From contig QZIR01000051.1 in the NCBI GenBank assembly GCA_003604975.1, forward strand, positions 1 to 64,000: 64,000 nucleotides of DNA. Direction: 5' to 3'. A program made the translations under genes and the position numbers. Below are positions 1 to 64,000 of the stretch, one piece after another (position 1 is the stretch's first letter; every line of letters begins with the position of its first letter). The stretch is from Desulforudis sp. Lineage in GTDB: Bacteria > Bacillota > Desulfotomaculia > Desulfotomaculales > Desulforudaceae. Under the pieces are notes generated by a model. It had not been told where the DNA came from. It did no database searches and saw nothing but the letters and a program-made list of their open reading frames with translations.

Positions 1-33
1 TCCCCTACATATTTCTGAAAACATCTAAAGGCC

Positions 34-69
34 GCAACCCCTTTATTTGCAAGGGTTGCAGCCTTTTTT
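34..69 (+). terminator. Rho-independent terminator
   Basis: GCAACCC (34-40) pairs with GGGTTGC (53-59). The stem extends outward through GGC/GCC and is followed by a T-run at 63-68. It would end a plus-strand transcript entering from the left edge. The flanking A and T runs mean it could also work on the minus strand. Confidence 0.7.
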
Positions 70-199
70 CTGTTCTTTTGCTGTCAAAGTCAGGATTATT
101 CTAATTACTTCATTGAGTGCTGTCAAGCTTGTTCCTTGTTACCAGTCTTCCCGGCTATCCTATATTGTTTACAAATCCCGGTACCCATTAAACCCAGCA

Positions 200-230
200 C
201 AGCAAAACCCTCGAAAAGAGGGTCTTGCTG
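200..230 (-). terminator. Hairpin at the 3' end of the NifU-like gene
   Basis: CAGCAA...CCCTC and GAGGG...TTGCTG form a strong stem directly after the stop codon at 231-233 (minus strand). The following tract is only weakly T-rich, so it is either a terminator or a 3' stabilising hairpin. Confidence 0.55.
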
Positions 231-449
231 TTAGACTTGGCGTACTTCTTTAACTTCGGGAACGGCTTCCTTGAGCACCCGCTCAATACCCTGCTTGAGG
301 GTTACAACAGCCATTGCTCACCCGTGACAGGCGCCCTTGAGCCGTACCTTGACCACCCCATCCTCAACGTCTACCAGTTCGACATCCCCACCGTCACGTT
401 GAAGAAAAGGACGTACCTGATCTAAGACAGCCTCAACTTGCTCTCTCAA
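231..449 (-). CDS. NifU-domain Fe-S scaffold protein, probable selenoprotein (UGA = Sec44)
   Basis: This is a 72-residue stand-alone NifU C-terminal domain, the family that carries and transfers Fe-S clusters through a CxxC pair. It reads in one frame from a TTG start at 449, with GGAGG 8 nt upstream, to TAA at 231, interrupted by a single TGA at codon 44 (318-320). The N-terminal part has the family hallmark [14 protein letters not shown]. The motif reads GACHG-(UGA)-AMA followed by [12 protein letters not shown], so UGA stands exactly where the second cysteine of CxxC belongs. A stem-loop 16-30 nt downstream of the UGA resembles a bacterial SECIS element. I infer selenocysteine insertion. 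The alternatives are a nonsense mutation or a sequencing error (TGC/TGT to TGA). An ordinary ORF caller will miss or split this gene. Confidence 0.75.
284..316 (-). promoter_or_regulatory. Candidate bacterial SECIS element
   Basis: On the minus strand ACCCT (302-298) pairs with AGGGT (292-288) around the loop CAAGC. A possible lower stem CAAT/ATTG lies at 313-316 and 284-287. The upper stem begins 16 nt after the UGA, and a G sits in the apical loop about 24 nt downstream. That placement is what SelB-dependent bacterial SECIS hairpins need. The structure was read by eye, not folded. Confidence 0.5.
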
Positions 450-518
450 AGTCTAGACCTCCTTTGCTGTATTCGCTTGTCTATTCTAAATTATCCGGAT
501 TTTCTTGGCAAGTATAAG

Positions 519-547
519 TTGCACTATTCTGAAAGAATATATATGTA
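519..547 (+). promoter_or_regulatory. Candidate sigma-A promoter for a small transcript
   Basis: TTGCAC (519-524), a 17-nt spacer and TATGTA (542-547). The expected start is near 554, upstream of three consecutive hairpins and a terminator with no open reading frame of note. Confidence 0.35.
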
Positions 548-553
548 CACATT

Positions 554-637
554 GCCACATCAGTCATATAGTGGTATTACCAAACGTTTGGTACGCAAAC
601 ACAGTCTTGGAGGCCGTTCACCCGGTCTCCTTTTTTT
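554..637 (+). ncRNA. Candidate small RNA (about 85 nt)
   Basis: The stretch holds a hairpin GCCAC/GTGGT (about 553-574), a perfect 16-bp palindrome TACCAAACGTTTGGTA (578-593) and a rho-independent terminator (609-637), behind a plausible promoter. No coding sequence with a ribosome binding site lies in it. I do not recognise the family. The palindrome could instead be an operator. Confidence 0.3.
609..637 (+). terminator. Rho-independent terminator
   Basis: GGAGGCCG (609-616) pairs with CGGTCTCC (623-630), including one G-U pair, and is followed by seven Ts (631-637). It is a strong terminator without an obvious upstream gene on this strand. Confidence 0.75.
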
Positions 638-749
638 CCGTACTTGTCCCTTGCCTGAACATGCTCTCCGTCTCACCGTATGTTTAACATGCCCTGAGCA
701 TTCGCCGCTCATCCGCCCTCACAGCTGGTATCTCAAACCGGCATTATCC

Positions 750-778
750 TTGACAAAGAAGGTCTATCGGCGTATCAT
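750..778 (+). promoter_or_regulatory. Promoter of tRNA-Leu
   Basis: Consensus -35 TTGACA (750-755), exactly 17 nt, then TATCAT (773-778, 5/6). The tRNA begins 10 nt after the -10 box. Confidence 0.8.
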
Positions 779-787
779 AATAACGTT

Positions 788-874
788 GCCGAAGTGGCGG
801 AACTGGCAGACGCACTGGACTCAAAATCCAGCGGGGTAACACCCGTGGGGGTTCGACTCCCCCCTTCGGCACCA
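788..874 (+). tRNA. tRNA-Leu (CAA)
   Basis: Acceptor arms GCCGAAG (788-794) and CTTCGGC (864-870) pair perfectly. The discriminator A and an encoded CCA follow (871-874). The anticodon stem CTGGA/TCCAG (815-819, 827-831) encloses the loop CTCAAAA, giving anticodon CAA at 822-824, which reads UUG leucine codons. The long variable arm is the class II feature expected for tRNA-Leu. The T-arm GGGGGTTCGACTCCCCC is intact. Confidence 0.97.
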
Positions 875-883
875 ATGATTACA

Positions 884-911
884 AGGCTTCCGGGAAACCG
901 GGGCTTTTTGT
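884..911 (+). terminator. Terminator after tRNA-Leu
   Basis: CCGG...CCGG core with G-U extensions, followed by TTTTT at 905-909, ten bases past the tRNA CCA end. Confidence 0.6.
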
Positions 912-1096
912 TTCTGATCATTTATATGCCAACTTTTAATAACCTGCTAATGTCCGGTCTACCCTGATGTTCCTCCTTCTTTTGCTAACTATTTTGCATC
1001 AAATCAACCCTGTAATCCGCGTGGTTACTGGGTTCCAAGGTTCTACTTGCCTGTTCCATGTTAATCTTTCACTCGCTTACCAGACATCGATTTATA

Positions 1097-3115
1097 TCAC
1101 GGTAGTACACGGTTCTCCATTGCCGAAAGTCTCCCGTTCAGAGCAAGCGCGGACAGGATGTACATCGCGTGTGACCAGCTTAGAGGCAGAACCCAGCCCG
1201 GCCCACCCTTTACCCGGTCGGCCTGTTCGGGCAGCAGCAGAAGGGGACTGGCTTGGTCCAGACACCACGAATGAAACTCCCTGGCTTTTTCCCTCTGGCC
1301 TACCAGGCTGTAATAGATAGCCAGCCAGAACGTGGTGATCAGCCATGGATTCCCGCCCCTGTAGACATCTCCGCTATAGCGGTGCACACCGCCGACCGTG
1401 GTATTCCAGAGTTCTTCCTCGATGGCGGTGGCTGTAGCCGCCATTCGTGTATCGTCCAGCGGCACAACGGCAAACGGGAAGGCCAGTCCCAGCAGTGCCG
1501 CATCCAGGCGCAGGTCCTTCGGTACCCAGTAATTCCGGTAGATCCCGGTGTCATCCGTGCCGGTATAGGCCGCTTCGCCCTTTTCAATGGCTCGCTCGTA
1601 GTCACTTCCGCCTACCCGGCGGTTTATACCCCGAATAAACCGATTCTGTTCCTTCGACCACTGGAGACTTAGAATAGCCCCTCGCAGCCGTTCGGCTGAA
1701 GCGGCCCATAAGCCGTTCATCTCCCCTTCATCCTTTACCCTGGCAAGATCCGCTGCGGCCCTTAATCCGCCATAGGTGGCGGCAGCCGAATAGGTGCTTT
1801 GATTAAACTCGTCTTCCCAGAGGTCCATTCCGGCAGCCGGAAGGCCGTTCTCCTGCAATGAGTTAACCAGATAGTTGGCACCTGACACCACGGACGGCCA
1901 AACCCGTGCCAGGAACCTCTCGTTGGGACTAAGGCTGAAATGGTGGCGGTAACCCCACAGGATGGTGCCAGTCTGGTCAATCTGCTTTCCCCAGGTAGGT
2001 GCGGCCAAGCCGTCGGTAGAGTAGCGCTGCCGCCAACTTCCGTCAGGGCACTGGACCCGGACTGCGAAGTGATAGAATTTCTCCGCCTGGTTATGGTACC
2101 CGGCCTCATCCATGGCGGCGGCCGCAAAGGTACCGTCACGTCCCCAACAATAACCGTACCCCCCGCACATCGTGTAATACGGGTCAAACTCGGGTGCGGC
2201 AATATGCGCGCCCGTCTTCTTGTTAGTCATCAGTTGAAGAGCAAGAACCGAACGCCGGAACAAGGCACACTCACGTGCCTCCACCTGAAAGCACCTCGCC
2301 TTGCGGAGGAAGCCCCGCCAGTAGGCAGCGGTGAGGTCCTGCCAGTACGCAGCGTCTCTAGCTTGAAGGGTCTGGAGCCGCTCCCCGTTCGACTCCGCGC
2401 TGTGGCCGACCACAACATACAAGCACCTCTCTACGGACATTCCGGGCTTTAATTCACTCTCGTCCCAGGCGAGGGCGGCACTGCTCATCAACACATTATC
2501 CGGAGTGCCCCCGAGACAGCCCCGGTTGGCCCCGTCCAACGGGTCGGAAGGGCTGCCCCGCCGGCCGCACTGAAAACCGACAAGACCACGCTTTCCGCCG
2601 CTAAGGGTGAAATAAGTATCCCTACGAAAGAAGACCAGGGAACGGTCTTGGGGATTAAAACAGGCACTGTCGTATAAGTTGGACTCATCTAAGAACAGGG
2701 CGCTGTACAGAACGAACAGGGGATGTATTGTCTCCAGGCCGTGGTTTTCAATTCTATAACGCCGCAGGAGGGCATCCTCGTTTGGAAGGACAAAATCGGT
2801 CTGGGTTACCTTAAGCCGGTACAGCTGGTTCAGGTAAACCGTCTCCACGATGTTGGTGTCCTCTACATACTGCTGCCGGGCTAACCAATGGTCCTGGTGA
2901 TACCAATGCGTGTCACTCTCACCGGGGTGGTTCCGCAAATTCAGTCCTGTCCAGAAGATGCCCAGATGCTGCGCGTAATCAATATGAGGCCAGAAGATCC
3001 GGTAGAGCTCACCGGAGTTCCTGAGGCAGGCTAACATCGCAGAGTTGCCGATGATGGCGCCGGGCATTTCCGGTTCAGCAACGAACCCTTTGAATTGTCC
3101 CACCTCCCTACTCAT
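1097..3115 (-). CDS. GH15 glucoamylase-like glycoside hydrolase
   Basis: A 672-residue enzyme of the GH15 (glucoamylase/glucodextranase/trehalase) family, which releases glucose from non-reducing ends of alpha-glucans by inversion. An N-terminal beta-sandwich region (about 1-270) precedes an (alpha/alpha)6 barrel. YCWGRDGTF at about 322-330 is the family substrate-binding signature. DLWED (431-435) carries the presumed general acid E434, and LPEQ near 630 with the following PLSWSHA carries the general base. There is no signal peptide, so a cytoplasmic role in glycogen-like glucan turnover is likely. The start overlaps the upstream zinc-ribbon gene by 8 nt, so the two are probably translationally coupled. 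A second, more divergent GH15 lies at 16003-17976. Confidence 0.85.
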   Translation of the reverse strand: MSREVGQFKGFVAEPEMPGAIIGNSAMLACLRNSGELYRIFWPHIDYAQHLGIFWTGLNLRNHPGESDTHWYHQDHWLARQQYVEDTNIVETVYLNQLYRLKVTQTDFVLPNEDALLRRYRIENHGLETIHPLFVLYSALFLDESNLYDSACFNPQDRSLVFFRRDTYFTLSGGKRGLVGFQCGRRGSPSDPLDGANRGCLGGTPDNVLMSSAALAWDESELKPGMSVERCLYVVVGHSAESNGERLQTLQARDAAYWQDLTAAYWRGFLRKARCFQVEARECALFRRSVLALQLMTNKKTGAHIAAPEFDPYYTMCGGYGYCWGRDGTFAAAAMDEAGYHNQAEKFYHFAVRVQCPDGSWRQRYSTDGLAAPTWGKQIDQTGTILWGYRHHFSLSPNERFLARVWPSVVSGANYLVNSLQENGLPAAGMDLWEDEFNQSTYSAAATYGGLRAAADLARVKDEGEMNGLWAASAERLRGAILSLQWSKEQNRFIRGINRRVGGSDYERAIEKGEAAYTGTDDTGIYRNYWVPKDLRLDAALLGLAFPFAVVPLDDTRMAATATAIEEELWNTTVGGVHRYSGDVYRGGNPWLITTFWLAIYYSLVGQREKAREFHSWCLDQASPLLLLPEQADRVKGGPGWVLPLSWSHAMYILSALALNGRLSAMENRVLP

Positions 3116-3374
3116 CGTCTGGTTTGGTTCTACCCGATTTCGGTTGTTCGACTTCCCAGGTATGCTTGCATCGGGTACACTGCACCGTGTCCTGGTCCAT
3201 GAACTTGATAAGGGACATTGCCAAGAATACCCCCACCATAGCCCACAGTAATTGAACAGACTGGGCCAACCAGAGAGCCACCACAGCGCCGACCAGAAAA
3301 ATCAGGGCGGAGGTCTTTTTTCGAACCGGCTCAATCCTTTTCGACCGGCAGCGCGGGCATCTTACCTCTCCCAT
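3108..3374 (-). CDS. Small zinc-ribbon membrane protein
   Basis: An 88-residue protein with a CPRC pair near the N-terminus and a CTRC pair near the C-terminus. Together they could form one zinc ribbon folded around two hydrophobic segments (about 25-60) that look like a membrane hairpin. The ATG at 3374 is preferred over an upstream TTG because GAGGTGAGG sits just before it. It overlaps the GH15 gene start by 8 nt. I do not recognise a named family, and the function is unknown. Confidence 0.6.
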   Translation of the reverse strand: MGEVRCPRCRSKRIEPVRKKTSALIFLVGAVVALWLAQSVQLLWAMVGVFLAMSLIKFMDQDTVQCTRCKHTWEVEQPKSGRTKPDDE

Positions 3375-3419
3375 ACTCCTCACCTCAAACAACCCCCGAA
3401 GAAAACCACCGGTTCGCGA

Positions 3420-4631
3420 TCAGGGGACGCTAAAGAAATAGTCCATCAACCGGTAGCCGAGCTGGAAATAGAGCGGACTGGAGACCGCGGATCGCTCGGT
3501 AAACGTACGCCCAGGTCTGGACTCGCCGTCGGTGTTCTGGTAGACCACGAACGGAACCGGATCAGCCGTATGCGTGCGGAGCGACAACGGGGTGGGGTGG
3601 TCGGGCAGTACCAGCATCCGGTAACGCGGGAAATCCTGCATTCCCCGAAGGACTTCGCCCAGCACTTTTTCGTCAATCTCCTCAATGGCCTTGACCTTGG
3701 TTTCCAGATCCCCCTGGTGTCCGGCTTCGTCAGGTGCCTCGATATGCACCAAAACGAAGTCGTCACCACCGCTTAGCGCATCCAGGGCGGCCACCCCCTT
3801 ACCCCGGAAGTTCGTGGTAATGGTCCCGGTCGCTCCTTCCACCTCAATCACCCGCAAACCGGCACAAAGGCCAATTCCCTTGATCAGATCCACGGCTGAG
3901 ATAACGGCCCCGTCAACCCCGTATTTGTCCCTGAATAGCGGCAGTGAGGGGCGGCGACCCTGCCCCCAAAACCACACTGAGTTGGCCGGATTCTTACCTT
4001 GCTCACATCGCCTGACATTGACAGGGTGGTCGGCCAGGAGCCGGTTGCTCTCCTGCATCAGGGCCAGCAGTTCGGTACCGCCTGCTCCGGCCGGCAGGTA
4101 GTCGGTCACTACCCGGTCTGAAATATCGTGCGGCGGGGTTAGTTGGGTCCTGTCCTCGCCTTCCCGCCAGACCAGGAGATGCCGGTAGCTTATGCCCCCG
4201 AAAAACCTGAATTTTTCGTTTCCCAGGCGCTCACCGAGGAAAGACACCAGTTCCCGGGCTTCGACGGTACTGATCTCCCCGGCACTGTAATCGATCATGC
4301 GTTTGCGGGTATAGTCCGGCTCATCCGAAAGGGTAACCAGATTGCACCGGAAGGCGACATCCTGATCGTTGAGCTCAACACCCATACTGACGGCTTCTAA
4401 CGGTGATCTCCCGGTGTAGTGACGTGAGGGATCGTAACCCATCACCGAAAGGTTCGCCACGTCACTGCCGGCCGGGAAGCCTTCAGGTACCGTAACGCAA
4501 CGCCCCATCTCCCCCCTGGCGGCCAGAAAATCAAAGTGCGGCGTACGCGCATACTCCAGGGGAGTCACGCCTCCTAATTCCGGACGCGGCTCGTCAGCCA
4601 TCCCGTCACCCACAATTACAACGTACTTCAA
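3420..4631 (-). CDS. apgM: 2,3-bisphosphoglycerate-independent phosphoglycerate mutase, archaeal type
   Basis: A 403-residue member of the ApgM branch of the alkaline phosphatase superfamily, interconverting 3- and 2-phosphoglycerate without a cofactor. The N-terminus YVVIVGDGMAD supplies the metal-binding Asp. GSDVANLSVMGYDP carries the serine nucleophile region. The DHPTP...THT stretch near the C-terminus supplies metal-ligand histidines. TTG at 4631 is chosen because GGAGG stands 7 nt before it and the homology starts there; a longer reading to 4742 adds unrelated residues. The length is normal for the family. With pfkA and pyk close by, it belongs to glycolysis/gluconeogenesis. Confidence 0.93.
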   Translation of the reverse strand: MKYVVIVGDGMADEPRPELGGVTPLEYARTPHFDFLAARGEMGRCVTVPEGFPAGSDVANLSVMGYDPSRHYTGRSPLEAVSMGVELNDQDVAFRCNLVTLSDEPDYTRKRMIDYSAGEISTVEARELVSFLGERLGNEKFRFFGGISYRHLLVWREGEDRTQLTPPHDISDRVVTDYLPAGAGGTELLALMQESNRLLADHPVNVRRCEQGKNPANSVWFWGQGRRPSLPLFRDKYGVDGAVISAVDLIKGIGLCAGLRVIEVEGATGTITTNFRGKGVAALDALSGGDDFVLVHIEAPDEAGHQGDLETKVKAIEEIDEKVLGEVLRGMQDFPRYRMLVLPDHPTPLSLRTHTADPVPFVVYQNTDGESRPGRTFTERSAVSSPLYFQLGYRLMDYFFSVP

Positions 4632-4723
4632 ACAGTGAACCTCCATCAACCGGTTTATGACTGCTTGGCAACGAAATCCTAAATGCAATTTTTCGCTCCT
4701 TAAGGGCATTTTACCTTCCCAAC

Positions 4724-4739
4724 AATAATCAGAATTATT
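4724..4739. promoter_or_regulatory. Inverted repeat between apgM and the GGDEF gene
   Basis: AATAAT (4724-4729) and ATTATT (4734-4739) form a hexamer inverted repeat with a 4-nt spacer. It lies just upstream of the -35 box of the divergent GGDEF gene and could be an operator for either gene. Confidence 0.3.
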
Positions 4740-4747
4740 CACACATC

Positions 4748-4777
4748 TTTACGCTGAGGGATTATAACCAATATAAT
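4748..4777 (+). promoter_or_regulatory. Promoter of the GGDEF gene
   Basis: TTTACG (4748-4753), 18 nt, then a perfect TATAAT (4772-4777). Transcription would begin near 4784, leaving a very short leader before the GTG at 4795. Confidence 0.5.
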
Positions 4778-4794
4778 ATGGTTAGCATTGCGGG

Positions 4795-5844
4795 GTGATA
4801 TTCATCGAATACCGCAGTATTGACACCGCTGAGGATAAGATTCTACGGCTGGAGAAACTCAACTCCCGGTTGGTTAACCTGCTATGGGTTGCCGTACAGA
4901 TCTCCACTGAGAAGAAGCCCGCTACCGTTAACCAGATCATCGTTAACGGATTTTCCCAATTAGCTGATATCCCCCGGTGTAGCATGTTCCTGCTTGAACC
5001 CGGTGTCGGACTTACTGAGGCGGCCGCCTGTGGCCGGATTCCGGGGGAGGTCCGCTGGCCCTGTCCTGCGGTAACGGAGATGCTTTCCACTGCCCTGGTG
5101 AACCCTAATTCGAGGACAGCAACATTCTGCCTGACCATTCCTGATTTCAGGTGCCGGCAATGCCCACACCGGGACTGTGTAATTAGGGTTGCCGTAGTCT
5201 GCCTCTTCCACAGCAGCACAGGTGAAACCCAGGGCATACTCTGCGCTTTCAGCACGCACTGCCCCGATATTAACAGGGACACCCAGATGCTGCTCGACCT
5301 GTACAGCAACCAGGTTGGTCTAACCCTGGAGAATATCTCCCTAAACCAGAAGTTGCAGGAATTCGCCTTTGTGGATCCCCTCACCGGGCTATATAATCGT
5401 CGTCACTTTTACGAGCGCCTCCAGGGTGAACTGGCCCGCTCTACCCGTAAGAATGAAAAAGTGTCCCTCTTGATGATCGACGTTGATGATTTTAAGCAGT
5501 ATAACGACACCTTTGGCCATATTGCGGGAGATGGCGTGCTCCGCCGATTAGGGGCAATTTTGAAGTCCACCGTGCGCCAGATGGATGTCATCGTCCGCTA
5601 TGGTGGCGAGGAGTTTACGGTGATCTTGCCGGAGACCGATCTGACCGGGGCCGTGGCGGCCGCCGAGCATATTCGCTACAACATAGAGAATGCCTGGTTT
5701 GTCAACCGGAAAGTCACCGTGTCTATCGGTGCGGCGTCATTCCCGGATCAGGCTACCGACCTTAATCAACTGGTTGAGGTGTCCGACCGCGCCATGTATG
5801 CAGCCAAGAAGGCTGGCAAAAACCAAGTCGCTACTATTGACTGA
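4795..5844 (+). CDS. GAF-like sensor diguanylate cyclase (GGDEF)
   Basis: A 349-residue cytoplasmic protein. Residues about 20-185 look like a GAF-type sensor joined by a helix to a GGDEF domain (about 190-347), which makes cyclic di-GMP from two GTP. The active site reads GGEEF (270-274). The product-inhibition site RxxD is RQMD (261-264), exactly five residues upstream, so both catalysis and feedback inhibition look intact. The sensor has a cysteine cluster (C112, C120, C123, C128, with C136 nearby), suggesting metal, Fe-S or redox sensing; this is inference. It is one of the few plus-strand genes, divergent from apgM. The GTG start has only a weak ribosome site, so the exact start is uncertain. 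Confidence 0.88.
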   Translation: MIFIEYRSIDTAEDKILRLEKLNSRLVNLLWVAVQISTEKKPATVNQIIVNGFSQLADIPRCSMFLLEPGVGLTEAAACGRIPGEVRWPCPAVTEMLSTALVNPNSRTATFCLTIPDFRCRQCPHRDCVIRVAVVCLFHSSTGETQGILCAFSTHCPDINRDTQMLLDLYSNQVGLTLENISLNQKLQEFAFVDPLTGLYNRRHFYERLQGELARSTRKNEKVSLLMIDVDDFKQYNDTFGHIAGDGVLRRLGAILKSTVRQMDVIVRYGGEEFTVILPETDLTGAVAAAEHIRYNIENAWFVNRKVTVSIGAASFPDQATDLNQLVEVSDRAMYAAKKAGKNQVATID

Positions 5845-6054
5845 GTGTTTTCCTGACACTGGATCGCCCCCTGAATCACTGCTGTAAGGCTGCGCCGTTT
5901 CACTCTACAATCACACTTCCAAGTCCCACATCACATGTCACAGGGGGGAGGCCTTGCCTGCCGCCGTGCTATGGTCTCGTTTATTGCGCTCGGGCCCCTG
6001 CCACAGTCTCATGTACGCCTTACAAGTCCGGCACATCACACTTTTGGTTTGTTC

Positions 6055-6654
6055 TTACCGTACCTTTAACTGCCTCCGATCCCTGATCACCAGGAAGGCC
6101 AGCACCAGGAGCCCCCCCAGGATTGCGATCCCTACTAGCCTTGGCTGGATAAAGGCGATGATTGCCGGCCAGCGGTTACCAAAAAACATTCCCACGTAGA
6201 GGTAGATGCTGCTCCAGATTACAGCGTAGAACGAGTTGTAGAACAAAAACCAACCTAATTGTAGCTGTACCAATCCCGCCACATAGGGGGTCAGATTGCC
6301 AACGCCCGGTACAAATCGTCCCAGCAGAATAAAGGCGCCCGCTGAGCGGGCCGGTATGTTTTGCGCGTCCACTAGCTCTTGGAACCCAACCCCAAGGTAG
6401 CGCCCGTAGCGCTTGAAGAACGGCTCTCCAAAGTTCTTCCCGATGATGTAGGCGGCGATTGAACCGACGGTGTAGGCGACAAAGGCTACGACAAGTACCG
6501 TCTGGAACTCCATCCTGCCCTGACTGCATAGAAAACCAGCCAGGATGATGATAATACCCCCGGGGAAACACGGCACACCCAACGCTTCCAACACCATGCC
6601 AGCCCCAACACCGCCAAGGCCAAGCGCAGTGAGGTAGGTCAGAATCAAATCCAA
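6055..6654 (-). CDS. DedA family membrane protein
   Basis: A 199-residue polytopic membrane protein of the DedA/VTT superfamily, linked in other bacteria to lipid scrambling (undecaprenyl phosphate or phosphatidylethanolamine) and membrane homeostasis. The family's re-entrant region is visible as the ALGVPCFPGG stretch near the N-terminus. The FxxRxxPG-type motif appears as GRFVPGVGN about two thirds along. The TTG at 6654 lies 6 nt after GGAGGG; the longer reading to 6714 has no ribosome site. It sits 74 nt downstream of pyk, but the functional link is not obvious. Confidence 0.88.
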   Translation of the reverse strand: MDLILTYLTALGLGGVGAGMVLEALGVPCFPGGIIIILAGFLCSQGRMEFQTVLVVAFVAYTVGSIAAYIIGKNFGEPFFKRYGRYLGVGFQELVDAQNIPARSAGAFILLGRFVPGVGNLTPYVAGLVQLQLGWFLFYNSFYAVIWSSIYLYVGMFFGNRWPAIIAFIQPRLVGIAILGGLLVLAFLVIRDRRQLKVR

Positions 6655-6728
6655 GGGTATCCCTCCTGTAATCTTAGGATACCCTCTCGGCACTAGTAAA
6701 TCCGCCGGTACCATCCAAATTGGCGCCG

Positions 6729-8480
6729 CTATAAGACTTTGGCTACACCCTGGTAAATCAATCCCCGCTGGCCGTCAATGGTCACAACTTCGTCTTCTGG
6801 CAGAATTTCCATGGCCCTGTCCACACCCACGATCACCGTCTTGCCGAACTGTAGGGCGACAATGGCGGCGTGCGAGGTCAAGCCTGCCGCCTCGGTCACC
6901 AGCCCGGCAGCACGTTCCATATAGGGCACGTAGTCGCGATTCGTAGCCAGCGCAACCAGGATATCGCCCGGTCCCACCTTGTCGGCCGCCTCCTCAGCGG
7001 TTCGTGCCAGCCTTACCACGCCAGTTACCGCACTTTGCCCAAAACCCGTACCACGGGCCAGCACATTGCCGACTGTATGTACCTTGATCAGGTTGGTAGT
7101 GCCATGCTGGCCAACCGGCACCCCGGCCGTAATCACGACCAGGTCGCCCCCCTTAATTAATCCAGCGGAAAGGGAGGCCTGAATCGACGACGCAATCATC
7201 CCGTCCGTATCGCCCACATCTGGCACGAGTACGGACTCAACACCCCAGACCAGGGCCATCCGCCTGACCACGCTGGGCCGCGGGGTAACGGCAATAATCG
7301 GGCAACTAGGCCGGTATTTGGCCACCATCCGGGACGTGAACCCCGTCTGCGTGGCAGTGATAATCGCCGCCGCGCCCAGATCTCCGGCCGTGGCGCAGGT
7401 GGCATAGCTAATCGCTTCCGTAACCGAGTGCTTGGAGAATTCCCTCTTCCTCGCAAACAGTCCTTCGTAGGGCAAGTCCTCCTCAACCCGGTTGGCGATG
7501 CGGGACATTGTCTCCACCGCTTCAACAGGGAAATCGCCGACCGCTGTTTCAGCCGAAAGCATTACGGCATCTGTTCCGTCCAGAATAGCATTGGCCACAT
7601 CACTGGCCTCCGCACGGGTAGGCCTGGGGTTTTGGATCATGGACTCCAGCATCTGCGTGGCGGTGATCACCGGTTTACCCAACCGATTGCACCGACTGAT
7701 GATCCGCTTTTGGACCAAGGGTACTTCTTCCGGGGCGATTTCCAGCCCCAGGTCACCTCGGGCTACCATTACCGCATCCGAGAACCCGATGATCTCGTCC
7801 AGGTTCTGTACCGCCTCCCAGGTTTCGATTTTGGAGACGACCTGCACCTCGGAACCGGCGGCTTCCAAGACCCGGCGCACCTCGATCAGGTCTTCGGCCC
7901 GGCGCACAAACGACGCTGCTACATAGTCTATGCCCAGTTCCAGACCAAACTCAAGGTCCTCGACATCCTTCTCCGTAACTGCCGGGATACTCGTACGTAC
8001 GCCGGGAAGGTTGACCCCCTTGCGGTTGGACAGGATACCGTCATTCTCCACCCGGCAGATGACCTCACGATCCCTCACCTCGAGCACCACCATGGCGATC
8101 AGCCCGTCGGAGAGAAGAATTCGGTTACCTACGGCGATTTCCTCAGTCAGTGGCGGGTAATTAACCGAAACCTGCTCCCGGTTACCCACCACGTCTTCTG
8201 TGGTCAACACGAACGTCTCGCCGGCCTTCAACGTCACTGAACCGTCGGCAAACTCTCCCACCCGGATCTTCGGGCCCCTGAGGTCGAGCATTATCGCCAC
8301 CTCGCGCCCGGCGTGTGCGGCGGCCGTACGGACTGCTTCCACCCGCTTCTGGTGGTCGGCGTGCGTGCCGTGAGAAAAATTATGGCGGGAAACGTTCATT
8401 CCCGCGCTGATCATCCTCGTCAGAACGTCAATTGATTCTGAAGACGGACCGATCGTGCACACGATTTTGGTGTGCCGCAA
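6729..8480 (-). CDS. pyk: Pyruvate kinase with C-terminal PEP-utilising domain
   Basis: A 583-residue protein. The pyruvate kinase barrel begins TKIVCTIGPSS and contains the catalytic MVARGDLG and TQMLESM segments. It converts PEP and ADP to pyruvate and ATP. After the allosteric C-domain there is an extra swivelling domain of about 100 residues with LTSHAA at about 534-539, as in PEP synthase and PPDK. This extension is common in Firmicutes pyruvate kinases. The TTG start follows AAGGTGGTG, which overlaps the pfkA stop, so pfkA and pyk form an operon with a 15-nt gap. Confidence 0.96.
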   Translation of the reverse strand: MRHTKIVCTIGPSSESIDVLTRMISAGMNVSRHNFSHGTHADHQKRVEAVRTAAAHAGREVAIMLDLRGPKIRVGEFADGSVTLKAGETFVLTTEDVVGNREQVSVNYPPLTEEIAVGNRILLSDGLIAMVVLEVRDREVICRVENDGILSNRKGVNLPGVRTSIPAVTEKDVEDLEFGLELGIDYVAASFVRRAEDLIEVRRVLEAAGSEVQVVSKIETWEAVQNLDEIIGFSDAVMVARGDLGLEIAPEEVPLVQKRIISRCNRLGKPVITATQMLESMIQNPRPTRAEASDVANAILDGTDAVMLSAETAVGDFPVEAVETMSRIANRVEEDLPYEGLFARKREFSKHSVTEAISYATCATAGDLGAAAIITATQTGFTSRMVAKYRPSCPIIAVTPRPSVVRRMALVWGVESVLVPDVGDTDGMIASSIQASLSAGLIKGGDLVVITAGVPVGQHGTTNLIKVHTVGNVLARGTGFGQSAVTGVVRLARTAEEAADKVGPGDILVALATNRDYVPYMERAAGLVTEAAGLTSHAAIVALQFGKTVIVGVDRAMEILPEDEVVTIDGQRGLIYQGVAKVL

Positions 8481-8495
8481 TGGTCAATCACCACC

Positions 8496-9458
8496 TTATA
8501 TCGACAGAATTCCAGCCAGGCGATACACTTCCATGTCGATCTCGCGCGGCTTGATGTTGGTATTCCCTAAATTCCACTGTACCAGATTACCCGAAACCAA
8601 CCCGATGGCCACCTTTTTCTTACCGTCCATCAACAGTTCCACGGCCTTGGCTCCGAAGCGACTGCCCAGGATACAGTCTACGGCGGTTGGAGTGCCGCCG
8701 CGCTGAATATGGCCCAGTATGGTGACCTTGGTGTCAAATCCGGTACGGGCCTTGATTTCCTTGCCGATGTCAATGCCGCTACCAACACCCTCGGCGACCA
8801 CGATCAGGCTGTGCAGTTTACCACGCCGGTAGCCCCGCATCAGGCGCTGGCATACATCATCAACACTGTAGGGGAGCTCTGGGATTAATATCGATTCCGC
8901 CCCTCCGGCCAGGCCGGCCTGCAGGGCAATGAATCCGGAGTTGCGGCCCATCACCTCGACAATGAAGGTCCGTTCGTGAGAAGTGGCAGTGTCGCGGATC
9001 TTGGTAATAGCATCCACCACGTTGTTTACGGCGGTGTCAAACCCGATGCAGGCTTCCGTTCCGGCAATGTCGTTGTCGATGGTTGCCGGGATTCCGACCA
9101 CCGGCAGTCCGTACTCTTCGTGAAAAACGCGGGCCGCCTCAAAGGAACCATCCCCACCGATCACCACAAGCCCCTGCAAGCGAAAACGCTCCACGTTTTC
9201 AGAGGCCATCGCGCGACCTTCACGGGTAGTGAAGGCATCTGAGCGTGCGGTTCGCAGGATGGTACCTCCGCGGTGGATAATATCAGCCACCGAACCGATA
9301 TTCATAGGCTGCATATCGCCATCGATGAAGCCGGCTAACCCGCGCATAATCCCGGTAACTTCCAGGCCGTGGTAAATACCTTTACGGACGACCGCCCTTA
9401 TGGCCGCATTCATCCCGGGCGCATCGCCACCGCTGGTCAGCAGACCGATCCTTTGCAA
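8496..9458 (-). CDS. pfkA: ATP-dependent 6-phosphofructokinase
   Basis: A 320-residue enzyme phosphorylating fructose-6-phosphate. GGDGS (101-105) has Gly at 104, the marker of ATP rather than pyrophosphate as donor. TIDND (126-130) contains the catalytic Asp128. The substrate-binding MGRNSG and the allosteric-site region RRGK are present. The TTG start has GGAAGGGG about 9 nt upstream. It is first of a pfkA-pyk pair and lies 53 nt downstream of accA, so accD-accA-pfkA-pyk may be one transcript linking glycolysis with fatty acid synthesis. Confidence 0.96.
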   Translation of the reverse strand: MQRIGLLTSGGDAPGMNAAIRAVVRKGIYHGLEVTGIMRGLAGFIDGDMQPMNIGSVADIIHRGGTILRTARSDAFTTREGRAMASENVERFRLQGLVVIGGDGSFEAARVFHEEYGLPVVGIPATIDNDIAGTEACIGFDTAVNNVVDAITKIRDTATSHERTFIVEVMGRNSGFIALQAGLAGGAESILIPELPYSVDDVCQRLMRGYRRGKLHSLIVVAEGVGSGIDIGKEIKARTGFDTKVTILGHIQRGGTPTAVDCILGSRFGAKAVELLMDGKKKVAIGLVSGNLVQWNLGNTNIKPREIDMEVYRLAGILSI

Positions 9459-9511
9459 ATTCGGCGTCCCCTTCCGTCATCTGGATGTGGGGAGCGTTTG
9501 GTACCTGACAA

Positions 9512-10468
9512 TCAGACTCCCAGGTGCACGCCGATGCTCCGAAACTTCCGATACCGTGCGACCAGGAGTTCATCCCCGCTCGCCCCCTTCAACTCGGCCA
9601 GATTACGGCGAACGGCGTTGATTAACAGCGTGGTTGCCTCTGCCTTGTCCCGGTGTGCCCCGCCCAGGGGTTCAGCAATAACCTCGTCCGCGATCTGCAT
9701 ACCGCGCAGATCGTTTGCCGTCAGTTTTAGTACTTCCGCCGCCTCACGCGCACGTGCCGAATCCTTCCAGATGATGCTGGCACATGCTTCGGGGGAACTC
9801 ACCGAGAAAACGGAGTGTTCCTGCATCAGGATACGGTCACCAACTGACAACGCGAGTGCGCCGCCACTGCCACCCTCCCCAATAACTAGTACTATTATGG
9901 GTATCTTGAGCGCACTCATTACCATAATATTTTTGGCAATTGCCTCCGCCTGTCCGCGCTGCTCCGCACCTAGTCCACAGTGGGCGCCGGGCGTATCTAC
10001 AAAGCAGATCACCGGTCGACCGAATTTCTCCGCCTGTTTGATCAACCGCAACGCTTTCCGGTATCCTTCCGGGTGTGCCATCCCGAAGTTACGGGCGAGG
10101 TTCTCCTTGGTGTCGCGCCCCTTGCGATGCCCGACCACGGTTACCGGTTCGCCGTCGAACCGCCCAATCCCGCCGATAATCGCGGCGTCATCGCCGTATA
10201 GGCGGTCCCCGTGAAGTTCAACAAAGTCGGTGATCATCGCCCCGATATACTCTAAGGTACCCGGACGTTCGGGATGGCGGGCAATGAGTACCTTCTGCCA
10301 GGGCGTAAGGTTTCCGTAAATAAACTGCTTCAGTTCAGCCGCGCGTTGCTCTAGGGTCGCAATCTCATTCTCCAGGCTGAGGCCTTTTTCATTCGCAAAC
10401 GATTTTAGCTCCGCGATTTTGGTCTCCAATTCGATTACGGGACGCTCAAAATCAAAGATGGTTGGCAT
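9512..10468 (-). CDS. accA: Acetyl-CoA carboxylase carboxyltransferase subunit alpha
   Basis: A 318-residue crotonase-fold subunit that, with AccD, transfers CO2 from carboxybiotin to acetyl-CoA to give malonyl-CoA. The N-terminal coiled region (LETKIAELKSFANEKG) and the core GEGGSGGALAL oxyanion-hole segment are present. The start ATG shares one base with the accD stop (TGATG), so the subunits are translationally coupled. The partner biotin carboxylase and biotin carrier are encoded at 42105-45362. Confidence 0.96.
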   Translation of the reverse strand: MPTIFDFERPVIELETKIAELKSFANEKGLSLENEIATLEQRAAELKQFIYGNLTPWQKVLIARHPERPGTLEYIGAMITDFVELHGDRLYGDDAAIIGGIGRFDGEPVTVVGHRKGRDTKENLARNFGMAHPEGYRKALRLIKQAEKFGRPVICFVDTPGAHCGLGAEQRGQAEAIAKNIMVMSALKIPIIVLVIGEGGSGGALALSVGDRILMQEHSVFSVSSPEACASIIWKDSARAREAAEVLKLTANDLRGMQIADEVIAEPLGGAHRDKAEATTLLINAVRRNLAELKGASGDELLVARYRKFRSIGVHLGV

Positions 10469-11316
10469 CAGGCATCACCCCGCTCGTGTAGACTGAGCAG
10501 TCTGGCCAGGGTTTCAGCCATCTGCGGACGGGCCACAACCTGGTCGATAAACCCCTTCTCGAGTAAGAACTCCGCCCGCTGAAACCCGTCAGGCAGTTTC
10601 TGCCGGATGGTCTGTTCGATTACGCGGGGACCGGCAAATCCAATTAAGGCCCCCGGTTCGGAGATGATGATATCTCCCAGGAAGGCGAAACTGGCGCTGA
10701 CCCCACCCATAGTGGGGTCGGTCAATACCGATATGTACAGCAGCCCGGCGTCTGAATAACGTCCAATAGCCATGCCCGTTTTGGCCATCTGGAGTAGGGA
10801 TAGCATCCCTTCCTGCATCCGGGCGCCCCCCGAGGCCGAGAAGATGATCAGGGGTAGACGCTTTTCCAGGGCCGACTCTACGGCCCTGGTGATCTTCTCG
10901 CCGACCACCGTACCCATGCTGCCCATAATAAAATGGGCATCCATTACGGCCACCACCACCCGATGACCACCGATCGAGCCATCCCCGGTGATCACAGCCT
11001 CACGGAGTCTCGTCTGTTCCTGTGCCGACGAGAGCTTTTCGTTGTAATCTGGAAAACCGAGGGGATTTGACGGCTCCAGTTCCGTATCGTACTCGGTGAA
11101 GCTGTCCGGATCAAGGGTGATGTGGAGCCGTTCCTCAACCGTCAAACGGAAATGGTGACCACACTTCTGGCATACCTTGAAGTTTCTTTCCAAGTCCTTG
11201 GTAAACAGAATTTCGTTGCAGACATCGCACTTGACCCACAGCCCCTCGGGGATGTCCCGTTTAACATCCTGCTTTACCGTAAAATACTTTGCCTTTTTAA
11301 AGAAGTCGAAAACCAA
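10468..11316 (-). CDS. accD: Acetyl-CoA carboxylase carboxyltransferase subunit beta
   Basis: A 282-residue zinc-binding carboxyltransferase subunit. Cys30, Cys33, Cys49 and Cys52 form the four-cysteine zinc finger (CDVC and CQKC) characteristic of AccD. The crotonase core contains SASGGARMQEG and the GGVSASFAFLGD segment. The TTG start follows GAGAGG by 6 nt. The length is normal. Confidence 0.96.
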   Translation of the reverse strand: MVFDFFKKAKYFTVKQDVKRDIPEGLWVKCDVCNEILFTKDLERNFKVCQKCGHHFRLTVEERLHITLDPDSFTEYDTELEPSNPLGFPDYNEKLSSAQEQTRLREAVITGDGSIGGHRVVVAVMDAHFIMGSMGTVVGEKITRAVESALEKRLPLIIFSASGGARMQEGMLSLLQMAKTGMAIGRYSDAGLLYISVLTDPTMGGVSASFAFLGDIIISEPGALIGFAGPRVIEQTIRQKLPDGFQRAEFLLEKGFIDQVVARPQMAETLARLLSLHERGDA

Positions 11317-11335
11317 TCACAACCTCTCCCCATAC

Positions 11336-11527
11336 CTAAAGCGCCTGGATGATGTCCAGGGCTTCATCAACCTCAGCCGCCGGTACCAAAACCTCAACCG
11401 AGGCCAGATCACCGGTGTCTTTCCCCCCAAGGCTGCGTAATTTGACGAGCAGACCCTCTTCGCAGAGAAGCGCCATCAAACGATCTGCTTCGGACTTACC
11501 CTGAGCAATGTAGACTACGGTCCACAC
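11336..11527 (-). CDS. DUF2007-like small protein
   Basis: A 63-residue protein of one beta-alpha-beta unit. An Ala-rich helix (SEADRLMALLCEEG) separates two hydrophobic strands, and the C-terminus reads VEVLVPAAEVDEALDII. This resembles the DUF2007 'putative signal transducing protein' family, whose function is not established. The GTG at 11527 has GGGAGG 7 nt upstream. It precedes accD by 19 nt and is probably co-transcribed with it. Confidence 0.65.
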   Translation of the reverse strand: MWTVVYIAQGKSEADRLMALLCEEGLLVKLRSLGGKDTGDLASVEVLVPAAEVDEALDIIQAL

Positions 11528-11604
11528 GATGAACCCTCCCAAATGAGTCCAACGTTATTCTTTCTACCCAGAGCAGAGATATTCCTTTTATTAACAAAAT
11601 TAAT

Positions 11605-11630
11605 GTATCCAGGGTTTTAACCCTGGATAC
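11605..11630 (-). terminator. Terminator overlapping the mtrB stop codon
   Basis: GTATCCAGGGTT (11605-11616) and AACCCTGGATAC (11619-11630) form a perfect 12-bp stem with a 2-nt loop as drawn. On the minus strand it is followed by a T-rich tract (ATTAATTTTG). The mtrB TAA stop lies in the loop, so mtrB translation and this hairpin interfere with each other. Confidence 0.6.
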
Positions 11631-11853
11631 CGTCGTCGGTAAACACAATCCCGTGCTTGGTATGGATTTCCGCCCGTCCACGCAGCTTTATGGCCGCAGT
11701 GTGCTCAGTGAACTGGGCGACCATAACTTCTCCCTTGTCCAGCTTCTCGGTATGATGAAACTTCGTATCCCGACCCCGGGTCAAACCCATTATCGTGACT
11801 CCATTCTCAAGCGCCTTGATCACAATGTATTCCGAAGCCCATTCTCCAGCCAT
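11617..11853 (-). CDS. mtrB: trp RNA-binding attenuation protein (TRAP)
   Basis: A 78-residue protein. TRAP forms an 11-mer ring that, with bound tryptophan, wraps RNA carrying G/UAG repeats and attenuates trp genes. The match to the Bacillus protein is direct: [30 protein letters not shown] and [13 protein letters not shown]. The tryptophan-site threonines, and the lysines and arginine that contact RNA (EKLDK, IKLRG), are kept. ATG at 11853 has GAGGTGG just upstream. It lies 90 nt downstream of dnaE. No trp genes are in the window, so its RNA targets lie elsewhere. Confidence 0.95.
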
Positions 11854-11943
11854 TTAGCCACCTCTTCCTCAAATATCGCTTGTATGATAACACAAGGGTC
11901 AGGAATTGACAAGGATGGCCAACTGCCCCAAGGTTTACCCGTT

Positions 11944-14900
11944 CTACATTCCGGTCAGTCCCCACCGGACATGGACCCTGTGGGTGCCCAACACATCCTT
12001 GAGCCTGCTGACCACCGGTGTGGCCAGGTTTACAGCATATTCCTGCCCAATGTCGAGTTCCAGGCCCGGGGCCACAATCTGTACCGGACAATGCCCGCGA
12101 TAATGGTCGAGGATGCTGATAACCTTTTGCACGGTCTCCGGCGCGCCGTCGGGCACCGTTAGTTTGATCGCCCCCTCACTCTCTACGCCGGAAATCTGAT
12201 CCGCCAGGATCTTAACGGTATCACTGTGGTGGGTAATGTCTACGGAACCGCGAACCAGGATCACGTTGTCGTTGGTCAAGTTCTCCCGATATTGCTCGTA
12301 GGTTCGCGGGAACACCACCACTTCCACCTTTCCGGTGAGGTCTTCGATATCCAGGAAGCACATCGCTGCCCCCTTCTTCGTGGTAATGCGCTTGACGGAT
12401 GTGACCAGACCACCAAGCACTACGCCCTTACCTTGCGGCATGTCCCCCAGCTCCCCGGCGTTGGCTGTGGTTACGGCGCGCAACAGATCCCGGTAATCCT
12501 CAAGGGGATGGCCGCTAATGTACAGTCCGAGGGCGTCCTTCTCCATGGCCAGGATCTCCTTGTGCGGGAACTCAGGCACTTGGGGAATGGCCATGGTGCA
12601 GGCCTGGTGACCAGTCCATCCCCCGAACAGCGTCAGCTGATTGGATGCCTTTTCCTTTTGAGCCCTCTGGGACAGTTGAACGGCCTCGTCCAATACCGCC
12701 AGCAGTTGAGCCCGTGACGGGCCCAGGCTGGCAAAGGCTCCGGACCGGACCAGTCCTTCCAGAATCCTCCGGTTCATTACGCGACTGTCCAGGCGCTGGG
12801 CGAAGTCAGCAAAGCTACTAAACCCATCCTGATTGCGGGCCTCGATGATCGCCTGCACCGCGGCGACTCCCACGTTGCGTACGGCAGCCAACCCGAAGCG
12901 CAGCTTTCCTCCGCTGGTGGTGAAAGTCTCAAGGCTTTCGTTTACGTCGGGAGGCAGCACCTCAATTCCCATCCGCCGACATTCTTCTACATAGACACCG
13001 ATCTTATCCGCACTGTCTCGGACTGAGGTAAGCAGGGCGGCCATATACTCCAGGGGGTAGTTCGCCTTTAGATAGGCCGTCTGGTAAGCAATTAAAGCGT
13101 AGGCGGCCGAGTGGCTCTTGTTGAAGCCGTACCCGGCGAAGTAAGCCATCAGGTCAAAGATCTGTCCAGCCACATTAGGGTCAACCTGATTCGCCCGGGC
13201 TCCGTCGATGAACTGGGAACGCAGACCGGCGATGATTTCCGGCTTTTTCTTCCCCATGGCCCGGCGCAACAGGTCGGCTTCACCCAGGGAGAAGCCAGCC
13301 AGATCACTGGCGATCCGCATCACCTGTTCCTGGTAGAGGATCACGCCGTACGTATCACGCAGGATCGGCTCAAGCTTCGGGTGTGCGTACTTGACCGGAA
13401 TCTCCCCGTGTTTACGCTTTATAAAGTCTTCGACCATTCCGCTCCCCAACGGGCCCGGACGATACAGGGCCACCAGGGCGATCACATCCTCGAAACTCTC
13501 GGGTTTCATCTCCTTGAGGATGCCGCGCATGCCGCTCGATTCCAACTGGAACACCCCGACTGTTTCTCCCCGTCCAAGCAGGTCATAACTCGGGAAATCA
13601 TCCAAGGGGATTCGGTCGATGTCCAGCTTGATGCCCCGCTTTTCCCTGATCATCTTGACCGCGTCCCCGATTACGGTCAGCGTACGCAAACCCAGGAGAT
13701 CCATCTTGAGAAGGCCAAGATCCTCCACCGTTTCTTTGGCGAACTGCGTGGCCACCACACCGTCCGTGGTCCGGTAAAGCGGTAGGTAGGATGTCAGTTT
13801 TTCCCGGGCGATTACCACCCCTGCGGCGTGTATGGATGCGTGTCGCGGTGTACCCTCCAGGGCCCTCGCCATGTCAATCAACTTTGCCACCTGCGGGTCA
13901 TCATCATACAGGGTCTTGAGTTCAGGTGTAGCCAGGGCCTTATCGATGGTAACCCCCAGCTCGGCTGGAATCAGCTTGGCAACCCGGTCGACTTCCCCGT
14001 AGGGCATTCCCAGCGCCCGCCCAACATCGCGAACGGCAGCCTTAGCGGCCATCGTCCCAAAGGTAATGATCTGGGCGACGCAGTCACGGCCGTATTTTTC
14101 GAAAACGTAGTCGATTACCTCGCTGCGCCGTTCGTAACAGAAGTCAATGTCGATGTCCGGCATCGATACCCGTTCGGGGTTTAGGAACCGCTCAAAGAGC
14201 AGCCCATATGGGAGCGGATCCAAGTTGGTAATCCCCAGGGCATACGCGACCAGGCTGCCAGCGGCCGAACCCCGGCCGGGGCCGACCAGAACTTCCCTTT
14301 CCCGCGCAAACCGGATAAAGTCCCAGACGATCAGGAAGTAAGAGCTGTAGCGCATCTCGGAAATCACATTGAGTTCAAAATCCAGTCGTTTCTGGATCGT
14401 CTCATTGATTGCCCCGTAGCGCTCCCGTGCGCCACGGAAGCAAAGCTCGCGCAGGTAGCCATCCGCATCATACCTGGGAGGGACCTGGTACTCAGGTAGG
14501 TGATAGGTATCAAAATCCAGGGATACGTTGCAGCGCTCGGCGATGACCAGGGTATTAGATACCGCGGTCGGAACCTCGGTAAAGAGACGTGCCATCTCCA
14601 TGCCGGTTTTGAAATAAAACTCCTTGGAATCAAAGCGAAGGCGCTGGGGATCATCAACGGTTTTACCGGTCTGGATACAGAGCAGGATGTCCTGCACCTC
14701 TGCGTCCGAAGCGTTGACGTAGTGGATATCGTTTGTGGCTACCACCGCCAGGCCGGTTCTCCGGGCGATTTCGATGAGCTCGCGGTTCACCTGAATTTGC
14801 TCCTGCAGTCCATGGTCCTGCAGTTCCAGAAAGTAGTTGTCCCGGCCAAAGATGTCTCGGTACTCGGCCACCGACTCGAGGGCCTTTTCGGGTTCACCCT

Positions 14901-15345
14901 TGAGAATTAGGTTGGCCACCTCACCCGCCAGGCAACCACTGAGCGCGATCAGTCCCTCGTGGTGTCTGGCTAACAGTTCCTTATCTACGCGCGGTTTGTA
15001 ATAAAAACCGTGGATATAGCCGTAGGACACCACCGCGAGCAGGTTACGGTAGCCCTGCTCGTTCTCCGCCAGGAGCACCAGATGGGTCATTTTGTCGTCG
15101 ATACCCGACTGACGGTCGCTCATCTGTCGGGGTGCGACATAGACTTCACAACCCAATATCGGTTTGATTTCCGCCTTCCGGCAAGCCCGGTAAAAGTCTA
15201 CAATGCCGAACATCGAGCCGTGATCGGTAAGGGCCATCGCTGGCATTCCGGCCCCAGCCGCCCTGGCCACCAAGTCCTTAATGCGGGCCGCTCCGTCCAG
15301 AAGACTGTACTCGGAATGGACGTGTAAGTGGACAAATTCCTGCAA
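11944..15345 (-). CDS. dnaE: DNA polymerase III alpha subunit
   Basis: A replicative polymerase of 1133 residues, of the DnaE rather than PolC type. It begins with a PHP domain (HLHVHSEYSLLDG). The palm carries PDIDIDF, which holds catalytic aspartates. YRPGPLGSGMVEDF and the fingers follow, then a helix-hairpin-helix region and a C-terminal OB fold (KGVVLGGLVTSVKR...CFLDIEDLTGKVEV). TTG at 15345 is chosen because homology begins there and GGGAGG lies 11 nt upstream. Firmicutes usually also carry polC, which is not in this window. Confidence 0.96.
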   Translation of the reverse strand: MQEFVHLHVHSEYSLLDGAARIKDLVARAAGAGMPAMALTDHGSMFGIVDFYRACRKAEIKPILGCEVYVAPRQMSDRQSGIDDKMTHLVLLAENEQGYRNLLAVVSYGYIHGFYYKPRVDKELLARHHEGLIALSGCLAGEVANLILKGEPEKALESVAEYRDIFGRDNYFLELQDHGLQEQIQVNRELIEIARRTGLAVVATNDIHYVNASDAEVQDILLCIQTGKTVDDPQRLRFDSKEFYFKTGMEMARLFTEVPTAVSNTLVIAERCNVSLDFDTYHLPEYQVPPRYDADGYLRELCFRGARERYGAINETIQKRLDFELNVISEMRYSSYFLIVWDFIRFAREREVLVGPGRGSAAGSLVAYALGITNLDPLPYGLLFERFLNPERVSMPDIDIDFCYERRSEVIDYVFEKYGRDCVAQIITFGTMAAKAAVRDVGRALGMPYGEVDRVAKLIPAELGVTIDKALATPELKTLYDDDPQVAKLIDMARALEGTPRHASIHAAGVVIAREKLTSYLPLYRTTDGVVATQFAKETVEDLGLLKMDLLGLRTLTVIGDAVKMIREKRGIKLDIDRIPLDDFPSYDLLGRGETVGVFQLESSGMRGILKEMKPESFEDVIALVALYRPGPLGSGMVEDFIKRKHGEIPVKYAHPKLEPILRDTYGVILYQEQVMRIASDLAGFSLGEADLLRRAMGKKKPEIIAGLRSQFIDGARANQVDPNVAGQIFDLMAYFAGYGFNKSHSAAYALIAYQTAYLKANYPLEYMAALLTSVRDSADKIGVYVEECRRMGIEVLPPDVNESLETFTTSGGKLRFGLAAVRNVGVAAVQAIIEARNQDGFSSFADFAQRLDSRVMNRRILEGLVRSGAFASLGPSRAQLLAVLDEAVQLSQRAQKEKASNQLTLFGGWTGHQACTMAIPQVPEFPHKEILAMEKDALGLYISGHPLEDYRDLLRAVTTANAGELGDMPQGKGVVLGGLVTSVKRITTKKGAAMCFLDIEDLTGKVEVVVFPRTYEQYRENLTNDNVILVRGSVDITHHSDTVKILADQISGVESEGAIKLTVPDGAPETVQKVISILDHYRGHCPVQIVAPGLELDIGQEYAVNLATPVVSRLKDVLGTHRVHVRWGLTGM

Positions 15346-15537
15346 AGAATCCGCTGCCTCCCATGTTGTAATGCAAGTTATTGCAGGGCCAAAATCAGGC
15401 GATGATGCCAAACCCCACCTTTTTGTAATTCGGGTACAGCCAGCTGATTCCCTTTTTTGATTTCATCCCGTCGGCACCAAAACCTATACGAGGCCGGGGA
15501 ATTCCTGCTGTCGGGCTCAACCAAGGCGACGTGCATT

Positions 15538-15951
15538 TTAAGGCCCTAACCGGCGGTGCTCGATCATCAGACAACGATCCATTACTATTAGCAGGTTCTG
15601 GTGCCGTGCGAGGTTGACGGCCTCCTCATTGATTATCCCTAACTGCAGCCAGACCGCGGCAGGCCTCAGGTCTAGGGCGCTTTCCACGATCGGCAATACC
15701 TGGTCACTACGCCGGAACACGTTAACGATGTCCACCGCTACCGGAATGTCCTTCAGTCGCGGGTACACCGTCTCGCCGAGTATCTCATCACCCCGGGGAT
15801 AGACGGGAATGATCCGGTAGCCCTGGTTTTGCATGTAGCTCGCCACACGATGGCTGTCGCGGTGGGGTTTGGGTGACAGCCCCACCACAGCGATGGTCTT
15901 GGCGGCACGGAGCAGTTCGCGCAAAACGTCATCGGAAGGGTTCTGGAACAA
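15538..15951 (-). CDS. CoA-binding domain protein
   Basis: A 137-residue single Rossmann-like CoA-binding domain (YccU/succinyl-CoA synthetase alpha N-terminal type). TIAVVGLSPKPHRDSHRVA is the nucleotide-binding loop. PVYPRGDEILGETVYP, VDIVNVFRR and AVWLQLGI follow in the usual order. The TTG start has GGAGG 9 nt upstream. The substrate and physiological role are unknown for this family. The 15412-15537 gap to dnaE holds nothing I can name. Confidence 0.85.
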   Translation of the reverse strand: MFQNPSDDVLRELLRAAKTIAVVGLSPKPHRDSHRVASYMQNQGYRIIPVYPRGDEILGETVYPRLKDIPVAVDIVNVFRRSDQVLPIVESALDLRPAAVWLQLGIINEEAVNLARHQNLLIVMDRCLMIEHRRLGP

Positions 15952-16002
15952 ACCAAGCAGCCTCCTGCGATCTGATGCCTCTATGATAATTCCCGTAAAC
16001 GC

Positions 16003-17976
16003 TTAAGACAAGTCCGGGGACAAGGATTTTCGTTTTTCAAGGTAATGCAGCACCACCTGACAGAAAGTGGCGTGTGACCAGGTCAACGGGGCGACGGAGA
16101 GCGGTTCCCCCGTGTATGGGTGAACCTGCTCTGAGAACACCCCGCTGGGCAGTTGGTGACATCTGGCCCACTCGATAAGCTGGAGTCCTCTCTGCAGTTC
16201 AGCCTCGTTCTCGGCATGGCCGATGTACCAGTCGGCAACCCACAGGGTACAGATAATCCAGGGGTTACCGGGGACACGCTCAATGTCGTCGCTGCGCTTG
16301 AAATAGTAATCGTTCGTGTAGCGACCAATGCCGCCGACATCGGTGTGCACCCAGAGCCCTTCCGCCACGGCACGCATCGTCTGCTCCACCCGCCAGTCAC
16401 CCGCCGGGAACACACCAAACCGGTATATTCCGTAGAGGCTGGCGTCAAGCGTATAATCGGGCAGGTATTCACCAGATGGGGAGGTGAACAGACCTCTCAG
16501 AAACCGCCCCCGCCCCTCATCGAACAAATACCGGACCATCGCCTCCCTGACCTCCAATGCCGACTTACGCCAACGCTCAGCAAAGGCATCATCGCCAAAC
16601 ATCTTGGCGAACAAGGCGGCCGCTTCGAGCCCCGCACAGACAGCCGCAGTGGTAAAGGAAAAAACCCCGCGACGTTCTTCCCAAAGATCAAAGCTGTCCA
16701 GTGGGAGACCGCTTTCCGGGTTTCGGTAGGCAACCATGAATTCAGCCGCCGGTTTAATGAGGGTCGGGTAGAAGTCGGCCATAACTTCGAAATTGCCTGC
16801 CTGCAGGTAGTGCTGCCACAGGGCCCAGAGGACGAGCCCGGTTTCGTCCTCCTGAATCGGGAGCTGAATACCCCCGTCATCTGGCACCCGTGAATGCCAG
16901 GTGGAGCCCACCAATCCGTTCGGCAGGTATTTATGGAGAAAATATCCCCCCGGTTCCAGGGTTCGGTCGGAGAACCTGAAGAAGGCGGACGTGATATCGT
17001 GACATCCGGCCAGATCCAACGCATAGGCGACCAGGGCGCCGTCACGGGGCCAGACGTAGGAGTAGTGGTCGCGGTTCGTCTCCAAAATGTCGGTATCGTT
17101 AGCAGCCAGAATCGCACCCCCGTTATCAATCTGCGTTCTGGTCACCAGAAGGCTCCGCTGCAAGGCCTCAGACAGTTCCTCGGGAAGCCCCTCAAAGGGG
17201 ATCCCGGTGGCGAGGAGCCAGTGCCGCCAGTAGGTATCCGTTTCCCTGGTCAGCTCATGGACTCCACTCTCCCGAACCAGGTCGTTAAGCTCCGTCACCT
17301 CGCCCAGGCTTTCGCCGACACAAATCCACATCGTGAGCTCCTCATTGCCCCCAGCGACCAGATTAAGCCGGAAGCTGATCGTCGAGTCAACGGAACCCTG
17401 GTCGACCGGGTTCCCGCTCAGGAGACCGTCCTCGGCGTCACGACTGCTGCCCTCCTCCCCGCCAAACCGTTTCTGTACGTGGTACTGCCATATGCCCCCG
17501 TGTCCCGAATAGCCACTGATCAGCAGGTAATGCTCCCGCTTATAGTGCACCATTGCCCCCGGATCCGGGTCGTAGGTGGCTGTATCGCCGATGTCATTCC
17601 CGCCCACGTAGAAGTTGTTATGAAAAAACAAACGCACCTCGAGCGGACGTTCCGCACGGTTCTTCAAGGTTATGGTTCGGAGCAATATATTAAAACGGTA
17701 ATGAACCGCATCTGTAACGTTAAGCTGTACCGGCACGTCCGGGTGACAGGTCTCCATCTCGCTCACCAGCGTTCCGGGACGGTAAGTGATCGACTTCACC
17801 CAGTGTTCATCGTCAAGCCACCGAAAGCATCCCTCAACCCAAATTCCGAGTCGACATTTGCGCCCGACAAGGTGGTTTTCCATTCCCACAAAGGGGAAAT
17901 ACAGATCCCTCAAATTGGCATTAGCGTCCAGGTTGATGAGCATGTTCCCGTTGCCTAGGACAATTTCGCGTGGCAA
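16003..17976 (-). CDS. GH15 glucoamylase-family enzyme
   Basis: A GH15 enzyme of 657 residues. The N-terminal beta domain (GNGNMLINLDANANLRDLYFP) is followed by the barrel with YVWPRDGALVAYALD (about 307-321), DLWEE (430-434; presumed acid E433), and SEQVHPYTGEPLSVAPLTWSHA near the C-terminus for the base. It acts on alpha-1,4-glucans or related disaccharides; trehalase activity is possible because bacterial trehalases also occur in GH15. There is no signal peptide. TTG at 17976 is preferred over 18012 because GGAGG stands 7 nt before it. It is divergent from the DUF4912-GH57 pair, in an alpha-glucan metabolism block. Confidence 0.88.
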   Translation of the reverse strand: MPREIVLGNGNMLINLDANANLRDLYFPFVGMENHLVGRKCRLGIWVEGCFRWLDDEHWVKSITYRPGTLVSEMETCHPDVPVQLNVTDAVHYRFNILLRTITLKNRAERPLEVRLFFHNNFYVGGNDIGDTATYDPDPGAMVHYKREHYLLISGYSGHGGIWQYHVQKRFGGEEGSSRDAEDGLLSGNPVDQGSVDSTISFRLNLVAGGNEELTMWICVGESLGEVTELNDLVRESGVHELTRETDTYWRHWLLATGIPFEGLPEELSEALQRSLLVTRTQIDNGGAILAANDTDILETNRDHYSYVWPRDGALVAYALDLAGCHDITSAFFRFSDRTLEPGGYFLHKYLPNGLVGSTWHSRVPDDGGIQLPIQEDETGLVLWALWQHYLQAGNFEVMADFYPTLIKPAAEFMVAYRNPESGLPLDSFDLWEERRGVFSFTTAAVCAGLEAAALFAKMFGDDAFAERWRKSALEVREAMVRYLFDEGRGRFLRGLFTSPSGEYLPDYTLDASLYGIYRFGVFPAGDWRVEQTMRAVAEGLWVHTDVGGIGRYTNDYYFKRSDDIERVPGNPWIICTLWVADWYIGHAENEAELQRGLQLIEWARCHQLPSGVFSEQVHPYTGEPLSVAPLTWSHATFCQVVLHYLEKRKSLSPDLS

Positions 17977-18118
17977 ATGTCTCGCCTCCAGAATTTCAAT
18001 ATATTTATGCAATAAACCGATTTAGGGCGGTAATAATAAAGATAGCTGTTGCGCATTATTTGTATTATTCTTACACGAAACTAGTAGAAAAATTTTGCCT
18101 TATAAAGGGGGATGGAAG

Positions 18119-18844
18119 ATGACAGTTCTCCTCTGGGCCATCGGGATTGGCCTGATCTTCCTGGCTGTGGCCATTTTTTTATGGCCGTGTCTTCGGGCGC
18201 AACCCAAGCCGGGCCTGGAACACACCCGTCGTCGCGATTTTCGAATGGAGGCGGCGGAGGAGATCGTTATTCCACCGTATTACAAAGCGCAAGAACACAT
18301 ACCGGATCCGCCCCCGAGATACGGGCAGGATCGTATGGTTCTGCTGGCACGCAATCCTAACTGGCTCTACGCCTATTGGGAAGTGTCCGCAGCCAGGCAC
18401 GAAACCATCCTTCAGGAACTGGACGAATTGTCTCAATGGGAAAGAAGTCGTCCAGTCCTGCGCCTTTATGACGTAACCGGCGTCGAAGGCTTCAACGGTA
18501 CAAACGCCAACAGTTTCGTAGACATCCCGATCCGAGAAGGAACTGACAACTGGCATATCAAGGTGGGTCAGCCGAACCGTACCTTCTGTCTGGACTTGGG
18601 TCGGATCCTGCCTGGTGGCCGGTTCATCACCGTCTTACGTTCCAACGTGGTCGCTACCCCTAGGGCTACCATCTCGGATCGTCTGGACGAAGAATGGATG
18701 TGGCTGGAGGGCGTCTACCGCTCCTTCACCCGCTACCAGTCCGGTCTCAGCTCTCCGTCCCTGATCGAGGAAATACGAGGGCGTGTTGACTTGCCCCAGG
18801 GTATCAGTTCGCCCATCCTATTTGAATCACGCAAAGGAGATTAG
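18119..18844 (+). CDS. DUF4912 protein with N-terminal membrane anchor
   Basis: A 241-residue protein. Residues 1-25 form one transmembrane segment. After a linker comes a DUF4912 domain (DRMVLLARNPNWLYAYWEVS, then RPVLRLYDVTG and FCLDLGR). The family is poorly characterised but recurs beside DUF1957/GH57 alpha-glucan branching enzymes, as here (1-nt gap to the next gene). A carbohydrate-binding or scaffolding role is inference. ATG at 18119 has a GGGGGATGGAAG ribosome site. Confidence 0.82.
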   Translation: MTVLLWAIGIGLIFLAVAIFLWPCLRAQPKPGLEHTRRRDFRMEAAEEIVIPPYYKAQEHIPDPPPRYGQDRMVLLARNPNWLYAYWEVSAARHETILQELDELSQWERSRPVLRLYDVTGVEGFNGTNANSFVDIPIREGTDNWHIKVGQPNRTFCLDLGRILPGGRFITVLRSNVVATPRATISDRLDEEWMWLEGVYRSFTRYQSGLSSPSLIEEIRGRVDLPQGISSPILFESRKGD

Positions 18845-18845
18845 T

Positions 18846-20423
18846 ATGCCGAAAGGATACCTGTCAATAGTACTGCACGCCCATCTCCCCTATGTGCGCC
18901 ATCCGGAACACGATTTCTCGCTGGAAGAACGCTGGTTCTACGAGGCTTTGTCCGAGTGCTACATCCCCTTGATTTGGGCCATTGAGAGGCTCCTGGAAGA
19001 CCGCGTGCCCTTCAAGCTCACCATATCCCTGTCCCCACCCCTGCTTTGCATGCTGGATGACGCCTTTCTCCAGGAGCGGTACATCCGGCACCTGGAGGGC
19101 TTGCTTGAACTCTGTGAGAAAGAGGTCAGACGTACCAAAGGCACGGCGTTTGAACCCGTGGCTCAAATGTACCAGTACCGGTTTCGCGGGGTCCACGATA
19201 CCTTCTGCCGTCGCTACGAACGCTGTCTGCTTAAGGCTTTCAAGGCCTTTCAGGATACTGGCTCGGTCGAAGTCATCACGTCGGCGGCCACTCATGGCTA
19301 TTTGCCTTTAATGATGGTACATCCAGAAGCGGTGCGCGCACAGGTCTCGGTCGGAGTCCAGACCTACCAACGCTACTTTGACCGTAAGCCGGAGGGCATC
19401 TGGCTTCCCGAGTGCGCCTATCAGCCTGGTATAGACGAAATCCTCAAGGAACAAGGTATCCGCTACTTCTTTACGGACTCGCACGGTGTGCTGTTTGCCG
19501 ACCGCCGTCCCCGCTACGGCATCTTTGCGCCCATATACTGTCCGACCGGGGTTGCCGCCTTCGGACGGGACATCGAATCATCCAAACAGGTATGGAGCGC
19601 ACGAGAAGGTTATCCCGGCGACTTTGATTACCGGGAATACTATCGTGACATCGGTTTTGACCTTGACTTTGACTACGTCAGGCCACATATCCACCCGGAA
19701 GGCATTCGGATCCACACCGGACTTAAATATTACCGGATAACCGGAGCCAACACCCATCACAAGGAACCCTACATGCCGGAGTGGGCCGACCATAAGACCG
19801 ACATTCACGCCGCCAATTTTGTCTTCAACCGGGAGCACCAGGTTGACTACCTCGCGCACCACATGGACCGGCCCCCACTGATTATCGCGCCTTATGACGC
19901 TGAACTCTTTGGACATTGGTGGTTTGAAGGACCGCGCTGGCTTGATCTGTTGATGCGAAAGACCGCTCAGAGTGATCGGGTGGAAATGATGACCCCCGGC
20001 CAGTATCTCCGTCGCCATCCCTGCAATCAGGTAGCCACCCCCTGTACCTCAAGTTGGGGAGACGAGGGGTATCACGACGTCTGGCTAGACGATACTAACC
20101 ACTGGATTTACCGCCATCTGCACTGGTCGGCCGGGGAGATGGTGAAACTAGCCCGTGATTATCATGCTGCGGACGGTATCTTGGAACGCGCCCTAAAACA
20201 GGCGGTCCGTGAGCTCCTGTTGGCTCAGTCCAGCGACTGGGCGTTCATAATGGCCACCGGAACCATGGTTGACTACGCCGTCCGCCGTACCAAGCGTCAC
20301 CTAGCTAACTTCAAGGGCATCTGGCATCAAATCCGCGAAAACCGTATTGAACCAGACTGGATTAGCGCGCTTGAAGAGCGGGACAATATCTTTCCGCACA
20401 TCGACTATCATGTCTATGCCTGA
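18846..20423 (+). CDS. GH57 1,4-alpha-glucan branching enzyme (DUF1957 type)
   Basis: A 525-residue GH57 enzyme that makes alpha-1,6 branches in glycogen-like glucan by a retaining mechanism. HAHLPYVRHPE at 11-21 is the family entry motif. WLPECAY contains the nucleophile E189, and APYDAELFGHWWFEG contains the acid/base D351. The C-terminal helical DUF1957 domain carries SSWGDEGYHDVWLDD. ATG at 18846 follows AAGGAGATTAGT. Translation is likely coupled to the DUF4912 gene. With the GT4 synthase opposite and two GH15 enzymes, it completes a storage-glucan set. Confidence 0.92.
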   Translation: MPKGYLSIVLHAHLPYVRHPEHDFSLEERWFYEALSECYIPLIWAIERLLEDRVPFKLTISLSPPLLCMLDDAFLQERYIRHLEGLLELCEKEVRRTKGTAFEPVAQMYQYRFRGVHDTFCRRYERCLLKAFKAFQDTGSVEVITSAATHGYLPLMMVHPEAVRAQVSVGVQTYQRYFDRKPEGIWLPECAYQPGIDEILKEQGIRYFFTDSHGVLFADRRPRYGIFAPIYCPTGVAAFGRDIESSKQVWSAREGYPGDFDYREYYRDIGFDLDFDYVRPHIHPEGIRIHTGLKYYRITGANTHHKEPYMPEWADHKTDIHAANFVFNREHQVDYLAHHMDRPPLIIAPYDAELFGHWWFEGPRWLDLLMRKTAQSDRVEMMTPGQYLRRHPCNQVATPCTSSWGDEGYHDVWLDDTNHWIYRHLHWSAGEMVKLARDYHAADGILERALKQAVRELLLAQSSDWAFIMATGTMVDYAVRRTKRHLANFKGIWHQIRENRIEPDWISALEERDNIFPHIDYHVYA

Positions 20424-20450
20424 ACACTCGCCCCCTGCTGCCCGGTAACG

Positions 20451-20484
20451 AAAACCTCCATGGATGTTCCAATGGAGGTTTTTT
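20451..20484. terminator. Bidirectional terminator
   Basis: AAAACCTCCAT (20451-20461) pairs with ATGGAGGTTTT (20472-20482), with A and T tails on both sides. It separates the convergent GH57 and GT4 genes. Confidence 0.9.
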
Positions 20485-20507
20485 ATTTGAATGTTTTCAG
20501 CTAATAT

Positions 20508-21743
20508 TTAGGAGTAGCGCAGCATCTGGTACACTTTGCCAAAGATGCGTGGCCGGTCAACCCATTCGGAACGTTGGTGCTCAGTCCAGACCTCCCGGTA
20601 GGTCTGTTTTGTCCTTCGGGCGATCTTACCCCAGTCGTAATGCTCAACCACCTTACTGTAGGCCCGTTCCTTGAGTTTCTCCGCAATATCGGGTCTCCCG
20701 AGTAGCAGGTTGATGTTCAGCGCCAGGGAGTGGGCGTCACCGGGGTATACCTTCAGCCCCTCCACCCCGTGGTCGATAATCTCGCTCATGCCACCCGTGT
20801 CGGCTACCACCACGGGTGTCCGCGCGGCCATGGCCTCCAACGCCACGATCCCGAAAGGCTCGTACAGGCTGGGAAAAACGGCTACATCCGCCCAGTGATA
20901 AAGAGCGTTCCGCGTTTCCTCGTTCAAGAAGCCGGTGAAGTAGAGCCGGCTCTCAATTCCGAGATTGCGGGCCTGGTGGCGCAGGTGCTCCTCGTGAGGC
21001 CCGTTCCCGCCGATCACAAACTTAGTGTTGGGGTGGTGTGCAAGGATGTTCGGTACGGCGTCCAGCAGGGTCTGCACACCTTTTTCGCGGACCAAGCGTC
21101 CCACAAAGAAAATGATTCTCTCTTCAGGGGCGGCATAGAAGTCGCGCGACATACCGCCAGGCCGGTGGACAAAGCTTTCCGGGTTTACGCCGTTGTAGAT
21201 GACCCGAATTTTATCACTAGGCAGCTGAAAGACATACTTCAGTTCGTTCTCCATGTACTTGCTGCAGACAATAACCTTCCAGGCCTCGAAGGTCAACCAC
21301 CACTCCACATTACTGATGTAGTTCTGGGTAGTGTTGTGCAGTCCGTTGTGCCGGCCGAATTCCGTGGCGTGAATGGTGGTTACCAGCGGGCGGTGCAAGG
21401 AATGTTTCAGGGCCCGTGCGGCGAAAGCAACCAGCCAATCGTGGGCATGCACAATATACGGTGTGCCAATGCCCCTGATGACCCCCATTATCCGCTCTAG
21501 CATCGCCAGATTGAACTGAAGAGCCCAGGTGGGAAAGTCGGGTGTGGATACTTGGTAGGGGGTGACCCGGTAAACGTGAACGCCGTTTACGACTTCATAA
21601 TCGGGCGCCCCGGGAGCGCTGCAGGTGAACAGATGGATTTCCACCCCTTCACGGACCAACGCCATGGTCAGGTCATGGACGTGCGGCGCCAACCCGCCGA
21701 CCTTCTTTGGCGGGAATTCCCAGGAGAGCATTACTACCTGCAT
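20508..21743 (-). CDS. GT4 glycosyltransferase, glycogen-synthase-like
   Basis: A 411-residue retaining GT-B enzyme. VMLSWEFPPKKVGGLAPHV is the N-terminal glycogen/starch-synthase-type loop that binds the nucleotide-sugar phosphates. VHAHDW, IYNGVNP, FVGRLVREKGVQ and the E-x7-E signature EPFGIVALEAM follow. It probably elongates an alpha-1,4-glucan in the cytoplasm, given convergent GH57 branching and nearby GH15 genes; other acceptors cannot be excluded. ATG at 21743 follows AAGGA by 7 nt. Confidence 0.88.
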   Translation of the reverse strand: MQVVMLSWEFPPKKVGGLAPHVHDLTMALVREGVEIHLFTCSAPGAPDYEVVNGVHVYRVTPYQVSTPDFPTWALQFNLAMLERIMGVIRGIGTPYIVHAHDWLVAFAARALKHSLHRPLVTTIHATEFGRHNGLHNTTQNYISNVEWWLTFEAWKVIVCSKYMENELKYVFQLPSDKIRVIYNGVNPESFVHRPGGMSRDFYAAPEERIIFFVGRLVREKGVQTLLDAVPNILAHHPNTKFVIGGNGPHEEHLRHQARNLGIESRLYFTGFLNEETRNALYHWADVAVFPSLYEPFGIVALEAMAARTPVVVADTGGMSEIIDHGVEGLKVYPGDAHSLALNINLLLGRPDIAEKLKERAYSKVVEHYDWGKIARRTKQTYREVWTEHQRSEWVDRPRIFGKVYQMLRYS

Positions 21744-21850
21744 TGAGTTATCCTTCCTCCAATCTCGACTTGGCATTTCTTAGGATGTATTCTGCCTTTA
21801 AGACATCCTAATTATGAGTCGGAAATTGTACCTCGCCTCAAACCAAAAAG

Positions 21851-21884
21851 AAAACCCGGCAAGAATGATCTTGTCCAGGTTTTG
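21851..21884. terminator. Terminator downstream of the citrate-to-oxoglutarate operon
   Basis: AAAACCCGGCAAGA and TCTTGTCCAGGTTTT form an imperfect stem with A/T flanks. It serves the minus-strand operon ending at 21916. Confidence 0.8.
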
Positions 21885-21915
21885 TTATCGGGATCGCCTT
21901 GTTGTCCAAAAGTCC

Positions 21916-22917
21916 TCAAGAAATCTTCTGGATGATGGCGTCGGCCATCTGGCTGGTACCGGCCGTACCACCGAGATCATAGGTAACCGCCTTCTTCTCC
22001 GTAAGCACCGCGGCCACGGCCCGCATTACACGGTCCGCCGCCTCAGATTCACCCAGATGACGGAGCATCATCACCCCGGAAAGCAAGGTCGCCAGGGGGT
22101 TCACCTTGTTCATTCCGGTGTACTTGGGAGCACTGCCGTGTACCGGTTCAAACACCGCCATTTCGTCCCCGATGTTCGCCCCCGGGGCGACACCCAGGCC
22201 GCCCACCAAGCCCGCAGCCAGGTCTGATAGAATATCGCCGTACAGGTTGGGCATTACCAGTACATCGAAGTTCTCCGGCACCTGCACCAGCTTCATGGCC
22301 ATGGCGTCTACGATCCAGTCCTCGAAGGCAATATCCGGGTAAGACTCGGCAACCGTGCGCGCCGATTCCAGAAAGAGACCGTCGGTCAGTTTCATAATGT
22401 TCGCCTTGTGTACGGCCGTAACCTTTTTCCGCCCCTCACGGCGGGCCAACTCAAAAGCAAACCGGACCACCCGTTCGGAAGCCTCTCGAGTGATGATCTT
22501 TATCGTCTCGGCGGCGTTTTTACCCACCCGGTGCTCAATACCGGCATAGAGGTCTTCCGTGTTTTCCCGCACCACGATGAAGTCGATGTTCTCATAGCGC
22601 GTGGCCAGACCCGGCAAAGTACGGGCCGGACGGACGCAGGCAAACAGGTCCAGTTCCTGGCGCAGAGTCACGTTCACACTCCGGAAGCCCTTACCGATCG
22701 GAGTGGTCAACGGGCCCTTGAGGGCAATCTTGTTCTTACGAACGGAATCGAGCACCGACTCCGGGAGTGGCGTGCCGTGTTCCGCGATCATCGCCTCGCC
22801 GGCTTCGACAACTTCCCAGTCGATGGCTACACCCGAGGCATCAATCACCCGTCGGGCCGCAGCAGTAATCTCCGGGCCGACTCCGTCGCCTGGAATCAGT
22901 GTCACTTTATAGGCCAT
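21916..22917 (-). CDS. Isocitrate dehydrogenase of the beta-decarboxylating dehydrogenase family
   Basis: A 333-residue protein. Substrate-recognition residues read [18 protein letters not shown] (S80, N82, R86, R96), the isocitrate-dehydrogenase pattern (E. coli S113, N115, R119, R129), not the isopropylmalate pattern. [13 protein letters not shown] supplies metal-binding aspartates. The cofactor loop HGSAPKYTG has Lys265-Tyr266, as in NADP-dependent E. coli Icd, although VTYDLGG is more like NAD enzymes, so cofactor choice is open. The start is the second of two ATGs behind AGGAGG. It overlaps leuD by 11 nt. It makes 2-oxoglutarate if the operon is a TCA-arm operon. Confidence 0.85.
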
Positions 22918-23428
22918 CATTTTCCTCCTGGTCCAGCTTAAATTCACCGTATTTTCGGAAGTGGGCGGCCAGTCCGCCGTCGTTTAAGATCTGCAGCATC
23001 ACCGGCGGGAGCGGCTTGACCGCGATGGTAATACCCCTGGTCATGTTATGGATCACCCCGGCGGCCAGGTCGACGGTCAGTTCGTCGCCCGGTTCGATCT
23101 GGTCGGTATCGCACTCGACTACCGGTAATCCGGTATTGATCGCATTCCGGTAGAAGATTCGGGCAAACGACTTAGCTAAGACCGCGGACAGACCCGCGTA
23201 CTTGATGGCTAGTGGAGCCTGCTCGCGAGACGAGCCACAGCCGAAATTCCGACCCGCCACCAGAAAGTCCCCGGCGGTAATTTTGCTGTAAAAGTCCTGA
23301 TCCAGGTCCTCCATTACGTGTTTGGCCAGTTCGTTCATGTCCAGGGTCTTAAACTTATATTTCCCCGAAATGATGTAATCGGTGTTGATATCGTCCCCGA
23401 ATTTGTGGGCGTGGCCTTTGAACTCCAA
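22907..23428 (-). CDS. Aconitase-family dehydratase small subunit (LeuD-like)
   Basis: A 173-residue swivel-domain subunit. [15 protein letters not shown] opens the domain, and [16 protein letters not shown] is the catalytic serine loop. The specificity loop after ISGKY reads KFKT. Its basic residues fit a substrate with an extra carboxylate, such as (homo)aconitate, better than isopropylmalate, but this is weak evidence. It pairs with the large subunit 12 nt upstream. The TTG start follows AGGTGA by about 8 nt. Confidence 0.85.
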
Positions 23429-23440
23429 TGCTTAACTCAC

Positions 23441-24700
23441 CTACCTACTTACAAATTCTCTGGGATCGGTAATTTGCCCGGTAATCGCGGAGGCAACCAC
23501 GGTCGCCGGCGAGGCCAGGTAGATCTCGGCGTTACGGTTACCCATCCGGCCCTTGAAGTTCCGGTTCGCGGTTGAGATTACGGTTTCACCGTCTGAGGGT
23601 ACCCCGTTGTGGGTGCCTACGCAGGGACCGCAGCCCGGTGTAACCACCGCGCCACCGGCCAGCACTAAGGTCTCCAGAACGCCCTCACGCATCGCCTGCA
23701 CGTAAATGTCCCGCGAGGCCGGAGCGATGATGAACCGTACATCGGGGGAGACTCTGCGGCCTTTCAGCATTCCGGCCGCGATCCGCAGGTCTTCCAACCG
23801 GCCGTTGGTGCAAGTCCCGATCACCGCTTCCTGGATCGGCCGTCCGGCCAGTTCCGAAAGCGGAGCAACGTTATCTACCCGGTGGGGCTTGGCTAACTGT
23901 GGTTCCAGTCCCGAGACATCGTATTCGAGGACCTTTGCGTACACGGCGTCGGGGTCGGCGCTGACCGCCGTAAAACCGCTTCCGCCGTAACGCTTCACCC
24001 AGTCAAAGGTCTTTTCGTCGGCCTCCATCAGTCCGGCCTTCGCTCCCATCTCAATCGCCATGTTGGAGATTGTGAACCGAGCTTCGATTGACAGAGCACC
24101 AATCGCTTCTCCTGTGTATTCTGCTGAGAGATAGGTCGCACCGTCGGCAGTCACCTGACCAATCAGGAAGAGAATAAGGTCTTTCGAATATACTCCGGAC
24201 GGCAGGGTCCCGTGGCAGACGAACTTGATCGTCTCGGGCACCTTAAACCACATCTTTCCGGAAATCAGCGCACCCGCCAAGTCGGTGGAACCCACGCCGG
24301 TGGAGAAAGCATTGAGCGCGCCATAAGTACAGGTGTGCGAGTCGGCCCCGACTACCAATGAGCCGGGCCCGATGTTACCGCTCTCCAGCATCAGCTGATG
24401 GCACACCCCATCACCAATGTCGTACATTTTACAGCCGGTCTCACGCGAAAAGTCACGCATCAGGGTATGAAGGTTGGAGACACCCTCCAGCGGGCTGGGT
24501 GAGCTGTGGTCGATCACCAGAGCCACCCGCGAGGGGTCAAAGAGCTTCTGGCCTTCCATCGCCCGGTAGGCGTTGATCGCCAGCGGTGAGGTACCGTCCT
24601 GCCCCATTACAAAGTCAACAGCGGCCACCACAATGTCTCCCGTACCGACCTTCTTCCCGCTCTTATTGGACAGAATTTTTTCAATAATGGTCTGGCCCAT
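23441..24700 (-). CDS. Aconitase-family dehydratase large subunit (LeuC-like)
   Basis: A 419-residue subunit holding the catalytic [4Fe-4S] cluster, with cysteines in IGTCTNG and PGCGPCVG. VIDHSSPSP and GADSHTCTYGA are the substrate-side loops. It belongs to the LeuC/HacA group, which includes isopropylmalate isomerase, homoaconitase and some two-subunit aconitases. Context (NifV-like synthase upstream, isocitrate-type dehydrogenase downstream) favours citrate-isocitrate isomerisation. ATG at 24700 follows GAGG by 8 nt. Confidence 0.88.
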   Translation of the reverse strand: MGQTIIEKILSNKSGKKVGTGDIVVAAVDFVMGQDGTSPLAINAYRAMEGQKLFDPSRVALVIDHSSPSPLEGVSNLHTLMRDFSRETGCKMYDIGDGVCHQLMLESGNIGPGSLVVGADSHTCTYGALNAFSTGVGSTDLAGALISGKMWFKVPETIKFVCHGTLPSGVYSKDLILFLIGQVTADGATYLSAEYTGEAIGALSIEARFTISNMAIEMGAKAGLMEADEKTFDWVKRYGGSGFTAVSADPDAVYAKVLEYDVSGLEPQLAKPHRVDNVAPLSELAGRPIQEAVIGTCTNGRLEDLRIAAGMLKGRRVSPDVRFIIAPASRDIYVQAMREGVLETLVLAGGAVVTPGCGPCVGTHNGVPSDGETVISTANRNFKGRMGNRNAEIYLASPATVVASAITGQITDPREFVSR

Positions 24701-24702
24701 TG

Positions 24703-25839
24703 CTAATGCCTCTTTCCGAAATAGTCTTCGAACATATACACCAGTTCCTTGTCAAAGAGCGAACGCTTGAGGGATACGGCAGTGGCCCTCACCATCGGCA
24801 GTAGTTCCTGCGCCTGGTGACGGGAAAGTTCGATGCCGTATTCCTTGAACTTGGAACGAACCGCGGCTGTTCCAGAGTGTTTACCGATCACGATCTGCCG
24901 CTGCAGGCCGACCTCCTCCGGGCTGAAGGCTTCATATGTCCCAGGGTGCTTAAGCGCCCCGTCCGCGTGGATGCCTGACTCGTGAGCAAACATATTGGAG
25001 CCTACGATCGCCTTCCACTTCGGGATTTCCCGCCCCGACGCCCTCGAAACGTACTCGGCCGCTTCCAGAAACATTTCGTGCTTAAAGCCCAGGTCGATGT
25101 CGTAAATAAATTTTAGAGCCATGACCACTTCTTCCAGGGCCGCGTTTCCGGCCCGTTCACCCAGTCCCAGTACCGTCACGCCGACCCAGGACGCGCCGGC
25201 CAGCACCCCGGCCAGGGCGTTGGCGGTAGCCATTCCGAAATCGTTGTGGGTATGCATCTCCACGTCCATGCCGGTCTTTTCAGTAATCAGCTTGATGTTG
25301 TTGTGGATGGTGAAGGGGTCCATGATCCCTACCGTATCGCAATACCGAATGCGGTCCGCTCCCGCCTGCTTCGCCGCTCGGGCAAACTCCAAAAGGAAGG
25401 TCATATCGCTCCGGGACGCGTCCTCGGCGTTCACGGAGACGTACACGCCTTCCTTCTTGGCAAATTCGCAGGCCTTCACCATCTGTTCCAGTACCCACTC
25501 CCGGCTGGACTGCAGCTTATACTTGATGTGGATATCGGAAGTTGAAATGGAGATGGCCACGGCATCGCAGCCGACAGCCAGTGAAGCCTCGATGTCCTTG
25601 ATCACGGGCCTGTTCCAGCCCATGATGCTGGACTTCAGTCCCGCCTGGCAGATCTCCTTGATCGCCTTCTCCTCATCCCCACCCATTACGGGAATGCCAG
25701 CCTCGATCTGGTCCACACCCATCTCGCTCAACAACCTGGCGATACGCACTTTCTCGTGGTTGGCAAAGACCACGCCCGCAGTCTGCTCACCGTCGCGCAA
25801 GGTGGTGTCCAGGATCATAATCTTCCGTTCGTTTTCCAA
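24703..25839 (-). CDS. NifV-like synthase; possible Re-citrate synthase or homocitrate synthase
   Basis: A 378-residue DRE-TIM metallolyase that condenses acetyl-CoA with a 2-oxo acid. LDTTLRDGEQTAGV is the active-site entry, MHTHNDFGMATAN holds the HxH metal site, and GLGERAGNAALEEVV and GSNMFAHESGIHADG follow. There is no LeuA-type C-terminal regulatory domain, so isopropylmalate synthase is unlikely. Named homologs are homocitrate synthases, but Re-citrate synthases of anaerobes come from the same family. The isocitrate-type dehydrogenase in the same operon makes oxaloacetate a plausible substrate. The TTG start has GGGGAGGGG upstream. It is first of four genes. Confidence 0.87.
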   Translation of the reverse strand: MENERKIMILDTTLRDGEQTAGVVFANHEKVRIARLLSEMGVDQIEAGIPVMGGDEEKAIKEICQAGLKSSIMGWNRPVIKDIEASLAVGCDAVAISISTSDIHIKYKLQSSREWVLEQMVKACEFAKKEGVYVSVNAEDASRSDMTFLLEFARAAKQAGADRIRYCDTVGIMDPFTIHNNIKLITEKTGMDVEMHTHNDFGMATANALAGVLAGASWVGVTVLGLGERAGNAALEEVVMALKFIYDIDLGFKHEMFLEAAEYVSRASGREIPKWKAIVGSNMFAHESGIHADGALKHPGTYEAFSPEEVGLQRQIVIGKHSGTAAVRSKFKEYGIELSRHQAQELLPMVRATAVSLKRSLFDKELVYMFEDYFGKRH

Positions 25840-25906
25840 CTAGTTCCCCTCCCCATTCCAATAAAGCATCGAATTCAGCAATATGTCCGTAAATCTATCT
25901 TGTAGC

Positions 25907-27349
25907 CTAGCCCAGCCGGTCCTTGAGAAGCCTATTCACCAGGCCCGGATTGGCCTTTCCTCGGGTAAGTTTCATGACCTGTCCGACCATGAAACCGAGA
26001 GCCCTCTCCTTGCCGGCCCGGTAGTCTGAAACCGGCCCGGGATGGTCGGCGATCACCTGCTCGATTACGGCATTGATCGAGGCCTCGTCGCTGATCTGCT
26101 CAAGCCCCTTTTCCTTAACCACCGCTTGGGCATCCTTACCGGTACGGAACATCTCCTCGAACACTTCCTTGGCCAGTTTACCGCTGATCGTACCCTTGTC
26201 AATCAGCGCCAGCATGCCCGCCAGTTGGGCCGGTCGTACCCGGGCCTCCCCAATCTCACTGTTGGTATCATTAAGCAGCCTCAATAATTCACCCATAAGC
26301 CAGTTGCTCACGGTCTTCGGTTGCGGATAAAGGCTCACGCATTCTTCAAAGTAGTTACCCAGCTCCTTGCTGCTGGTAAGCACCCCGGCATCGTAGGCCG
26401 GAAGCTTGTATGCATCCATGTACCGACAGCACCGGGCATCGGGCAGTTCCGGAAGTTGTTGGGTGATCTCTTCAATCCACAACGGGCTGATGACGATCGG
26501 CACCAAGTCCGGTTCCGGGAAATAGCGGTAGTCGTGGGCCTCTTCCTTACTACGCATGGACAGAGTCACCCCCCTGGTCTCATCCCAGGTGCGCGTCTCC
26601 TGTACAATGCGTTCACCCGTTTCCAGGCACTCAATCTGCCGTTCAATTTCATACTGGACGGCTTTTTGCAGGGCGCGGAAGGAGTTCATATTCTTGATTT
26701 CCGTCTTGGTACCAAAAGTATCCGATCCCCGTACCCGAACCGAGACGTTCGCGTCACAGCGGAGTGAACCTTCCTCCATACGGCAGTCTGAAACACCGGT
26801 GTACTGGATGATCGTCTTTAATTTGTCGAGGTAGGCGCGGGCCTCCTGCGGCGAACGCATATCGGGCTCAGAGACGATCTCAAGAAGCGGAACACCGGTT
26901 CGGTTATAGTCAACCAGGGAATAGGGCGTAGTGGCGATGGTTCCTTGGTGTAGGAGCTTTCCAGCATCCTCTTCCATATGCACGCGGGTAATCCCGATCC
27001 TGACGGGCTGACCATCCTCATCCTCTACATCTAGGTAACCGTCGTAGGCAATCGGAAGATCGTACTGCGATATCTGGTAGTTCTTAGGAAGGTCGGGGTA
27101 GAAATAGTGTTTCCGGTCGAACTTGCAAAACCGGGCCACCGAACAGTTCAGGGACAGGCCGACCATTATCGCCGCCTCTACCACATTACGGTTTAACACG
27201 GGTAAAGTGCCCGGCAGACCTAGGCAGACCGGACACACGTGATTATTCGGATCACCGCCGAAGGCGGTCGACGAATGGCAGAAGATCTTTGAGGCCGTCT
27301 GCAGTTCGACGTGCACCTCCAACCCGATTACGGGTTCATACCTGGTCAT
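25907..27349 (-). CDS. gatB: Aspartyl/glutamyl-tRNA amidotransferase subunit B
   Basis: A 480-residue subunit that binds Glu-tRNA(Gln) or Asp-tRNA(Asn) and activates it for amidation. [36 protein letters not shown] with zinc-site cysteines, and the C-terminal YqeY-like tail are visible. ATG follows GGGGAGGTGAAG, which overlaps the gatA stop. Last of gatC-gatA-gatB. Confidence 0.97.
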
Positions 27350-27350
27350 C

Positions 27351-28823
27351 CTACTTCACCTCCCCGGTCAGCGGCGGGCGCTTCAAGTGGTGAGCGGTGC
27401 TCTGTTCAAAGGTATAGGCCGCCCGTAAAAGGGTGCTTTCCGAGAACGGTTTACCGATGAGCTGTAAACCCACTGGCATCCCGTCTACAAAGCCGGCCGG
27501 AATCGAGACACCCGGCAGTCCGGCCAGGTTCACCGCCAGGGTAAATACGTCGGATAGGTACATTGTGAGTGGATCATCGACCTTTTCGCCAAACCGGAAG
27601 GCCGTACTCGGCGTGGTTGGCGAGATCAGGAAGTCAAATTTCTCAAAGGCACGTTCGAAATCACGCCGGATCAGGGTCCTTACCTTTAGCGCCTTAAGGT
27701 AGTAGGCATCGTAATAGCCAGCGGACAGGGCATATGTCCCCAACATCACCCGCCGTTTAACTTCAGCTCCGAACCCACGACTGCGGGTCCGGGAGAACAT
27801 GTCCACGACGTCTTCGGCCTCTTCCACGCGGTAACCGTACCGCACCCCGTCGTACCGGGCCAGGTTGGAGCTGGCCTCCGCCGGGGCGATGATGTAGTAG
27901 GTAGACAGCGCGTATTCGGTGTGCGGCAGGGTGGTTTCCTCCACCCTCGCCCCGCGCTGTTCCAGCACAGTGATGGCCTCTTCAATCACCCGCCGCACGC
28001 GGTCGTCCAAGCCGGCCGCAAAATACTCCGCGGGCACACCGATGCGAAACCCATCAATGTCCTCTACAAGCGCGTTCCGGTAGTCGGGCAGTTCTGTGGG
28101 TACCGAAGTCGAGTCCATGGAGTCGTGCCCGCTGATTGCGTTCAGCATCAGGGCACAGTCGGTTACATCCCTGGCGAACGGACCGATCTGGTCGAGGGAA
28201 GAGGCAAAGGCCACCAGACCGTAGCGCGACACTGTACCGTAGGTTGGCTTCATCCCCACCACGCCGCAGAACGCCGCCGGTTGGCGGATAGAACCTCCGG
28301 TGTCGGATCCCAGCGCACAGATCGCCTCCCCGGCCGCCACTGCGGCAGCGGATCCGCCGCTCGAACCACCGGGTACACAGTCCAGGCTCCAGGGGTTACA
28401 TGTCTTCTGAAATGCCGAGTTCTCGGTAGACGACCCCATGGCAAATTCGTCCATGTTTGTCTTTCCGGTGATCACCGCGTCTTCCTGGCGGAGCTTGTCA
28501 ACTACAGTGGCGTTATAGGGTGGAACAAAGTTGTAGAGTATCTTTGAAGCACAAGTAGTTTTTAAACCTTTCGTACAGAGGTTGTCCTTCAAAGCTACCG
28601 GAATCCCGGCCAACGGGGAGATCGCTTCCCCCCTGTCAATTTTTCGGTCAACCGCCCGTGCCTTTTCCAGGGCTTCTTCCCGGACCAGGCTGAGGTAGGC
28701 CTTGACCTTATCCTCGACCTGGTTAATCCGCTTAAAGACGGCCAGACAGACTTCTTCGGCCCGGATTTCCTTGCTCGTAAGAAGATTATGCAGTTTGTGT
28801 GCGGTTAATTCACAGATTTCCAA
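27351..28823 (-). CDS. gatA: Aspartyl/glutamyl-tRNA amidotransferase subunit A
   Basis: A 490-residue amidase-signature enzyme that releases ammonia from glutamine for the transamidation. The Ser-cisSer-Lys triad lies in [25 protein letters not shown] and [15 protein letters not shown] at 28823 is preferred since homology begins at [14 protein letters not shown] and AGGAG lies about 11 nt upstream; a GTG at 28835 also fits. Of the 143-nt gap before it (to gatC), only a small CCCTG/CAGGG hairpin stands out. Confidence 0.96.
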
Positions 28824-28966
28824 GTGCCATATCACTCCTGTTGAAGACCCCTGGTAAACAGGGAATCCTCGTCAATAGCCCTCCAGTGGTATTGTTCGTT
28901 TGAATCAAGACTGTCGCCGGTGACACGTCTATGGGGAACGGGAATACTCTGGAAATGGGGATAGAC

Positions 28967-29248
28967 TTAGATGATTCGCGGAACCTTGAAGCAATTATCT
29001 TCTCGATCAGGCGCATTGGCCAGGGTCTCTTCCGAAGGCAGGTGTTGGCCAACCGTATCGTGGCGGAAAACGTTCTGGAGGGGCAGCACGTGAGCCGTCG
29101 GTATAACATCCTCAGTGTCCAGCTCCTGAAGACGCTCGGCGTATTCCAGGATATCGGCCAGTTGAGAGGCGTACCGCTCTTTCTCTTCTTCGCTGAGTTC
29201 AAGCCTCGCCAATAAAGCGACATGATCAACGACTTCCCTGGAAAGCAA
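28967..29248 (-). CDS. gatC: Aspartyl/glutamyl-tRNA amidotransferase subunit C
   Basis: A 93-residue small subunit that belts GatA and GatB together. VDHVALLARLELSEEEKERYASQL and the PLQNVFRHDTV tail are typical. TTG at 29248 has GGGGGA 7 nt upstream, giving the normal GatC length; a longer reading to 29335 would overlap recN. Confidence 0.93.
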   Translation of the reverse strand: MLSREVVDHVALLARLELSEEEKERYASQLADILEYAERLQELDTEDVIPTAHVLPLQNVFRHDTVGQHLPSEETLANAPDREDNCFKVPRII

Positions 29249-29315
29249 TAGACTTTCCCCCTTGTGAAAACTGATATGATTATAACTCACCATTGGGCCT
29301 GGTGGCAACACTCTC

Positions 29316-31010
29316 CTAGCCTGCCTGATTTTCAACCCCGCGACTTCTTAACTCCCGGGCCAGCATCCGGGTATTCTCCGTAACTTCTCGACCACCCAGC
29401 ATTCGGGCCAGTTCCTCCAGCAGGGCCTCCCCGTCCAGGATGTCAATGACCGTCCGGGTAAGACCAGGACCGGTTTGCTTCCGAATCAGCAGGTGTTGTC
29501 GGGCGTAGCAGGCCACGTGGGCGGCGTGGGTAACGCAAAGCACCTGGCGGTGCAAGGCAATGTCGGCCAGTTTCTCACCTACGGCCTGAAGGGCCCGGCC
29601 GCCCACCCCTACGTCGACCTCGTCAAAGACCAGCGTGGGCACCTCGTCGACCTCAGCTAACAGCGTTTTAAGCGCGAGCATCACGCGGGAAAGCTCCCCA
29701 CCGGACGCAATTCTGGATAGCGAGCGCACCGCTTCACCGGGATTGGCGGAAAACAGGAATTCGACCGATTCCGCTCCGACCGGGCTCATCGCTTCCAACG
29801 GCGCCATTTCGGCCTCAAATTTCACGTTACCGATTTCCAGATCGGCCAGTTCACGGACCACTGCCGCACAAAACCGTTCCGCCGCGTCCGCCCGCATCCG
29901 GCTGAGCAACGCCGCTTCCTCCTGCCAGCGCCGTGCCAGCTGTTCAACCCGCTCAGCCAGGGTTCCGGTTTCGGCATCCCCGCTCTCAAGGGTTATCCGT
30001 TCGGCATCGGCCGCTTCCCGAAAGGCCAGGATTGCCTCGATGGTATCGCCATATTTCTGCTTTAATCGGCGCAGGATAGCCAGCCGTTCTTCGACAGTCT
30101 CCAGGAGAACCGGGTTAAACTCGGCCCGGTCACGTAAACCGACAATCCGGCGCGCAATGTCGTCCACTTCGGCCCGCACATTGTTCAGTTGCTCGCTGAT
30201 CTCCCCGGCGTCCCGGTAAATGCGGGCGAGTTGATCCACTACGGTTGTAGCCGCGCCCAACCGGTCAATCCCGGCCGGCAACGGTCCTTCACCCCCGTAC
30301 AGGGCCTCGTAGGCTTCACCGGCCAGGCGGGAGATCTGCCCGGCATTGGCCAGCAGTTCCCGTTCCTCTTCCAGGCTCTTGTCCTCGCCCGAGGTCAACC
30401 CGGCACAGTCGATCTCCTCAATTTGATATTGCAGGATGTCCAGCCGCCGGGCCCTTTCCTTAGCCCCGGTTTCCAGCTTCCGCAACCGGTCCCGTGCCGT
30501 GGTCCACTCCCGGTAGACCGCTTCCACCCGGTCCCTCTGCGCCATTAGTCCTTCCCCTCCGAACCGATCCAGTAAGTTCCGGTGACGATTCTCCCGCAGG
30601 AGTGACTGCTGTTCGCCCTGTCCATGGAAATCCACCAGGCGTTCCCCGATCCCCCGCGCCGCACTCACACTGATAGTCCTTCCGTTAACCCGGCATACAT
30701 TCCGTCCAGAGCGCCAGATTTCCCGGGTCAGCACCAGGAACCCATCCTCCAGGTCATAGCCATCCCGTATTAGCCAGTCGCCCACCGTTCGGTCCGTGTC
30801 GAGATCAAAGACCGCTTCGAGGACGGCTTTCTCACATCCGGTTCGAACCAGCTCGGCGGAGGCCCGCCGTCCCAGGACCACCTGAAGGGCGTCGATGATC
30901 AGGGACTTACCGGCCCCGGTCTCACCACTGAGGACGTTAAGCCCCGTAGAGAACTCGATGGCCAGATCATCAATCAAGGTAAAGTTTTTGACAAGCAATC
31001 TTTGCAGCAC
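29316..31010 (-). CDS. recN: DNA repair protein RecN
   Basis: A 564-residue SMC-like ATPase in double-strand-break repair. Walker A SGETGAGKS (28-36) opens the head. A coiled-coil arm occupies about 150-370. The C-terminal half supplies the signature SGGELSRVMLALK and Walker B PTLVFDEVDVGVGG. The GTG start lies close behind AGGAGAA. Together with argR and nadK, 6 nt and 44 nt upstream, this is the conserved nadK-argR-recN order of Firmicutes. Confidence 0.96.
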   Translation of the reverse strand: MLQRLLVKNFTLIDDLAIEFSTGLNVLSGETGAGKSLIIDALQVVLGRRASAELVRTGCEKAVLEAVFDLDTDRTVGDWLIRDGYDLEDGFLVLTREIWRSGRNVCRVNGRTISVSAARGIGERLVDFHGQGEQQSLLRENRHRNLLDRFGGEGLMAQRDRVEAVYREWTTARDRLRKLETGAKERARRLDILQYQIEEIDCAGLTSGEDKSLEEERELLANAGQISRLAGEAYEALYGGEGPLPAGIDRLGAATTVVDQLARIYRDAGEISEQLNNVRAEVDDIARRIVGLRDRAEFNPVLLETVEERLAILRRLKQKYGDTIEAILAFREAADAERITLESGDAETGTLAERVEQLARRWQEEAALLSRMRADAAERFCAAVVRELADLEIGNVKFEAEMAPLEAMSPVGAESVEFLFSANPGEAVRSLSRIASGGELSRVMLALKTLLAEVDEVPTLVFDEVDVGVGGRALQAVGEKLADIALHRQVLCVTHAAHVACYARQHLLIRKQTGPGLTRTVIDILDGEALLEELARMLGGREVTENTRMLARELRSRGVENQAG

Positions 31011-31016
31011 TTCTCC

Positions 31017-31469
31017 TCACCCTTTCAGCATTTCCATGAAACGCCGAACGACCCCAGGTGCTTTTTGCTTAGAACGGACCGCCACGAAAATCGTATCGTC
31101 CCCGGCTACCGTGCCCAGGATCTCCGGCAGCTTGGCGCCGTCGATAGCCGAGGCCACACTCTGCGCCGCGCCCGGTAAAGTCTTGATTACCACCAGGTTG
31201 TCACCGGCTTCCACTTCCCAAACATTGTCCCGGAAGACCCGGATCAGCCGGTCCTGGTTTAAGCCGGCGACCTGTTCCCTCGGCGGCAAATAGCGGGTCT
31301 TATTGCCGGTCGTAGCCTTCACCAGGCCCAGTTCCTTGATGTCCCGGGAAATCGTAGCCTGGGTAATGGGAAACCCCGCCGAGCGTAAACGGCGGGCAAG
31401 GTCTTCCTGAGTGGTGATTTCGTTTTCTCTAACCAGTTCCAATACTTTTAGATGACGCTTTGTCTTCAT
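31017..31469 (-). CDS. argR: Arginine repressor ArgR/AhrC
   Basis: A 150-residue transcription factor. The N-terminal winged helix-turn-helix (TQEDLARRLRSAG...TQATISRDIKELGLVK) binds ARG boxes. The C-terminal domain with GTVAGDDTIFVAVRS binds arginine and forms hexamers. In this genome neighbourhood it is a conserved gene and need not regulate its neighbours. Confidence 0.95.
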   Translation of the reverse strand: MKTKRHLKVLELVRENEITTQEDLARRLRSAGFPITQATISRDIKELGLVKATTGNKTRYLPPREQVAGLNQDRLIRVFRDNVWEVEAGDNLVVIKTLPGAAQSVASAIDGAKLPEILGTVAGDDTIFVAVRSKQKAPGVVRRFMEMLKG

Positions 31470-31513
31470 CCCTGCTCCACCCCGTCTTATCCAATCACCG
31501 CGTCCCCAAACCT

Positions 31514-32368
31514 CTAAGCGTCCCTGGTCCCCAGCTTCTCACGCAGGACGTGGAAGAAACTCCACCTGGTGAAGCGCACCAGGCGAGCGACATCGGGCGA
31601 GGCTTGGATCAGGATTTCGTCGCCCTCGTCCAGCGGATGGCTTTCCTGACCGTCTAGAATACACATCGTTCCCTTTTGACTTTTCAGAAGATGCACTCGT
31701 ATCAGGTCGTCCAGCCCGACCACAAGGGGACGGGCGAAGAGATTGTGTGCGCACAGGGGCGTAATTACCACCCCGTTGACGTCGGGAGCCAGCAGCGGGC
31801 CGCCTGCCGACAACGAATAGGCTGTCGATCCGGTCGGAGTACTCACGATCAACCCGTCCCCATAGTAAGCGGTCACTCTCTCGTCATCGATGTCGAGTCC
31901 GATCTCCACGGGACGGAGCAAAACCCCCTTCGACACAACCACGTCATTCAGGCAGATACCCGAATAGACCATCTGCCCCGCGTGCATCACGGTCGCCTCC
32001 AGCATCCGGCGCTCCTCAAGAAAGTACTTGCCCCGTTCCAGTTTTTCCAGGGCCAGTTCAAGGTCATGGGGCTCGATCTCGCTGAGGAAACCCAGTTGCC
32101 CCAGGCGCACACCAAGAATCGGCACCCCGGCGGGAGCAACCATGCGCGCGGTGCTCAATACAGTACCGTCCCCACCCAGGGCCAGGGCAAAATCGACGTT
32201 ATCCAGGACGTTTTCCGGACAGATCGGGCATTCACCCGTAGTGTGGGTGGCGTCCAGGATGCAGGCCGAGGCATCCCGCACTTCAAGCCACTTCAGAATG
32301 CGCTTCACCACTGGTTCCACCAGTCCACGCGAAATATGCCTGTTAACCACGAGGGCCACTGACTTCAA
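31514..32368 (-). CDS. nadK: NAD kinase
   Basis: A 284-residue enzyme that phosphorylates NAD to NADP. GGDGTVLSTAR is the diacylglycerol-kinase-fold signature, and LNDVVVSKG and TPTGSTAYSLSAGGPL form the NAD site. TTG at 32368, 6 nt past AGGTGA, is chosen; GTG at 32371 is equally in frame. Confidence 0.95.
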   Translation of the reverse strand: MKSVALVVNRHISRGLVEPVVKRILKWLEVRDASACILDATHTTGECPICPENVLDNVDFALALGGDGTVLSTARMVAPAGVPILGVRLGQLGFLSEIEPHDLELALEKLERGKYFLEERRMLEATVMHAGQMVYSGICLNDVVVSKGVLLRPVEIGLDIDDERVTAYYGDGLIVSTPTGSTAYSLSAGGPLLAPDVNGVVITPLCAHNLFARPLVVGLDDLIRVHLLKSQKGTMCILDGQESHPLDEGDEILIQASPDVARLVRFTRWSFFHVLREKLGTRDA

Positions 32369-32462
32369 CACACATCACCTATCCACGCCGGCTTCCAACA
32401 CCTCACGATTATCTTCACCGGCGTACATTTAGCATTCACCAGATATTCAAACAACATAGACA

Positions 32463-33272
32463 TTATACCTGGAAGGCACGATACGCTTCCCCTACTGCCT
32501 GATGTACCGGGACCGGTACCAACGACACATTGGGCAGTGCACCCTTGGACGCATACAGCAGGTATTCAATATTCCCTTCCGGACCCCGCACCGGGGAATG
32601 GGTCACACCCATTACCGACCAACCCAGCGCGACGATCACACCGACCAGCCTGTCTAGAACCTCGGCGTGTACTTCCGGGTCGCGCACCACGCCTTTCTTG
32701 CCCACCTTTTCCCGGCCCGCCTCGAATTGGGGTTTAACCAGCAGCACAAACTGGGCGATTTCCTTGGTCAGCCCGTCGAGTTTAGACAATATCTTGGACA
32801 GGGAGATGAACGAGACGTCCACGGTGACCACATCCGCCTGTATCGGCAGGGAGCCTGGATCCAGGTACCGGATATTGGTCCTTTCCAGTACGGTCACCCG
32901 GGGATCGTTTCGCAGCTTCCAGGCCAGTTGCCCGTACCCGACGTCGACCGCGATCACGTGACCGGCCCCGGCCTGCAGGGCACAATCGGTAAAGCCCCCG
33001 GTGGATGCGCCCACGTCAAGCACGGTCTTTCCCCTCAGGTCAATTTTAAATTCCTCGATCGCCCTGACCAGCTTAAGACCGCCACGGCTAACAAAGGGGT
33101 TGTCCTGTCCCCGGATTTCGATGTCTACCTCGGAGGCCACCCCGGTCCCGGACTTGTCCATCCGCTGCCCGTTGACAAAGACACGCCCGGCCATGATCGC
33201 CGACCGGGCTTGTTCCCTGCTGGGGTAGTAGCCTCTTCGTACAAGGAGAATATCCAGGCGCTCTTTAACCAC
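32463..33272 (-). CDS. tlyA: TlyA family rRNA (cytidine-2'-O)-methyltransferase / hemolysin-like
   Basis: A 269-residue protein. The N-terminal S4 RNA-binding domain (RLDILLVRRGYYPSREQARSAI) is joined to an FtsJ-type Rossmann methyltransferase (VLDVGASTGGFTDCAL, then AVDVGYGQLAWKLR). Members methylate ribosomal RNA, and the old hemolysin name is probably secondary. It lies between dxs and nadK as in many Firmicutes. Confidence 0.93.
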   Translation of the reverse strand: MVKERLDILLVRRGYYPSREQARSAIMAGRVFVNGQRMDKSGTGVASEVDIEIRGQDNPFVSRGGLKLVRAIEEFKIDLRGKTVLDVGASTGGFTDCALQAGAGHVIAVDVGYGQLAWKLRNDPRVTVLERTNIRYLDPGSLPIQADVVTVDVSFISLSKILSKLDGLTKEIAQFVLLVKPQFEAGREKVGKKGVVRDPEVHAEVLDRLVGVIVALGWSVMGVTHSPVRGPEGNIEYLLYASKGALPNVSLVPVPVHQAVGEAYRAFQV

Positions 33273-33281
33273 CGTGATTAC

Positions 33282-35186
33282 CTACCTCTGCTTTACGGCC
33301 AGCCGGAGTTTTGGGGCGCGCTGCTTCTCGTTCTCGATTACTTCAACCACAGTGGCGGCGGTCAGGCCGTATTTTTCCCGTAGTATAGAGGGCTTTCCGT
33401 GTTCCACAAAGATGTCCGGGATCCCGATCATCCGGACCCGGACTTCGTCGATCTCCTTATTGGCTAACAGTTCCAGCACGGCACTTCCAAAACCGCCGCT
33501 GATCGTGTTCTCTTCGAGAGTAATGACTATCCGTGTCCGCTTGGCATACCGGGTAATCAGGTCAATGTCCAGCGGCTTGATAAACCGCGCATTAATCACG
33601 GCCGCGTTGATGCCTTTGGTGGCCAGGGTCTCGGCAGCCTCCACGGCCACTTGTACCATGTTGCCGATCGCCAGTAGCGTGACGTCGTCCCCGTCCTTCA
33701 CCACTTCGCCTTTACCAATCGGAATGCTTTTCAGTTCCTGATCTAACGGACAGCCCGTTCCGGTTCCCCGTGGGTAGCGGACCGCAATTGGCCCGCTGTG
33801 GTCGACCGCGGACTTCAGGAGGTGCTGCAGTTCATTCTCGTCCTTGGGGGCTGCAACCACGATGTTGGGAATCATCCGTAAGTAAGACAGGTCAAAAGCA
33901 CCCTGGTGCGTCGGTCCATCGTCACCAACCAGCCCGCCGCGGTCGAGGGCGAACACGACCGGCAGGTTTTGTAGACAGACGTCGTGGACCACCTGGTCGA
34001 AGGCCCGCTGCAGGAAGGTGGAGTAGATCGTCACCACCGGGCGCATCCCCTCTACAGCCAGGCCAGCGGCCAGAGTAACGGCGTGCTGCTCGGCAATACC
34101 CACATCGAAGAAGCGGTCGGGATACTGGCGGGAAAACTCCACCAGTCCGGTTCCGGTGGTCATTGCCCCCGTGATCGCAACCACGCGTTCGTCATCGTGG
34201 GCCAGGCGCACAACCGTCCGACCAAAGACCTCTGTATAGGTGACCCGTGGACCCTTCTGCGTCTTACCTGTATCGATCTCAAAAGGACCTACGCCGTGGA
34301 ACTTGTCCGGGTTGGCTTCAGCAGGAGCATAGCCCTTGCCCTTTCGGGTCAGGACGTGCACCAGCACCGGCCCATCGGCCGTCTTGGCCTGGTTAAAAAC
34401 ACTGATCATTGCCGCGATGTTATGCCCGTCAACCGGTCCCAGGTAGGTAAACCCGAGTTCCTCGAACAGCATGCCCGGTACCACCAGATACTTCAAGCTG
34501 TCCTTGACTCTTTCCCCCCACTTAAGCACACGGGGACCGATCGCTGGGATTCGCCTCATTAAAGTCTCAAACTCTTCCTTGCCCCGGGAATACATGGGGT
34601 CTGTCCGCAGTCGGGAGAGGTAGCCGGACAGGGCTCCCACGTTTCTGGCGATGGACATCTCATTGTCGTTCAGCACCACCACCAACCGTTTGCGCAAGTG
34701 TCCGGCGTGATTTAGGGCTTCAAACGCCATACCGGCCGTCATCGCACCGTCACCGATTACCGCCACCACCGAGCGCTCATCACCGCGAATATCCCGGGCC
34801 ACAGCCAAGCCTACGGCTGCCGAGATCGAGGTGCTGCTGTGACCGGTCCCGAAAATGTCGTAGATACTCTCCAGGCGTGAGGGAAAACCGCTTAAGCCCT
34901 CGTACTGCCGCAGCGTACCAAACTGATCACGACGTCCGGTAATAATCTTATGAGCGTAGCACTGGTGTCCGACATCCCAGATAATACGGTCGTTGGGGGC
35001 CTGAAAGACGCGGTGCAGGGCCAGACAGAGCTCGACCACACCCAGGCTGGGCGCCAAGTGACCGCCCGTCTGGCTGACCGTCTGGACGATTAGCTCCCGG
35101 ATCTCCCCGGCCAGGGTATCCATGTCATCCAGGGAAAGTGGGCGCAGGTCACGGGGTGTATTGATACGCTCGAGTATCTCGGTCAA
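33282..35186 (-). CDS. dxs: 1-deoxy-D-xylulose-5-phosphate synthase
   Basis: A 634-residue thiamine diphosphate enzyme making DXP from pyruvate and glyceraldehyde-3-phosphate, the entry step of the MEP isoprenoid pathway. [18 protein letters not shown]...[14 protein letters not shown] is the ThDP/Mg site. The transketolase-type pyrimidine domain ([15 protein letters not shown]) and C-domain are complete. The TTG start overlaps the oapA stop by 4 nt and follows AAGGTG by 8 nt, so translation is coupled to oapA. Confidence 0.97.
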
Positions 35187-35800
35187 CTACGTTTCACCTT
35201 CTTCTTTTTCTTTACGGTCCGGCCTCTGCTGTTTCCGGTGATGTTACAGAAGGAAACCCGTTCGATCAGGGCCAGCAACCGTCCGGCCATGAAGATAACC
35301 TCGTTTGGATTCCTGACCGCAAGTGTCTTACCGTATGCTTTACCGCCGACCACCATTGAGGCGATCAGGGCGGTTATTAAAACGTTAAGAAACAATATGT
35401 CCAGACCCGGACGCAACAAGACCACCTGGACCATCAGGGAAATACCAAGTGCGCCGGCCACAATGCCCGCAATATCACCGACCACGTCCTGGGTAAAATT
35501 AGCCACCCGATCGGCATTGCGAACCAGATACACGCTTTGCTGGGCACCGAATACTCTCTTTGAGGCCTTGGCGTGAAACGGGGCCTCATCTGCTGCAGTC
35601 GCTGCCGCCGCTGTTCCTATTATATCAAAGATAACACTGATGATAATGATAAGGAGTAAAAAGATGACGGCCAGGTAAACACTGGCCAATCTGCGGGTGA
35701 TCATCTCCGCGATGACACTGAAGAAAACGGTAGCCAAAAAAACGCCTGCCGCTACAATCAGAGCACGGCAAATGAGAGCTCGCGGGTCACAGTTTCGCAA
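35183..35800 (-). CDS. oapA: OLE RNA-associated membrane protein OapA
   Basis: A 205-residue membrane protein with about four hydrophobic segments (11-31, 41-62, 108-128, 133-152) and a strongly basic tail (KKKKKVKRS). DVVGD at 105-109 is a DxxxD motif as described for OapA. The position, between the OLE RNA and dxs, is the diagnostic location for this protein in OLE-carrying Firmicutes. OapA binds OLE RNA and brings it to the membrane, with links to Mg2+, cold and alcohol stress. TTG at 35800 has GAGGTG 7 nt upstream. Identification rests on context and topology. Confidence 0.87.
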
Positions 35801-35839
35801 GGAGTTGCACCTCAACCACGTTCGGTGATACATACCTGT

Positions 35840-36447
35840 GTTTAGGGGGTAAGTGACAGCAGATCAAATAAATACTGTAGCTTAGGTCCGTCAGGTTTTC
35901 CCAGATGGTTACCTGTCGTCGCCGAACAGGCGGTTTCCCTTGAAAACCATCTCCGGATCAAAATCCGGGGACGGATTACCACTTAGACTACACTTCAATC
36001 TTTGACCTGCCCGCATCGGACAGCCTAGGAGTTTTCCTCGGCAGAGTTATCCTTCCCCTAGCCTCTTTTGCAGAAACGGTTTCGACCCGCATTCCGGAAA
36101 TAAGGGCCCTCACTTCCCGAACGCTTTCAAGGGTATCCACCGCCACCACGCAAGGCAGGCTACACTGCACGCAGCGTCTACCACGAACAGGTTTCTACCC
36201 CAAGCCATAGTTCACTTGCGCTCCCCACGCACTTGGGTCTCCGCGGAACCAGGGTCAACGCCTACATGCCATTGTAGGTCGCCCCGAATCCTTAACTCCC
36301 AGTACCAGCCCCCAACTGGGCGTCGGTAGCCAACACCAGGAACTTCATTGATGTGCCCGATGGCGGATTTTTAGGCCCGCCTTCGAGGAAGGATCTCTGA
36401 CTAGGATACTGCGTCACTTACCCAAGAATCCTAAACATAGATCTTGC
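35840..36447 (-). ncRNA. ole: OLE RNA (ornate large extremophilic RNA)
   Basis: A gap of about 700 nt between ispA and oapA with no credible gene, exactly where OLE RNA lies in other Firmicutes. Its two ends pair over about 600 nt. GTTTAGG (minus 36436-36430) pairs with CCTAAAC (35846-35840). Just inside, GGGTAAGTGAC plus CAG near the 5' end pairs with CTGC-GTCACTTACCC near the 3' end (35847-35862), with small bulges. Internal hairpins such as CCTACA/TGTAGG (36261-36278) are visible. The span of about 600 nt matches the known size of about 610. The RNA forms a membrane ribonucleoprotein with OapA. Confidence 0.9.
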
Positions 36448-36453
36448 CTTCTA

Positions 36454-36478
36454 ATGATAGCACAGCCCCAAGCGTCAA
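36454..36478 (-). promoter_or_regulatory. Candidate OLE RNA promoter (extended -10)
   Basis: On the minus strand TGC-TATCAT is an extended -10 (TATCAT at 36459-36454), with TTGACG 13 nt upstream, too close for a standard -35. Initiation would fall near 36447, about 10 nt before the terminal stem of OLE. Confidence 0.4.
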
Positions 36479-36546
36479 GCAAATACGCCTAAACCCCGGG
36501 GGACACCGGATGTAACCCCGCAATCGCCCACAAGGCAACTATGATC

Positions 36547-37437
36547 TCAATACTCACGCGCGGCCACAAATTGCACGGCGTGGCGCAGAAAATCAGCTTC
36601 CCTTCCTAGTTCATCCAGGGCAGCCAAAGCATCCGAACAGGCCCGGTCAGCCTTTGCCCGGGCCTCGCCGATCCCGAAGAGCGTGGCGTAGGTAGACTTG
36701 CGGTTTCTGGCGTCGCTCCCGACCAGCTTGCCGATCTTGGCCTCATCCCCTGTTACGTCCAGAATGTCATCCGTGATCTGAAAGGCGAGGCCGAAATTCT
36801 CCGCGTACGTTGTAAGGCTGGCCAGCTGCTCCAGGCCGGCCCCGCTCAGGATCGCCCCCGCACGGACTCCCACCCGAAACAGGGCTCCTGTTTTGGCCCG
36901 GTGAATCCGTACGAGGTCCTCTTCGCTGACCGGCTTGCCCTCGGCCAGCAGATCCATTACCTGCCCGCCGATCAGACCGGAAGAACCGCATGCCTGGGTA
37001 ACCTCCTCCACGACGGTGAGCAAGAGTACGGGGTCCGGGCCGGTTTCACGGCCTCCCAGGACGAGCAAATGTAAGGCATGCGTAAACAGGGCGTCCCCGG
37101 CCAGAATCGCGATGTCTTCACCGAAGACCTTGTGGTTGGTTGGTTTGCCACGGCGCAGGTCATCATTGTCCATAGCGGGCAGGTCATCGTGGATCAGCGA
37201 ATAAGTGTGGATCAACTCGATGGCGCAAGCCGCCGGCAGGACGTGTTCGGGGTTCCCCCCCACCGCGTCTGCGGCAGCCAGCGTCAGGGCCGGGCGAATG
37301 CGCTTGCCGCCGGCAAACACGCTGTAACGCATGGCGGCGTGAATTACTTGCGGATCAGCATTCTCCGGGGGTAAATAGCGGTCCAGAGCGGCATCAATTG
37401 TTCTCGCTCTTTTCGCCAAGGCGTCCAGGAAATCCAT
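36547..37437 (-). CDS. ispA: Polyprenyl (farnesyl/geranylgeranyl) diphosphate synthase
   Basis: A 296-residue all-alpha prenyltransferase that extends DMAPP with IPP. The first aspartate motif DDLPAMDNDD and the second DDILDVTGD are intact, with GGKRIRP for IPP binding. Short-chain product (C15-C20) is inferred from family and context. ATG at 37437 overlaps the xseB 3' end by 44 nt; a GTG at 37452 is possible. Confidence 0.93.
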   Translation of the reverse strand: MDFLDALAKRARTIDAALDRYLPPENADPQVIHAAMRYSVFAGGKRIRPALTLAAADAVGGNPEHVLPAACAIELIHTYSLIHDDLPAMDNDDLRRGKPTNHKVFGEDIAILAGDALFTHALHLLVLGGRETGPDPVLLLTVVEEVTQACGSSGLIGGQVMDLLAEGKPVSEEDLVRIHRAKTGALFRVGVRAGAILSGAGLEQLASLTTYAENFGLAFQITDDILDVTGDEAKIGKLVGSDARNRKSTYATLFGIGEARAKADRACSDALAALDELGREADFLRHAVQFVAAREY

Positions 37438-37666
37438 TATCCGGATCTTCACTCCCCTCTAATGAAGGACGTGCGGTCAATTCATTCACCGACAAGGTCT
37501 GAATACGCTGTTCGGCATCTTCCAAAAGGCCGTGGCAACGCCTGGCCAACAAAACACCCTCGGCATACAAATCCAGCGCATCCTCCAGTGGGATGCGCCC
37601 GTCTTCCAGACGGCGCACCACTTCTTCAAGCCGCTTTAACGACTCCTCAAAGGTTCGCTCACCCAT
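37394..37666 (-). CDS. xseB: Exodeoxyribonuclease VII small subunit
   Basis: A 90-residue subunit with the usual helical hairpin (FEESLKRLEEVVRRLEDGRIPLEDALDLYAEGV) and an acidic disordered tail. ATG at 37666 follows GGGAGGGG. An upstream ATG at 37690 lacks a ribosome site. It sits away from xseA, with fchA and folD between them. Confidence 0.92.
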   Translation of the reverse strand: MGERTFEESLKRLEEVVRRLEDGRIPLEDALDLYAEGVLLARRCHGLLEDAEQRIQTLSVNELTARPSLEGSEDPDNGFPGRLGEKSENN

Positions 37667-37689
37667 AAGCCCCTCCCGGTACACCAGCA

Positions 37690-38319
37690 TTAGCCCATTT
37701 TACGCGCAACAGTACGCAGGACCTCGGTACGCAATTCGGTCGCCTCTTTGACCATTGTATTCCGTTTAGTCAGACAACGCTGACGATAATCCTCATCGTC
37801 AACCAGCGGCAGGTTAATGTCCACATTCAGCAGGGCGCCGGTCACGGCCGCTTCCGCCAGGCAGGCTGCCACACCGGCATCGCTGGCCGCATTCTTATTG
37901 CCAATCGTGACAATACGCCGAGCCAGGCCAAGGGTTTTGAGGGCCGCCTCGGCAATGGCCAGCGGCACTTCCGTAGCCTCGAGGGCACTACGGCTGATTT
38001 CCCGGGATCGCTCCGTACGCTCAGCTTCCGTGCCTTTAGGCATTCGAAAGGCGTCCATCAACCCGGTAAAGGCCTCCATGTCCGCACCCGCCAAACGCCG
38101 GAACTCTTCGATCAAAAAGACCGCCAGGTCCCGGAGTTCAATGACTTCACTTTCGACGTCCCGGAACCGTTCCCGCCCGGTAGTCAGGTTTGCCACCATC
38201 GAGACCATGCTCGCCCCCAGGGCTCCGGCCAGGGCGGCCACACTCCCGCCTCCCGGAGTAGGCGCCGCGGAAGAGGCCTGTTTGAGGAACTCGTCAACGG
38301 ACAGGCTAAAAGTCTTCAC
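37690..38319 (-). CDS. fchA: Formimidoyltetrahydrofolate cyclodeaminase (FchA/FTCD-C family)
   Basis: A 209-residue helical protein with TPGGGSVAALAGALGASMVSMVANLT, the cyclodeaminase-domain signature. It converts formimino-THF to methenyl-THF and ammonia, or acts as a related methenyl-THF cyclohydrolase. GTG follows GGAGGCGGTAAG and overlaps the folD stop (GTGA), so folD and fchA are coupled and feed one C1-folate route. Confidence 0.9.
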   Translation of the reverse strand: MKTFSLSVDEFLKQASSAAPTPGGGSVAALAGALGASMVSMVANLTTGRERFRDVESEVIELRDLAVFLIEEFRRLAGADMEAFTGLMDAFRMPKGTEAERTERSREISRSALEATEVPLAIAEAALKTLGLARRIVTIGNKNAASDAGVAACLAEAAVTGALLNVDINLPLVDDEDYRQRCLTKRNTMVKEATELRTEVLRTVARKMG

Positions 38320-39176
38320 CTTACCGCCTCCATTCTGCTCACTTGCTGCAGTTCTATGGCCTGTAGCAGGTTCTGCATGATAAAGGCCGTGGTCAGGCTA
38401 CCCACACCCCCGGGAACCGGGGTGATGGCTGCAGCCACCCGCTCCACCGACTCAAAATCGACGTCCCCACAGATCCCCGACTCGGTGGGGTTAATTCCGG
38501 CATCGACCACAACCGCGCCCTCACGGACCATTGCTCCGGTGATCAACCCGGCACGGCCGGCAGCCGCAACCAGAATGTCAGCCTGACGGGTAAGACGGCC
38601 GATATCCCGGGTCCGTGTGTGACAGACCGTGACCGTGGCATTTTGTTGCAATAGTAGTGAAATGAGGGGTTTACCCACCGTTTCGCCACGCCCTACTACT
38701 ACGGCATGCTTTCCCTCAATTTCGATCCCGTTCAACCGCATTATTGCGATGCAGCTTTGCGGTGTCGCTGGATACAGCCCGACGGTGCCAGCCATGAGGT
38801 GACCGCGGTTGATCGGGTGCACTCCGTCAACGTCCTTTAAGGGAGACACACTTTCTAAAACCCTTGCCTTATCCAGATGGCGTGGGAGAGGAAGCTCAAT
38901 CATGATTCCGTGTGTTTGGGGATCCTCGTTCAGACTGCGGATCAGCCCGACCAAGTCCTGCTCGGAGACATCACCAGGAAGCCGGTACAGTAAGAACTCA
39001 ATGCCCAGGAGGCCGCAAACCCTTTCCTTGGCCTGGGCATAGACCACAGAACTCTTGTCTCCCCCGACCAGGATGGCCGCTAGTTTCGGCGCCACCCCCC
39101 AGGCCCGCAAAGTGGCCACATCGTTCTTAATTTCCTGCTTGATTTGGTCGGCAATTTCCTTACCTCTTAGAAGCAT
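38316..39176 (-). CDS. folD: Methylenetetrahydrofolate dehydrogenase / methenyl-THF cyclohydrolase
   Basis: A 286-residue bifunctional enzyme interconverting methylene-, methenyl- and formyl-THF. The catalytic region VGGDKSSVVYAQAKERVCG and the NAD(P) site VVGRGETVGKPL are visible; the usual Ser of GRSxxVGKP is Gly here. ATG at 39176 lies inside the xseA 3' end (17-nt overlap) with only a weak ribosome site, suggesting coupling. Confidence 0.94.
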   Translation of the reverse strand: MLLRGKEIADQIKQEIKNDVATLRAWGVAPKLAAILVGGDKSSVVYAQAKERVCGLLGIEFLLYRLPGDVSEQDLVGLIRSLNEDPQTHGIMIELPLPRHLDKARVLESVSPLKDVDGVHPINRGHLMAGTVGLYPATPQSCIAIMRLNGIEIEGKHAVVVGRGETVGKPLISLLLQQNATVTVCHTRTRDIGRLTRQADILVAAAGRAGLITGAMVREGAVVVDAGINPTESGICGDVDFESVERVAAAITPVPGGVGSLTTAFIMQNLLQAIELQQVSRMEAVR

Positions 39177-40398
39177 CGCCACCAGTACCAACCCCTGTCT
39201 CAATCTTTTCATCAACTGTGCAGAAAAATTGACCCCGAAACAGCTGAACCTGCACCCTATCGCCTAGGCCAACGTCAGACACGTCGAGAACGGCCCTGTC
39301 CCCGCCCGGCAGACGGCAAATACTGTAGCCCCGGGCCAGCGTATTGACCGGACTGACCGCATCCAGCCTTCCAATCAAAGTGGACAGGCGGGCTCCATCC
39401 CGGTTGAACACATTTCTCATTGAATTTACCAATCGTTGTTCGAATCCGTCAACACTTTCTTTACGGCGTTGGCACAACCATTTTACTGGTTCAGCCAACC
39501 CCTTCCGGACCTGTAACCGCCGTAGTCTCTCCCAATCGGACTGCAGTTGCTCCTCGACGCCCCGGGTCAGTCTCAACCTCAGGATGGCCAGATGCCGCAC
39601 CACGTCGGTCTGGTCGGGTACAACAAGCTCCGCTGCGGCGGAAGGCGTTGGTGCCCTGCGGTCGGCAACCAGGTCGGCAATGGTAACGTCCTTTTCGTGG
39701 CCGACCGCAGACACGACCGGAATGGTCGATGCCGCAATAGCTCGGGCGACTACTTCGGAATTGAAGGCCCAGAGTTCCTCCGGACTCCCTCCACCGCGTC
39801 CCGCGATAACCACGTCAGCTGCTCCGATTCGGCTAAGCTGCTGTAAGGCGACAGCGATCTGGCCAGGAGCGGTCTCACCCTGCACCGCCACCGGGACGAT
39901 GACTACCTCGGCCATGGGCCAGCGCCGCCCCAGCACGGTCAGCATATCATTGACGGCCGCCCCCACCGGTGAAGTCACCAGGGCCACCCGGTTTGGAACA
40001 GGCGGTAATGCGCGCTTGCGCCGTGGGTCAAAAAGGCCTTCCCGTTCCAGCTTCTCTTTCAGCTGTTCCAGGGCCAGATAGAGCGCCCCCAGCCCCTCGG
40101 GCTCGACCTCCTCCGCATACAGCTGGTACTGGCCGTCCCGTTCGTACACCCCGACATAGCCGCGTACCACAGCGGCCGTCCCGTTCTCCAGCCTGAAGCC
40201 CAGTTTTGAAGCACGGGAGCGAAACATAACAACCCTCAAGGCCGCCTGATGATCCTTAAGACCAAAGTACAGGTGACCGGAGGGATGGTATTTCAGGTTG
40301 GTAATCTCCCCCTTGACCCAGACATTGGCGAGGAACGGATTACCCTCCAGCACTTCCCTGATGTACCGGTTCAATTCGCTGACGGTAACGATGCGCAT
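39160..40398 (-). CDS. xseA: Exodeoxyribonuclease VII large subunit
   Basis: A 412-residue nuclease subunit degrading single-stranded DNA. The N-terminal OB fold (VWVKGEITNLKYHPSGHLYFGLKD), the catalytic core (VALVTSPVGAAVNDML, GRGGGSPEELWAFN) and a C-terminal coiled coil are present. ATG follows GGGAGATGGAAG. Confidence 0.95.
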   Translation of the reverse strand: MRIVTVSELNRYIREVLEGNPFLANVWVKGEITNLKYHPSGHLYFGLKDHQAALRVVMFRSRASKLGFRLENGTAAVVRGYVGVYERDGQYQLYAEEVEPEGLGALYLALEQLKEKLEREGLFDPRRKRALPPVPNRVALVTSPVGAAVNDMLTVLGRRWPMAEVVIVPVAVQGETAPGQIAVALQQLSRIGAADVVIAGRGGGSPEELWAFNSEVVARAIAASTIPVVSAVGHEKDVTIADLVADRRAPTPSAAAELVVPDQTDVVRHLAILRLRLTRGVEEQLQSDWERLRRLQVRKGLAEPVKWLCQRRKESVDGFEQRLVNSMRNVFNRDGARLSTLIGRLDAVSPVNTLARGYSICRLPGGDRAVLDVSDVGLGDRVQVQLFRGQFFCTVDEKIETGVGTGGDASKR

Positions 40399-40448
40399 CT
40401 TCCATCTCCCAAGAAATAGAGCTGCCTCTTGCTGCCGGCAGCCCCATT

Positions 40449-40868
40449 CTACCCCGTCCCATCGGTATCCTTCACGTAGTTCCCGAGAATCCCGTTAATA
40501 AACCGGGGCGTGTTGTCCGTCCCGTACAGCTTGCCTAGTTCCACGACCTCGTTGATCGATACGTTAAAAGGGATGTCCGGCCGGTACTTGATCTCATAAA
40601 GACCCATGCGAATGAGGTTTCGGTCAATGACCGGCATCCGGTAGACCGACCAGTCCTTACTCAACCCGGCAGCCACCTCATCAAGTTCGACCAAATGGTC
40701 CAGAACACCCTTGGCCAGCTCACGCGCAAATTGGTACTGGGCTGGGTCCAGATTATGAAATTGGGTTGTGCCGTCAAAAGCCTGATCAAGGGTCTGCGCA
40801 GTGAGGTCAACCTGGAACAGGACCTGCAGTGCCAAATCCCTGGCTTGTCTTCTGCTTACTTTGTTCAT
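40449..40868 (-). CDS. nusB: Transcription antitermination factor NusB
   Basis: A 139-residue all-helical protein acting with NusE/S10 in rRNA antitermination. RRQARDLALQVLFQVDL, DRNLIRMGLYEIKY and INEVVELGKLYGTDNTPRFINGIL are typical. The start directly abuts the DUF2273 stop (TAAATG) without a clear Shine-Dalgarno, so reinitiation is likely. Confidence 0.95.
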   Translation of the reverse strand: MNKVSRRQARDLALQVLFQVDLTAQTLDQAFDGTTQFHNLDPAQYQFARELAKGVLDHLVELDEVAAGLSKDWSVYRMPVIDRNLIRMGLYEIKYRPDIPFNVSINEVVELGKLYGTDNTPRFINGILGNYVKDTDGTG

Positions 40869-41084
40869 TTATTTATTGCCAAACAACCGATCCCATAATT
40901 TGCCCCAGTCGGTCTGGTCGTCTACTTTCTTACCGACGAAGTATCCGATACCGATGGTCAGCGCCACGAAAAGTGCTTTAAACAATCCGTAGGTGATGGC
41001 AAACCATCCAAAGACCAGCCCGAGTATAACTCCAAGTATCTTACCCCAATGTTGTTTCAGCAACTCCTGCCAATTGAACTCCAC
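40869..41084 (-). CDS. DUF2273 small membrane protein
   Basis: A 71-residue protein with a paired hydrophobic stretch (GKILGVILGLVFGWFAITYG, then KALFVALTIGIGYFVG) and charged ends. DUF2273 proteins accompany Asp23/AmaP cell-envelope genes, as here. The exact function is unknown; an envelope-stress scaffold is inferred. GTG follows GGGGGTGATGGCAA. Confidence 0.85.
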   Translation of the reverse strand: MEFNWQELLKQHWGKILGVILGLVFGWFAITYGLFKALFVALTIGIGYFVGKKVDDQTDWGKLWDRLFGNK

Positions 41085-41097
41085 TTGCCATCACCCC

Positions 41098-41613
41098 CTA
41101 TTCAACACGACCCTTGGTTGAGGCAATACTCTCTACCAGGATCTTGATCCGTTCCACGGTAATCCCGGTGACGTCCCGAACCGAATCCTGTACGGTCTGC
41201 TGGATCGCCTTCGACGTGTCCGGGATATTAATGTCCGGCGTCACAGCAGCCTTAATCTCGATCCCGATGACACCCCGGTCGGAGACAACCTTCGGCCTGA
41301 CCTCCCTGATCCCGGGGATCGGCGACACCACTTTCGTAATTAGGCTCTCAATCGCCGTTAAAGTAATCTTGACCTGTCCCAGGGCATTCTCATCTACCAC
41401 GGCCTGTCGTTCGGGTTTCTTTTGACTGGTTGTCCAAAGCAACCGCAAGCTGACTAAAAGGAAAACGCCCAGTACCGCGCTGGCCACATCACGCGTTACC
41501 ATGGCCAGCGGATCAGGCGCCAACAGACCGGTCAACACCAATAGCCCCAGGACCGCAGCAACCGAGATCGCAACAGTGTATATAGCCAGCAACATCCGGT
41601 CGAACGGCCCCAT
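41098..41613 (-). CDS. amaP: AmaP-like alkaline shock membrane anchor protein
   Basis: A 171-residue protein. Two N-terminal transmembrane segments (about 8-30 and 42-62) are followed by a soluble domain like Asp23 (VSPIPGIREVRPKVVSDRGVIGIEIKAAVTPDINIPDTSKAIQQTVQDSV). In Staphylococcus AmaP anchors Asp23 at the membrane. GGAGGAG stands before the ATG. Confidence 0.85.
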   Translation of the reverse strand: MGPFDRMLLAIYTVAISVAAVLGLLVLTGLLAPDPLAMVTRDVASAVLGVFLLVSLRLLWTTSQKKPERQAVVDENALGQVKITLTAIESLITKVVSPIPGIREVRPKVVSDRGVIGIEIKAAVTPDINIPDTSKAIQQTVQDSVRDVTGITVERIKILVESIASTKGRVE

Positions 41614-41637
41614 TCTCTTTTTCTCCTCCTCAGTCGA

Positions 41638-42048
41638 TTACCGCACGCGTGACGGGGTTTCCTCTTCCATTTCTTCTTCCTTTGAGAAAATGACTCCCTG
41701 CACGTGCACGTTCACTTCCACAACCACCAGTCCGGTCATCGTCTCGATGGCCCGCTTGACCGAACTCTGGATCTGGGCCGCGACATCCGGAATCCGTATC
41801 CCATATTCGACGATGACGTACAAATCTACGGCGGTTTCCTTCTCACCAACTTCCACCTTGACGCCCCGGCCCAGATTTTTGCGGCCGAGCTTTTCCGCAA
41901 TCCCTCCGGCCAGTCCACCACTCATTGCCGCCACGCCCGGAACTTCAGTGGCCGCAAGACCAGCCACGATAGCGACGACCTCGTTTGCGATCCGTACCGC
42001 CCCCAGTTCACCCTGCAATTCAGAGGCTACCATAGTGTGAGTTGCCAT
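41638..42048 (-). CDS. Asp23/Gls24 family envelope stress protein
   Basis: A 136-residue protein. VVAIVAGLAATEVPGVAAMSGG and VEVGEKETAVDLYVIVEYGIRIPDVA are the family core. It likely lines the membrane with AmaP and DUF2273 proteins encoded next to it. ATG follows GGAGGTGATCGATT. The gene lies 56 nt downstream of accC and may share its transcript. Confidence 0.93.
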   Translation of the reverse strand: MATHTMVASELQGELGAVRIANEVVAIVAGLAATEVPGVAAMSGGLAGGIAEKLGRKNLGRGVKVEVGEKETAVDLYVIVEYGIRIPDVAAQIQSSVKRAIETMTGLVVVEVNVHVQGVIFSKEEEMEEETPSRVR

Positions 42049-42104
42049 AATCGATCACCTCCATCTTGATTCGCACCCTTAACAGTATATCCCATCTATA
42101 AAGC

Positions 42105-43469
42105 TTAACGCAAGTTGAATTCCCCCTCGGCGGACATCCGCCTCTGGATGAAGTTGGTGTACACCTCACCCCGACGGAAGAAGGCGTTCGCCAGCACCCG
42201 CTGGTGAAACGGAATCGTCGTTGGCACACCTTCGATCACAAACTCCCCCAGTGCCCGCTGGGCCCTTTCAATCGCTTCATCCCGGGTCGGAGCCCAGACG
42301 ATCAGCTTCGCCAACATGGAATCGTAATATGGGGTGATCACGCACCCCGGAAAGATGGCGCTGTCCACCCGCACACCCGGCCCCCCGGGCGGCAGATAAT
42401 TGATCACCTGCCCCGGGTTTGGCAGAAAGTTGTGATACGGGTCTTCGGCGTTAATCCGGCACTCGATGGCCCAGCCCCGGATTACCACTTCGTCCTGGGT
42501 AAAGGACAACGGTTCGCCGGCGGCGATCCGGATCTGCTCCTTAACGAGGTCAACGCCCGTGACCATTTCCGTGACCGGATGCTCTACCTGAATCCGGGCG
42601 TTCATTTCAATGAAATAGAAATTTCGGTTGCGATCCAACAGGAACTCAACGGTTCCGGCATTCTGATAACCAACAGCGCTGGCCACCCGTACGGCGGCTT
42701 CACCCATCCGCTTGCGCAACTCGGCGGACAGGGCCGGCGAGGGTGCCTCTTCTAACAGTTTCTGGTTGCGCCGCTGAATGGAACAATCCCGTTCCCCCAG
42801 ATATACAAGGTTACCGTATTTATCCCCCAAAACCTGAATCTCAATGTGCCGCGGCTCCTCCACGTATTTCTCAAGGTAGACGTCCGGGTTCCCGAAGGCG
42901 GCCCTGGCCTCGCTCCGAGCCGTTTGGATCGCCTGGATCAGGTCCGCCTTGCTGTGAGCGAGGCGCATCCCCCGGCCTCCGCCGCCGGCCGAGGCCTTGA
43001 TTAACACCGGGTAGCCGATCTCCTCAGCCAGAGCCACAACCTCGTCCGGATCCTGAACGACCCCCTCGGAACCCGGTACCACCGGCACCCCGGCTTCAAT
43101 TACCACATTGCGGGCCACGGCCTTGGCGCCCATCTTCTCCAGAGCCGACAAGGGTGGGCCGATAAAGACGATCCCGCAGCTCTCGCACACTTCGGCGAAC
43201 CCGGCATTCTCGGAAAGGAAACCATAGCCGGGATGTACGGCGTCGGCGCCGGAAATCTCAGCCACGCTGACAATCGACTGGATGTTGAGGTAGCTCTTGC
43301 CGGGACTGGCCGGCCCAATACAGAAAGCCTCATCGGCAAGCCGAACGGGAAGGCTGTCCCGGTCCGGTTCAGAGTAAACCACTACGGATTGGATGCCCAT
43401 TTCCCGGCATGCCCTGATAATGCGGAGGGCGATTTCCCCCCTGTTGGCAACCAGTATCTTTTTAAACAA
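42105..43469 (-). CDS. accC: Biotin carboxylase
   Basis: A 454-residue ATP-grasp enzyme carboxylating the biotin on the carrier protein with bicarbonate. [22 protein letters not shown], the glycine-rich lid [11 protein letters not shown] and the catalytic [18 protein letters not shown] are intact. The TTG start follows GGGGGAACG. Immediately downstream of the carboxyltransferase-carrier fusion, it can supply carboxybiotin both for acetyl-CoA carboxylase and for the fused carboxyltransferase. Confidence 0.96.
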
Positions 43470-43487
43470 ATTTCGTTCCCCCGGGTC

Positions 43488-45362
43488 CTAAATCTTTTTC
43501 TTGGAAATTACGAAAAGGGGCTGACCATATTCCACTGGATGACCGTTCTCGACCAGGATCGCGGTGACCACGCCAGCGGTGTCGGCCTCGATCTCATTCA
43601 TCAGTTTCATAGCCTCGATGATACAGAGGGCCTGACCGACCTGTACCGTGTCACCTACTTCGACGTACGACTGCGCGTCGGGAGAGGGGGAGCGGTAGAA
43701 AGTGCCCACCATTGGCGCCACCACGGTCGTACTGTCTTCTTCTGCGACCGGTACAGATTCGGGCACGGCAGTTGTCTCTACCACAGCCGTATTGGCGCGG
43801 GGCGGGACCTCCGCCGGTTGGGACAGGGCGTCCACGCTGTCCTTACCTTTCTTGATGGTGATCCGGATTCCCTGGCTTTCCATAGAGAATTCCGAAACAT
43901 CAGTCTGATCAAGAAGCTTAATTAACTCTCTGATTTCTTCAAGATTCATGCTGTCTTCTGCCTCCTTGGTTGGCTTACCCGGTCCGGACCCCAGCCGGGT
44001 CGCCTTTCCGACCGTTTCCGGTCTTCCGGAACCGGCCAACCGCGATTCAAAGAACTTCCGCGACACCTGAGGGAACAGGGCATACGAAAGAATGTCATCC
44101 TCGTTGGTAGTAACGGTACTGATCTCTTCCCTCATTTTTGCCAATCGGGGCGGCAATAAGTCTGCCGGACGCTCCGAGATGGGCTCCTTATCCCCCAGAA
44201 CCTTCTGCATTATCGCCGGATCCATATCCGCCGGCGCCTTACCATAGTACCCCAACAGGTAGTTCTTCACTTCACCGGGCACCAACTTGTAGCGTTCACC
44301 AGCCAGTACGTTCAGGACGGCCTGGGTACCGACGATCTGACTGGTCGGGGTTACCAGCGGAGGATACCCCAGCTCTGCCCTCACCCGTGGGATCTCCGCC
44401 AACACCTCTTCTAACCGGTGCAAGGCCTTCTGTTCCTCCAACTGGGAGACCAGGTTGGAGATCATACCACCCGGCACCTGATGATCGAACACCCGCATAT
44501 CGTGGAGCCGAGTAACCCCACGTTCTTGTCCCTTTTTCTTACGGAGGTCATCAAAATACTCGGCAATCTCAAATAGTGCCTTCAGGTTCAGGGCGGGATC
44601 GTACTCGGTCTCTTCCAGAACTCTGGCCACCGTTTCCACCGGAGGCTGCGAGGCGCCGAAAGCAAGCGGCATAGACGCGGTGTCGACAACATCAACCCCT
44701 GCCTCGGCGGCCTTCAGATAGGCTCCAACCGCCATACCGCCGATGTAGTGGCAGTGCAGCTGCACGGGGATAGCGAGCCTGGACTTGAGCAGCTTAACCA
44801 GTTCATAGGCCCGGTGTGGGGTAAGCAGACCCGCCATGTCCTTGACGCAGATCGAGTCCGCTCCCAGATCGGCCAGACGGAGGGCTGTCTTCAGGTAATG
44901 CTCGGTCGTATGTACCGGGCTAACGGTATATACTACGGTAGCCTGGACCAAACCTCCTGCTTTTTTGGTAAATTTCATTGCCGGTTCCACATTCCGGATG
45001 TCATTCAAGGCGTCAAAGATCCGGATGATGTCTATCCCGTTCTCTACGGCACGCTGCACAAAGGCCTCTACGACGTCGTCTGGGTAGTGGCTGTACCCGA
45101 CCAAAGACTGGCCCCGCAATAGCATTTGGAGAGGGGTTTTCGGAGCGTACCGTTTAATCAAACGCAGGCGCTCCCAGGGGTCTTCCCCCAGGTAGCGCAA
45201 GCAGACGTCAAAGGTAGCGCCTCCCCAGACCTCTAGCGAATGATAGCCGACCGCATCGATCCTCTCGAGTACTGGCAGCATATCCTCGATCTCCATACGC
45301 GTCGCCCAAAGACTCTGATGTGCATCCCGCAAGGTAGTATCCGTAATTCCGATCCGGCCCAA
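43488..45362 (-). CDS. Pyruvate/oxaloacetate carboxyltransferase fused to biotin carboxyl carrier (OadA-AccB)
   Basis: A 624-residue fusion. Residues 1-465 are a pyruvate carboxylase B/oxaloacetate decarboxylase alpha-type barrel: [16 protein letters not shown], the carbamyl-lysine region CVKDMAG and the HCHYIGG metal site. Residue 472 begins [21 protein letters not shown], the classic N-terminus of AccB, continuing through a proline-rich linker to the biotinyl domain with EAMKLM (biotin Lys586). With accC downstream and no OadB/OadG seen nearby, anaplerotic pyruvate carboxylase is the likely role. A ribosome site inside the gene could release free AccB. The TTG start follows GGAGGGG. Confidence 0.9.
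43947..43967 (-). promoter_or_regulatory. accB: Internal ribosome binding site and ATG for a free AccB
   Basis: AAGGAGG (minus strand, 43967-43961) followed 11 nt later by the in-frame ATG at 43949. The SD is encoded by a Lys-Glu-Ala stretch in the linker. Initiation here gives a 153-residue protein beginning exactly where ordinary AccB proteins begin, with the full biotinyl domain. Confidence 0.55.
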
Positions 45363-45383
45363 AACAACCCCTCCAAAAGTACA

Positions 45384-45412
45384 GTTGGGTTGTCAAAAAC
45401 TAACAACCCAAC
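45384..45412 (-). promoter_or_regulatory. Leader hairpin before the carboxyltransferase operon
   Basis: GTTGGGTTGT (45384-45393) and ACAACCCAAC (45403-45412) pair perfectly. On the minus strand it lies between the candidate promoter and the ribosome site of the fusion gene. There is no strong T-run after it, so a stabilising or attenuating element is as likely as a terminator. Confidence 0.5.
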
Positions 45413-45432
45413 GCGAATAACCGCTGTTTATT

Positions 45433-45461
45433 ATTATATAGGGAGACAAAACCTTTGGGAA
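45433..45461 (-). promoter_or_regulatory. Candidate promoter for the oadA/accB-accC operon
   Basis: On the minus strand TTCCCA (45461-45456), 17 nt, TATAAT (45438-45433). The -10 is perfect and the -35 is weak. It would start a leader that includes the 45384-45412 hairpin. Confidence 0.4.
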
Positions 45462-45504
45462 TAGAGGCCTTCAAAGTATACAATACACTTGGTGACGAGA
45501 TCGC

Positions 45505-46098
45505 CTAGTTCCCGATTTCCCGGGCGATAACCATGATTTTCTCCGGCACGATGCTCGTAGCCCTGGCCACCAGGTTGATCACCGTGGTGCCCTGTTCGGG
45601 GGTGGTCAGCGCTGGAACCACCACGGTTACCGTATCGTCATCCTGGAAGAACACGACCACATCGTTGAGTCCCTTGGCGCGCAGAATGTTTTCCACACTG
45701 ACCTCGCGGTCCATCTTAAGAGTAATCTCCAAGAGCCGCTGCTGGGCACCCTGCCGGGCCTCGGGTGAGGCGTTCAGGTCATTGATGATAGAGTGCAGCA
45801 GCTCTACCTGCCTCCCCCTCGAGCGCTCCCGTTCAAGGCGGTACTCAACGTAATAATCATCCCCGATGTAATCGTCCACGCCGGAGGTCACGGCATCGGT
45901 CGGCCCCCCGGAGTTCGGTTCATCGTTCGGTGTCGCACCGTTCGCGTCATCCAGCACCACACTGGTCACCTGCTCTGCGGGCACCTCCGGCGGCTCCGGA
46001 ACGAAGGTGTTCCAACTGGTCAAAATATAGGCCAACACTAGGACCGATCCCAAACCAAGGACCAGCAGCAACGGCTTCTTGATGTAATACAATCTCAA
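45505..46098 (-). CDS. spoIIIAH: Stage III sporulation protein AH
   Basis: A 197-residue protein with one N-terminal membrane segment (KPLLLVLGLGSVLVLAYIL), an acidic linker and a C-terminal ring-forming domain related to YscJ/FliF. It spans the mother-cell membrane and pairs with forespore SpoIIQ in the feeding channel. The length is somewhat short but in range. TTG start after GGGGGG. Last gene of spoIIIA. Confidence 0.93.
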   Translation of the reverse strand: MRLYYIKKPLLLVLGLGSVLVLAYILTSWNTFVPEPPEVPAEQVTSVVLDDANGATPNDEPNSGGPTDAVTSGVDDYIGDDYYVEYRLERERSRGRQVELLHSIINDLNASPEARQGAQQRLLEITLKMDREVSVENILRAKGLNDVVVFFQDDDTVTVVVPALTTPEQGTTVINLVARATSIVPEKIMVIAREIGN

Positions 46099-46117
46099 AC
46101 CCGTTTCCCCCCTTGCC

Positions 46118-46729
46118 TTACAGTTTTTTCGGTACCACCAGGATTTTGTGCGGTTGCACCCCTAGGGCCGTCTGGGTCGCCTGGAACAGTTGAGCCTTGA
46201 TCCGGGGGTCACGTGCCCCCTCGGCCACCACAAGCACTCCGGCCACTGCCGGGCTGATTTCGCGTTCCATCACCGGGATTTCATACCCCTGTTCACCACG
46301 CACCACCACTAATTGACCGCTCTCACTGTGATCAGTGGTTACACGCCTGGCGCCTTCCGGGTCATTCTCGTCCGTCACCCGTTTACCCGCAGTCACGTTC
46401 ACCGCGTATTCGGACACCGTGGAACCGTCGAGGCGGATGGTTACGTCCACGGCCCCGACCCCGTTGATCTGGCCCAGCATGGTCTCCAACCGCCGGGCCA
46501 GGTATTCCTCCTCTCCCTGTGTCCTGAGCTTGGCCGTCTCCGGTTTGGCTGCGGCCTCGGGTTGGGATACGACCTGTGTGTCCTGTGGCTGGGGCCTTTG
46601 GTTACCCCAGAAGCTACCAAACGCCAGCAGGAATATTCCCAGTAAGCCTAGCGCTACCAAGAGTACCTTCTGGTCCTTCCGCCGATTGTTACCGAAGATT
46701 TTGCTCCAGAGGTCCCGCTCATCCCCCAT
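46118..46729 (-). CDS. spoIIIAG: Stage III sporulation protein AG
   Basis: A 203-residue protein with a single membrane span (KVLLVALGLLGIFLLAFG) and a ring-building motif domain (LETMLGQINGVGAVDVTIRLDG...PEIAGVLVVAEGA-like). It forms the large ring of the SpoIIIA-SpoIIQ channel. ATG after AAGGGGG. Confidence 0.95.
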   Translation of the reverse strand: MGDERDLWSKIFGNNRRKDQKVLLVALGLLGIFLLAFGSFWGNQRPQPQDTQVVSQPEAAAKPETAKLRTQGEEEYLARRLETMLGQINGVGAVDVTIRLDGSTVSEYAVNVTAGKRVTDENDPEGARRVTTDHSESGQLVVVRGEQGYEIPVMEREISPAVAGVLVVAEGARDPRIKAQLFQATQTALGVQPHKILVVPKKL

Positions 46730-46747
46730 ATCAACATTCCCCCTTCT

Positions 46748-47308
46748 CTAGCGTTGGATATCGTATTTCACGACCGCTTCATCAACGTTGTAGAACTCGG
46801 CAACCGTCCGGCGCAGGCGTTCCCGGCCGTCATCCACCTCCCGGCCGACGCCCGGAGCAGTAGTCCCAGGCCTGTCCGGCAGGATATACAGGGTGATCTC
46901 TTGCAGCCGGCCGACCTCACCGCCTAGCCCCTGGACATCCAGTTCAACTTCTACCTTAACCACCTCCACATCAGGGTTTAGCCTGGTCAGGGCCATTATT
47001 TGCCTGGCCAGCCCCGCCCTGTACTCATCAAGCGCCCGGGCATGGTTCTCTTCCCACCGCTGACGCCCTTCATCCAGGATGCTCATACTGGCGGGCACCG
47101 TCTGCTGCAGCGACAGTTCTCCAAAGGTACCGGCCAGTTCCCGGTGCCAGAAGCCGGTTGCCGCCTGCAGAACAGCCACAATGATCAGGAGGCCCAGGAC
47201 CATCCGTACATAGCGGCTGAGTTCCCCGGCCGGAATCAGCAGTTCCAGAAAAACGGCCAGGATCGCCAGGATAACCAGTTCGGTTACCAACAGGTTTAAC
47301 GCGTCCAC
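46748..47308 (-). CDS. spoIIIAF: Stage III sporulation protein AF
   Basis: A 186-residue protein. Two membrane segments near the N-terminus (LLVTELVILAILAVFLELL and YVRMVLGLLIIVAVLQAA) precede a soluble domain ending VDEAVVKYDIQR. Part of the sporulation channel. GTG after GGAGGTGG. Confidence 0.94.
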   Translation of the reverse strand: MDALNLLVTELVILAILAVFLELLIPAGELSRYVRMVLGLLIIVAVLQAATGFWHRELAGTFGELSLQQTVPASMSILDEGRQRWEENHARALDEYRAGLARQIMALTRLNPDVEVVKVEVELDVQGLGGEVGRLQEITLYILPDRPGTTAPGVGREVDDGRERLRRTVAEFYNVDEAVVKYDIQR

Positions 47309-47320
47309 CGAACCACCTCC

Positions 47321-48499
47321 TCAGTGCAGCATCACGTTCAAATTCCCCATCCCAGCAATGATGGCCAGGGCAAAGAAGAACAGGAGCGCGCAGGTAGCCA
47401 CCACCGCAAAGACGGCCACCATACTGTTCCCAAGGGTGTTGAGACAATCGGAGACCTGTTTCTCGCCGATCGGCTGCACTAGCGCGGCGGCCAGCTTGTA
47501 GATCAAGAGTAGGCTGACGATTTTGAGAAGCGGGAAAATGGCCATCAAAAAGATGACGAGTAAACCGGCCATCCCTACCGCGTTCTTGATCAGCAAGGAA
47601 GACCCGATGACCGCCTCCATTGCATCTGCAAACATCTTCCCCACCACTGGCACGAACGCGCCCGTAGCGTACTTGGCGGTTCGAAAGGCCACTCCCCCGG
47701 CTACCGCGCCCGCCACACCCTGGATTGCCATCATGCCGAGAAAGATCGTTGTCAAGAGACCCATGATCCCGAGCCCGATGTTCCGGAAAAAGTCCGCCAG
47801 CCGGGAAAGCGAGAACCCGCTTGCCAGGTGACTGACCGCCCCCAGGATGGCTGAGAACAGGATCAACGGTAAAACGATGTTCTGCACCAGGTTAGCGGAG
47901 GCGTTCAGGACAATGATGATTACCGGATGCAGAAGCGCGGCGCTGGTAAATCCCCCTACCGTACAGAGCAGGGTGATCATGACGGGCAGCATCGCGTGCA
48001 TGAAGACGACCATGTTCTCGACCGCCTCCCGCGCCGTCTGCAGTACGGCAATGAAGGACCCGAAAACCAGGGTGAGTAGTACCAGGTAGACGGCCACGTG
48101 TGCCATGCGGCTAGTCGTTGACTGATCAAACGCGCTGGATATGTTCTGGAGTACGGCGGCGATCACGGCCAAAACCACCAGTTTTCCGAGCAGGGCCGCG
48201 TTGGCGACCACCTCGTTAAACAGATAACGAAGCAGGGAGTTTAAGATGTCCACCGGTCGGTACCCTATTTCGCCCCGGGCGAACGACAGCACCAGGCTTT
48301 TGAAGTCGACATCAGGGATCGCCGCATCAATCTCATTGTTTAATTCCCGTACCGATTCTTCAATGCGGGACAGATCAATGTCTCCCAATGGTCCTTCGGC
48401 CAAAAGCAGGCTAGCGGGTGGCTCGGTTTCGGCCGCCAACACCGCACCCGGCATCGAAAGCAAGACCAAGGTCAGTAGCAGTAAGGCCATCCAGCGCAT
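47321..48499 (-). CDS. spoIIIAE: Stage III sporulation protein AE
   Basis: A 392-residue polytopic membrane protein with a cleavable signal-like N-terminus (ALLLLTLVLLSMPGAVLA) and about seven further hydrophobic segments. SpoIIIAE is the likely export-gate component of the channel. ATG at 48499 has AGGTGG 8 nt upstream. Confidence 0.95.
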   Translation of the reverse strand: MRWMALLLLTLVLLSMPGAVLAAETEPPASLLLAEGPLGDIDLSRIEESVRELNNEIDAAIPDVDFKSLVLSFARGEIGYRPVDILNSLLRYLFNEVVANAALLGKLVVLAVIAAVLQNISSAFDQSTTSRMAHVAVYLVLLTLVFGSFIAVLQTAREAVENMVVFMHAMLPVMITLLCTVGGFTSAALLHPVIIIVLNASANLVQNIVLPLILFSAILGAVSHLASGFSLSRLADFFRNIGLGIMGLLTTIFLGMMAIQGVAGAVAGGVAFRTAKYATGAFVPVVGKMFADAMEAVIGSSLLIKNAVGMAGLLVIFLMAIFPLLKIVSLLLIYKLAAALVQPIGEKQVSDCLNTLGNSMVAVFAVVATCALLFFFALAIIAGMGNLNVMLH

Positions 48500-48537
48500 T
48501 ACAAATTCCACCTAGCTGATATTTAGTGTCCGGGTTC

Positions 48538-48924
48538 CTAGCCGAGAATCTTCATTATGGTGTCTAACACCGCCATTACGATGGGGACGGCCAGAACCAT
48601 GATCAACACCTTTGCCGCAAACTCAATTTTTGAGGCCAGGGCGCCCTCACCGGAATCACGGCAGATCTGGGCCCCAAAATCGGCGATGTAGGCGATGCCT
48701 ACAATCTTTAAGATGGCCCCGAGATACAGCATGTTAATGTTAGCCCGTGCGGCGAGGTCCTTGAGGACATTAACCACCGCACCGACCTTGTCCAGCACGA
48801 ACAGAAAGATAACCACACCCGCAGCAATGCTGACCAACATGGCCATCTCCGGCTTTTGCTGGCGCAGGAGGACGATAAGCACGGCGGCAACAAGTCCAAA
48901 ACCAACAATCTGTAAGATCTCCAT
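48538..48924 (-). CDS. spoIIIAD: Stage III sporulation protein AD
   Basis: A 128-residue protein of three or four hydrophobic helices (EILQIVGFGLVAAVLIVLLRQQKPEMAML...), a small channel membrane subunit. ATG at 48924 follows GAGAGG; the longer frame to 49011 overlaps spoIIIAC and lacks support. Confidence 0.94.
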   Translation of the reverse strand: MEILQIVGFGLVAAVLIVLLRQQKPEMAMLVSIAAGVVIFLFVLDKVGAVVNVLKDLAARANINMLYLGAILKIVGIAYIADFGAQICRDSGEGALASKIEFAAKVLIMVLAVPIVMAVLDTIMKILG

Positions 48925-48947
48925 GTGCCTCTCACCGCCTGTATTTG

Positions 48948-49145
48948 TTAGAATAGCTTGAAAACGTTCTTGACCTCGCTGAACAGGGTTCCTAAGAGAT
49001 CGATCACCCAAAACAGGACGATGGCCACGGCGGCCAGCGTCACCATGTTGGCCACTTCCTCTCTTCCCGCGTGTTTCAACAGGGAATGCAGCACCGCAGC
49101 CAAGATCCCCACCCCCGCGATCTTGAAGATTAAGTCAACGCTCAT
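48948..49145 (-). CDS. spoIIIAC: Stage III sporulation protein AC
   Basis: A 65-residue membrane protein, two helices (VDLIFKIAGVGILAAVLHSLL and VTLAAVAIVLFWVIDLLG). ATG at 49145 is 8 nt behind GGAGG, giving the normal length. Confidence 0.94.
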   Translation of the reverse strand: MSVDLIFKIAGVGILAAVLHSLLKHAGREEVANMVTLAAVAIVLFWVIDLLGTLFSEVKNVFKLF

Positions 49146-49177
49146 CCAGTTACCCTCCTCAGCAGATAGTCGCATAG

Positions 49178-49696
49178 CTAGATTAAAATCAGGGTGATGG
49201 CCAAGCCGGCAGTGAATCCCAGGCACTGCCAGAGCCTGACGTTGCGTTTAGCTTCATCATCAGCTTTCAGGTTCTGCGCTTTCAGGCGCTCGACCGCCAG
49301 CCGAAGATGCTTTATCTGATCGTTCCGGTCCGATGCCCCCAGCACGTCACCAAGGCCCTTGACCACAGACAGGTCTTCGTCTTTGAGAAAGGTCTCCGCC
49401 CGGTACCCGTTAAGGCCAAATTCCCACGCTTCCCTGACTGTCGCCCCGTAACCCGCCGACAACTCGCGGGCCACCTCGGATATAAACCGCCCGACCGGAG
49501 ACGGCACCCTTGTGGCAACATTCTCCAGCGCCTCCACCAGCGGTGTGGCCCCATAAGCGATTTCGGTTTCCAGAAGGTGCAGCGCGGTCTGCATGTCCCG
49601 CAGTTCACGAGGTCGATTCTGGTAAGCGTTCGCCACAGTCAAGCCCAGGAAACCAGCCGCCCCGATCACAAACATGGCGCCCATTATCTTGTACAC
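49178..49696 (-). CDS. spoIIIAB: Stage III sporulation protein AB
   Basis: A 172-residue protein. Hydrophobic ends flank a helical cytoplasmic domain resembling GspF-type assembly proteins (RELRDMQTALHLLETEIAYGATPL). GTG after GGAGG. Confidence 0.94.
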   Translation of the reverse strand: MYKIMGAMFVIGAAGFLGLTVANAYQNRPRELRDMQTALHLLETEIAYGATPLVEALENVATRVPSPVGRFISEVARELSAGYGATVREAWEFGLNGYRAETFLKDEDLSVVKGLGDVLGASDRNDQIKHLRLAVERLKAQNLKADDEAKRNVRLWQCLGFTAGLAITLILI

Positions 49697-49715
49697 TGAT
49701 CAACACCTCCACACC

Positions 49716-50714
49716 TTAGCCACTGCCGATTACCCGCATGGTCTGCCCGTTTACGATCTTTTCGATCGTCCCCGGTCCTCTCGACCGACCCAGCATGACC
49801 AACCGTTCAAAGACCTTCATCGCCAGGATGTTCTTCAGGACCGGCCTGTGCAGCAGTTCATCCAGGGAAGCGGCGTGGGCAGTGGAAATGATGGTTACAC
49901 CCGCATTGATGACCTCTTCCAGGGCCGAAACATCCTCCGTCCGCCCGATTTCGTCCGTCACAATTACCCGTGGAGCCATCGCCCGCAGCAGGATGAACAT
50001 GCCCAGAGCCTTGGGACAGGCGTCCAGGACGTCTGTTCGCAGTCCCACATCACGCTGTGGCACTCCGCGGTAACACCCCGCGAGTTCCGACCGCTCGTCC
50101 ACCAAGCCCACCGTCAGTCCTGGGAATCCCAGCGAGGCCACGCCGTCCGATACCAGCCGGGCGACGTCACGCAGGATGGTAGTCTTACCGCACCCCGGGG
50201 GGGACACGATCAGCGTGTGACGTACCCGCAGACCGTCAAGCAGATACGGCATCAAGGTGTCCGCAGCCCCGGTAACCTCCCTTGAGATCCGTACGTTGAT
50301 GCCGGTGAACTGCTTCATGGTCTGAATCCGGTCCCCGTCCATCACCGTCCGTCCAACAATACCCACACGGTGGCCACCGGAGACGGTAACATAACCCGAC
50401 CGCAGTTCCTCCTCTACAGCATAGAGTGAGGATCCGGTGACCAGTTGCAGGGTCCGTACGAGATCGTCCGCCGTTACCAGGTAGGCGGCCCCAGGTTTAC
50501 CAACCACCTGCCCCCGGCGGTCGACCAGCAGCTCCTTGCTGGTCAGGTTGATCAGGAGCGGGCGATTCACCCGGAGACGTACCTCCTCCAACTCGCACCA
50601 CACCGAGTCGGGAAGCCCCTCCAGCAGACTGCGCAGACTAGGCGGCACGTAGTTGAGGATACCGCGGGCGGTCTGGGTCTCCCGGTTCAGGACCTGTGAT
50701 CTGACGGTCAGCAC
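49716..50714 (-). CDS. spoIIIAA: Stage III sporulation protein AA (ATPase)
   Basis: A 332-residue secretion-type ATPase. Walker A SPPGCGKTTILRD and the Walker B stretch PRVIVTDEIGRTEDV are visible, with an N-terminal domain (SLRSLLEGLPDSVWCELEEVRLRVNRP). It energises the mother-cell to forespore channel. GTG at 50714 follows GGAGGGG by 9 nt; the longer frame to 50786 runs into a terminator. First of eight consecutive spoIIIA genes, which are normally sigma-E controlled. Confidence 0.95.
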   Translation of the reverse strand: MLTVRSQVLNRETQTARGILNYVPPSLRSLLEGLPDSVWCELEEVRLRVNRPLLINLTSKELLVDRRGQVVGKPGAAYLVTADDLVRTLQLVTGSSLYAVEEELRSGYVTVSGGHRVGIVGRTVMDGDRIQTMKQFTGINVRISREVTGAADTLMPYLLDGLRVRHTLIVSPPGCGKTTILRDVARLVSDGVASLGFPGLTVGLVDERSELAGCYRGVPQRDVGLRTDVLDACPKALGMFILLRAMAPRVIVTDEIGRTEDVSALEEVINAGVTIISTAHAASLDELLHRPVLKNILAMKVFERLVMLGRSRGPGTIEKIVNGQTMRVIGSG

Positions 50715-50784
50715 AGTGTTTGTCCCCTCCTGGGTATATCCATATTTGCCGTCTTCCCAATGTATTCCATCTCCGGAGCCGGTC

Positions 50785-50816
50785 AAAAAAACTCCAGGGG
50801 GAACAGTCCCCTGGAG
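50785..50816 (-). terminator. Rho-independent terminator upstream of spoIIIAA
   Basis: CCCCTGGAG/CTCCAGGGG perfect 9-bp stem (50792-50800 and 50808-50816), followed on the minus strand by seven Ts (50791-50785). It ends the CD1247-like transcript or attenuates a leader 70 nt before spoIIIAA. Confidence 0.85.
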
Positions 50817-50915
50817 CCAGGATTACCTGCCTGGTGAATTACCGGAGGGCGTAGGCTTTAGCTCATAAGCCTCCCTCTGCGAACAAGCCGACAGCGCCCA
50901 CTTTAGGGCGCTGTC
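50817..50915 (-). other. Run of stem-loops (possible structured RNA)
   Basis: Read on the minus strand there are three stems before the terminator. GACAGCGCCC/GGGCGCTGTC (50890-50915). A two-part stem GAGGG..AGGCTT/AAGCCT..CCCTC (50845-50877). CCAGG/CCTGG (50817-50834). No gene lies here. It matches no riboswitch class I can recall. It is either an elaborate 3' UTR or a leader RNA. Confidence 0.4.
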
Positions 50916-50960
50916 AAGGTCTTCCTATTAATCATAAATAACGAACCGCAACCGGCCGAA

Positions 50961-51347
50961 CTAGATGTGCTCCCCTCGGTGCACTACATCGTGCGTCAAA
51001 CCGTGCTGATCTTTGATCATCTCGGCCGTCGGAATATCGTCGTCTTCATGTTCCATGGTGCCCGTGCAACCACACTCGGGGCACTCGACCTCTAAAAAGT
51101 GTTCACCGTCCTCTTCACCCTCGACCTCGTTGAGCCGGCTTTCCAGAGCGTAAAGGTCCTCGTCGATGCTCTCTAGGTAGTCTTCCAGGCTGTCCTGCGA
51201 ATCACCGAGTTCCTCCACAGAGTCGGCGAACTCCCCCAGGACGTCAACAATACCGGAAAGCAGTTTGCCCTCCTTGCTGTCTGCCGCCATCTCCAGTCCG
51301 GCAGCCAACCCCTGAAGATAGGACACACGGGATTTTAGATTTCCCAA
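50961..51347 (-). CDS. CD1247-like acidic protein
   Basis: A 128-residue, very acidic protein. The N-terminal 70 residues (LKSRVSYLQGLAAGLEMA, SKEGKLLSGIVDVLGEFADSVEEL) match the CD1247 N-terminal domain found in spore-forming Firmicutes. A coiled stretch and a CPECGC motif follow. Function unknown. TTG start 8 nt after GGGGGG. That ribosome site is in the 3' arm of the hairpin at 51352-51400. Confidence 0.75.
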   Translation of the reverse strand: MGNLKSRVSYLQGLAAGLEMAADSKEGKLLSGIVDVLGEFADSVEELGDSQDSLEDYLESIDEDLYALESRLNEVEGEEDGEHFLEVECPECGCTGTMEHEDDDIPTAEMIKDQHGLTHDVVHRGEHI

Positions 51348-51351
51348 AATG

Positions 51352-51400
51352 AAAACCCCCCTTCTTTCATCGGGTATTATAACTCCCGACGGGGGGTTTT
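51352..51400 (-). terminator. Terminator/RBS-sequestering hairpin after efp
   Basis: AAAACCCCCC just after efp pairs with GGGGGGTTTT 30 nt later, with an inner TCGGG/CCCGA stem. The 3' G-run is also the Shine-Dalgarno of the CD1247-like gene. The loop contains TATAAT, a possible -10 box. Confidence 0.6.
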
Positions 51401-51405
51401 AAACA

Positions 51406-51963
51406 TCAGGCCCGCTTGATGTACTCACCCGAACGGGTGTCGATCTGCAAAACGTCACCGACCTCAATAAAGAAAGGCACCTGAACCACCAACCCGGTTT
51501 CCAGCGTTGCCGGCTTCGAGCCACCGGAAGCGGTATCTCCCTTAATCCCTGGTTCGGTCGTAACCACCTCGAGTTCGACGGTGTTTGGCAGGTCGACACC
51601 CAATATCTTCTCGGCGTGAAAGACCAAGTAGATGTTCATGTTCTCCTTCAGGAACTTGATGTTGTCACCCAGTTGGTCAGCACTCAAAGCCACCTGTTCG
51701 TAGCTCCCGGTATCCATGAAGTTGTAGTTGTCACCGTCATTATACAGGTACTGCATCTCACGCCGGTCCAGGTGCGCCTTTGGTACCTTTTCACCGGCGT
51801 TGAAGGTACGCTCGGTGGTACTCCCGGTACGTAGGTTCCTGAGCTTGGAACGAACAAAGGGCGAACCCTTTCCCGGTTTAACGTGTTGGAAGTCAATAAC
51901 CTGATAGACATCGCCGTCCAGTTCAATGGTCAGACCAGTTCTAAAGTCGTTAGTGGAAATCAC
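51406..51963 (-). CDS. efp: Elongation factor P
   Basis: A 185-residue tRNA-shaped factor rescuing ribosomes stalled at polyproline. [14 protein letters not shown] and [17 protein letters not shown] carry the modification-site lysine loop. GTG at 51963 follows AAGGAGG by about 10 nt and gives exactly the family length. Preceded by the peptidase and aroQ genes as usual in Firmicutes. Confidence 0.97.
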
Positions 51964-52014
51964 GAAAACCCCACCTCCTTGTGCTCTTGATGCCATTGAC
52001 AATTATAACAAAAA

Positions 52015-53091
52015 TTATGCCCGAAATAGGTAGTTTTTTGGTGTTGTGGTCAACACTTCCGGCCCGTCGTCCCGCACCACGACCACATCCTCGATACGGA
52101 CGCCGCCCTTACCCGGAAGATAAATCCCCGGCTCGACCGTGACCACCATCCCTGCTTCCAGCACTTCCTCCGAGGAAGCACTTAGGTGAGGAGCTTCGTG
52201 TACGTTCAGACCAACGCCGTGACCAGTGCCGTGACCGAAGTACTCCCCGTACCCGGCGTCCTCGATCACTCCACGCGCGGCGGCATCAACTTCCGCCGCC
52301 CTGACCCCCGGCCGGACCTTGTCAATTCCCGCCTGTTGCGCCGCCAGAACCACCCGATAGATCTCCTCCTGCCATGTGGCCGGCTCTGCCTCAACCAGGA
52401 TGGTACGAGTGAAGTCCGAGGCATAACCTCCGTAGACCACCCCACAATCAAGGACCACCAGGTCGCCGCTCTCAATCGCCTTATCTGAGGCCACCCCGTG
52501 CGGCAGGGCCGCCCGTGTGCCAGAAGCGACGATGGTGTCGAAGGACATCCGCTCACCGCCGCGCTGGCGGAGGAAAGCTTCCAGGGCCAACGAGAAGTCC
52601 CTCTCCACCACCCCCGGTCGGATGGTCTCGCACAGTTGCGCAAAGGCCTCATCCACCATCAAAACACCTCGGTGAATGAGTTTGATTTCTTCATTATCCT
52701 TGACCGCACGCAGACGGTCCAGACCAGATTTGATGTCTTCCAGTTGAACCGGCGCCAGGGCTTCGGCCAGAGTACTGTAGAGGCGATAGGTCAGATGCGA
52801 CCCTTCAAAGCCGATCCTGGGGTATGACCGGAAGGCAATTATGTCCCGCAGGGTCTGGACCCAGGTCTTTTCCACCCGGACGATCTCAAAACCTGCACAC
52901 TCCCGGCCGGCCTGCTCCACATAGCGAAAATCGGTCAACAGCCGGTTTTCTTCGGCACTGATCAGGAGCACTCCGCTAGTCCCGGTAAAGCCACTCAGGT
53001 AGCGGCGATTCTCAGGGCTGGAGACAAGTACAGCGTCGACTCCGGCCTCTTTAATCGCCTGCCTTACTCGCTTCAGACGTTCCCCGTTCAC
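52015..53091 (-). CDS. Xaa-Pro peptidase (M24)
   Basis: A 358-residue aminopeptidase P/prolidase-like enzyme with a creatinase N-domain and a pita-bread C-domain. The dimetal ligands are visible in [44 protein letters not shown] and VRIEDVVVV. It cleaves before or after proline in peptides. The GTG start overlaps the aroQ stop (GTGA). Confidence 0.95.
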
Positions 53092-53534
53092 GAACCCTCA
53101 CGCTCAAACGCCCTGGCCACAACTGCACGTAATCCAAGGAGATAGCTGTCCAGCCCCAGCCCGCTGATCTGACCCGCAGCAACCGGTGTGATTACCGAAT
53201 TCCGACGAAACTCCTCCCGGGCGTGGACATTTGAAAGGTGTACCTCGACAACAGGAAGGCCAACGGCTGCCACCGCATCCCGCAGGGCATAACTGTAATG
53301 TGTGAAGGCGGCAGGGTTGAACACCACGGCCCCCGCCTTGCGCCCCGCCTCGTGAAGTAGGTCAATCAGTTCGGCCTCGGCATTGGACTGGAAACACCGG
53401 ACATCCACACCCAGTTCGTCACCCAGCGCCACCAGCGCTCGGTTGATCTCTTCCAGGGTAAGCCGTCCATAGACGTCCGGTTCCCGGCTTCCTAAGAGGT
53501 TCAGGTTCGGACCATGTAACACGTATACCAGCAA
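53088..53534 (-). CDS. aroQ: 3-dehydroquinate dehydratase, type II
   Basis: A 148-residue shikimate-pathway enzyme. [18 protein letters not shown] holds the catalytic tyrosine, [16 protein letters not shown] the active-site loop and [17 protein letters not shown] the substrate-binding segment. TTG 8 nt after GGGAG. Confidence 0.97.
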
Positions 53535-53568
53535 GCAATCAACTCCCCTGTAAGACCGTCATTAAAGG

Positions 53569-53597
53569 GAAGTGTGAGGTCTTCTCACCTCTCACTT
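53569..53597. terminator. Terminator between pmbA and aroQ
   Basis: AAGTG-GAGGT and ACCTC-CACTT arms with a T/T mismatch around CTTCTC. It is downstream of pmbA on the minus strand, with only a weak T-run (TTTAAT) on that side and TTTTT on the plus side. Confidence 0.45.
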
Positions 53598-53661
53598 CTC
53601 GTTTTTACGTCCTCTGTCTTTTGAAAATATACTCTACTTGTCAGCATCAACAACCCTGTCT

Positions 53662-55011
53662 CTAGCTTCCGCTTACCATCATCTGTCTCACACGTACCGT
53701 GGGCGCACCCTTGCCGCCAAAGAACTGCAAATCACGGCCGACCGCGTCAATCTTCTTCAGTAGATCGGTAATATTCCCGGCAATCGCCATTCCGCGGACC
53801 GGGTAGGATATCCGGCCCTTTTCAATCCACAAGCCGGAGGCTCCGACCGAGAAATCACCGGAAATCGGGTTGGCGGTGTGCATCCCCATTACCTCGGTTA
53901 CCAGGAGTCCGAAATCCAACTCATCGAGCAGATGTTCCGGCTCCGCCTGGCCTGGCGCCAGAAAGAGGTTTGTGGTCCCGACCTCCGGAGCCCCCTTGAA
54001 GGACCCGCGCACCCCGTTTCCTGTGGAAACAGTACCGTCCTTGGCCGCAGTGTAAGTATTATGCAGAAAGCCGTTCAGCACCCCGTTCTCAATCAGTACC
54101 GTCCGTGAGGTCGGTACCCCCTCCCCGTCACACGGACCGGAATTGATGCCTCCAGGCAGGGTCCCGTCGTCCACTATGGTAACCAGGTCAGACGCCACCG
54201 TATCACCCACCCGTCCCGCAAACAAGGAACGACCCTTCTGTACCGCCTCTCCGGTAAGCGCCGGGGCCAGCACCCCGAGCAGGCTCACAACGACGTAGGG
54301 CTCTAGGATCAGGGACGTTTCCTGGCTGCCGTGCTGACGGGCCCCAAGCATCCGAACCGCCCGGTAGGCTGCTTGGCGGCCCACCTCTTCCGGATCCAGT
54401 TCCGCGAACTTGAGGCGGAAATCCAGCGCAAATCCGGTCTGGCTCTCCCCGTCCGACCCGGCGGTAAGCGCCGTATATACTCCGCAGGCCCCGCCATGGT
54501 AGCCAAAGGCCAGGCCCTTGCTGTTAGCGATGGCCACCTCCACAACGCCGTCCTGGTAGGTTGAGCTTTCAATCACCTCAATACAGGGATCGAAGGCGCG
54601 CGCCGCCTGTTCCATACGCCTGGCCAGATCAATCTTCTCTTCGACACTGCGTCCGAGGAGATCCGGATCCAGGGTATCCACGTCGGGATACGATCCGGGG
54701 ACATCGGGAAGACGCAGGTACTCATCCGGCTCGGTCTGCCTGGCGTTGGCTACCGCCCGCCGAACCGTGTCCGAGACCCCCTCCGTGCTAAATTCCGTGG
54801 TGTAGGCAAAACCCATCTGATTACCGCAGAACACCCGCAGGCCGATTCCGTGTTCATCCGCGCTCTTGATGGTTTCAATCGTACCGTCCCGGACATCGAT
54901 TTCGATGTCACGTCCCTTTTTAACGTAGGCCTCGGCCATGGTGACCCCAGATGTGGACACGGCCTTCTCCACTGCATCACGCGCAATATCCAGCAAGCTT
55001 CTCTCACTCAT
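53662..55011 (-). CDS. pmbA: TldE/PmbA metalloprotease-partner subunit
   Basis: A 449-residue TldD/PmbA-family protein, the subunit lacking the HExxxH motif. VRDGTIETIKSADEHGIGLRVFCGNQMGFAYT and GDFSVGASGLWIEKGRISYPVRGMAIAGN are typical. With TldD it forms a heterodimer that degrades unfolded peptides and matures some ribosomal peptides. ATG start 11 nt past AAGGAAG. It follows tldD. Confidence 0.94.
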   Translation of the reverse strand: MSERSLLDIARDAVEKAVSTSGVTMAEAYVKKGRDIEIDVRDGTIETIKSADEHGIGLRVFCGNQMGFAYTTEFSTEGVSDTVRRAVANARQTEPDEYLRLPDVPGSYPDVDTLDPDLLGRSVEEKIDLARRMEQAARAFDPCIEVIESSTYQDGVVEVAIANSKGLAFGYHGGACGVYTALTAGSDGESQTGFALDFRLKFAELDPEEVGRQAAYRAVRMLGARQHGSQETSLILEPYVVVSLLGVLAPALTGEAVQKGRSLFAGRVGDTVASDLVTIVDDGTLPGGINSGPCDGEGVPTSRTVLIENGVLNGFLHNTYTAAKDGTVSTGNGVRGSFKGAPEVGTTNLFLAPGQAEPEHLLDELDFGLLVTEVMGMHTANPISGDFSVGASGLWIEKGRISYPVRGMAIAGNITDLLKKIDAVGRDLQFFGGKGAPTVRVRQMMVSGS

Positions 55012-55195
55012 GTGTGCAATTGCTTCCTTTCACGTACCTTGGCGCAAGCCTTCTGGTTCTATTATGTCTCAACAACCTACGCGTGACACTCCCAATCCCC
55101 TAAGGGGATGGCAATTCCCGCGCTGTTGCCTTTACATTTACGTTCGCCGCAAAACCTCAAAAACCCTGCAAATGGAAAGCCCCCGCCATAAACTA

Positions 55196-55218
55196 AAGGA
55201 ACGGTAAAACCGTTCCTT
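55196..55218 (-). terminator. Hairpin terminator after tldD
   Basis: AAGGAACGGT and ACCGTTCCTT pair perfectly over a 3-nt loop, 22 nt past the tldD stop. The T-tract is short. The rest of the 55012-55240 gap holds only the palindrome ATCCCCTAAGGGGAT near 55094. Confidence 0.65.
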
Positions 55219-55240
55219 CACTTAACGCCAGCCCCGCTTT

Positions 55241-56701
55241 TTAGACTCTTCGAATACGGGGGGACTTCGTCACCTCGGCGTTCGTCTTGCCCCTCATCCT
55301 GGTGCCGCCCACGCTGATCGGCAGGTCTTCTTCCTTGTCCCCGGCAAAGAGCAGTGTAGGCTGGGCATCGCTTACCGGTACACCCTGACCTTCCTTGCCG
55401 CAGGTTCCGATAGTAAAGCCCAGGTCACTCCCCACTCCGGATACCCGCCGCAGGACTTCGGGTCCATTCCCGGTCAGGGTAGCGCCACGGATCATCGGCC
55501 CGACATCCCCGTCCTGAATCAAGTAACCCTCTGCAACCTCAAAGACAAAATCCCCTGTGGTCGTATTGACCTGTCCGCCTCCCATCTTCCGCACCAGGAC
55601 TCCTTCCCGGACGTCCCTGATCATCTCTTCCGGATTGGCCTTTCCGGGGGCAATATAGGTGTTGGCCATCCTAGGCACCGGTTTGTGCTGGTAGGACTCA
55701 CGCCGGCCGTGGCCGTTGGAATCCCGTTCTTCCTTACGGGCCGTGAGTCGGTCGTAAAGGAACTCGGTCAAAACCCCATCCTTGATCAGGGTTACCGGTC
55801 GTGACGGCACCCCTTCATCGTCAAAGGCATAGGAGCCATAACGGTCGGGTAGTGTAGAGTCGTCAATGACGGTCACCGAGGCGTCGGCTACCGGTTCACC
55901 GGGCTTGCCGGAATAGACTGAAAGCCCCTTCTGCACCAGGTCAGCTTCCAGTCCGTGTCCGCAGGCCTCGTGCACCATCGTCCCCCCGGCTTCGCCGGCC
56001 AGCACTACCGGCATCTTGCCGGACGGCGCGGGCTCGGCATCGAGGAGGCTCTTGGCCCTTTGGGCCGCGTTGGCGGCCATCTGCGTCGGATCGTACACTT
56101 TGAACAGCTCAAAACCGGTAACGGTGCCTGCGGCTTCATATCCGGTCTGGATCACATCGCCCTTGGCTGCCACCGCGTTCACCAGGAAGCGGGTGCGTAC
56201 CCGGCGATCCTCAACGTACACCCCTTCGCTGTTCCCGATGGTCACTTCCTGCACTACGTCACCGTAACCGACCATTACCTGTTTAATCGTGTCACGGTCT
56301 ACGGCACGGGCGGCCCGGTCCGCCTGCTGCAACATATCGACCTTATGCTCGGCGGTCACCGCGTCCGGCGGTTCGGATACCGGAAACTCAACCGTCGGGC
56401 GCAGGGTCCGCAGGTCAAAGGTCCGCTCCTGACTACCGTTGCCCAAGGCCCGCGCCACTACCTCCGCCGAACGGAGCAGCCCTTCCCGGCTTAAATCGTT
56501 CGTATGCGCGTAGGCGGTCGATTCCCCGGAGATGACCCGGATTCCGGCGCCAATGTCGCTTCCCGACTGCATCCGCTCGATCTTGCCGTCCTCCAAGCCG
56601 ATACCCGTAACCCGCTTGTTTTCAATAAAGACATCGGCGAAGTCGCCACCCCTGGACAGGGCGGCAGACAGGATCTCTTCCATAAGGTCTTTTGATATCA
56701 A
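55241..56701 (-). CDS. tldD: TldD metalloprotease
   Basis: A 486-residue subunit carrying the zinc site: VHEACGHGLEAD contains HExxxH. The N-terminal domain (FADVFIENKRVTGIGLEDGKIERMQSG) and the C-terminal barrel (TTGDFVFEVAEGYLIQDGDVG, FTIGTCGKEGQGVPVSDAQPTLLF) are intact. The TTG start is 8 nt behind GGAGGG. It pairs with PmbA downstream. Confidence 0.95.
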   Translation of the reverse strand: MISKDLMEEILSAALSRGGDFADVFIENKRVTGIGLEDGKIERMQSGSDIGAGIRVISGESTAYAHTNDLSREGLLRSAEVVARALGNGSQERTFDLRTLRPTVEFPVSEPPDAVTAEHKVDMLQQADRAARAVDRDTIKQVMVGYGDVVQEVTIGNSEGVYVEDRRVRTRFLVNAVAAKGDVIQTGYEAAGTVTGFELFKVYDPTQMAANAAQRAKSLLDAEPAPSGKMPVVLAGEAGGTMVHEACGHGLEADLVQKGLSVYSGKPGEPVADASVTVIDDSTLPDRYGSYAFDDEGVPSRPVTLIKDGVLTEFLYDRLTARKEERDSNGHGRRESYQHKPVPRMANTYIAPGKANPEEMIRDVREGVLVRKMGGGQVNTTTGDFVFEVAEGYLIQDGDVGPMIRGATLTGNGPEVLRRVSGVGSDLGFTIGTCGKEGQGVPVSDAQPTLLFAGDKEEDLPISVGGTRMRGKTNAEVTKSPRIRRV

Positions 56702-56741
56702 GACAGAATCCCTCCAGCAGGTACCAATGACTTAGTTTTCT

Positions 56742-57482
56742 TCACTGTTCGTCCATTATATACGAAATCTCATCCGGAATACTACCAGTTGTTACCTCTG
56801 TCGTTTCCGACTCCGCCTCTGGATCTGACAAGGTTGCTGTTTCGGAACGCCCGTAGGCCTTAAAAATGTCGATACGATCAGGCGGCGCCAGCATTGCAGG
56901 GCTCACAGCCGGACCGGCATAAGCGTGGTTATGTATTTGCACGACCACGATCTCAGCGCGCACTCCGTCATCGGTGCTGGAAATGACCAGTCGCCGTACC
57001 TCCGCCCGGAAAGGATCGTTTTCCAGCCCGCGTAGTACTGCCCTTATTCCGGGGTATGGCCCCTCTAGGGTAAGTTCAAGGGCTCCTGTTTCCGATGCCC
57101 GACTGTCCGTTGTCTTAATGGGGCGATAACCGGAAACCGCCACCTTATTTTCGTGGCTCAGCCGATTCAGGGCTTCCACACTGGCACCGGTAAAGAGACT
57201 GCATCCCGCCAGTTTGTCAACAGGCTCCGGCCCTATAGTTGTTACGGCCGCAGGTCGTTCAGGGTTGGCAACGGCGTGTGCCGCTGATGCCACCTCGGCG
57301 TTAACTATTCCTACGGAATTCTCAAGTTCGCGGTAATAATTGTACTGCGGGACCAATACCAGGGCGGCAACCATGACTAAACCCACCCACGCGATCAGGT
57401 CGAAACGGGTTGGTCTGTCCACCATCGTACTGGGAAACAGAGACAACCTACGAGGATAACCAAGCCAAAACGGTAAACGCAA
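56742..57482 (-). CDS. pilO: Type IV pilus assembly protein PilO-like
   Basis: A 246-residue inner-membrane protein. One transmembrane span (IAWVGLVMVAALVLVPQYNYY) is followed by a periplasmic coiled coil and a ferredoxin-like domain (GALELTLEGPYPGIRAVLRGLE). It aligns the pilus platform with PilM and PilN. TTG at 57482 has AGGAGG 9 nt upstream, inside pilN (35-nt overlap). Sequence similarity is weak; the call leans on operon position. Confidence 0.78.
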   Translation of the reverse strand: MRLPFWLGYPRRLSLFPSTMVDRPTRFDLIAWVGLVMVAALVLVPQYNYYRELENSVGIVNAEVASAAHAVANPERPAAVTTIGPEPVDKLAGCSLFTGASVEALNRLSHENKVAVSGYRPIKTTDSRASETGALELTLEGPYPGIRAVLRGLENDPFRAEVRRLVISSTDDGVRAEIVVVQIHNHAYAGPAVSPAMLAPPDRIDIFKAYGRSETATLSDPEAESETTEVTTGSIPDEISYIMDEQ

Positions 57483-58029
57483 TGTCCCCGTCCTCCTGCC
57501 TGTAAAAATTCTCCAGTTCTACCAACCGGTAGTGACCCGAATTCTCCAAAGCCCCCAGGATCAAACCGATAGAGGCCACCGTCTCGCAAAGGCCTTCAAT
57601 TCTGATTAGCTCCGGGCGTTCTGACGGTATCCCCGCCGATACATCCGCAATCCCTGACCGGGACGTGGCCGAGACGGTGAGAGTAGTCAGCCAGACATCC
57701 GACGGTATACTGTCATCCAGCCCGTCCAGCAAGGCGTGGATAGGCCACGATTCTCCAGCCGAACCTGGCGCCTGGGCCGGCTCTCCGGGTTGCTGCACGG
57801 CGTCCGGTACCGTCTCCTCTATTTCGCCCAGGGATTCCATCAGAGCGTTCATCCGTTCCAGGCCCATTGAAACCTCGTTTTCCAGCTGCCTGGCCTCGAT
57901 CGACAGATAGATGCCGGCGCAGAGGAACAGTAGAAACCCGTAGAGCAGCAAGCGCCCGGCCAGAAAGGCTCCGGCCCCTGTGGTGGATGGGTACCTTAAA
58001 TCCCTGGGTAGAAGATTCATTCCGTTCAT
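57448..58029 (-). CDS. pilN: Type IV pilus assembly protein PilN
   Basis: A 193-residue protein. The N-terminus NLLPRDLR is the conserved motif that docks into PilM. A transmembrane span (LLLYGFLLFLCAGIYLSI) and a periplasmic domain follow (DVWLTTLTV, IRIEGLCETVASIGLIL). ATG overlaps the pilM stop (ATGA). Confidence 0.88.
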   Translation of the reverse strand: MNGMNLLPRDLRYPSTTGAGAFLAGRLLLYGFLLFLCAGIYLSIEARQLENEVSMGLERMNALMESLGEIEETVPDAVQQPGEPAQAPGSAGESWPIHALLDGLDDSIPSDVWLTTLTVSATSRSGIADVSAGIPSERPELIRIEGLCETVASIGLILGALENSGHYRLVELENFYRQEDGDIAFTVLAWLSS

Positions 58030-58976
58030 CCTTGACAGTCCTCTTTCAGAGTCAGTCCAAGGGCCGGGCCGTATCCCGGATCCAGATCCGGGCTCCAGAG
58101 GGGGTGCCCGTCCAGCCACTCGGGTCTACGGCTGTACACTCTAACCCCCAGCTTCCGAGTCAGACCGGCACATATCCCGGCAACGTCACTTGAGCCAATG
58201 ACTATGAGGCTATCCGGGTCTGCTCCGAGTTGGCACTTGCGGTACCACAGAAGCGAACGCTCGACTTCCTCGAGTAGATAGCCATTCTCATCCAAACCTT
58301 CTTCATCCTCGTTTCTCCAACCAACCAGCGCCCGGGCGTAGCACAGCCGGTGGTCTTCAAAAACAGCCAGGTCCGCCGTGCCCTCGTCCAGGAAAAGCAC
58401 CCCGAAGGATTGCGGTGCAGCGAACCGTTTGGGGTCAGCACCGAATAGAAAACGCCAGAAGGCTACCGTACGTAACTCCACCGCGATCAGCCGTAAACCG
58501 GCATCCTCAAAGGCGGCGTAAAGAGCCAGGATCTCCTCATGCGGTACCGCCGCAACAATGTACCGTTGCCGGTTACCCCGGTCGGAATGTGGATCATCCC
58601 CAAGCCTCACGTAACCAAAGGTGGCGCCATCGTCCATGCCCGGAATCAAACGCGGCAACTGGTAGTAAATAGCCGCTTCCGCTTCTCTGGCGCCCATCGG
58701 TGGTAGGCTTGTCTGCCTGATGGTAACCTTACTGCTCTCCACCGTGGCGGCGGCAGCGGAACGCCGGGGCAGCTCTTCGGCCGCTTCCTTCAGAGCCTGT
58801 CCAAGGGGGAGCTGTCTATAACCGTCTCCTGCGGAGAATGGAATCCTGGCCAGCATCGGCTCATTAGTCGCTAGCCCCCGCCGCCCGAGGCTGGCGACCC
58901 GGATTTCCCGACGCCTTACATCCACCCCTACAGTAATTCCACGCTTTTTCGGTGTAGGCCGTAAACCACGTATCAA
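58026..58976 (-). CDS. pilM: Type IV pilus assembly protein PilM
   Basis: A 316-residue actin-like cytoplasmic ATPase. GITVGVDVRRREIRVASLG is the phosphate-1 region. AEAAIYYQLPRLIP, GVLFLDEGTADLAVFED and LIVIGSSDVAG are the other actin-fold elements. It recruits PilN. Overlaps the upstream pilX-like gene by 4 nt. Confidence 0.87.
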   Translation of the reverse strand: MIRGLRPTPKKRGITVGVDVRRREIRVASLGRRGLATNEPMLARIPFSAGDGYRQLPLGQALKEAAEELPRRSAAAATVESSKVTIRQTSLPPMGAREAEAAIYYQLPRLIPGMDDGATFGYVRLGDDPHSDRGNRQRYIVAAVPHEEILALYAAFEDAGLRLIAVELRTVAFWRFLFGADPKRFAAPQSFGVLFLDEGTADLAVFEDHRLCYARALVGWRNEDEEGLDENGYLLEEVERSLLWYRKCQLGADPDSLIVIGSSDVAGICAGLTRKLGVRVYSRRPEWLDGHPLWSPDLDPGYGPALGLTLKEDCQG

Positions 58977-59902
58977 AAGATGCTCCTGTCTTTCCAGTAC
59001 TTAACCTTCATCCCCCGGGTAAACACGGGCAATGCTCGATCCGGGCAATCGGCGTCAACCGTAATCCGGCTTTCTGGTCCCGCATAAAGCCTGTTGGCCA
59101 CCAGACCCCCGGTTAGGTGTGCCCCTTTTTCAAGGCGAACCTCACCACCGGCCACGATCAGGGCCCATACCCGGTTATCCGGCCTAATCTGTACATTCCC
59201 CGGGGTTATAAAGACGGCACATCCCTCGTCAAGGCGGAAGTCACTCTCAAAGGTGACGTCCCCGGACGCAAAAAAGATGGCCTTCACCGGATATGCACCA
59301 CCGTACACCCGCAGGGCGCCGTTAAAGAAGTACAGCCCGGGTTTGGATACACCAGTGATTTGCGCGTCTCCCTCGGTAACCGTATCGGCCCGGTTACGCA
59401 GCCACCCTGCCGATATCTCCGGTACATTTCCGATTCGATAGGAAGCTACAGGGGAGGCCTCGGGGTCAATCTCGGGCTCCTCAGACACAACGATCCCATC
59501 TTCAAACCGTACCGGGGCATAAAGATCAGCCCGAAACGTCACGTTTCTGTTCGCGTTTTTGTATGTCCCCCTGGACTCCAGGGTCAGCTCAGTCGCCATC
59601 GGAAGGGGTCTCCGGTAACCTTCAACCCGTAAGGAACCCTCAGGCATCAGCCTGTTGATTAATACTCCTTTGGATTCCGGCACGCCGGAGAGGATGGTCC
59701 AATCCTGGTATACTCCAGCCAGGATTCCTTCGATTCCGTCCTCTGCCACATAGTAGGCCTGCATCCGGTCTGCATAGTAGTGAGCGGCCTTCTTTTGCGC
59801 AAAGGCCAGGATAACGACCGTCATCCCCAGTAGGGAAACGATGGCGATTGAGACGGCGACCAGAAGTGCCGCCTGCCCCCGCGATTCTCGCCACCTATTC
59901 AC
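58973..59902 (-). CDS. PilX-like pilus assembly protein
   Basis: A 309-residue protein. An N-terminal hydrophobic segment (GQAALLVAVSIAIVSLLGMTVVILAFA) typical of PilX/minor pilin-like proteins is followed by a beta-rich region with repeated 'VTFESDFRLDEG', 'VQIRPDNRVWALIVAGG', 'EVRLEKGAHLTGG' strands resembling a polymer-forming or bactofilin-type solenoid. The substrate is unknown. GTG at 59902 overlaps the previous stop. Confidence 0.65.
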   Translation of the reverse strand: MNRWRESRGQAALLVAVSIAIVSLLGMTVVILAFAQKKAAHYYADRMQAYYVAEDGIEGILAGVYQDWTILSGVPESKGVLINRLMPEGSLRVEGYRRPLPMATELTLESRGTYKNANRNVTFRADLYAPVRFEDGIVVSEEPEIDPEASPVASYRIGNVPEISAGWLRNRADTVTEGDAQITGVSKPGLYFFNGALRVYGGAYPVKAIFFASGDVTFESDFRLDEGCAVFITPGNVQIRPDNRVWALIVAGGEVRLEKGAHLTGGLVANRLYAGPESRITVDADCPDRALPVFTRGMKVKYWKDRSIF

Positions 59903-60356
59903 CGGACGCACGTACCCAAACCGTGGTTTCCAGAGCAACCGGCTCTCCTGTCCGGTGCCCTCCCTCCAGGCGTAGGGTCACGACACCACTTTCCGGTTCA
60001 CGTGTAATCATCATCAAGTCAATCTGATTCACCACGGCGTTGGAGACCCAGTTGGACATTCGCAGGAGCTGGTTTCCCGCCGGGTCGAAATAGTATTTGA
60101 CATGTTTCCCGGAGGCGTCTTCAATCACGATTTCGTTTGATTTACAGCTGCGTATCCTGCTTGCCGAACGAACCTCGCGGGTCATGCGGTCCAGTCCGAT
60201 ACGCAGGTTATCCTGGACTTCCAGTGACGCACCTTCAGTACGCCAGAAGACAATCCCCTGCTGATAGACGGTCAACACCCCGCAAAGAAGCAGGCTGGTA
60301 ACCAGGGTCGCCACCAGGATCTCGATTAAGGTAAAACCCTGATCCACACACCTCAC
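59895..60356 (-). CDS. Prepilin (PilW-like minor pilin)
   Basis: A 153-residue type IV pilin-like protein. The prepilin peptidase site QGFTLIEILVATLV (cut after Gly, before Phe; Glu+5 present) is followed by a C-terminal head with a beta sheet. PilW-like by gene order and size. Confidence 0.82.
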   Translation of the reverse strand: MRCVDQGFTLIEILVATLVTSLLLCGVLTVYQQGIVFWRTEGASLEVQDNLRIGLDRMTREVRSASRIRSCKSNEIVIEDASGKHVKYYFDPAGNQLLRMSNWVSNAVVNQIDLMMITREPESGVVTLRLEGGHRTGEPVALETTVWVRASGE

Positions 60357-60733
60357 CGTCTGGCCCTCCGCGCCTGCAAGACAAAGACATCATCATCTCC
60401 GACACCGAGGCGCTGTACGGTTATCTTTACCTCAACCAGATCTGGGCCCACCTCAGCTACCTCCACCTTGCGTGTGTATTCCTCAAACGGTGCCTCAAAG
60501 TTCCTGTAATCCGCGTTGGCCAGTGAACGAAAGGGCGCCCGCTTGAGCCTTTCCATTTCTCCCTGGGCTAGGCTGGTCGCCGTGACATGGACCCATCCGG
60601 CGGCCGATACCCTTGCCCCCTTTGCGAAGAGCCCCAGCAACGGGACGAGCGCGATCGAAAGGATCAGGGTAGCAACCAGCACTTCGACCAGGGTAAACCC
60701 CCGGGACTTCCTGACCACCTGGATTTTCACCAC
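60353..60733 (-). CDS. Prepilin (PilV-like minor pilin)
   Basis: A 126-residue protein. SRGFTLVEVLVATLILSIALVPLLGLF is the class III signal and helix. The C-terminal head is short (EVKITVQRLGVGDDDVFVLQARR). Minor pilin of the same operon; overlaps its neighbours by 4 and 7 nt. Confidence 0.82.
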   Translation of the reverse strand: MVKIQVVRKSRGFTLVEVLVATLILSIALVPLLGLFAKGARVSAAGWVHVTATSLAQGEMERLKRAPFRSLANADYRNFEAPFEEYTRKVEVAEVGPDLVEVKITVQRLGVGDDDVFVLQARRARR

Positions 60734-61206
60734 CTATTCTGCGTACGCACCCGCCCGGTTACCGGCTTAACAATCACCCTGCTCTCCAGGCCGGTCATAC
60801 GGTCCGTCAGGATCACGGTACCGCCCCCGGGTTGCGGGGCTACGCTGCCCGAGTTAAAGTAGACCCGCTCCCGGCTACTCCCGAAAACAGAGGCGGTGAT
60901 GTAGAGGTTACCGGGTAAGCGCACAGTCTTTAGGATGTGTGGGCCACAGTTTACGGTGTACCGTTCGGCGTAGAAATGGAAGCGGTACTCCTCATTGTTT
61001 TCCTTGTTCAAGACTATTTCCTGGACATCGCGGATATCGGCAGCCAGCAGCCGGGCCGTCGTGTCCAACTGGTAGCGGCTCAGGCTGGTACCGAACCGCG
61101 GCAGGGTGAGGGCGCCCAGAATCCCGATGATCAGGACCACCACCAGCAACTCCACTAGGGTAAACCCAGCGCTTCTGCCCAGGAACCTGGTGGCTGGATA
61201 TCTCAT
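60727..61206 (-). CDS. Prepilin (GspH/FimT-like)
   Basis: A 159-residue pilin-like protein. SAGFTLVELLVVVLIIGILGALTLP is the methylation-site helix, and the rest resembles GspH/FimT pseudopilins (RLLAADIRDVQEIVLNKEN, YFNSGSVAPQPGGGTVILTD). The ATG overlaps the preceding stop (TAATG). Confidence 0.85.
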   Translation of the reverse strand: MRYPATRFLGRSAGFTLVELLVVVLIIGILGALTLPRFGTSLSRYQLDTTARLLAADIRDVQEIVLNKENNEEYRFHFYAERYTVNCGPHILKTVRLPGNLYITASVFGSSRERVYFNSGSVAPQPGGGTVILTDRMTGLESRVIVKPVTGRVRTQNRW

Positions 61207-61679
61207 TATGATCCTGAGCCTGCCGGTGCTGCTGTCTTTACATACGACTCACTGGACCCTGTCCAGCCGTCTATTAACGATCCAAAAGTGCCCGTGAGAG
61301 GGTCCTTTTTCTCGGTCACGTACCAATCGCTCCCGGTCGAAGCCACCACAAACCTGTCCTTGGTTGTATTGACGTAGTACTTGTACGGCTTGTCCCAGGG
61401 ATCCTTGATACCATCTCCGTCCTCTGTCCAGTCAATTCCATACTCTACCAATACGGTCTTTACCTTGTCGGTTGCTGGAAACCCATCGGCCGGGTGTTCC
61501 ACCTTGTTGATCTCGAGTGCGGCCTTAATCGCCTTGAGATCAGCCTGTGCCACCGACGCCCGTGCCTTTTCCGGCTGGCTGGCATACTTCGGCACAATAA
61601 GCGCACCTAGGATCCCGATCATCAGGACCACCACCAACAGTTCCACCAGTGTAAACCCGCTTTCCCGCTTTACCCTCAC
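61206..61679 (-). CDS. Major pilin-like prepilin (GspG/PilA type)
   Basis: A 157-residue protein. SGFTLVELLVVVLMIGILGALIVP, then KYASQPEKARASVAQADLKAIKAALE and the pseudopilin-like DPWDKPYKYYV loop that in GspG binds calcium. Likely the main pilus subunit of the operon. GTG at 61679 has GGAGAG 8-9 nt upstream, overlapping the pilC stop. Confidence 0.85.
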   Translation of the reverse strand: MRVKRESGFTLVELLVVVLMIGILGALIVPKYASQPEKARASVAQADLKAIKAALEINKVEHPADGFPATDKVKTVLVEYGIDWTEDGDGIKDPWDKPYKYYVNTTKDRFVVASTGSDWYVTEKKDPLTGTFGSLIDGWTGSSESYVKTAAPAGSGS

Positions 61680-61692
61680 GACTCCATCTCTC

Positions 61693-62898
61693 CTAATAAA
61701 TACTCCAGATCGTATCGAACATTGGCAGCAGCACGGCAAACAGGATCACCGCTACCAAGCCGCTGACCCCCACCAGCAGCACGGGCTGAAGCACGGTGGT
61801 GATCCTTGCTACCCGGGCATCCGCTTCCTGGTCGAAATATCCGGCCACCCGGTCGAGTAGGGAGTCCAGGGCGCCGGTGGCCTCCCCAACGGCCAGCATT
61901 TCGGAAACGATACCCGGGATCAACCGCTCCTGTCTGAAAGCCGTGGCCAAAGGCTTCCCCTCGCTAATGTCCACCCGGGCCCTGACCAGTATCGAGGCCA
62001 AAGCCTGGTTTCCCACCATCCGTTCCACAATCTCCAGCGCCGTCAGGATCGGTACTCCACTGGCAATCAGGCCCCCGAGCGTATAGCACATCCTTGAAAC
62101 GGCACTGTACAGGACCAGGCTCCCGACCACAGGGATACGGAAGAAAAGCCTGTCCAAGCCGGTCCGTACAGGTCCGCCGGTACAGTAGCCCAGCCAAACC
62201 GCGACCACGACTATGAGAAAGACCGCTGTCAGGAGTAACGCGTGTTTCTGAATGAAAAAGCTCACCGCAAACACCGCCGCGGTGAAAGGTGGAAAGGAAA
62301 TATTGAGGGTCGTGAGCATGCTGTGAAAGGTGGGTAAGATAAAGACAAAAAGAACTACCAGGACGACAGCAGCGACGGTAAGGATGAGCAAGGGGTAGGT
62401 CAGCGCACCCAGTACCCTGGAGTTAAAAGTGGACTCCCGCTCATAATAGGCGCCTAGCCTGTCCAGAGCCATATCCAGCTGACCGGTCAGCTCTCCGGCC
62501 TCAACCATACTACAGAATTGACCGGAGAACGCACGCGGATGACACCCAAAAGCTCTCGACAGGCTTACTCCGTCATCAAGCTGGAGGCCTACCGCCTGCA
62601 AGGCCTTACGCAGATCCGGCCGTGACCCCTCTTTGGCGAGGAGCCTGATTGCACCCGCTGGTGACACTCCGGCCCGGAGCAACGCGGACATCTGGTGACA
62701 GAATGTGGCAAGGTCCCGTGCCGATACGGTTCGCCGGGATAGCCCGAGCACGACCGTTCGTTTCGGGCCAATAGCAGTGACCCAGACTTGGCGTCCGAGC
62801 AGAAGCGCCACCGCCTCGTGCTGGTCACTGGCCGTTACTATACCACGTGTAGGCCGACCATACAGATCTCGACCAAAGTATTGAAAAACCGATGCCAC
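61693..62898 (-). CDS. pilC: Type IV pilus inner-membrane platform protein PilC
   Basis: A 401-residue GspF/PilC protein. Two repeated cytoplasmic domains (FCHQMSALLRAGVSPAGAIRLLAKEG; LGGLIASGVPILTALEIVERMVGN) alternate with three transmembrane segments. The GTG start has only a weak ribosome site. Separated from pilB by 117 nt, so possibly with its own promoter. Confidence 0.93.
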   Translation of the reverse strand: MASVFQYFGRDLYGRPTRGIVTASDQHEAVALLLGRQVWVTAIGPKRTVVLGLSRRTVSARDLATFCHQMSALLRAGVSPAGAIRLLAKEGSRPDLRKALQAVGLQLDDGVSLSRAFGCHPRAFSGQFCSMVEAGELTGQLDMALDRLGAYYERESTFNSRVLGALTYPLLILTVAAVVLVVLFVFILPTFHSMLTTLNISFPPFTAAVFAVSFFIQKHALLLTAVFLIVVVAVWLGYCTGGPVRTGLDRLFFRIPVVGSLVLYSAVSRMCYTLGGLIASGVPILTALEIVERMVGNQALASILVRARVDISEGKPLATAFRQERLIPGIVSEMLAVGEATGALDSLLDRVAGYFDQEADARVARITTVLQPVLLVGVSGLVAVILFAVLLPMFDTIWSIY

Positions 62899-62916
62899 CG
62901 GAATCCCAACCCTTAC

Positions 62917-62934
62917 ATTAGCGTATATACTAAT
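62917..62934. promoter_or_regulatory. Inverted repeat upstream of pilC
   Basis: ATTAG and CTAAT flank CGTATATA; a possible operator or hairpin 19 nt before the pilC start. Confidence 0.25.
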
Positions 62935-63015
62935 TTCTCTAAGAATTGTGAGGAATTCCTGCTCGGCTGTCTAAAATAATTACACTAAGATTGTCGAAAT
63001 TGGTATATTTGGGGT

Positions 63016-64000
63016 TTAAGCATCGCTGTGCCGTATACGCATCAATTCGCTCAGTGTGGTCAAACCGTCCAGCACCTTGGTAAGGCCGTCATCCACGATG
63101 GAAACCATTCCGTCCGAGCGGGCTGCCGTTCGGAGTTCGGCAAGCGGTACTCTTCGATACACAAGGTCGCGCAGATGAGTATTTACAACCAATAATTCAG
63201 CCACGGCCGCCCGTCCCCGGTAACCGGACCCGTCACAGTGGTTACAACCCACGGCCCGGTATACCGGCCTGGCCGGATCGTAATGTTGCCCCATGAAGAA
63301 GCGTTCACAGGAATCCGCGTCGGGCATGTATTCCTCCCGGCAGTACCGGCAAACCACACGCACCAACCTTTGAGCCAGGACGGCCAGGAGCGACGAGGCC
63401 ACCATGAACGGTTCAACATCCATGTCGGTAAGTCTGGTCAGCGCGCCAGCCGCATCGTTGGTGTGCATCGTACTGAAGACCATGTGCCCGGTGATCGCGG
63501 ACCTAGTCGCAATACGTGCCGTTTCCGTATCCCGTATTTCCCCGACCATGATAATCTCGGGGTCTTGCCGCAGGATTGAGCGCAAGCCCCTCGCAAAATC
63601 CAACCCCGCCTTGCGGTTAATCGGGATCTGGTTGGCCCCCTTCAGGATGTATTCAACCGGATCCTCGATGGTGACAATGTTGACTCCCGGACTGTTCAAT
63701 TCTTTCAGGATTGCGTAAAGGGTCGTGGTTTTGCCACTGCCCGTCGGCCCGGTCACCAGAACCATTCCATACGGGTCCCTGATCAGTTCCCGCAGCTTTT
63801 CCAGGCATGGTTTAGAGAAACCAAGTTCATCGAGACCGAACAGGAGCCGTGTCCGGTCGAGCAGACGGACCACGGCCTTTTCACCAAATACCGTCCGGAT
63901 CGTGGACACGCGCAAGTCGATGTCGCGTGCTCCCACCTGAACCTGTACACGTCCGTCCTGGGGGAGGCGTTTCTCGGAAATGTCCATTTCAGCCATGATC
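63016..64000 (-). CDS. pilB: Type IV pilus assembly ATPase PilB (partial, 5' end beyond window)
   Basis: C-terminal about 328 residues of a GspE/PilB extension ATPase. Walker A GPTGSGKTTTLY, the Asp box EDPVEYI, Walker B IIMVGEIRD and the His box FSTMHTND are present. The tetracysteine zinc site is CRYC...CNHC. The gene begins right of position 64000. It drives pilus polymerisation with PilC. Confidence 0.95.
   Translation of the reverse strand, partial: IMAEMDISEKRLPQDGRVQVQVGARDIDLRVSTIRTVFGEKAVVRLLDRTRLLFGLDELGFSKPCLEKLRELIRDPYGMVLVTGPTGSGKTTTLYAILKELNSPGVNIVTIEDPVEYILKGANQIPINRKAGLDFARGLRSILRQDPEIIMVGEIRDTETARIATRSAITGHMVFSTMHTNDAAGALTRLTDMDVEPFMVASSLLAVLAQRLVRVVCRYCREEYMPDADSCERFFMGQHYDPARPVYRAVGCNHCDGSGYRGRAAVAELLVVNTHLRDLVYRRVPLAELRTAARSDGMVSIVDDGLTKVLDGLTTLSELMRIRHSDA

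Follow-up and report, generated by a model that had tools for sequence, protein, structure and literature searches.

A full-length OLE RNA gene with P1-paired ends in the ispA–oapA–dxs locus of Desulforudis

Few conserved bacterial RNAs are as large as OLE, whose biochemical function is still unsettled. In the 64,000-nucleotide stretch of a Desulforudis sp. contig that we analyzed (QZIR01000051.1, hereafter the window), ispA and the oapA-dxs pair flank a gap of about 700 nt, which raises the questions of whether this gap holds an OLE gene, where the RNA begins and ends, and whether it acts in its own right or as a leader of the genes downstream.

The gap between ispA and oapA holds a complete OLE gene

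A sequence-only reading had placed OLE in this gap and named an Infernal search with the Rfam OLE model as the check. The covariance search returned RF01071 end to end (36433–35837 on the minus strand, model positions 1-616 of 616) with a score of 473.2 bits and an E-value of ~1e-136, compared with a gathering score of 50 bits. Location, neighbors and size are canonical, and the gap is confirmed as a complete, ordinary full-length OLE RNA gene of a kind largely known already. No further Rfam family exceeded its cut-off in the gap, and GOLLD and ROOL gave no match in the window; these are separate families, which resemble OLE in being large, structured and non-coding and in assembling into homo-oligomers. 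The 60-aa ORF that lies within the RNA (35988-36170) is without a Pfam match and was taken as spurious. By genome search the source genome has this one OLE copy only; searches of 60 close relatives and of 300 genomes from the phylum detected OLE in 53 and 217, respectively. Compared with the full-length OLE RNAs of Halalkalibacterium halodurans and Clostridium acetobutylicum, the window RNA is alike in length, motifs, domain layout, gene order and partner genes; it adds a longer, genus-specific outer extension of P1, and no other difference beyond family variation was seen. OLE variants 1 and 2 from the TANB77 and RF39 clades have P7-P9 missing or shortened and often lack the OapB site (PMC11332333), whereas in the window RNA, of the same family, the match to the full model covers both P7-P9 and P13.

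The gene order ispA–ole–oapA–dxs is the canonical one, with all genes on the minus strand, and the flanking genes named by the earlier reading proved correct. Profile matches identified the upstream neighbor as an ispA-type farnesyl diphosphate synthase (36547..37452; NF045485, 358 bits) and, downstream of oapA, dxs (33282..35186; TIGR00204, 875 bits). The oapA gene itself (35183..35800, with a likely TTG start at 35800 behind GAGGTG at 35812-35807, and an ATG at 35833 also possible) was recognized by identity to the sister species and by its DxxxD motif: the protein is 88% identical to that of the sister species, has four hydrophobic segments and carries the invariant D105-x3-D109. This motif is the hallmark of OapA, a small membrane protein distinct from CNNM domains (PMC11332333); the OapA of one relative gave a weak CNNM match below the cut-off (E 7.6e-4), in agreement with the published account. 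Among the 142 OLE loci of the phylum with any neighbor match by tblastn, OapA was found at 140, Dxs at 130 and IspA at 127. Draft assembly could explain the genomes in which one partner is missing, namely two in which oapA is present and OLE was not found (G356 and G366) and one in which OLE is present and OapA was not found (G052). Four further genomes of relatives, with an estimated completeness of 92-97% (G004, G031, G040 and G048), yielded neither OLE nor OapA, as if the two had been lost together.

The search for the other protein partners that the earlier reading had proposed located oapC in the source genome as an L7Ae-type gene between rpoC and rpsL, which in the PDB is most similar to L7Ae-like and YbxF entries. 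The bS21 gene is also present. We did not find infA in the source assembly, which has an estimated completeness of 99%; the rpoBC contig stops just past fusA, so that part of the ribosomal-protein cluster probably falls in an assembly gap. A KOW-domain search for OapB returned NusG, a NusG-like ORF and two weak matches below the cut-off. With infA missing from the source assembly, we turned to relatives. Candidates for OapB, with a KOW-type N-terminus and a length of ~95-165 aa by first start codon, lie directly upstream of infA in a genome of the same genus (G001) and in six other relatives, and the G001 candidate matches PDB entry 7K9B, 'OLE-associated protein B'; judged from this match, the sister species has OapB. 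The source genome also encodes a single MpfA-type protein (G000:C27:12573-13163; CNNM match, 442-aa ORF). An anticorrelation between MpfA and OLE has been reported, and the presence of this protein does not exclude OLE.

The terminal stem P1

The sequence-only reading had called the long-range pairing of the RNA ends self-evident. On the minus strand, GGGTAAGTGAC (36423-36413) pairs with GTCACTTACCC (35857-35847) in 11 perfect pairs, and outside this core GTTTAGG (36436-36430) pairs with CCTAAAC (35846-35840) in 7 perfect pairs, the two helices being separated by a one-sided six-nucleotide bulge, AUUCUU (36429-36424). The layout of the ends is thus 5' GUUUAGG-AUUCUU-GGGUAAGUGAC-G-CAG ... CUGCU-GUCACUUACCC-CCUAAAC 3', and the outer helix extends beyond an A-C mismatch (CUaUGUUUAGG/CCUAAACAcAG). 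In a single-sequence fold the core strands GGGUAAGUGAC (36413..36423) and GUCACUUACCC (35847..35857) pair with a probability of ~0.99. Shuffling gave an 11-bp Watson-Crick run between the 60-nt ends in 2 of 5,000 trials, and applying the same geometry at 2,933 positions of the window gave none. By duplex energy, however, 128 of these 2,933 equal or surpass P1. Duplex energy alone is therefore not decisive in this GC-rich window, and the stem as seen in one sequence is suggestive rather than self-evident.

What makes the pairing of the ends real is the comparison across the phylum. We extracted 146 OLE locus ends, of which 142 were distinct and 141 were scored. The mean score was 19.3 for cognate ends, 10.6 when ends were mismatched and 8.3 when they were shuffled; the mean duplex energy of cognate ends was -22.3 versus -13.7 kcal/mol. 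The pairing spans ~11–12 bp, and at most positions several kinds of Watson-Crick pair occur. In the ungapped set (n = 91), positions 2-10 are paired in 88-100% of loci and one position is nearly invariant, while at others all four kinds of pair are found, as at position 8 (A-U in 59 loci, G-C in 19, C-G in 8 and U-A in 2). This covariation indicates that P1 is held by selection, as is P3, and that an end-to-end stem is a feature common to OLE RNAs across the phylum and not new. Counted from the 5' end, the terminal helix comes first and so should be P1; it is almost certainly the published helix of that name, an identity that rests on numbering.

Pairing drops to background past position 12, which limits the family-wide core to ~11-12 bp and leaves the outer helix, GUUUAGG (36430..36436) with CCUAAAC (35840..35846), outside it. 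This block stood as far as its seven perfect pairs and their place are concerned, and its support is confined to the genus: the sister species has an outer helix of different sequence (CCUGUG/CACAGG), and no clear equivalent was seen in three further family members. With two species of differing sequence behind it, this outer block may be a chance pairing. The CAG/CTG extension that had been added to the stem did not survive. The minimum-energy single-sequence fold favors it, yet CAG (36411-36409) pairs with CUG at 36023-36021 as the start of P2; the Rfam alignment places the 3' CUG in another helix, with GCAGGUC, and the triplet preceding the P1 3' strand varies among relatives.

Two alternatives bear on these observations. 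The terminal stem might be chance complementarity of the OLE flanks, as the duplex-energy counts would allow and as might be read from the RF01071 structure line, in which neither the first 53 nor the last 21 positions are paired. The same structure line makes the stem evidence independent of the Rfam match, because the model leaves both ends unpaired; compensatory pairs of many types keep the stem paired across the 141 distinct loci, and one clade of OLE genes outside the oapA locus still pairs with a wholly different sequence, so that we regard chance as a very improbable source of the stem. Equally hard to credit is the idea that the window OLE is a decayed, non-functional copy. Its 473 bits are somewhat below the scores of most relatives, but the match runs from end to end. 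The conserved motifs, the GGCC loop and the helices P1, P2 and P3 are all intact, only a short branch separates the RNA from that of the sister species, and oapA is intact as well. The strands of P1, P2 and P3 are all left unpaired in RF01071, and with P1 and P3 pairing clear across the phylum the model is improvable; P1, with its strong covariation, could be added to it and defines the RNA ends for structural constructs.

Internal helices and the proposed ribonucleoprotein

Inside P1, inspection pairs CAG-UAU-CCUAG (36401..36411) with CUAGGCUG (36021..36028; CUAGG-CUG), a helix that corresponds to the published P2 by its numbering and its palindrome; the palindromic region of P2 is the published OapA contact. 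The adjoining CAGAG-AUCCUUCC (36387..36399) pairs with GGAAGGAU-AA-CUCUG (36042..36056) to form P3.1 and P3, of which P3 is paired in relatives also, and their 8 + 5 pairs are near the published typical 12. Both sequence elements of the dimer contact are present in the window OLE: the A-rich P4 loop (36368..36372, conserved CUAAAAAUCC), a published dimer contact (PMC12265935), and the palindromic P9 loop, GGCC (36105..36108), which aligns to the GGCC of RF01071 and is the published kissing-loop contact (PMC12286853). The P13 hairpin (35911..35930) is aligned in RF01071, and the literature assigns OapB binding to this region. All of these elements lie on the minus strand.

We consider it very probable (about 0.93) that the locus is a full-length Desulforudis OLE gene in the order ispA-ole-oapA-dxs, with its ends paired by P1, forming the core of an OLE ribonucleoprotein. 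Family membership, the pairing of P1 and P3 across relatives, the gene order, and the oapA, oapC and bS21 genes are established here. Transcription would probably start from a candidate promoter of OLE's own, a short distance upstream of the terminal stem. The RNA ends pair in the long P1 helix, which would close domain 2, to which Lyon and Breaker assigned P1, P2 and P10-P15 (PMC12265935); P1 delimits the structured RNA and probably shields its ends. Cryo-EM left domain 2 unresolved (PMC12265935). By homology with the OLE RNAs described in the literature, the window OLE may dimerize via domain 1 and be held at the membrane by OapA via P2 and P4a, with OapB bound to P13 and OapC to the kink-turn, and such a ribonucleoprotein would help the cell to withstand stresses.

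Promoter, stand-alone OLE genes and mode of action

Within 60 nt upstream of OLE, a perfect TATAAT occurs in 108 of 143 relatives, compared with 9 in shuffled sequences and 12 in a 60-nt control farther upstream, and this widespread element suggests a dedicated OLE promoter in the phylum. The corresponding site in the window is an imperfect candidate extended -10, TGcTATCAT (36454..36462, minus strand), with a predicted start near 36447. A strict two-hexamer scan did not report an OLE promoter in the window, and for that reason we infer its use here rather than count it as observed. For the OLE locus of H. halodurans a polycistronic transcript has been reported.

The tandem ole-oapA arrangement is described in the literature as nearly universal or usual. 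A motif search upstream of 80 named OapA loci found no OLE at 23 of them, some with too little flank, and at 18 with long flanks the covariance model found none either; 16 of the 18 genomes with such an OLE-less OapA locus carry OLE elsewhere. At least four related genomes (G011, G036, G044 and G016) keep an ispA-oapA-dxs locus that lacks OLE and have their single OLE gene elsewhere. These stand-alone genes (L048-L051, L080, L081 and L255-L270), which do not adjoin oapA, fall into two separate clades; in a quick tree, for which the program warns of long branches, both clades have full support and long branches. Those of Desulfosporosinus and of the Peptococcaceae group score 380-444 bits with RF01071 and share with the window OLE both the family model and a P1-type terminal stem, but they lie away from oapA, usually have a terminator-like hairpin and have a changed P1 sequence. 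At 17 of 20 stand-alone loci P1 is followed by a hairpin whose tail is rich in T, compared with 19 of the 139 linked ones (Fisher p 2e-10), and -10-like elements were seen by eye upstream of many stand-alone genes. In the Desulfosporosinus-type clade the sequence of P1 is completely different, yet in most of the members inspected its strands are still complementary.

These loci bear on whether OLE serves chiefly in cis, as a leader of oapA-dxs rather than as a free RNA; it would then be a giant riboswitch or attenuator whose P1 stem controls oapA transcription or translation. OLE does lie directly upstream of oapA in the window and in most relatives, and ~40 nt separate the end of the P1 3' strand from the likely start codon of oapA. 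That arrangement is absent from the two stand-alone clades, with their usual terminator-like hairpins, so OLE is not merely an oapA leader; the size and dimeric structure of OLE exceed those of known leaders, and in the window P1 is not followed by a U-tract. We accordingly judge the leader function unlikely, and the stand-alone loci argue, by their gene arrangement, that OLE acts in trans. If the stand-alone genes are functional, this natural separation shows OLE acting wholly in trans, and the relatives that carry them offer a natural test of such action. Somewhat favored on present evidence is a broader view, in which OLE would be an autonomous transcription unit, with its own promoter and P1-clamped ends, that left the oapA locus in the Peptococcaceae group and in the Desulfosporosinus-Paradesulfitobacterium group, where it is usually followed by a terminator and, in one clade, has a P1 of entirely new sequence.

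Within the literature searched, which covered papers outside subscription journals, we found no description of this stand-alone class. The window OLE itself is a further ordinary member of the family, and the stand-alone clades are the more interesting side finding. One genome (G026) has both arrangements, a linked OLE (L024) and a stand-alone OLE (L081); the two lie far apart, in different parts of the tree, and the second is thus not a recent copy of the first.
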